Shown: positions 1 through 16,451 of the stretch, piece by piece | How the letters are laid out: each line of letters opens with the position of its first letter | How positions within the stretch are numbered: position 1 is the first letter of the stretch | DNA from: Chrysochromulina parva | Lineage: Eukaryota > Haptophyta > Prymnesiales > Chrysochromulinaceae | Length of the DNA: 16,451 bases | Reading direction: 5' to 3' | NCBI GenBank assembly: GCA_002887195.1 | Contig: PJAB01001192.1 | Location: 1-16,451 of the forward strand | Notes under the pieces: model-generated | What the model was told of the DNA's origin: nothing | What the model saw: the letters and a program-made list of their open reading frames with translations, nothing else | Databases searched by the model: none | Position numbers and translations under genes: made by a program

Positions 1-612
1 TCGCAACCAGCGTCGTAGGGCTCGCCCTCCTCCTCGCCCGCATCGCCCGCCTCGACCGCAATCCACGAGAGCACCTCGGGCGCCGCGTACTCGGGCGAGC
101 CGGCGACACCCGTCAGCTCTATGGGTGCGTCACCGCCGCCCAGAAGTGCCGCGTACCCAAAGTCGATGAGCGTCAGGTGCGGCCGCTCCGTCTCCTCATC
201 GCTCACCATGATGTTTTCGGGCTTCACGTCGCGGTGCACCACGCCGACCTCGGCGAGCGCCGTGAGCGCCGTGAGCAGCTGCTGCATCAGGTGGCGCACG
301 AAGCTGGTCTCGAGCGCGCCGCGCTCCTCCAGCACCATGAACAGCTCGCGGCCTGGCACGCGGTCCATGGCGAGATAGATGGCGTCGGGCGAGGCCACGA
401 CCTTGAGCAGCCGGACAATGTGCGGCGCATTGCCCGCGCGCTTCAGCGCCAGCACCTCCGCCTCGAGCATCTCGATGCCCTCCTCATCCTCCTCGATCGC
501 GCCCATGTCGAGCTCTTTGAGCGCGAGCACCTGCCCAGTCGCCTCATTCACGGCCGAATAGACCTTGGAGAAGCGGCCCTCGCCCAGCATGTCCTGCACG
601 GCGTAAAGGGTC
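1..612 (-). other. Ser/Thr protein kinase domain (CaMK-like), truncated by window edge
   Basis: This is the catalytic domain of the giant gene. The glycine loop reads GEGRFSKVY (codons 558-584). The ATP-binding lysine lies in ALKELD (codon 516-518), and a Glu-rich alpha-C follows. The catalytic loop is HRDVKPENIM (codons 207-236), the metal-binding motif DFGYA (Asp codon 162-164), and the activation segment ends GSPEYAAPEVL. Lys, both Asp residues and the APE motif are all present, so the domain should be active. The HRDVKPEN loop and GSPEYAAPE segment suggest the CaMK group. The sequence ends at ...YDAGC, just before the expected DxWSxGV of subdomain IX, so roughly the last third of the C-lobe lies outside the window. 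Confidence 0.92.
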
Positions 613-3600
613 GAGATGTCGGCCGCCGACGCGTCACAGAGCTTCTTGAGGGATGCCGATAGTTGAACCTCATCTGCGGCCTCGGCGGCCGCTAGTTCGG
701 CAGCCTCAGCCTCGGCCTGCGCAGCCTCGGCCTCAGCGGCCGCTAGCTCGGCAGCCTCAGCCTCGGCCTTGGCAGCCTCGGCCTCAGCGGCCGCTAGCTC
801 GGCAGCCTCAGCCTCGGCCTTGGCAGCCTCGGCCTCAGCGGCCGCTAGCTCGGCAGCCTCAGCCTCGGCCTTCTCAGCCTCGGCCTCAGCAGCCGCTAGC
901 TCGGCAGCCTCAGCCTCGGCCTTCTCAGCCTCGGCCTCAGCGGCCGCTAGCTCGGCAGCCTCAGCCTCGGCCTTAGCAGCCTCGGCCTCAGCGGCCGCTA
1001 GCTCGGCAGCCTCGGCCTCGGCCTGCCCAGCCTCGGCCTCAGCGGCCGCTAGCTCGGCAGCCTCGGCCTCGGCCTTGGCAGCCTCGGCCTCAGCGGCCGC
1101 TAGCTCGGCAGCCTCCGCCTCAGCCTGCTCAGCCTCGGCCTCAGCTGATGGCTCTTCAGCTGCTGGTTCCTCAGCGGCTGGCTCTTCAGCGACTGACTCA
1201 TCAGCGACTGGCTCTGCTGCGGCTGACTCACGTGCGGCTTCCTGTTCAGCCTGCACCGCTGGCACAGACACCTCAGCAGCAGGTTCCACTGACGGCGGAA
1301 CTACCGGCTCCTCAGCAGCAAGGGACTCAGCGGAACGCTCCACTTCCACCGACTCTTCGGCCGCTGGCTCTGCCGACGCCGGCTCCTCAGACACTGGCTC
1401 CGGCGCAGCCGGTTCTGATGCCGCCGACTCTTCCGCCCAAGGTACCGCTGCCGCCGGCTCCGTCTCGAACGACGCGCCAAAGCCAGATGCAGGCGGGAAT
1501 GCGGCTGCCTCTGGAGGCGTCTCGAATGAAGCGCCGAAGCCGGATGCAGGCGGGAATGCGGCTGTCGTCTCAAACGACGCGCCAAAGCCAGATGCAAGCG
1601 GGAATGCGGCTGTCGTCTCAAACGACGCGCCAAAGCCAGATGCAAGCGGGAATGCGGCTGCCTCTGGAGGCGTCTCAAACGAAGCGCCAAAGCCAGATGC
1701 AGGCGGGAATGCGGCTGTCGTCTCAAACGACGCGCCAAAGCCGGATGCAGGCGGGAATGCGGCTGCCTCTAGAGGCGTCTCGAATGAAGCGCCGAAGCCG
1801 GATGCAGGCGGGAATGCGGCTGCCTCTCCGAATGGAGACGATTCTCCACATGTTGCCGAGGACGCCGGTGCGTTGGCCACTGAGGCAGCTTCCGCAGGTT
1901 CTGCCGGCGTCATTTCCGCCGCCGCCGGCTCCGTTGCCGTCGACTCGTCGGGCTCATCGAAGGGGTCGTCGAGGAACGCTGAAGAGAAGGCTGAAGAGAA
2001 TGCCTCGCCTGCTCCGCCACCAGACAACGGTGTCTCGTGGTCGAACGAAGTTGAACCAAAGGCAAAGGTCCCTAACGGACTTTGACCGGGTGTGACGGAC
2101 AAGAAGTTGCCCTCCATGCCATCGCCACCATCCATGCCAAAGTCATCGTCGCCATCCATGGAAAATGCCGAGAATCCGGTTTTCAGCCTTGGCTTCGGAG
2201 GGTTGGGGGGCGTACTCGGCGCTGTCGTCTCTTGTGTCTCAGAGGCAAAGCTGACCTGATTAGGAGATTCATTGCCCAAACCATCGCTAGGAGCCCCATC
2301 GACAGCGTTCGTAGCTTCGGAACCAAACCCGCTGCTGAAAAAGGCAGGTGCTACGCTGAAGCTGCCACCGCTGCTGCCAAATGCAGGTGCATCGCTGAAG
2401 CCAGAGCCGCCCCCGAACCCGACAGCAGCCGCCTCAGTGACCACAGCAGCAGCCCCGTCGCCAAACCCGCTGCCGCTAAAGGCAGGTGCATCGCTGAAGC
2501 TTGCGCCAAAGCTGCCGGCGTCACCCGCTGGATCAAAGCTAGTAGAGAAGCGTTTGCTCAGCTGTGGAGACTCATTGTGCTCGCCGGCTCCAGACTTACT
2601 CGCAGCCTCGAAACTCGCACCAAAGCCAGCAATGACTTCTGCCTCAGCCTGTGCGGGCGAGCTAAAACTGGCCGCGAACCCAGCCGGCGTGTCGAAGCTC
2701 GCAACGAAGCCCGTCGTGGCGCTTGCTTCCGGCTGAGCCGGTGAGCTGAAGCTGGACTCAAACCCAGCGGGCGTGTCGAAGCTCGCACCGAAACCAGGTT
2801 TAGGGGCGCTTGCCTCTGGATGTGCGGGCGAGTTAAAGCTAGAATCGAACCCAGCCGGCGTGTCGAAGCCCGCACCGAAGCCCCCGGAACCGAAGGCGGC
2901 ATCACCTGAAATTGGCGGCATCCCACCATCCACAGCTTGAGTCGGCGTGGCCATCGTGAAGAGGTCGGCGTCGATTGCGCCGGCGGCAACGCCCATTGCG
3001 GGAGCCGGCGCAGGGGCAGGAGCGGGGGGGTCGGGGGGCATCGTGAAGAGGTCGGCGTCGATCGCGCCGGCGGCGACGCCCATTGCGGGAGCCGGCGCCG
3101 GCGCAGGATTGGAAACCTCGGGGGCGGGGGCGGGCGCCTGCGCGCTATTTACTACAGCGGCAGGCGAGCCAAAATTGGTGAAGTCGTCCTCGTCGTCGAC
3201 TCCTGACTCACCAGCGGGCAGCTCATCGTTCGTGGTGGCCTGAGGAGACAGGGGTCTCGGTGGACGCATCTGCTCAGTCGACGTCGATTCAGCTACGGCG
3301 CTGCTATTGCTGCCGTCACCATAGGCGACGCCGAAGCCATTGGATGCAGAAAAATTCGCTTCCCCCAAGCCGCCGCTAAAGCCCTGGGCGTCAGGAAAGC
3401 TGGTGCGAAAGCCTTGGCTCGTGTCGAAGCTACCGTTGCCACCGACGCTGCTGAAGCCGCCGCTGAAGACGGGTACATTGCCGTCCATTAAGCTAGAGCT
3501 GCCGGCTGTCGGAGTGGCGCCCAAGTCATTGCCACCGAAGCTGGTGCCAAAGCCATTGCCGTCGAAGCTTGATGTGAACGCGATGCTGGTGCCAAAGCCA

Positions 3601-6529
3601 TTGCCGTCGAAGCTTGGTGTGAATGAGCTACCGCCACTGGCACCGAATCCAGAAGATGTCATGCCCATCGCGGGGGATCCGAAGCCTGAGACGTCCATGC
3701 CCATCAAATCGCCCATCAGATCGGGCGGTGGCGGTGGCGGTGGCGGGGGCGTCGCAAGTATCCCGGGCGCTATCCCTGGCGCTGCTGGTGCGAAGTCAAA
3801 GTCCAGACCCCCGAACGGGTCAGCGAGCGCGGCCTCGAAGGCGGGGTCATGAACGCCTTCGGCCTCGTCCTCGTCCACGCCATCTCGAGGCGTCGGCGAG
3901 TTGCCGTACTCGCTGAGCGGAGTTGGAGGAGGTTCCCAACTCTGCTGCATGCCAGCCCCTGCCGGCGACCCTGGTGCGGCCTGGTGCAACAGCTCTGCCC
4001 AGTTGGGCCACTTCATCACATACGGCACGCCGTCGATCGGGCGCGGATGGCGCATGCGCGGGTATAGCCGCCGGCGTGCGCGGCCGACGGCGACCGCCTG
4101 CTGAATCTGGACGGTCGCGCTCTGGACGCGCTTGGCGGCGCTCTCCCACGGGCGCTTGAGCTTCTCAACCTCATGCGTGAGTGCGAAGTGAGCGTCCTCA
4201 TGCGTCACGACGAGTACCTCGGTTGGGTGAGTCTCGGCCGCGCCCATCAGGCGAGCGAGCTGCTCGAGACCAGTCGCCGTCAGCAGGTTCTCGTGCAGCA
4301 GCAGACACGCGGGAGCTTTCGGCCCCGCCAACAGCGCCGGAAGTGCTTCGAGCAGCCCGTCGCCCGCGTGGTGGCCCGAGACGTCGAGCACCTGATGAGG
4401 GAGGCCATCAGAGGTCGTTAGAGGCCAATAGAGGCCATTAGGGGCCATCAGGGGCCATTAGGGGGCATCAGAGGTCATTGGAGCACCTGGATAGGCGCGA
4501 CACACGACGCGATGCAGCCGAGCACCGAGGCGAGCTCGAGCTTTAGTCGAAGCGCGGGGCTACCGGCGAGCAGGAGCGTGTGCAGCCTTGGTGCGGCGCC
4601 CAACACAGTGGCCAGCCCAGCGATCAGCTTCTGCCTATCGCCCGAGCGCGGCGCCGCGTTCCTCCCGAGCCCGAGGCACGTGAGCTGCGGCGCGCTCTTG
4701 GTCAGCGCCTCACAAACTACAACGCTGAGGGCCGAGGCGTCGTCGCCTTTCGCGGCAGTGGCGCCGTGGCACGCATCGATGTAGAGGCCGGAGAGCTTGG
4801 TGCAGTGGGGTAGCGCTGTGCTGAGCAGCTGACCCCCTAAGGCGCCGAACGGGTTGGACGAAGCATCGAGGGTGAGCGCGTTCAGTCCGCGGTTGAGCTG
4901 CGCCGCCTGGAGGAGCGCCACGAGTGACTCGGGTGCGAGCGTGCAGCGCGCGAGCGAGAGCTCCACGAGCTGCACAGCCGTACGGGAGGAACGGGGGGAC
5001 GAGCAGCACGCGCGCGCGTGAGTGTGAGGACTGGAGGGAGTGACCACGCGATAAGTCACGCGACAAGTCTGGTCAGCTCGCAGGCGCAGTGTCGCGCGGC
5101 AACGCGCACTCGCACTCGCACTCGCACGCGCGTGCGTGCGCGCATCGGCGGGCGGGCGCACCGCCGTGCAGCCGCCTAGGAAGTGGAAGAGCGCCGCAAG
5201 GTCCGCGCGGCTCAGTTTGTTGCCGGACAGGTCCAGAATGCGAAGGGTGGCGCCGGCAGTTCCCTTCTGAAGCGTCTCTACGACGAGCTTGGCCGCGACA
5301 CCAGTCGAACGCAGATCGAGCTCCTCGAGCTTCACGGCGCGCTGGAGCATCTGGGCCAGTAAGGGCGTGCCGCGAGGCCCGATCTCATTGTCGGCGAGCC
5401 GGAGGATTTCGAGCGCCGAGCTCGCGTGCATCACACCTTGGGGTGATCGCCGGCCTTCGCACAGCGCCGCGATCAGCGGCTGCATTCCCTTGCTGCTCGC
5501 CTTGGCGTCGCTGATGTCGAGAAGCCGTAGCCCTTGCCTAAGGGCCTGCACGAGCTGGCTGATGGCAGTGACACCGCCGTCGCGCAGCTCATTGCCGCTC
5601 AGGTCGAGGTCGGTCAGTGGGAGCGTGCGCGCGGCGGCGCCTTCGGAGAGCGCATCGACGAAACTCTTTGCGGCGAGGCGGGCACGCACGTCCGAAGGCG
5701 CCGCCGGGAGGACGCCCGAGAGATGGACGACCGTTAAGGAATTCGAAGTGCGTGCGCACTCGCTGAGCGCACTGATCGCCTCGCCGATGGGCGCATCCAG
5801 CAGCCGAACGCCCGCAAACATGGACGTGTGCCGCAGCGCCACCGCCGCCGCCGCGAAGTCGGCGGCAGTGAGCTCGGCAATGAAGGTGAGGTCGAGGATG
5901 CGGTCGCGGCGGGCGGGCCGCGAAATGAGCTGCGCCATGAAGGCAGCGAGACGCTCGCGACGCGCCTTGGCATCGCTCGGCGAAGGCGCCGCACCGCTAC
6001 GGCCGCTCGCCGGGTCGACTGAATACGAGTGCACGGCGAGCCAAGTGCGCGAGAAGCCCATGTCGATCACCTTGTCGTCCATGTCGAAGCCGATCGACTT
6101 CCACTCCCGGGGCAGCGAGAGCGCGAGGGGCGGTACGTCGAGGCAGAGGGTGATCGACCCATATGCGTGCAGCGTCGCGTGAGCCGCGTCCTGTAGCCGC
6201 GGCGATTTGATCTGGACTGTGGCACCCTCGCCGAAGCCCCACGCGCCCATGTCACCCTGGCATGTCATGCCGCGCAATTCGAGCAGGTGGAGGTCTTTGA
6301 AGGCGACTCCGAGGCCGAGCGGCTTCCAGCGCACGAGCACAAGCCGGTAGCGGCTCACCAACACCAGGCGGTCGGTGCCAGAGGCAAGTTTCGTACCTGA
6401 GCACGCGAACAGGGCCTCATCGCCGCGCTCGGTGAGGTATGAGAGAGCCTGCTGCGCCTTCTCGACCGTGCAGCCGGCTGCCGTGGCGATCGAGTGCGCG
6501 CCGAGGGCTTTGAACTCTCTGCGGGGCAT
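1..6529 (-). CDS. Giant CARMIL-like PH-LRR protein with FG/SF repeats and C-terminal Ser/Thr kinase (three exons, 3' partial)
   Basis: The exons I infer are 6529-5162, 4969-4487 and 4391-1, giving at least 2080 residues, open at the left edge. Residues about 35-140 look like the CARMIL PH domain (RLVLVSRYRLVLVRW, then a LHLLELRG strand). Residues about 260-680 are leucine-rich repeats such as LTDLDLSGNELRDGG and LRILDLSGNKLSRADL, and the LRR pattern is continuous across both splice junctions. Then come a linker, nine consecutive prolines (codons 3723-3749), DPF motifs, Phe/Gly/Ser repeats, nine Ala/Glu repeats and a kinase domain (residues about 1880 onward). The start is the first in-frame ATG; the frame is open upstream to 6676, but only from a GTG. 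Binding of lipid, actin-capping or membrane partners is inferred from family resemblance only. I scanned exon 3 codon by codon and found no in-frame stop. An alternative is two genes, an LRR gene and a kinase gene, but the 4392-4486 junction argues against it. Confidence 0.8.
689..1148 (-). repeat. Nine-copy 51-bp minisatellite coding Ala/Glu helical repeats
   Basis: Nine tandem units of 51 bp lie in frame in the giant gene just N-terminal to the kinase. The unit translates as LAAAEAEAAKAEAEAAE with small changes at the Lys/Gln position. It is strongly helix-forming and acidic, and could act as a rigid spacer or coiled coil. The units are nearly identical at DNA level, including the embedded GCGGCCGCTAGCTCGGCAGC-type stretch, so copy number is probably variable and recently expanded. 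Confidence 0.9.
1461..1834 (-). repeat. Seven-copy FPPASGFGASFET repeat
   Basis: Seven in-frame copies lie at residues about 1470-1594 of the giant protein. Two unit lengths alternate: 16 residues (…SFETTAAFPPASGFGA) and 19 residues (…SFETPPEAAAFPPASGFGA). The copies are nearly identical at DNA level. The composition (Phe, Gly, Ser, Ala, Pro) resembles FG-type intrinsically disordered repeats. Confidence 0.9.
2560..2893 (-). repeat. Three diverged 28-residue GFGASFDTPAGF repeats
   Basis: Three in-frame units of about 84 bp encode GFGASFDTPAGFESSFSSPA followed by a QPEASA-like tail; a fourth partial unit lies towards 2570. They are more diverged than the seven-copy block and lie upstream of it in the protein. 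Each unit carries regularly spaced Phe residues (GF, SF, GF, SF). Confidence 0.8.
2952..3098 (-). repeat. Direct duplication of a 60-bp coding segment (87-bp period)
   Basis: The 60 bp at 2952-3011 recur at 3039-3098 with two mismatches. The encoded peptide is AGAMGVAAGAIDADLFTM-like, preceded by Pro-Ala alternation. The 87-bp offset equals 29 codons, so the giant gene's frame is kept. Confidence 0.8.
4392..4486 (-). other. Intron 2 of the PH-LRR-kinase gene (95 nt, tandem-repeat intron)
   Basis: The donor is ATCCAG|GTGCTCC and the acceptor CTCATCAG|GTGCTCGAC, both phase 0. It joins two frames (95 is not a multiple of 3) and restores the repeat APIQ|VLDVSGHHAGDGLLEAL. The interior is seven 10-bp units of consensus CCYCTRATGG at 4405-4474. 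Unit 6 contains CTAAC, about 26 nt before the acceptor AG and well placed as a branch point. The 9-mer CAGGTGCTC occurs at both exon-intron boundaries. Unspliced, the LRR frame would stop at 4475-4477. Confidence 0.85.
4970..5161 (-). other. Intron 1 of the PH-LRR-kinase gene (192 nt, stopless, in frame)
   Basis: On the minus strand the donor is ACGGCG|GTGCGC and the acceptor is a pyrimidine-rich stretch ending GGCTGTGCAG|CTCGTG. Both boundaries are phase 0. Removing it restores a normal leucine-rich repeat, GGCTA|LVELSLARC. The unspliced sequence would instead insert 64 His/Arg/Ser/Ala-rich residues into the repeat. The interior contains a short run of GCGAGT-like hexamers (about 5104-5130), typical of non-coding low-complexity DNA. 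Confidence 0.8.
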
Positions 6530-6817
6530 CCAATAAGGCCTCGGAGAACTTGGGTCTGTGTGTTGGACTCCTTGTCGGCGGCGGCGTCGGCGGCGCTTTA
6601 CTTCGCGCGGGTGTCGCGCCAAACTTGGTCGCTCGCGAAGAAGATGCGAGCCGCGCCTTAGTGAGCGCCCTTGCACTAAAAAGGGTGCCGTTCGGACGCA
6701 AGTTCGGCCACGACGACAGCGTACACGCCTTGACGAAACATTTCCCCGGACTTGGCTTGGCCTAAAAGTGATGCGGCTCCGGGCTCTAACTGTTGACGTT
6801 GTCTGCAGCTATCTGCC
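6530..6817. promoter_or_regulatory. Divergent intergenic region between the kinase gene and the glycosyltransferase gene
   Basis: These 288 bp separate two divergent ATG codons and should hold both promoters and 5' leaders. Near the plus-strand gene, CTAAC (6786-6790) is followed by a pyrimidine-leaning tract and CAG (6806-6808), ten bases before the ATG. This looks like the 3' end of a 5'-UTR intron, but I could not identify its donor. A GCC/GGC-rich run at 6575-6600 gives an artefactual Arg-rich reading on the minus strand. No clear TATA box was seen. Confidence 0.45.
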
Positions 6818-8581
6818 ATGGATAGTACGGTAAAGGTCTTCGACCTTCGCGACCTGCGCGCAGATGACATGCCGGCAAAGTCCGCGAGACGAGCATTGAT
6901 GGGAGTTCTGCCCGCTGTGTCCGCGGTCTGCACAATCTATGCCCTTGTCATTTGGATGCTGGAACTGCCAAACACCGTGCCGTGCGAGCATCCTCGGGAG
7001 TGTGACGCTTTTGAGTTGTGCACACCAGCGGCGCTCGCATTACCACCGTCGCACTCATGCAAGATGCGAGACGTGAGTCACACAGTCGTGCAGCAGGTGC
7101 TGGTCGTGCACGAGCAACACCCGCAGCCCGTGGGTTGTGACCGCCGTCTACTCTCGCTCATCGGGCTGCTGAAGACAGAGCGGCGGCAGGTCAGCCTGCT
7201 CTACCGCAAGCACGTGGCCGAGCGCGAGCAGAGTCCGCGCACCGCGGAGCTGGCGCGGCTACTGGGCATTGTCAACTTCGCTCCCGCAGACCTTGAGAGC
7301 AGTTGCTTGCGCGCACCGCCCGCGCTCTACCGCTTCACCGGCCGCATGCGGCAACTCGCGCGCATCGCGCAGACGGGCTGGTTTGACCTCGTCCTCATTG
7401 GCGTGTGGTTCTGGAACGACCCTTTGCCAGCGTTCGCTGAGCTGACACTGCCGCTATTTCGCGCGCACTCACCCAACCACCGACAGCCGTATGTCGCGCT
7501 CTTAGTCGACGACGCGCACGCCGAGCGCGCCGAGCGGCTCGCCCGTTGGGAGTCTGACCCGCTCGTGCGACGCACATATGAGCAGCAGGCGGCCTCACTC
7601 GTGCCGCGTCTACGGCTGCTCTACTCGCTCGCCGACGCGGTGCTGCACGTCAGCGCGGCCGACCAGCACCTGGAGCGCAGCGCATTCGCGTCGCTCAAGC
7701 ACGTACGCTGGTTGCTGATGCGCACGCCACTCCGGCAAATGCGCACCGGCGGCGGCGCGGCTGACGGTGGCTGGGGCTCACTGCGCACCGGCGGCGGCGC
7801 GGCTGACGGTGGCTTGGGCTCACGCTACGTGGGCTTCCTCGGCAATGGGCAGACGGCGACCAACCACCAGGGTGTGCAGTGGTTCCTGATCCATTGCTGG
7901 CCGCGCCTGCGCGCACTGGACCCGACGCTCCGCCTGCGCCTAGTGGGTCGCTCGCCCGGAGCCACAGTCAACGGCAGCGGGGTCTTTGACTGCGACCGCG
8001 CCCTGGCACGCGCGGATGGCGCCCCCCGGTGCGGCTGGGCGTGGGGCACGCCGTACTTGGGCACCGAGAAGAAGAATGGGATCGACGAGCTTGGATTCCT
8101 CACCTCGCCGCAGATGATCGCTGAGCTGCGCATTTGGCGCGCGATGATCGCCCCCATTCGCGCGACCACGGGGATCAATACGAAGCTGCTCGTCGCTCTC
8201 GAGCTGGGCGTGCCTCTTGTGCTCACCAGGGCGGCCGCCTCGCCACTCGGGCTCGATGCACCCGCGGAGGCATCCACGGCGGCGCCCGCGGCTCTGCTCG
8301 CGGACGAGGCGGACGAGTTCAACGATGCCATCCTTCGACTCTCATCTGGTACGCCAGATGCGTGGGCGGCAGCAAGCCAGGCGGCTCTGGCAACGTACGC
8401 GCGAATGGAGAGGGACGACCCGGCTGCGAGCGACATGGCCGCGCTGCTCAAGGCGTCGTGCTCGCGCAGCTACTACGTACCGCAGCATGAGCTCTCCTCG
8501 CAGCGGGAGGTGCTGCGATTGGGTCGGTTGGACGAGTGTTCGATCCTCGACGTCTCGGCAGTTTGCTCGGGTAGAACCTGA
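6818..8581 (+). CDS. Type II membrane glycosyltransferase, GT4-like
   Basis: The protein has 587 residues in a single exon, with ATG in good context (GCCATGG). Residues 1-26 are a short charged cytosolic tail, and residues about 27-50 are one hydrophobic signal-anchor (LMGVLPAVSAVCTIYALVIW). This is the plan of a Golgi/ER lumenal enzyme. Cysteines follow the anchor. The donor-binding half starts near residue 337 with YVGFLGNGQTATNHQGVQWF and continues LRLRLVGRSPG. It ends near residues 446-475 with APIRATTGINTKLLVALELG, matching the 'P...GtgiK..EAla.G.P' signature of GT4/glycosyl transferase group 1 enzymes. Sugar donor and acceptor cannot be told. Two 14-residue Gly-rich copies sit just before the C-terminal Rossmann fold. 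It is divergent from the kinase gene and convergent with the next one. Confidence 0.82.
   Translation: MDSTVKVFDLRDLRADDMPAKSARRALMGVLPAVSAVCTIYALVIWMLELPNTVPCEHPRECDAFELCTPAALALPPSHSCKMRDVSHTVVQQVLVVHEQHPQPVGCDRRLLSLIGLLKTERRQVSLLYRKHVAEREQSPRTAELARLLGIVNFAPADLESSCLRAPPALYRFTGRMRQLARIAQTGWFDLVLIGVWFWNDPLPAFAELTLPLFRAHSPNHRQPYVALLVDDAHAERAERLARWESDPLVRRTYEQQAASLVPRLRLLYSLADAVLHVSAADQHLERSAFASLKHVRWLLMRTPLRQMRTGGGAADGGWGSLRTGGGAADGGLGSRYVGFLGNGQTATNHQGVQWFLIHCWPRLRALDPTLRLRLVGRSPGATVNGSGVFDCDRALARADGAPRCGWAWGTPYLGTEKKNGIDELGFLTSPQMIAELRIWRAMIAPIRATTGINTKLLVALELGVPLVLTRAAASPLGLDAPAEASTAAPAALLADEADEFNDAILRLSSGTPDAWAAASQAALATYARMERDDPAASDMAALLKASCSRSYYVPQHELSSQREVLRLGRLDECSILDVSAVCSGRT
7741..7824 (+). 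repeat. 42-bp tandem duplication inside the glycosyltransferase gene
   Basis: Two adjacent 42-bp copies (7741-7782 and 7783-7824) differ at only two or so positions. They encode RTGGGAADGGWGSL and then RTGGGAADGGLGS, a Gly-rich hinge between the N- and C-terminal lobes. Confidence 0.9.
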
Positions 8582-9014
8582 TTGTAGCGAGAGTTCGAGA
8601 GAGCGCGTGTCGTGTTCTCGTGTATGACGCCTGCGGGCTCGGGGGCGCAGGAGCCCGTCCAGGGAGTCCTTCGTAGCGTCGAGGCGGACGGGAGGAGAAG
8701 GCACGTCCTCTGGTGACTTATTTGTCGCTCGTCCGTATCGTCTCGTCCGCGTGACGGCTCCCATATCCCATAGGCATACCATAGTTCCGGCCCTCGCCTC
8801 GGACGCTGTGTCCCCAGAGTCCACGGCGACCCGAAGGCGAAGCGTGCACGCGTGACCGGTCTGGCGTTTACCGTGTAGTCAAAATAGTATTTTAGTAAAT
8901 ACGAGCAATACGTAACACGAACGCGGTGAGTATGATTACGATGGAGATACATTGATCATTGTACTGTACCCACGGCAGCGAGTGCATGTGCCATGTCGAA
9001 TTGTCGATTACTGT
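8582..9014. other. Convergent intergenic region, no gene seen
   Basis: This stretch lies between the stop codons of two convergent genes. The only reading frames here are antisense extensions of the glycosyltransferase. 8880-8960 is clearly AT-richer (AAAATAGTATTTTAG) than its surroundings, as expected for 3' ends. No RNA gene or mobile element was recognised. Confidence 0.6.
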
Positions 9015-11087
9015 TTACTCGTAACTACTGTCTACTCTCCCTCGAAGGCACGACGGTGGATCTCGGTGGTGCTCTTTGAGATTGCGCCGGCTGGAGATTA
9101 TGTACTCATTTTGTGCAATCCGCACGTCGTTGAAGGTGTTCAAGACTTGAGTGTAGAGCGCCTTTCCTCGCTTCGTATGCTCGCGGGCCATCATTTCAAA
9201 CGCAGAGAGTGCGTTCTTGAGCTTATGCTTATCGAGCAGGCCGCTATTATCCTTGTCGATTTTGTCGAAAAGCTCGTCGATTTCGGCTGGTTCTGCAGAC
9301 ACGCCGAGCACCTTGATGTTGTTCGCAAATTCTTCGAAGTGGACGACACCTCCCTGTGGGTCTGCCCACATTTCGGCCGCTAGGGCCGGCTCCATCGCAC
9401 GTTTGATCAACATGGAGCCTATTTTCGTACCAATGGTTACCTCCTGCTTCAGTTTCTCAACTTCGTCGTCAGCTTTGTCGAGAAGATCAGTCACCTCTGC
9501 TGCTGAGATGGCGATGCTTGCGTGCGCGCGCCATGATTCGCAGCGCTCACGCAGAGTTTTGAGGTTGGCTCGCTCGCTCGCAGACGCATCGATGTGCTTT
9601 CTTACCCCGCTTTGCAACTCGCTCATGTCAATCTCCATGGGCTTCTCGGCGAGCTTGTCGGCCTTGTTGTATTCTGCATAGCGATCAAAAAGATCGTTTA
9701 CTTGAGAGTCGCTCATCGAAATGATCTTTCTCACGCAGACGGCGAACTGATTCCGCGAGATCTTGCCCTTGCGTATTTCATCCCAAGACTGCAGGAGCCC
9801 ATTCAGCGCACCCTCACCTTGTGACTCCAACAGCTTAGCAAAATGTTCGACCAACTTTGCATCCGTCTGCTTGACGAGCTTCTTCTCCTCCTTAATAGCA
9901 TCCTTTTGCAGTCCAAGCGCTTCATCCCGCAGAGCATCGGCTGAGAGAAAGCGATCGTGCCGCCGGCGAAGCACATCCTCCACCGCGCGCTCAAGGATCT
10001 GGCCGCCCTTTGCAGAGCCCATGTGCTTGGTGACACCACCGAGGCCACGGCGCCACAAGCCCACAAGCGCCAACGATTTTGCAGATAGTTCCGGTTCCCG
10101 CCCCACGATCGTGACGAGTGGGCTCGAGGCGAGCTCGACAGAGCGGGCTCGAGACCGACATGCTTGTGGGTTGGAGCCTCGTGCCGTTCGAGGAGATGGC
10201 GTACGGGCGCTGCCTTTGGGCTCCTGAAGCTCGCGCTGCTGCAGCACCTTGCGAGATGATGATAGCGGCGGTGTCGGTCTGGCAAAGGATGCTGGCGAAG
10301 AGGGCCTGGCGGACGCAACATGCGACGAGGATCGTGCAGAAGGAGCTGATGTGAGCCTGGCCGATGTGCCACGCTCTGATGGGGGGGTGCGCGCTGACAA
10401 AAGCTGTGGCGACGTGGCATTTGTTGAAGATGTGTGGGGCGGCGAGATCGCGCGCGGAGACAACGCGGGTCGCAGTTGGGCCTCGTACATCTCAACTATG
10501 TTGGCCGCTTCATGCACCTCCTGCAATATTTTGGTCCCGTCAGGCTTGGTGGCGGTGACCCAGCCAACTGGTGACAGATCACCGAGAATTCTCACAAGCG
10601 CACGGTGCCCGCCGTTCTTGGCTCGCTGGTTCTGAAGGATGTGCACTTTTGTGGCTAAGGCCAGCGTCCCTGTCGATGCCAAAAGGGAGTGCTGGCAGAG
10701 ATGACCAATCTTGGCTTCGAGCTTCACCTCGTATATCGGTCGTGCAAACAGCTGGATGATTGACTCCCCGCCGCCTGTTTTGGCTGTCAACCAGCCGAGC
10801 GGCCGATGTGAACGGTTTAGTACAACAAGGGCCCGCAAAGAAGTCGAGCTCTCGTAAACGTACTCGAAAGTGTCAAGCACACGAATGAGGGTGCGTGGCT
10901 TCAGTTGCGCAACCTGTCGCGAAGCGATCGATGACTGTTCGTGAACTTTCACGGAATGCTGCTGACGCCCAGCTTCGCTAAGGTAACGGTTCGCTTGCGG
11001 CACGGTGATCTCAAAGAGAGGTTGCCTTTGCAACCATTCTCGACTTAGCAGGTCAATGTCCGTGTGAATGTCGAATAGTGGTTCCAT
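9015..11087 (-). CDS. SH3-like 'GW' repeat and EF-hand-like calcium-sensor protein
   Basis: The protein has 690 residues from a true ATG. The N-terminal ~200 residues hold two repeats of about 70 residues, each ending in a similar segment: ALVVLNRSHRPLGWLTAKTG and ALVRILGDLSPVGWVTATKP. These look like beta-rich SH3-like modules. Residues about 205-340 are Ser/Pro/Ala-rich and probably disordered. The C-terminal half is helical, with paired EF-hand-like units: SWDEIRKGKISRNQF, then WADPQGGVVHFEEF, and the best loop DKDNSGLLDKHK at residues 611-622 (codons 9222-9257). Most loops are degenerate, and the best one has Lys at position 12 in place of the bidentate Glu. Calcium binding is therefore doubtful, and the protein may be a structural or cytoskeletal scaffold. 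No signal peptide or membrane segment was seen. Its exact family was not recognised. Confidence 0.72.
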   Translation of the reverse strand: MEPLFDIHTDIDLLSREWLQRQPLFEITVPQANRYLSEAGRQQHSVKVHEQSSIASRQVAQLKPRTLIRVLDTFEYVYESSTSLRALVVLNRSHRPLGWLTAKTGGGESIIQLFARPIYEVKLEAKIGHLCQHSLLASTGTLALATKVHILQNQRAKNGGHRALVRILGDLSPVGWVTATKPDGTKILQEVHEAANIVEMYEAQLRPALSPRAISPPHTSSTNATSPQLLSARTPPSERGTSARLTSAPSARSSSHVASARPSSPASFARPTPPLSSSRKVLQQRELQEPKGSARTPSPRTARGSNPQACRSRARSVELASSPLVTIVGREPELSAKSLALVGLWRRGLGGVTKHMGSAKGGQILERAVEDVLRRRHDRFLSADALRDEALGLQKDAIKEEKKLVKQTDAKLVEHFAKLLESQGEGALNGLLQSWDEIRKGKISRNQFAVCVRKIISMSDSQVNDLFDRYAEYNKADKLAEKPMEIDMSELQSGVRKHIDASASERANLKTLRERCESWRAHASIAISAAEVTDLLDKADDEVEKLKQEVTIGTKIGSMLIKRAMEPALAAEMWADPQGGVVHFEEFANNIKVLGVSAEPAEIDELFDKIDKDNSGLLDKHKLKNALSAFEMMAREHTKRGKALYTQVLNTFNDVRIAQNEYIISSRRNLKEHHRDPPSCLRGRVDSSYE

Positions 11088-11729
11088 GCCAAAGGGCTGA
11101 GCAGCAGCGAACGACGAGGTTGAGGGACAGAGAACGCGAGACGCGGCCTAGGTGGCACGGAGTTGCGCCTTTTGTTGCGGCTGACCAAGCCCTTGACCAA
11201 GCCCTACAGAGTTCCCCTCGGGCTTGTCCTTTACGGACCGGTCCACCGCAAAACGAGCGTACCGGTAAAGTACTGTACTTGTGACCGTTACAAGGCCTGG
11301 CAATTCGCAATTGATCGGCAAGACTGTGAAAATGACTTTCTTCTCTCGAAAAAATTGAGAAAAAATTGGGGCGCGGCACGCGCGGGCAGCGCGGCCCGGC
11401 GCTCAACGGTGAGTTGCGGAGCTCCAGAGGGTCGCCAGACTCCAGAGTCCAGTCTCCACAGACTGCGGTTCGCCGTACGATTTATAGATGCCGCATGCCG
11501 ATTAGCAATTTGCTACTAGGTTGCATGGACCGATTGGTCTGCTACGCCGCCCAGGTGGACAGCCCCCCTGTCCTTTGAGGCGTCCCCCGGAGGAAATAAA
11601 ATGCGCAGATCAGCATCACCGGGATCGAAACCTCGAAGCCGGCACATGGAACCATCAAATGCAGCATGCACACTTGGGACTTGGCCACGGCTTCCGCGAC
11701 TGAGCAGAAGGTGTGCCGCGGGCCTACGC
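11088..11729. other. 642-bp intergenic region between two minus-strand genes
   Basis: It contains the 5' flank of the EF-hand gene and the 3' flank of the epimerase-fusion gene. Short reading frames on both strands lack any recognisable domain. The notable content is the palindrome group at 11235-11280. An AATAAA at 11595-11600 lies on the plus strand and so does not serve the minus-strand neighbours. Confidence 0.55.
11235..11280. promoter_or_regulatory. Cluster of three palindromes upstream of the EF-hand gene
   Basis: GGACCGGTCC (11235-11244), TACCGGTA (11260-11267) and AAGTACTGTACTT (11268-11280) are each perfect palindromes, the last around a central base. They lie about 150-190 bp upstream of the ATG at 11087. 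TACCGGTA and GTAC-TGTAC-type sequences recur upstream of the transporter gene. A regulatory role is inference. Confidence 0.35.
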
Positions 11730-13463
11730 TCACTCAAACGCACTGAGGTCGTCGTCGTCGCCAAAGACCATGTCGTCGTCGTCGTCGCCGGTGTCCTCGG
11801 GGAATGCGCCATGCTCGCGGAGGTAGGCGAAGGCGGCTGCCATGGCAGTATCCTTGTCCTTGATCGCATATTTGCCAGCCTCCGGGTTCGAGACGACAAC
11901 CGCCTCGGCAAAGTGACCGCCGTGCGGGCACTCAAAGGGCTTGCCCTCGTTGATAAACTGGGGCGGCGCGTCCGACTTCGGATTGGTGACGGTGCCGTCG
12001 ACAGCTGCGCACACCGCTTGGATCCAAGCGGTCACGTCCACCTTCGAGGACGACTTGTTCGACTCTGGCTTGGGGACGTAGGCGACGATGGCGAGCTGCG
12101 CGGTGCCCGCCGAGAAGATCATCTTGCCAACAAAGCCCGAGCAACCCTTGCGCTCCTCGGCAAGCGGGTCGGGGTCTGCATTCATCGCCTGCATTGCCGT
12201 GAGCAGCAGCGCCTGGTCCCCCTCGGGCGACTCGATGGTCGTGCAAAAGAAGTCGAGGCCGCCCATCTCGGCGGCACCCTCGATCTCAACTCCCTTCTTG
12301 CCGCCCTCCTTGATGACCGTCTTGAGCAGCTTCTCCTTCGCCTTCGCGGCCTCCTTGGCTGCCTTATCATCAGCCGACGGCTCCACCTTGACCTCTTTGG
12401 GTTTCTCCTCCTTGGGTTTAGCGGCCTTCTCGGCCTTCATCTTCTCAATCTCCTCGGGCGAGGGTTTGCCGTCCTTCTTCTCTGCCGCGGGCGCCCCCTT
12501 CTCATTGGGCATCGCAGCCTCCTTAGCAACCTTCGGGGGCGCCGCCGCTGCCTCCGACGCGCTCGCTTTCGAGCCTTCGGCAGCGGCCTTCTCGCACTCA
12601 GCGAGAGCAGTCTTCGCGGGCATCACGGTGAGCGTCTGCCCACCGTTCCACGAGGCGTTCGGCACCAGGACGACTGGCTTGCCGATAGCCGCAGCCTCGA
12701 GGCAAATGTAATTCTTCCACTCGTCCGAACCCAGGTCAGCGAGCGTGCTCGCTTTTGCCTCGCCGATGTTCCACACGACTGCGTCCGGGAAGCCCATCTT
12801 GAGCATCCGGATGGAGCGCTCGCCCTCGACCACGTAGAGTGAGCGCGGCGTCTCCCAATAGATGCGGTCCACCTCGCCCTTGAGAGCGAGCGGCGCGCCG
12901 TCCTGCACCGCCGCCTCAACGCCGGCTACCGAATCGTCATACTTGAGGCCTGAAAGGCCGTGCACCGTCACGCCGCCCATATCAGCGCACGCCAAGTAGG
13001 TGTGCAGTGCCGTCGTGAACTCGATGGGTTGATCCCCGCTATTCATCACCGCGAGTGACATCGATAGCGACGCGTCAGAGTCGAGCGTCACCGAGTAGCG
13101 CAGCTTGAAGGCGAACGGCCAAAGCTCCTTGGTGGCGGGCGAGTCCGTCAGGCCGAGAACGACGCAAGGGTACGGCTCTGTCGAGGTGCGTACGACAGTC
13201 CACTCCGCCGAATTGCGGCAGAACCCGTGTTTCTGGTACGCGCCGCGCGCTGCAAACTGTGGAAAGCAGACGGGCACGCCACCACGGATAGCCTTGCCAT
13301 CGCCGAACACGGTCTTGGATGAGACGAACATATTCTCGTGGCCATCGGCCGATTTCCACGAGGCGACATGAGCGGCATAAACGTACACCGTTGCTGTAGA
13401 CCCACTGGGGTGAGTGAGCTTCACCGCAGGGAGCCCATTCAGAGTGATGTGCTCGACGCTCAT
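11730..13463 (-). CDS. Glucose-6-phosphate 1-epimerase (hexose-6-phosphate mutarotase) fused to an uncharacterised C-terminal domain
   Basis: The protein has 577 residues from ATG 13463 (MSVEHITL). The frame is open 38 codons further upstream, but only from a GTG. Residues about 1-282 match the YeaD/YMR099C-type aldose-epimerase family, which interconverts alpha and beta glucose 6-phosphate. Visible motifs are IRGGVPVCFPQF (59-70), QKHGFCR (77-83), LHTYL with candidate catalytic His154, and ICLEA with candidate base Glu256; the domain ends at GGQTLTV. A Lys/Glu/Ala/Pro-rich linker follows (about 283-388). The C-terminal domain (about 389-560: GVEIEGAAEMGGLDFF, GKMIFSAGTAQLAIVAYVP) is not one I can name, though I have the impression of similar stand-alone protist proteins. 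The tail is strongly acidic (GDDDDDMVFGDDDD). There is no clear targeting peptide from this start, so it is probably cytosolic. Confidence 0.85.
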   Translation of the reverse strand: MSVEHITLNGLPAVKLTHPSGSTATVYVYAAHVASWKSADGHENMFVSSKTVFGDGKAIRGGVPVCFPQFAARGAYQKHGFCRNSAEWTVVRTSTEPYPCVVLGLTDSPATKELWPFAFKLRYSVTLDSDASLSMSLAVMNSGDQPIEFTTALHTYLACADMGGVTVHGLSGLKYDDSVAGVEAAVQDGAPLALKGEVDRIYWETPRSLYVVEGERSIRMLKMGFPDAVVWNIGEAKASTLADLGSDEWKNYICLEAAAIGKPVVLVPNASWNGGQTLTVMPAKTALAECEKAAAEGSKASASEAAAAPPKVAKEAAMPNEKGAPAAEKKDGKPSPEEIEKMKAEKAAKPKEEKPKEVKVEPSADDKAAKEAAKAKEKLLKTVIKEGGKKGVEIEGAAEMGGLDFFCTTIESPEGDQALLLTAMQAMNADPDPLAEERKGCSGFVGKMIFSAGTAQLAIVAYVPKPESNKSSSKVDVTAWIQAVCAAVDGTVTNPKSDAPPQFINEGKPFECPHGGHFAEAVVVSNPEAGKYAIKDKDTAMAAAFAYLREHGAFPEDTGDDDDDMVFGDDDDLSAFE

Positions 13464-13600
13464 ACGATTGTAGGAACGTGGCCGTGTGAACAGGCTGTTA
13501 ATACTCGCGCAAGGAGGAGTTGAGGAGGGCGTGGGTTTCCAGTTGGATAGATTTCTTCGGAATTTCCTGTGATTCACGCATTTGAATGCCTATCATCGCC

Positions 13601-13650
13601 GGCACACGTGTGCACGTTACGTGCTCACGTGGACACGTGAGACGTGTGCC
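13601..13650. promoter_or_regulatory. G-box cluster in a 50-bp inverted repeat
   Basis: There are three perfect CACGTG palindromes (13605-13610, 13626-13631, 13634-13639) and further ACGT-core variants at 13613-13618, 13618-13623 and 13641-13648. The outer arms GGCACACGT (13601-13609) and ACGTGTGCC (13642-13650) are exact inverted repeats. The cluster lies about 140-190 bp upstream of the epimerase ATG and just beyond the transporter stop codon. CACGTG is the classic bHLH/bZIP target, so it is a promoter candidate. A 3'-end hairpin of the transporter transcript is an alternative. Confidence 0.5.
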
Positions 13651-13661
13651 CTTGCAACTTT

Positions 13662-15257
13662 CTATAAGTCGCGCCGTGCCTGAGGTAGTTCGGGCTCTAC
13701 CAACCACGCATGCTCGGGCGGCGGGAAACACAGTGCAAACGCAAGAGCAAAAAAGGACGCGAGAGCGCCAAAGGCAAATGGAGCGAAGAGCACTCCGTGC
13801 GCGGCGGCGTTGTCGAAGATGTAGGCGTGCGAAAGGAGCCCGACTCCTTGGGCAGCGTGGGCGACGGCGAGGAGCATGGCGCTGGCGCTGGCTTGCTGTG
13901 TCGCCCCAGCTTGTGTGCCGATGAGGCGCAAGATCGGAAGGACGGCAAGCGTTGAGCCACCCGCCAGGACGAGAGCGAGGTATAGAAGCCCCACGTGCCA
14001 CTGAGCAAAGCTCATCGCGAGCAAGGAGCAAAACAGGCAGCCCAAGCCGATCTGCAGCGTGCGCAAGGGCTCGATCCGTTGCATCAACCGCACACCTAAG
14101 AGCGAAGCGAGCCCTGCCGCTGGTAAAGTCGCAAATCGCACGTACACCATCGACTCCTGTTCCCAGCCATAGGCGATGAGGGCAAAGCCATCCAAGGTGG
14201 AGAAAGCCGCGAACGCGAGGAGGGCAGGTACCTCGATGATCATCACGAAGCGCAAGGAGGGATTGGCGCACGCGGCAAAGACGGGCGAGGCAGCGCATGT
14301 GGCTGGCGAGTGCCCTCCTTTGACCCGCGAGCAGCCGTGGCAGCAGCAAAGCAGCAGGTGCATCGGCAAGCACATCCGCGACTCGTCGGCTCTGCGACGG
14401 CTGCGGCTGCGGCTGCTGCTGCTGCTGCTGCTGCTGCTAGTGCCCCCTCCGTCTGCGGGACCCTGCGAGGGGCGTCCCAAGACCGCACCCGCTGCCGATT
14501 CCTTGGCGCTGGCGGTGGCGGCCGCACGTACGCTTGCGGTCAAGGTCTCCGGCGCCAAGAAGACCAGGCATGCGCAGAAGAGCGACATCAGCCCAAGGAT
14601 CGACCAGGTCGAGGCATACGAGCGCAGGTGGTGGGAGAGTACGGAGTAGGCGACCACGCCGTACGTGAGCGTGTAGACAGGCGCAGCGCCCAGCACGCAC
14701 ATCAGATATGCATACATCCGATCCTCAGCCGGGAAAAGGTCTGAAATCATCGCGATGAGCGCGGGCGTGAGGCCGTCGGTGCACTTCTGGAATGCGACGG
14801 CACAAAAGAAGGCGCCGATCGAATGGACGGATGCGTTGATGCCAGATTCTATCGCCAGACCACCAAAGTAGAGTGCAACGAGCGGTCGGCGGCCGCATCG
14901 GTCTCCAAACCAGCCAAGGGCCGGAAGGAAGAGGCTGTTGAGGATGAGACCTATGCACTGCATATAGTTTGCGTCCGCTTGGGATGCGCGCGCGACGAGT
15001 GCTCGGTCGGTACAGAACAGAGAACCCGACCAATACAGTCCACTGTCCTGAGAGGAGCAGCGCTGCAGTGTGCGCAGGTATGGAAATGTGATGATGGCCT
15101 CAACACGGGTCACGAAGGTGGCGAGGCAAAGAATAAGGACGACGGAAATGAGTCCGTGCGAGCATGCTTCCTGCGGCTGCCGCCGGATGCGGTCAAGGAG
15201 TGGCGTGCGCTCATTGGTTCCGTCGTCGTCTGATTCGCTGTCCTCGACGCGTCTCAT
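13662..15257 (-). CDS. Major facilitator superfamily transporter with N-terminal dileucine sorting signal
   Basis: The protein has 531 residues from a true ATG. The N-terminal tail is acidic and contains ERTPLL (16-21), a [DE]xxxLL signal typical of vacuolar, lysosomal or endosomal sorting. Multiple hydrophobic segments follow, about twelve. MFS motif A is seen as GWFGDRCGRRPLV (115-127) after the second transmembrane segment. The large central loop (about 240-330) holds a run of nine serines, an Arg/Ser-rich stretch and the cysteine cluster LLLCCCHGC, possibly lipidated. The overall plan recalls the TetA/proton-coupled folate transporter branch, but the substrate cannot be told. The proline- and charge-rich C-terminus is cytosolic. 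Confidence 0.83.
   Translation of the reverse strand: MRRVEDSESDDDGTNERTPLLDRIRRQPQEACSHGLISVVLILCLATFVTRVEAIITFPYLRTLQRCSSQDSGLYWSGSLFCTDRALVARASQADANYMQCIGLILNSLFLPALGWFGDRCGRRPLVALYFGGLAIESGINASVHSIGAFFCAVAFQKCTDGLTPALIAMISDLFPAEDRMYAYLMCVLGAAPVYTLTYGVVAYSVLSHHLRSYASTWSILGLMSLFCACLVFLAPETLTASVRAAATASAKESAAGAVLGRPSQGPADGGGTSSSSSSSSSRSRSRRRADESRMCLPMHLLLCCCHGCSRVKGGHSPATCAASPVFAACANPSLRFVMIIEVPALLAFAAFSTLDGFALIAYGWEQESMVYVRFATLPAAGLASLLGVRLMQRIEPLRTLQIGLGCLFCSLLAMSFAQWHVGLLYLALVLAGGSTLAVLPILRLIGTQAGATQQASASAMLLAVAHAAQGVGLLSHAYIFDNAAAHGVLFAPFAFGALASFFALAFALCFPPPEHAWLVEPELPQARRDL
14413..14441 (-). repeat. CTG/AGC trinucleotide repeat coding poly-Ser
   Basis: A nearly pure GCTGCTGCT run (AGC codons on the minus strand) encodes most of the nine-serine stretch in the central loop of the transporter. 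It is flanked by GCTGCG variants that encode the Ser/Arg alternation. Confidence 0.85.
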
Positions 15258-15345
15258 CCTCAGACAGCTCGTGGGTCACGGGCAGACGCTTCCACACGAA
15301 CGCCGCCGCTGCTCCAGAGACCACGTTTTTGCCGGTGCTTCCATT

Positions 15346-15372
15346 GTACAGTACCGGGTACCGGTACCGGTA
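15346..15372. promoter_or_regulatory. TACCGGTACCGGTA palindrome plus GTACAGTAC upstream of the transporter gene
   Basis: A 14-bp perfect palindrome (15359-15372) and GTACAGTAC (15346-15354) lie about 90-115 bp upstream of the transporter ATG. The same two elements occur at 11260-11280 upstream of the EF-hand gene. The rest of 15258-15510 shows no gene. Confidence 0.35.
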
Positions 15373-15510
15373 AAAAGACACAGGGGGGAGCCGGGATACC
15401 GGGTGATTCCAAGATCGCCTTTCTCGAGTGTGAACGTGGGTGTGGTGACGGTTGGTGGTGGACTCTGAATTAGTGCGTTCGTATCATATACTGCGAGACG
15501 CATGACATGC

Positions 15511-16155
15511 TCACATTTGCTGCGCCGGCCGCAGCCGCTCGCGTACTGTGTCAACCTCCCGCACTCCACCATCCAGAAGGATCGTGAAAGAATCATCTAC
15601 TGCGTGGTGCTTGAGGACTGTGGCCTTGAGGCGCGCACCGGTTGGGCGCTGATAGTAGTACACGAGCGCTCCCACTGAAAGGGTGCCGTCACTCATCGAT
15701 GTGGTCGCGGAAGTGCTCGCGGCAGCTCCCAATCGCTGTATTGTTGCACGTGCCTCGACCCACCGAGTGGCGCCCATGTGAGCTTGGCAGTGCGTGTACC
15801 AGTGATTGCACTCCCGGGCTGGAATGTCGCAGCACCAACAATAGCACTGACCACAGAAGGGCACGTTGGCCATGCTGTCGATTTCGAATGGGTGGTGTCC
15901 GCACTGCGGTCGTGCATGAGGCAGGTCTCGGTTAGCATCGGCCCCCCGCCCTTTCTTGGTGAATATGACCTCGTCGTCGCTTTTGTCGAGCGCGGCTACA
16001 GGTTGTGAGCTTTGCGAGGCACGCCCAGGACCCGAAACCTCCTGCACCTCGTCATCATCACCGGGGTGCACACGCTTGCGGTTCAACGGGGGAGACTCTT
16101 CTCCAGTGAGGTCGATACGCTCCCGGATGCGCAAGCGTGTCGGAAGGCGCGGCAT
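15511..16155 (-). CDS. Cys-rich (RIN13-like) and Tudor-like nuclear protein with SUMO-interaction-like motif
   Basis: The protein has 214 residues from ATG 16155 (MPRLPTRL). The frame extends to 16221, but only from a TTG. RIDLTGEE (13-20) resembles a SUMO-interacting motif, and an acidic DDEVIF segment follows at 60-65. Residues 78-123 form a Cys/His cluster: DLPHARPQC, HHPF, FCGQCYCWCCDIPA and ECNHW with THC. It probably binds zinc and recalls the Cys-rich segment of plant RPM1-interacting protein 13. Residues about 160-212 (VGALVYYYQRPTGARLKATV, FTILLDGGVREV) look like a small SH3/Tudor-like beta barrel. The early region is basic (RLRIRER, NRKR). A chromatin or SUMO-linked role is inference. 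The start could be moved by an upstream exon beyond the window. Confidence 0.65.
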   Translation of the reverse strand: MPRLPTRLRIRERIDLTGEESPPLNRKRVHPGDDDEVQEVSGPGRASQSSQPVAALDKSDDEVIFTKKGRGADANRDLPHARPQCGHHPFEIDSMANVPFCGQCYCWCCDIPARECNHWYTHCQAHMGATRWVEARATIQRLGAAASTSATTSMSDGTLSVGALVYYYQRPTGARLKATVLKHHAVDDSFTILLDGGVREVDTVRERLRPAQQM

Positions 16156-16451
16156 CCGACCGCGCGTCTCGTCTCGCGAGTGAACAGGGAAACGCCTGTG
16201 CACCGAGCGGCCGGCCGTCAATCGAGCCCAGCCCCATGGACAAGTCTAAGTCAAGAAAATCAAATTCCCGCGTTCAAAAAGTCAAGTCAAGTCAAGTCAA
16301 GTCAAGTCAAGTCAAGTCAAGTCAAGTCAAGTCAAGTCAAGTCAAGTCAAGTCAAGTCAAGTCAAGTCAAGTCAAGTCAAGTGATTCAAAATGGCGGTCG
16401 CCTTTCCGCCGCCTTTGGTGCCCATCGCTGGCGCGAGCGATCGGGAGGGCA
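16156..16451. other. Upstream region of the Cys-rich gene with possible short plus-strand reading frame
   Basis: ATG at 16236 on the plus strand opens a frame through the GTCAA repeat to the window end (72 codons). It reads MDKSKSRKSNSRVQK, then tandem VKSSQ, then an Arg/Trp/Pro-rich segment. The 5-bp unit keeps any frame open, so this is weak evidence for a gene. Otherwise the segment holds the 5' flank of the Cys-rich gene. Confidence 0.25.
16281..16380. repeat. (GTCAA)20 pentanucleotide microsatellite
   Basis: Twenty perfect, uninterrupted GTCAA units (TTGAC on the other strand) lie about 125-225 bp upstream of the ATG at 16155. Related partial units (GTCTAAGTCAAG) begin near 16243. The perfect purity implies recent expansion or high turnover. 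Confidence 0.98.

What the first reader, a model, noticed from the sequence alone, without database searches (positions are those of the whole stretch)
1..6529. One protein joining a CARMIL-like PH-LRR front end to a predicted active protein kinase
The sequence shows an LRR reading frame ending at 4475 and, in another frame, an unbroken frame from 4457 to the left edge. Splicing 4392-4486 joins them with the LRR rhythm intact on both sides. The product has a PH-like domain, about 420 residues of LRR, a poly-Pro run, DPF motifs, Phe-rich repeats, an Ala/Glu helix and a CaMK-like kinase. CARMIL proteins combine PH, LRR and Pro-rich parts and act on actin capping and Arp2/3-myosin I. I know of none that ends in a kinase. 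This could be a membrane- and actin-linked signalling scaffold with its own kinase.
Basis: partly seen in the sequence, partly recalled or inferred. Interest (0 to 1): 0.78.

Follow-up and report, generated by a model that had tools for sequence, protein, structure and literature searches.

The report
Algal CARMIL-like scaffold with embedded kinase
A haptophyte alga carries one long gene whose protein starts like an actin-regulating scaffold (CARMIL) and, judging from close relatives, holds a complete and probably active protein kinase inside its disordered tail; the join looks real in sequence, but no transcript was tested, no capping-protein-binding motif was found and the job of the protein is unknown.

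Summary
The window is one whole contig of a genome very close to Chrysochromulina tobinii. Removing 4392-4486 and 4970-5161 joins a PH-like/LRR front end to a frame that runs into a kinase at the contig edge. The annotated C. tobinii protein P0014 has exactly these junctions. Three close relatives (P0003-P0005) keep LRR end and kinase in one predicted protein and continue past the kinase into a Phe-rich tail, so the kinase is embedded, not terminal. CARMIL1 ranks first in sequence and fold searches, though ribonuclease inhibitors come close on the LRR. Pfam Carm_PH is not hit and no capping-protein-interaction motif exceeds chance: CARMIL-like, not shown to be CARMIL. The kinase is one of four similar copies in this genome, two of them inside larger frames. 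The published gene model stops before the kinase, and no transcripts were available. By-product: intron 1 belongs to a genome-wide family of minisatellite introns, part of which show long target duplications.

The parts
5162..6529 (-). exon 1, residues 1-456: N-terminal helices, PH-like domain, first LRRs
6140..6424 (-). PH-like domain, about residues 36-130 (predicted strands within 39-81, then helix 110-130)
   Evidence: low model confidence; no Pfam Carm_PH hit
4970..5161 (-). intron 2 (192 nt, GT-AG; frame-neutral in the window and P0015, frame-breaking in P0016/P0017)
4487..4969 (-). exon 2, residues 457-617: middle LRRs
4392..4486 (-). intron 1 (95 nt, GT-AG): 10-nt tandem array between two copies of GAGCACCTG; member of a genome-wide intron family
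3..4391 (-). exon 3, residues 618-2080, open at the contig edge: last LRRs, basic helix, disordered tail, kinase
4143..5914 (-). LRR region, about residues 206-700 (spans both introns)
3813..3821 (-). DPF motif 1, residues 808-810
3723..3749 (-). run of nine prolines, residues 832-840
1959..1967 (-). DPF motif 2, residues 1426-1428
1467..2795 (-). stretch holding the nine GFGASF repeats, residues 1150-1592
668..1148 (-). Ala/Glu repeat stretch (edges approximate); copy number varies between relatives
3..662 (-). protein kinase domain, N-terminal part, from residue 1861; P-loop, ALKE, HRDVKPEN, DFG and GSPEYAAPE present; cut by the contig end
3686..3808 (-). stretch left out of the published C. 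tobinii model P0014 as if a 123-nt in-frame intron (contested)
3240..3282 (-). stretch left out of P0014 as if a 43-nt frame-shifting intron, which ends that model 28 residues later (contested)

Best explanation
One nuclear gene of a Chrysochromulina-like alga encodes a multidomain cortical scaffold with a built-in Ser/Thr kinase. SHOWN by sequence: a PH-like plus LRR front end in CARMIL order, then a long low-complexity Pro/Phe-rich tail, an Ala/Glu stretch, a CaMK-like kinase domain and, in close relatives, more Phe-rich repeats, all in one frame once two introns are removed. INFERRED: the PH-like and LRR parts place the protein at membranes or cortical actin. The Phe-rich/DPF tail collects trafficking partners; a more distant relative carries an EH domain in that tail. 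The tethered kinase phosphorylates what the scaffold gathers. The kinase looks like a late arrival: the distant relative P0001 lacks it, and the genome holds three other similar copies in other protein contexts.
Confidence: 0.6

Rival explanations
1. Two products from one locus: a PH-LRR protein ending in the tail, as annotated in C. tobinii (P0014), and a separate downstream kinase gene, or the kinase only in a rare isoform.
For: The published model P0014 stops 28 residues after a 43-nt intron, before the kinase; that annotation used RNA-seq among other evidence (PMC4580454, passages). Kinase copies elsewhere in the genome look stand-alone: C265 and C1701 frames.
Against: A 43-nt intron would be far shorter than the other two (95 and 192 nt). 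In P0003-P0005 the same stretch is read through in frame, two residues shorter. Beyond it the frame stays open for over 1,000 codons in the window, and P0003-P0005 continue likewise as proteins. No in-frame Met lies just upstream of the kinase. P0001 runs as one predicted protein from the LRR into a comparable Ala/Glu and Phe-rich tail.
Confidence: 0.17
2. An LRR scaffold not specifically related to CARMIL: the LRR is of the common ribonuclease-inhibitor type, the N-terminal domain is some other small beta domain, and CARMIL is merely the best of many similar LRRs.
For: No Carm_PH hit; no CPI motif; ribonuclease inhibitors score nearly as high on the LRR.
Against: CARMIL is first in three rankings, and only the CARMIL rows align from the N-terminal helices through the LRR in order (2 of 50 rows). 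The N-terminal 214 residues folded alone rank CARMIL chains 2nd and 3rd behind another PH domain.
Confidence: 0.2
3. The join is an assembly artefact.
For: Repeat-rich region; the contig ends inside the kinase.
Against: P0003-P0005, predicted from three other contigs (17,146, 8,703 and 11,511 bases), show the same order.
Confidence: 0.03

Closest known systems
CARMIL1 (LRRC16A), PDB 4k17 and 9ec0
   Same: Order PH-like, LRR, then long tail; first by sequence and fold
   Different: No CPI motif above chance; only two short helices modelled after the LRR; carries a kinase and Phe-rich repeats
Dictyostelium CARMIL-GAP
   Same: CARMIL-type front end plus a catalytic domain inserted in the tail (PMC9270954, passages)
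   Different: The enzyme is a RhoGAP domain, not a kinase, and it keeps a functional CPI domain
CaMK1D and other CaMK-group kinases
   Same: Best solved relatives of the kinase domain
   Different: The stretch after the kinase in P0005 looks acidic, without an obvious basic calmodulin-binding helix (by eye); embedded in a scaffold
P0001, unnamed ENA protein of 1714 residues
   Same: PH-LRR 54% identical, Ala/Glu stretch, Phe-rich repeats
   Different: Has an EH domain and no kinase hit
Introners of Chrysochromulina sp. (for intron 1)
   Same: Dispersed introns with target duplications in the same genus name (PMC9860276, passages)
   Different: There: 4-bp duplications, 5' splice site carried by the element. 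Here: tandem-array body, conserved 3' end, longer and variable duplications

Membership tests
CARMIL | PH-like domain at the N terminus | tested here: inconclusive
CARMIL | LRR domain after the PH-like domain | tested here: met
CARMIL | helical homodimerisation domain | tested here: inconclusive
   Only helices 680-693 and 698-723 are modelled after the LRR, then pLDDT below 50 from 721 on
CARMIL | proline-rich region | tested here: met
   One run of nine Pro and 16 PxxP in the window protein; weak as a criterion
CARMIL | capping-protein-interaction (CPI) motif | tested here: not met
   Best score 3 of 7 fixed positions in the window protein, P0005, P0001 and P0002; reached by 200, 198, 200 and 199 of 200 shuffles. 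The consensus used is recalled; a diverged motif could be missed, as the motif tolerates divergence (PMC6249002, passages)
Protein kinase, likely active | P-loop, catalytic Lys, HRD, DFG, APE | tested here: met
   full domain in P0005; activity itself not testable
CaMK group | closest relatives are CaMK-group kinases | tested here: met
   Best of the 60 PDB rows shown (of 1809): CaMK1D, then calcium-dependent protein kinase 2 and AMPK; no tree made
CaMK group | calmodulin-binding autoinhibitory segment | not tested
   Only looked at by eye in P0005
ROCO/LRRK kinases | Roc GTPase and COR between LRR and kinase | tested here: not met
   No such Pfam hit at E<=1 in P0005, which covers LRR end to C terminus
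Introner-type introns (intron 1) | many similar introns dispersed in the genome | tested here: met
   264 exact copies of the 3' end against 0 for the reversed pattern; splicing itself not tested except through P0014
Introner-type introns (intron 1) | target duplication | tested here: met
   Window: exact 9-bp repeat at both edges. Family: 6 of 27 arrays with 9 bp or more against 4 of 688; 9 of 21 against 3 of 420; the remaining arrays show none

The most novel reading that the evidence does not exclude
A CARMIL-derived scaffold in prymnesiophyte algae has changed role from capping-protein regulator to trafficking/cortical signalling hub: the CPI motif is gone, and the Phe-rich tail carries exchangeable catalytic or adaptor modules (an EH domain in one lineage, a CaMK-like kinase in another). 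The kinase module is a recently copied cassette that has also entered other proteins of the same genome.
Probability: 0.35. Interest if true: 0.68.

Novelty: new variant of a known kind. Interest (0 to 1): 0.52.

Why it matters
A CARMIL-type scaffold with its own kinase would put actin/membrane placement and phosphorylation in one polypeptide, a second case of an enzyme built into a CARMIL-type protein after CARMIL-GAP. It also points to a kinase cassette spreading into other proteins of an algal genome, and it supplies a gene in which a probably recently gained minisatellite intron can be studied.

Tried and rejected
Rfam (gathering thresholds) and tRNA scans of the window: nothing. Carm_PH search of the genome: no candidate, and no control rang, so uninformative. 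CapZ-alpha search: no candidate, uninformative for the same reason. A second PH-LRR gene in the genome: the next match after the gene itself is a generic LRR hit, 2.6e-11, 31% (lower bound). The contig that continues the kinase: the C-terminal kinase hits are paralogs at 68-73% identity (C265, C289, C1701), none the continuation. Idea that the kinase inserted with a host duplication at its edges: a 194-bp, 96% duplication lies on both sides of the kinase in C289 but does not abut it, and the protein comparisons in P0003-P0005 are dominated by low-complexity matches; not claimed. A first array script used a wrong pattern and was replaced. The exact-repeat test on the second intron sample (9 bp or more in 9 of 21 against 26 of 420 cross pairs) was spoilt by matches to another element's own acceptor, such as L086; one search leaves out GT sites directly after CATCAG and is the one I use. 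An earlier count said that P0001 has no introns and that P0014 stops 27 residues after the 43-nt junction; the first was not seen and the second is 28.

Literature searches: C. tobin genome, 76 papers, 15 listed; introner with haptophyte, 6; introner with Chrysochromulina, 2, one of them looked at by passages, PMC4815162 not opened; CARMIL, leucine-rich repeat, kinase domain, protist, at least 3 of 4, 86 papers, none of the 15 listed holds the word CARMIL; intron gain with minisatellite and target site duplication, 0; CARMIL with Dictyostelium and others, 6, listing only; CARMIL with haptophyt, 0; CARMIL with CPI motif and others, 3, all looked at by passages. The library is incomplete, so this is no proof of absence.
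Full report
WHAT THE WINDOW IS. The window is the whole of contig C1192 (16,451 bases) of a 45-Mb genome in 2,199 contigs. Its PH-LRR protein is 99% identical to P0014, 'leucine-rich repeat-containing protein [Chrysochromulina tobinii]', so the organism is that species or a very close one. The published C. tobin genome has 63.4% GC and on average a single intron per gene (PMC4580454, passages).

THE JOIN AT SEQUENCE LEVEL. Two GT-AG introns, 4970-5161 and 4392-4486, leave 2,080 codons open to the contig edge. P0014 carries the same two junctions letter for letter. P0001 and P0002, 54% and 49% identical in the alignment, are continuous over the same region: no gap at the intron 2 junction, and 4 and 5 extra residues three residues before the intron 1 junction. 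They are predicted proteins; I did not see their DNA and do not know whether they have introns. Intron 2 has no stop in the window, but P0016 and P0017 change reading and end inside it. P0015, a cluster of 35 sequences, reads through intron 2 as the window does and ends inside intron 1, as a prokaryotic gene caller would leave it (the reason is inferred). P0003-P0005 start exactly after intron 1, with M where the window has V (GTG), and run through the whole kinase.

IT DOES NOT END IN THE KINASE. P0003, P0004 and P0005 have a full kinase domain followed by an acidic linker and more GFGASF/GFGTSF repeats to their ends. Between LRR and kinase they differ from the window by 12, 13 and 12 indel events, all of whole residues in the protein alignment. 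Several lie in codon-based repeats, and the three proteins are very alike, so this is about one independent comparison, not three. Identity is 77/83 for the last LRRs in all three, 592/656, 577/655 and 593/656 for the Phe-rich part, and 207/215, 203/215 and 206/215 for the kinase.

THE PUBLISHED MODEL DISAGREES BEYOND THE LRR. P0014 leaves out 3808-3686 (123 nt, in frame) and 3282-3240 (43 nt, frame-shifting) and stops 28 residues later. That annotation came from MAKER2, combining RNA-seq, homology and three ab initio predictors (PMC4580454, passages), so I cannot tell whether the 43-nt junction has read support. I take it for a prediction error or a minor isoform, because the frame it abandons stays open in the window and is continued through the kinase in P0003-P0005. 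Only transcripts can settle it.

THE KINASE. It is a CaMK-like Ser/Thr kinase with GEGRFSKV, ALKE, HRDVKPEN, DFG and GSPEYAAPE. The genome has at least 26 matches at E<=1e-15, the window included; three others stand out, C265 81%, C1701 81% and C289 79%, the next being 51%. dN/dS is 0.25-0.36 and dS 0.29-0.39 in the six pairs of these four. C265 and C1701 look stand-alone; C289 is embedded in an open frame of over 2,600 codons rich in coiled-coil-like repeats. In the protein database 46 proteins passed 1e-20 among 7,994 scored candidates, among them kinases with long tails (P0030-P0032) and a C. tobinii protein named Rab3 GTPase-activating protein catalytic subunit with a 47% identical kinase (P0058). 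The module therefore seems to move between proteins in this lineage. P0001 has no kinase hit and has an EH domain, so I infer that the kinase joined after the two lineages split; loss in P0001 is not excluded.

HOW IT MAY WORK. Shown: the anatomy. Inferred: PH-like and LRR parts for placement, tail for gathering partners, kinase for local phosphorylation. Capping protein beta and ARPC2 are encoded in the genome, so part of the machinery that a CARMIL would serve exists. The EH domain of P0001, two FxDxF in P0001 and two DPF in the window protein point weakly to endocytosis. CARMIL-GAP of Dictyostelium, with a GAP domain inserted between its dimerisation and Pro domains and a role in phagocytosis (PMC9270954, passages), is the nearest precedent for an enzyme inside such a protein.

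INTRON 1 IS A SEPARATE SURPRISE. It is an array of 10-nt units between two copies of GAGCACCTG. A 26-base pattern of the unit, one mismatch allowed, has 898 (partly overlapping) matches in the genome against 0 for the pattern read backwards. Its 3' end, GATGRCCTCCCTCATCAGG, has 264 exact copies against 0. First sample: 20 loci cut around places among the first 100 listed, plus the window; 27 arrays were scored, some in the same locus, and one at a locus edge was dropped. A direct repeat of 9 bp or more straddling GT/AG was found in 6 of 27 (9, 11, 14, 17, 26, 29 bp; the 9 is the window), against 4 of 688 cross-locus pairs. Second sample: 20 of the first 100 acceptors listed, chosen by me from the GATGGCC form and avoiding listed tandem clusters, plus the window. 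The first 16 exon bases recur at an upstream GT with at least 13 of 16 identities in 9 of 21, against 3 of 420 cross-locus pairs. The window is not among these 9: its exact repeat at the exon side is short, and its best score there is 10 of 16. So roughly half or more of the arrays show no clear duplication. I infer that the element brings the acceptor and the duplicated target brings the donor. Variable, often long duplications differ from the 3-9 bp reported for some introner families and from the 4-bp duplication and carried 5' splice site of a Chrysochromulina sp. introner (PMC9860276, passages; its supplements were not seen, so this family may be in its lists). Splicing of these introns is inferred from sequence, except for intron 1, whose removal is annotated in P0014.

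On re-reading I corrected the distance to the stop in P0014 (28, not 27), the lengths after the kinase, the claim that P0001 is unspliced (not seen), the gap near junction 1 and the near tie with ribonuclease inhibitors. None of these changes the odds given.

Noticed in passing
window 4392-4486; L057-L076, L079-L098: Intron 1 belongs to a genome-wide family of minisatellite introns with a conserved 3' end, part of which show long, variable target duplications: an introner-like family that may deserve its own study.
   Followed up: partly
L039 (C289), L040 (C1701), L041 (C265): Three further copies of the kinase module, 79-81% identical, in other protein contexts; the C289 copy sits inside an open frame of over 2,600 codons.
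   Followed up: partly
P0001 residues 1113-1200: A relative of the PH-LRR protein carries an EH domain, a combination with a CARMIL-like front end that I do not know from elsewhere (recall; EH hit).
   Followed up: no
P0058: A C. tobinii protein named Rab3 GTPase-activating protein catalytic subunit contains a kinase 47% identical to this one over 60% of the query.
   Followed up: no
window 11730-13589, minus strand: An aldose-1-epimerase domain (7.2e-38, residues 55-319) followed by about 300 residues without a Pfam hit at E<=1, ending in an acidic DDDDDMVFGDDDD tail.
   Followed up: no
window about 16290-16390: Short tandem repeat of 5-base AAGTC-type units near the contig end (seen in the translations).
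   Followed up: no
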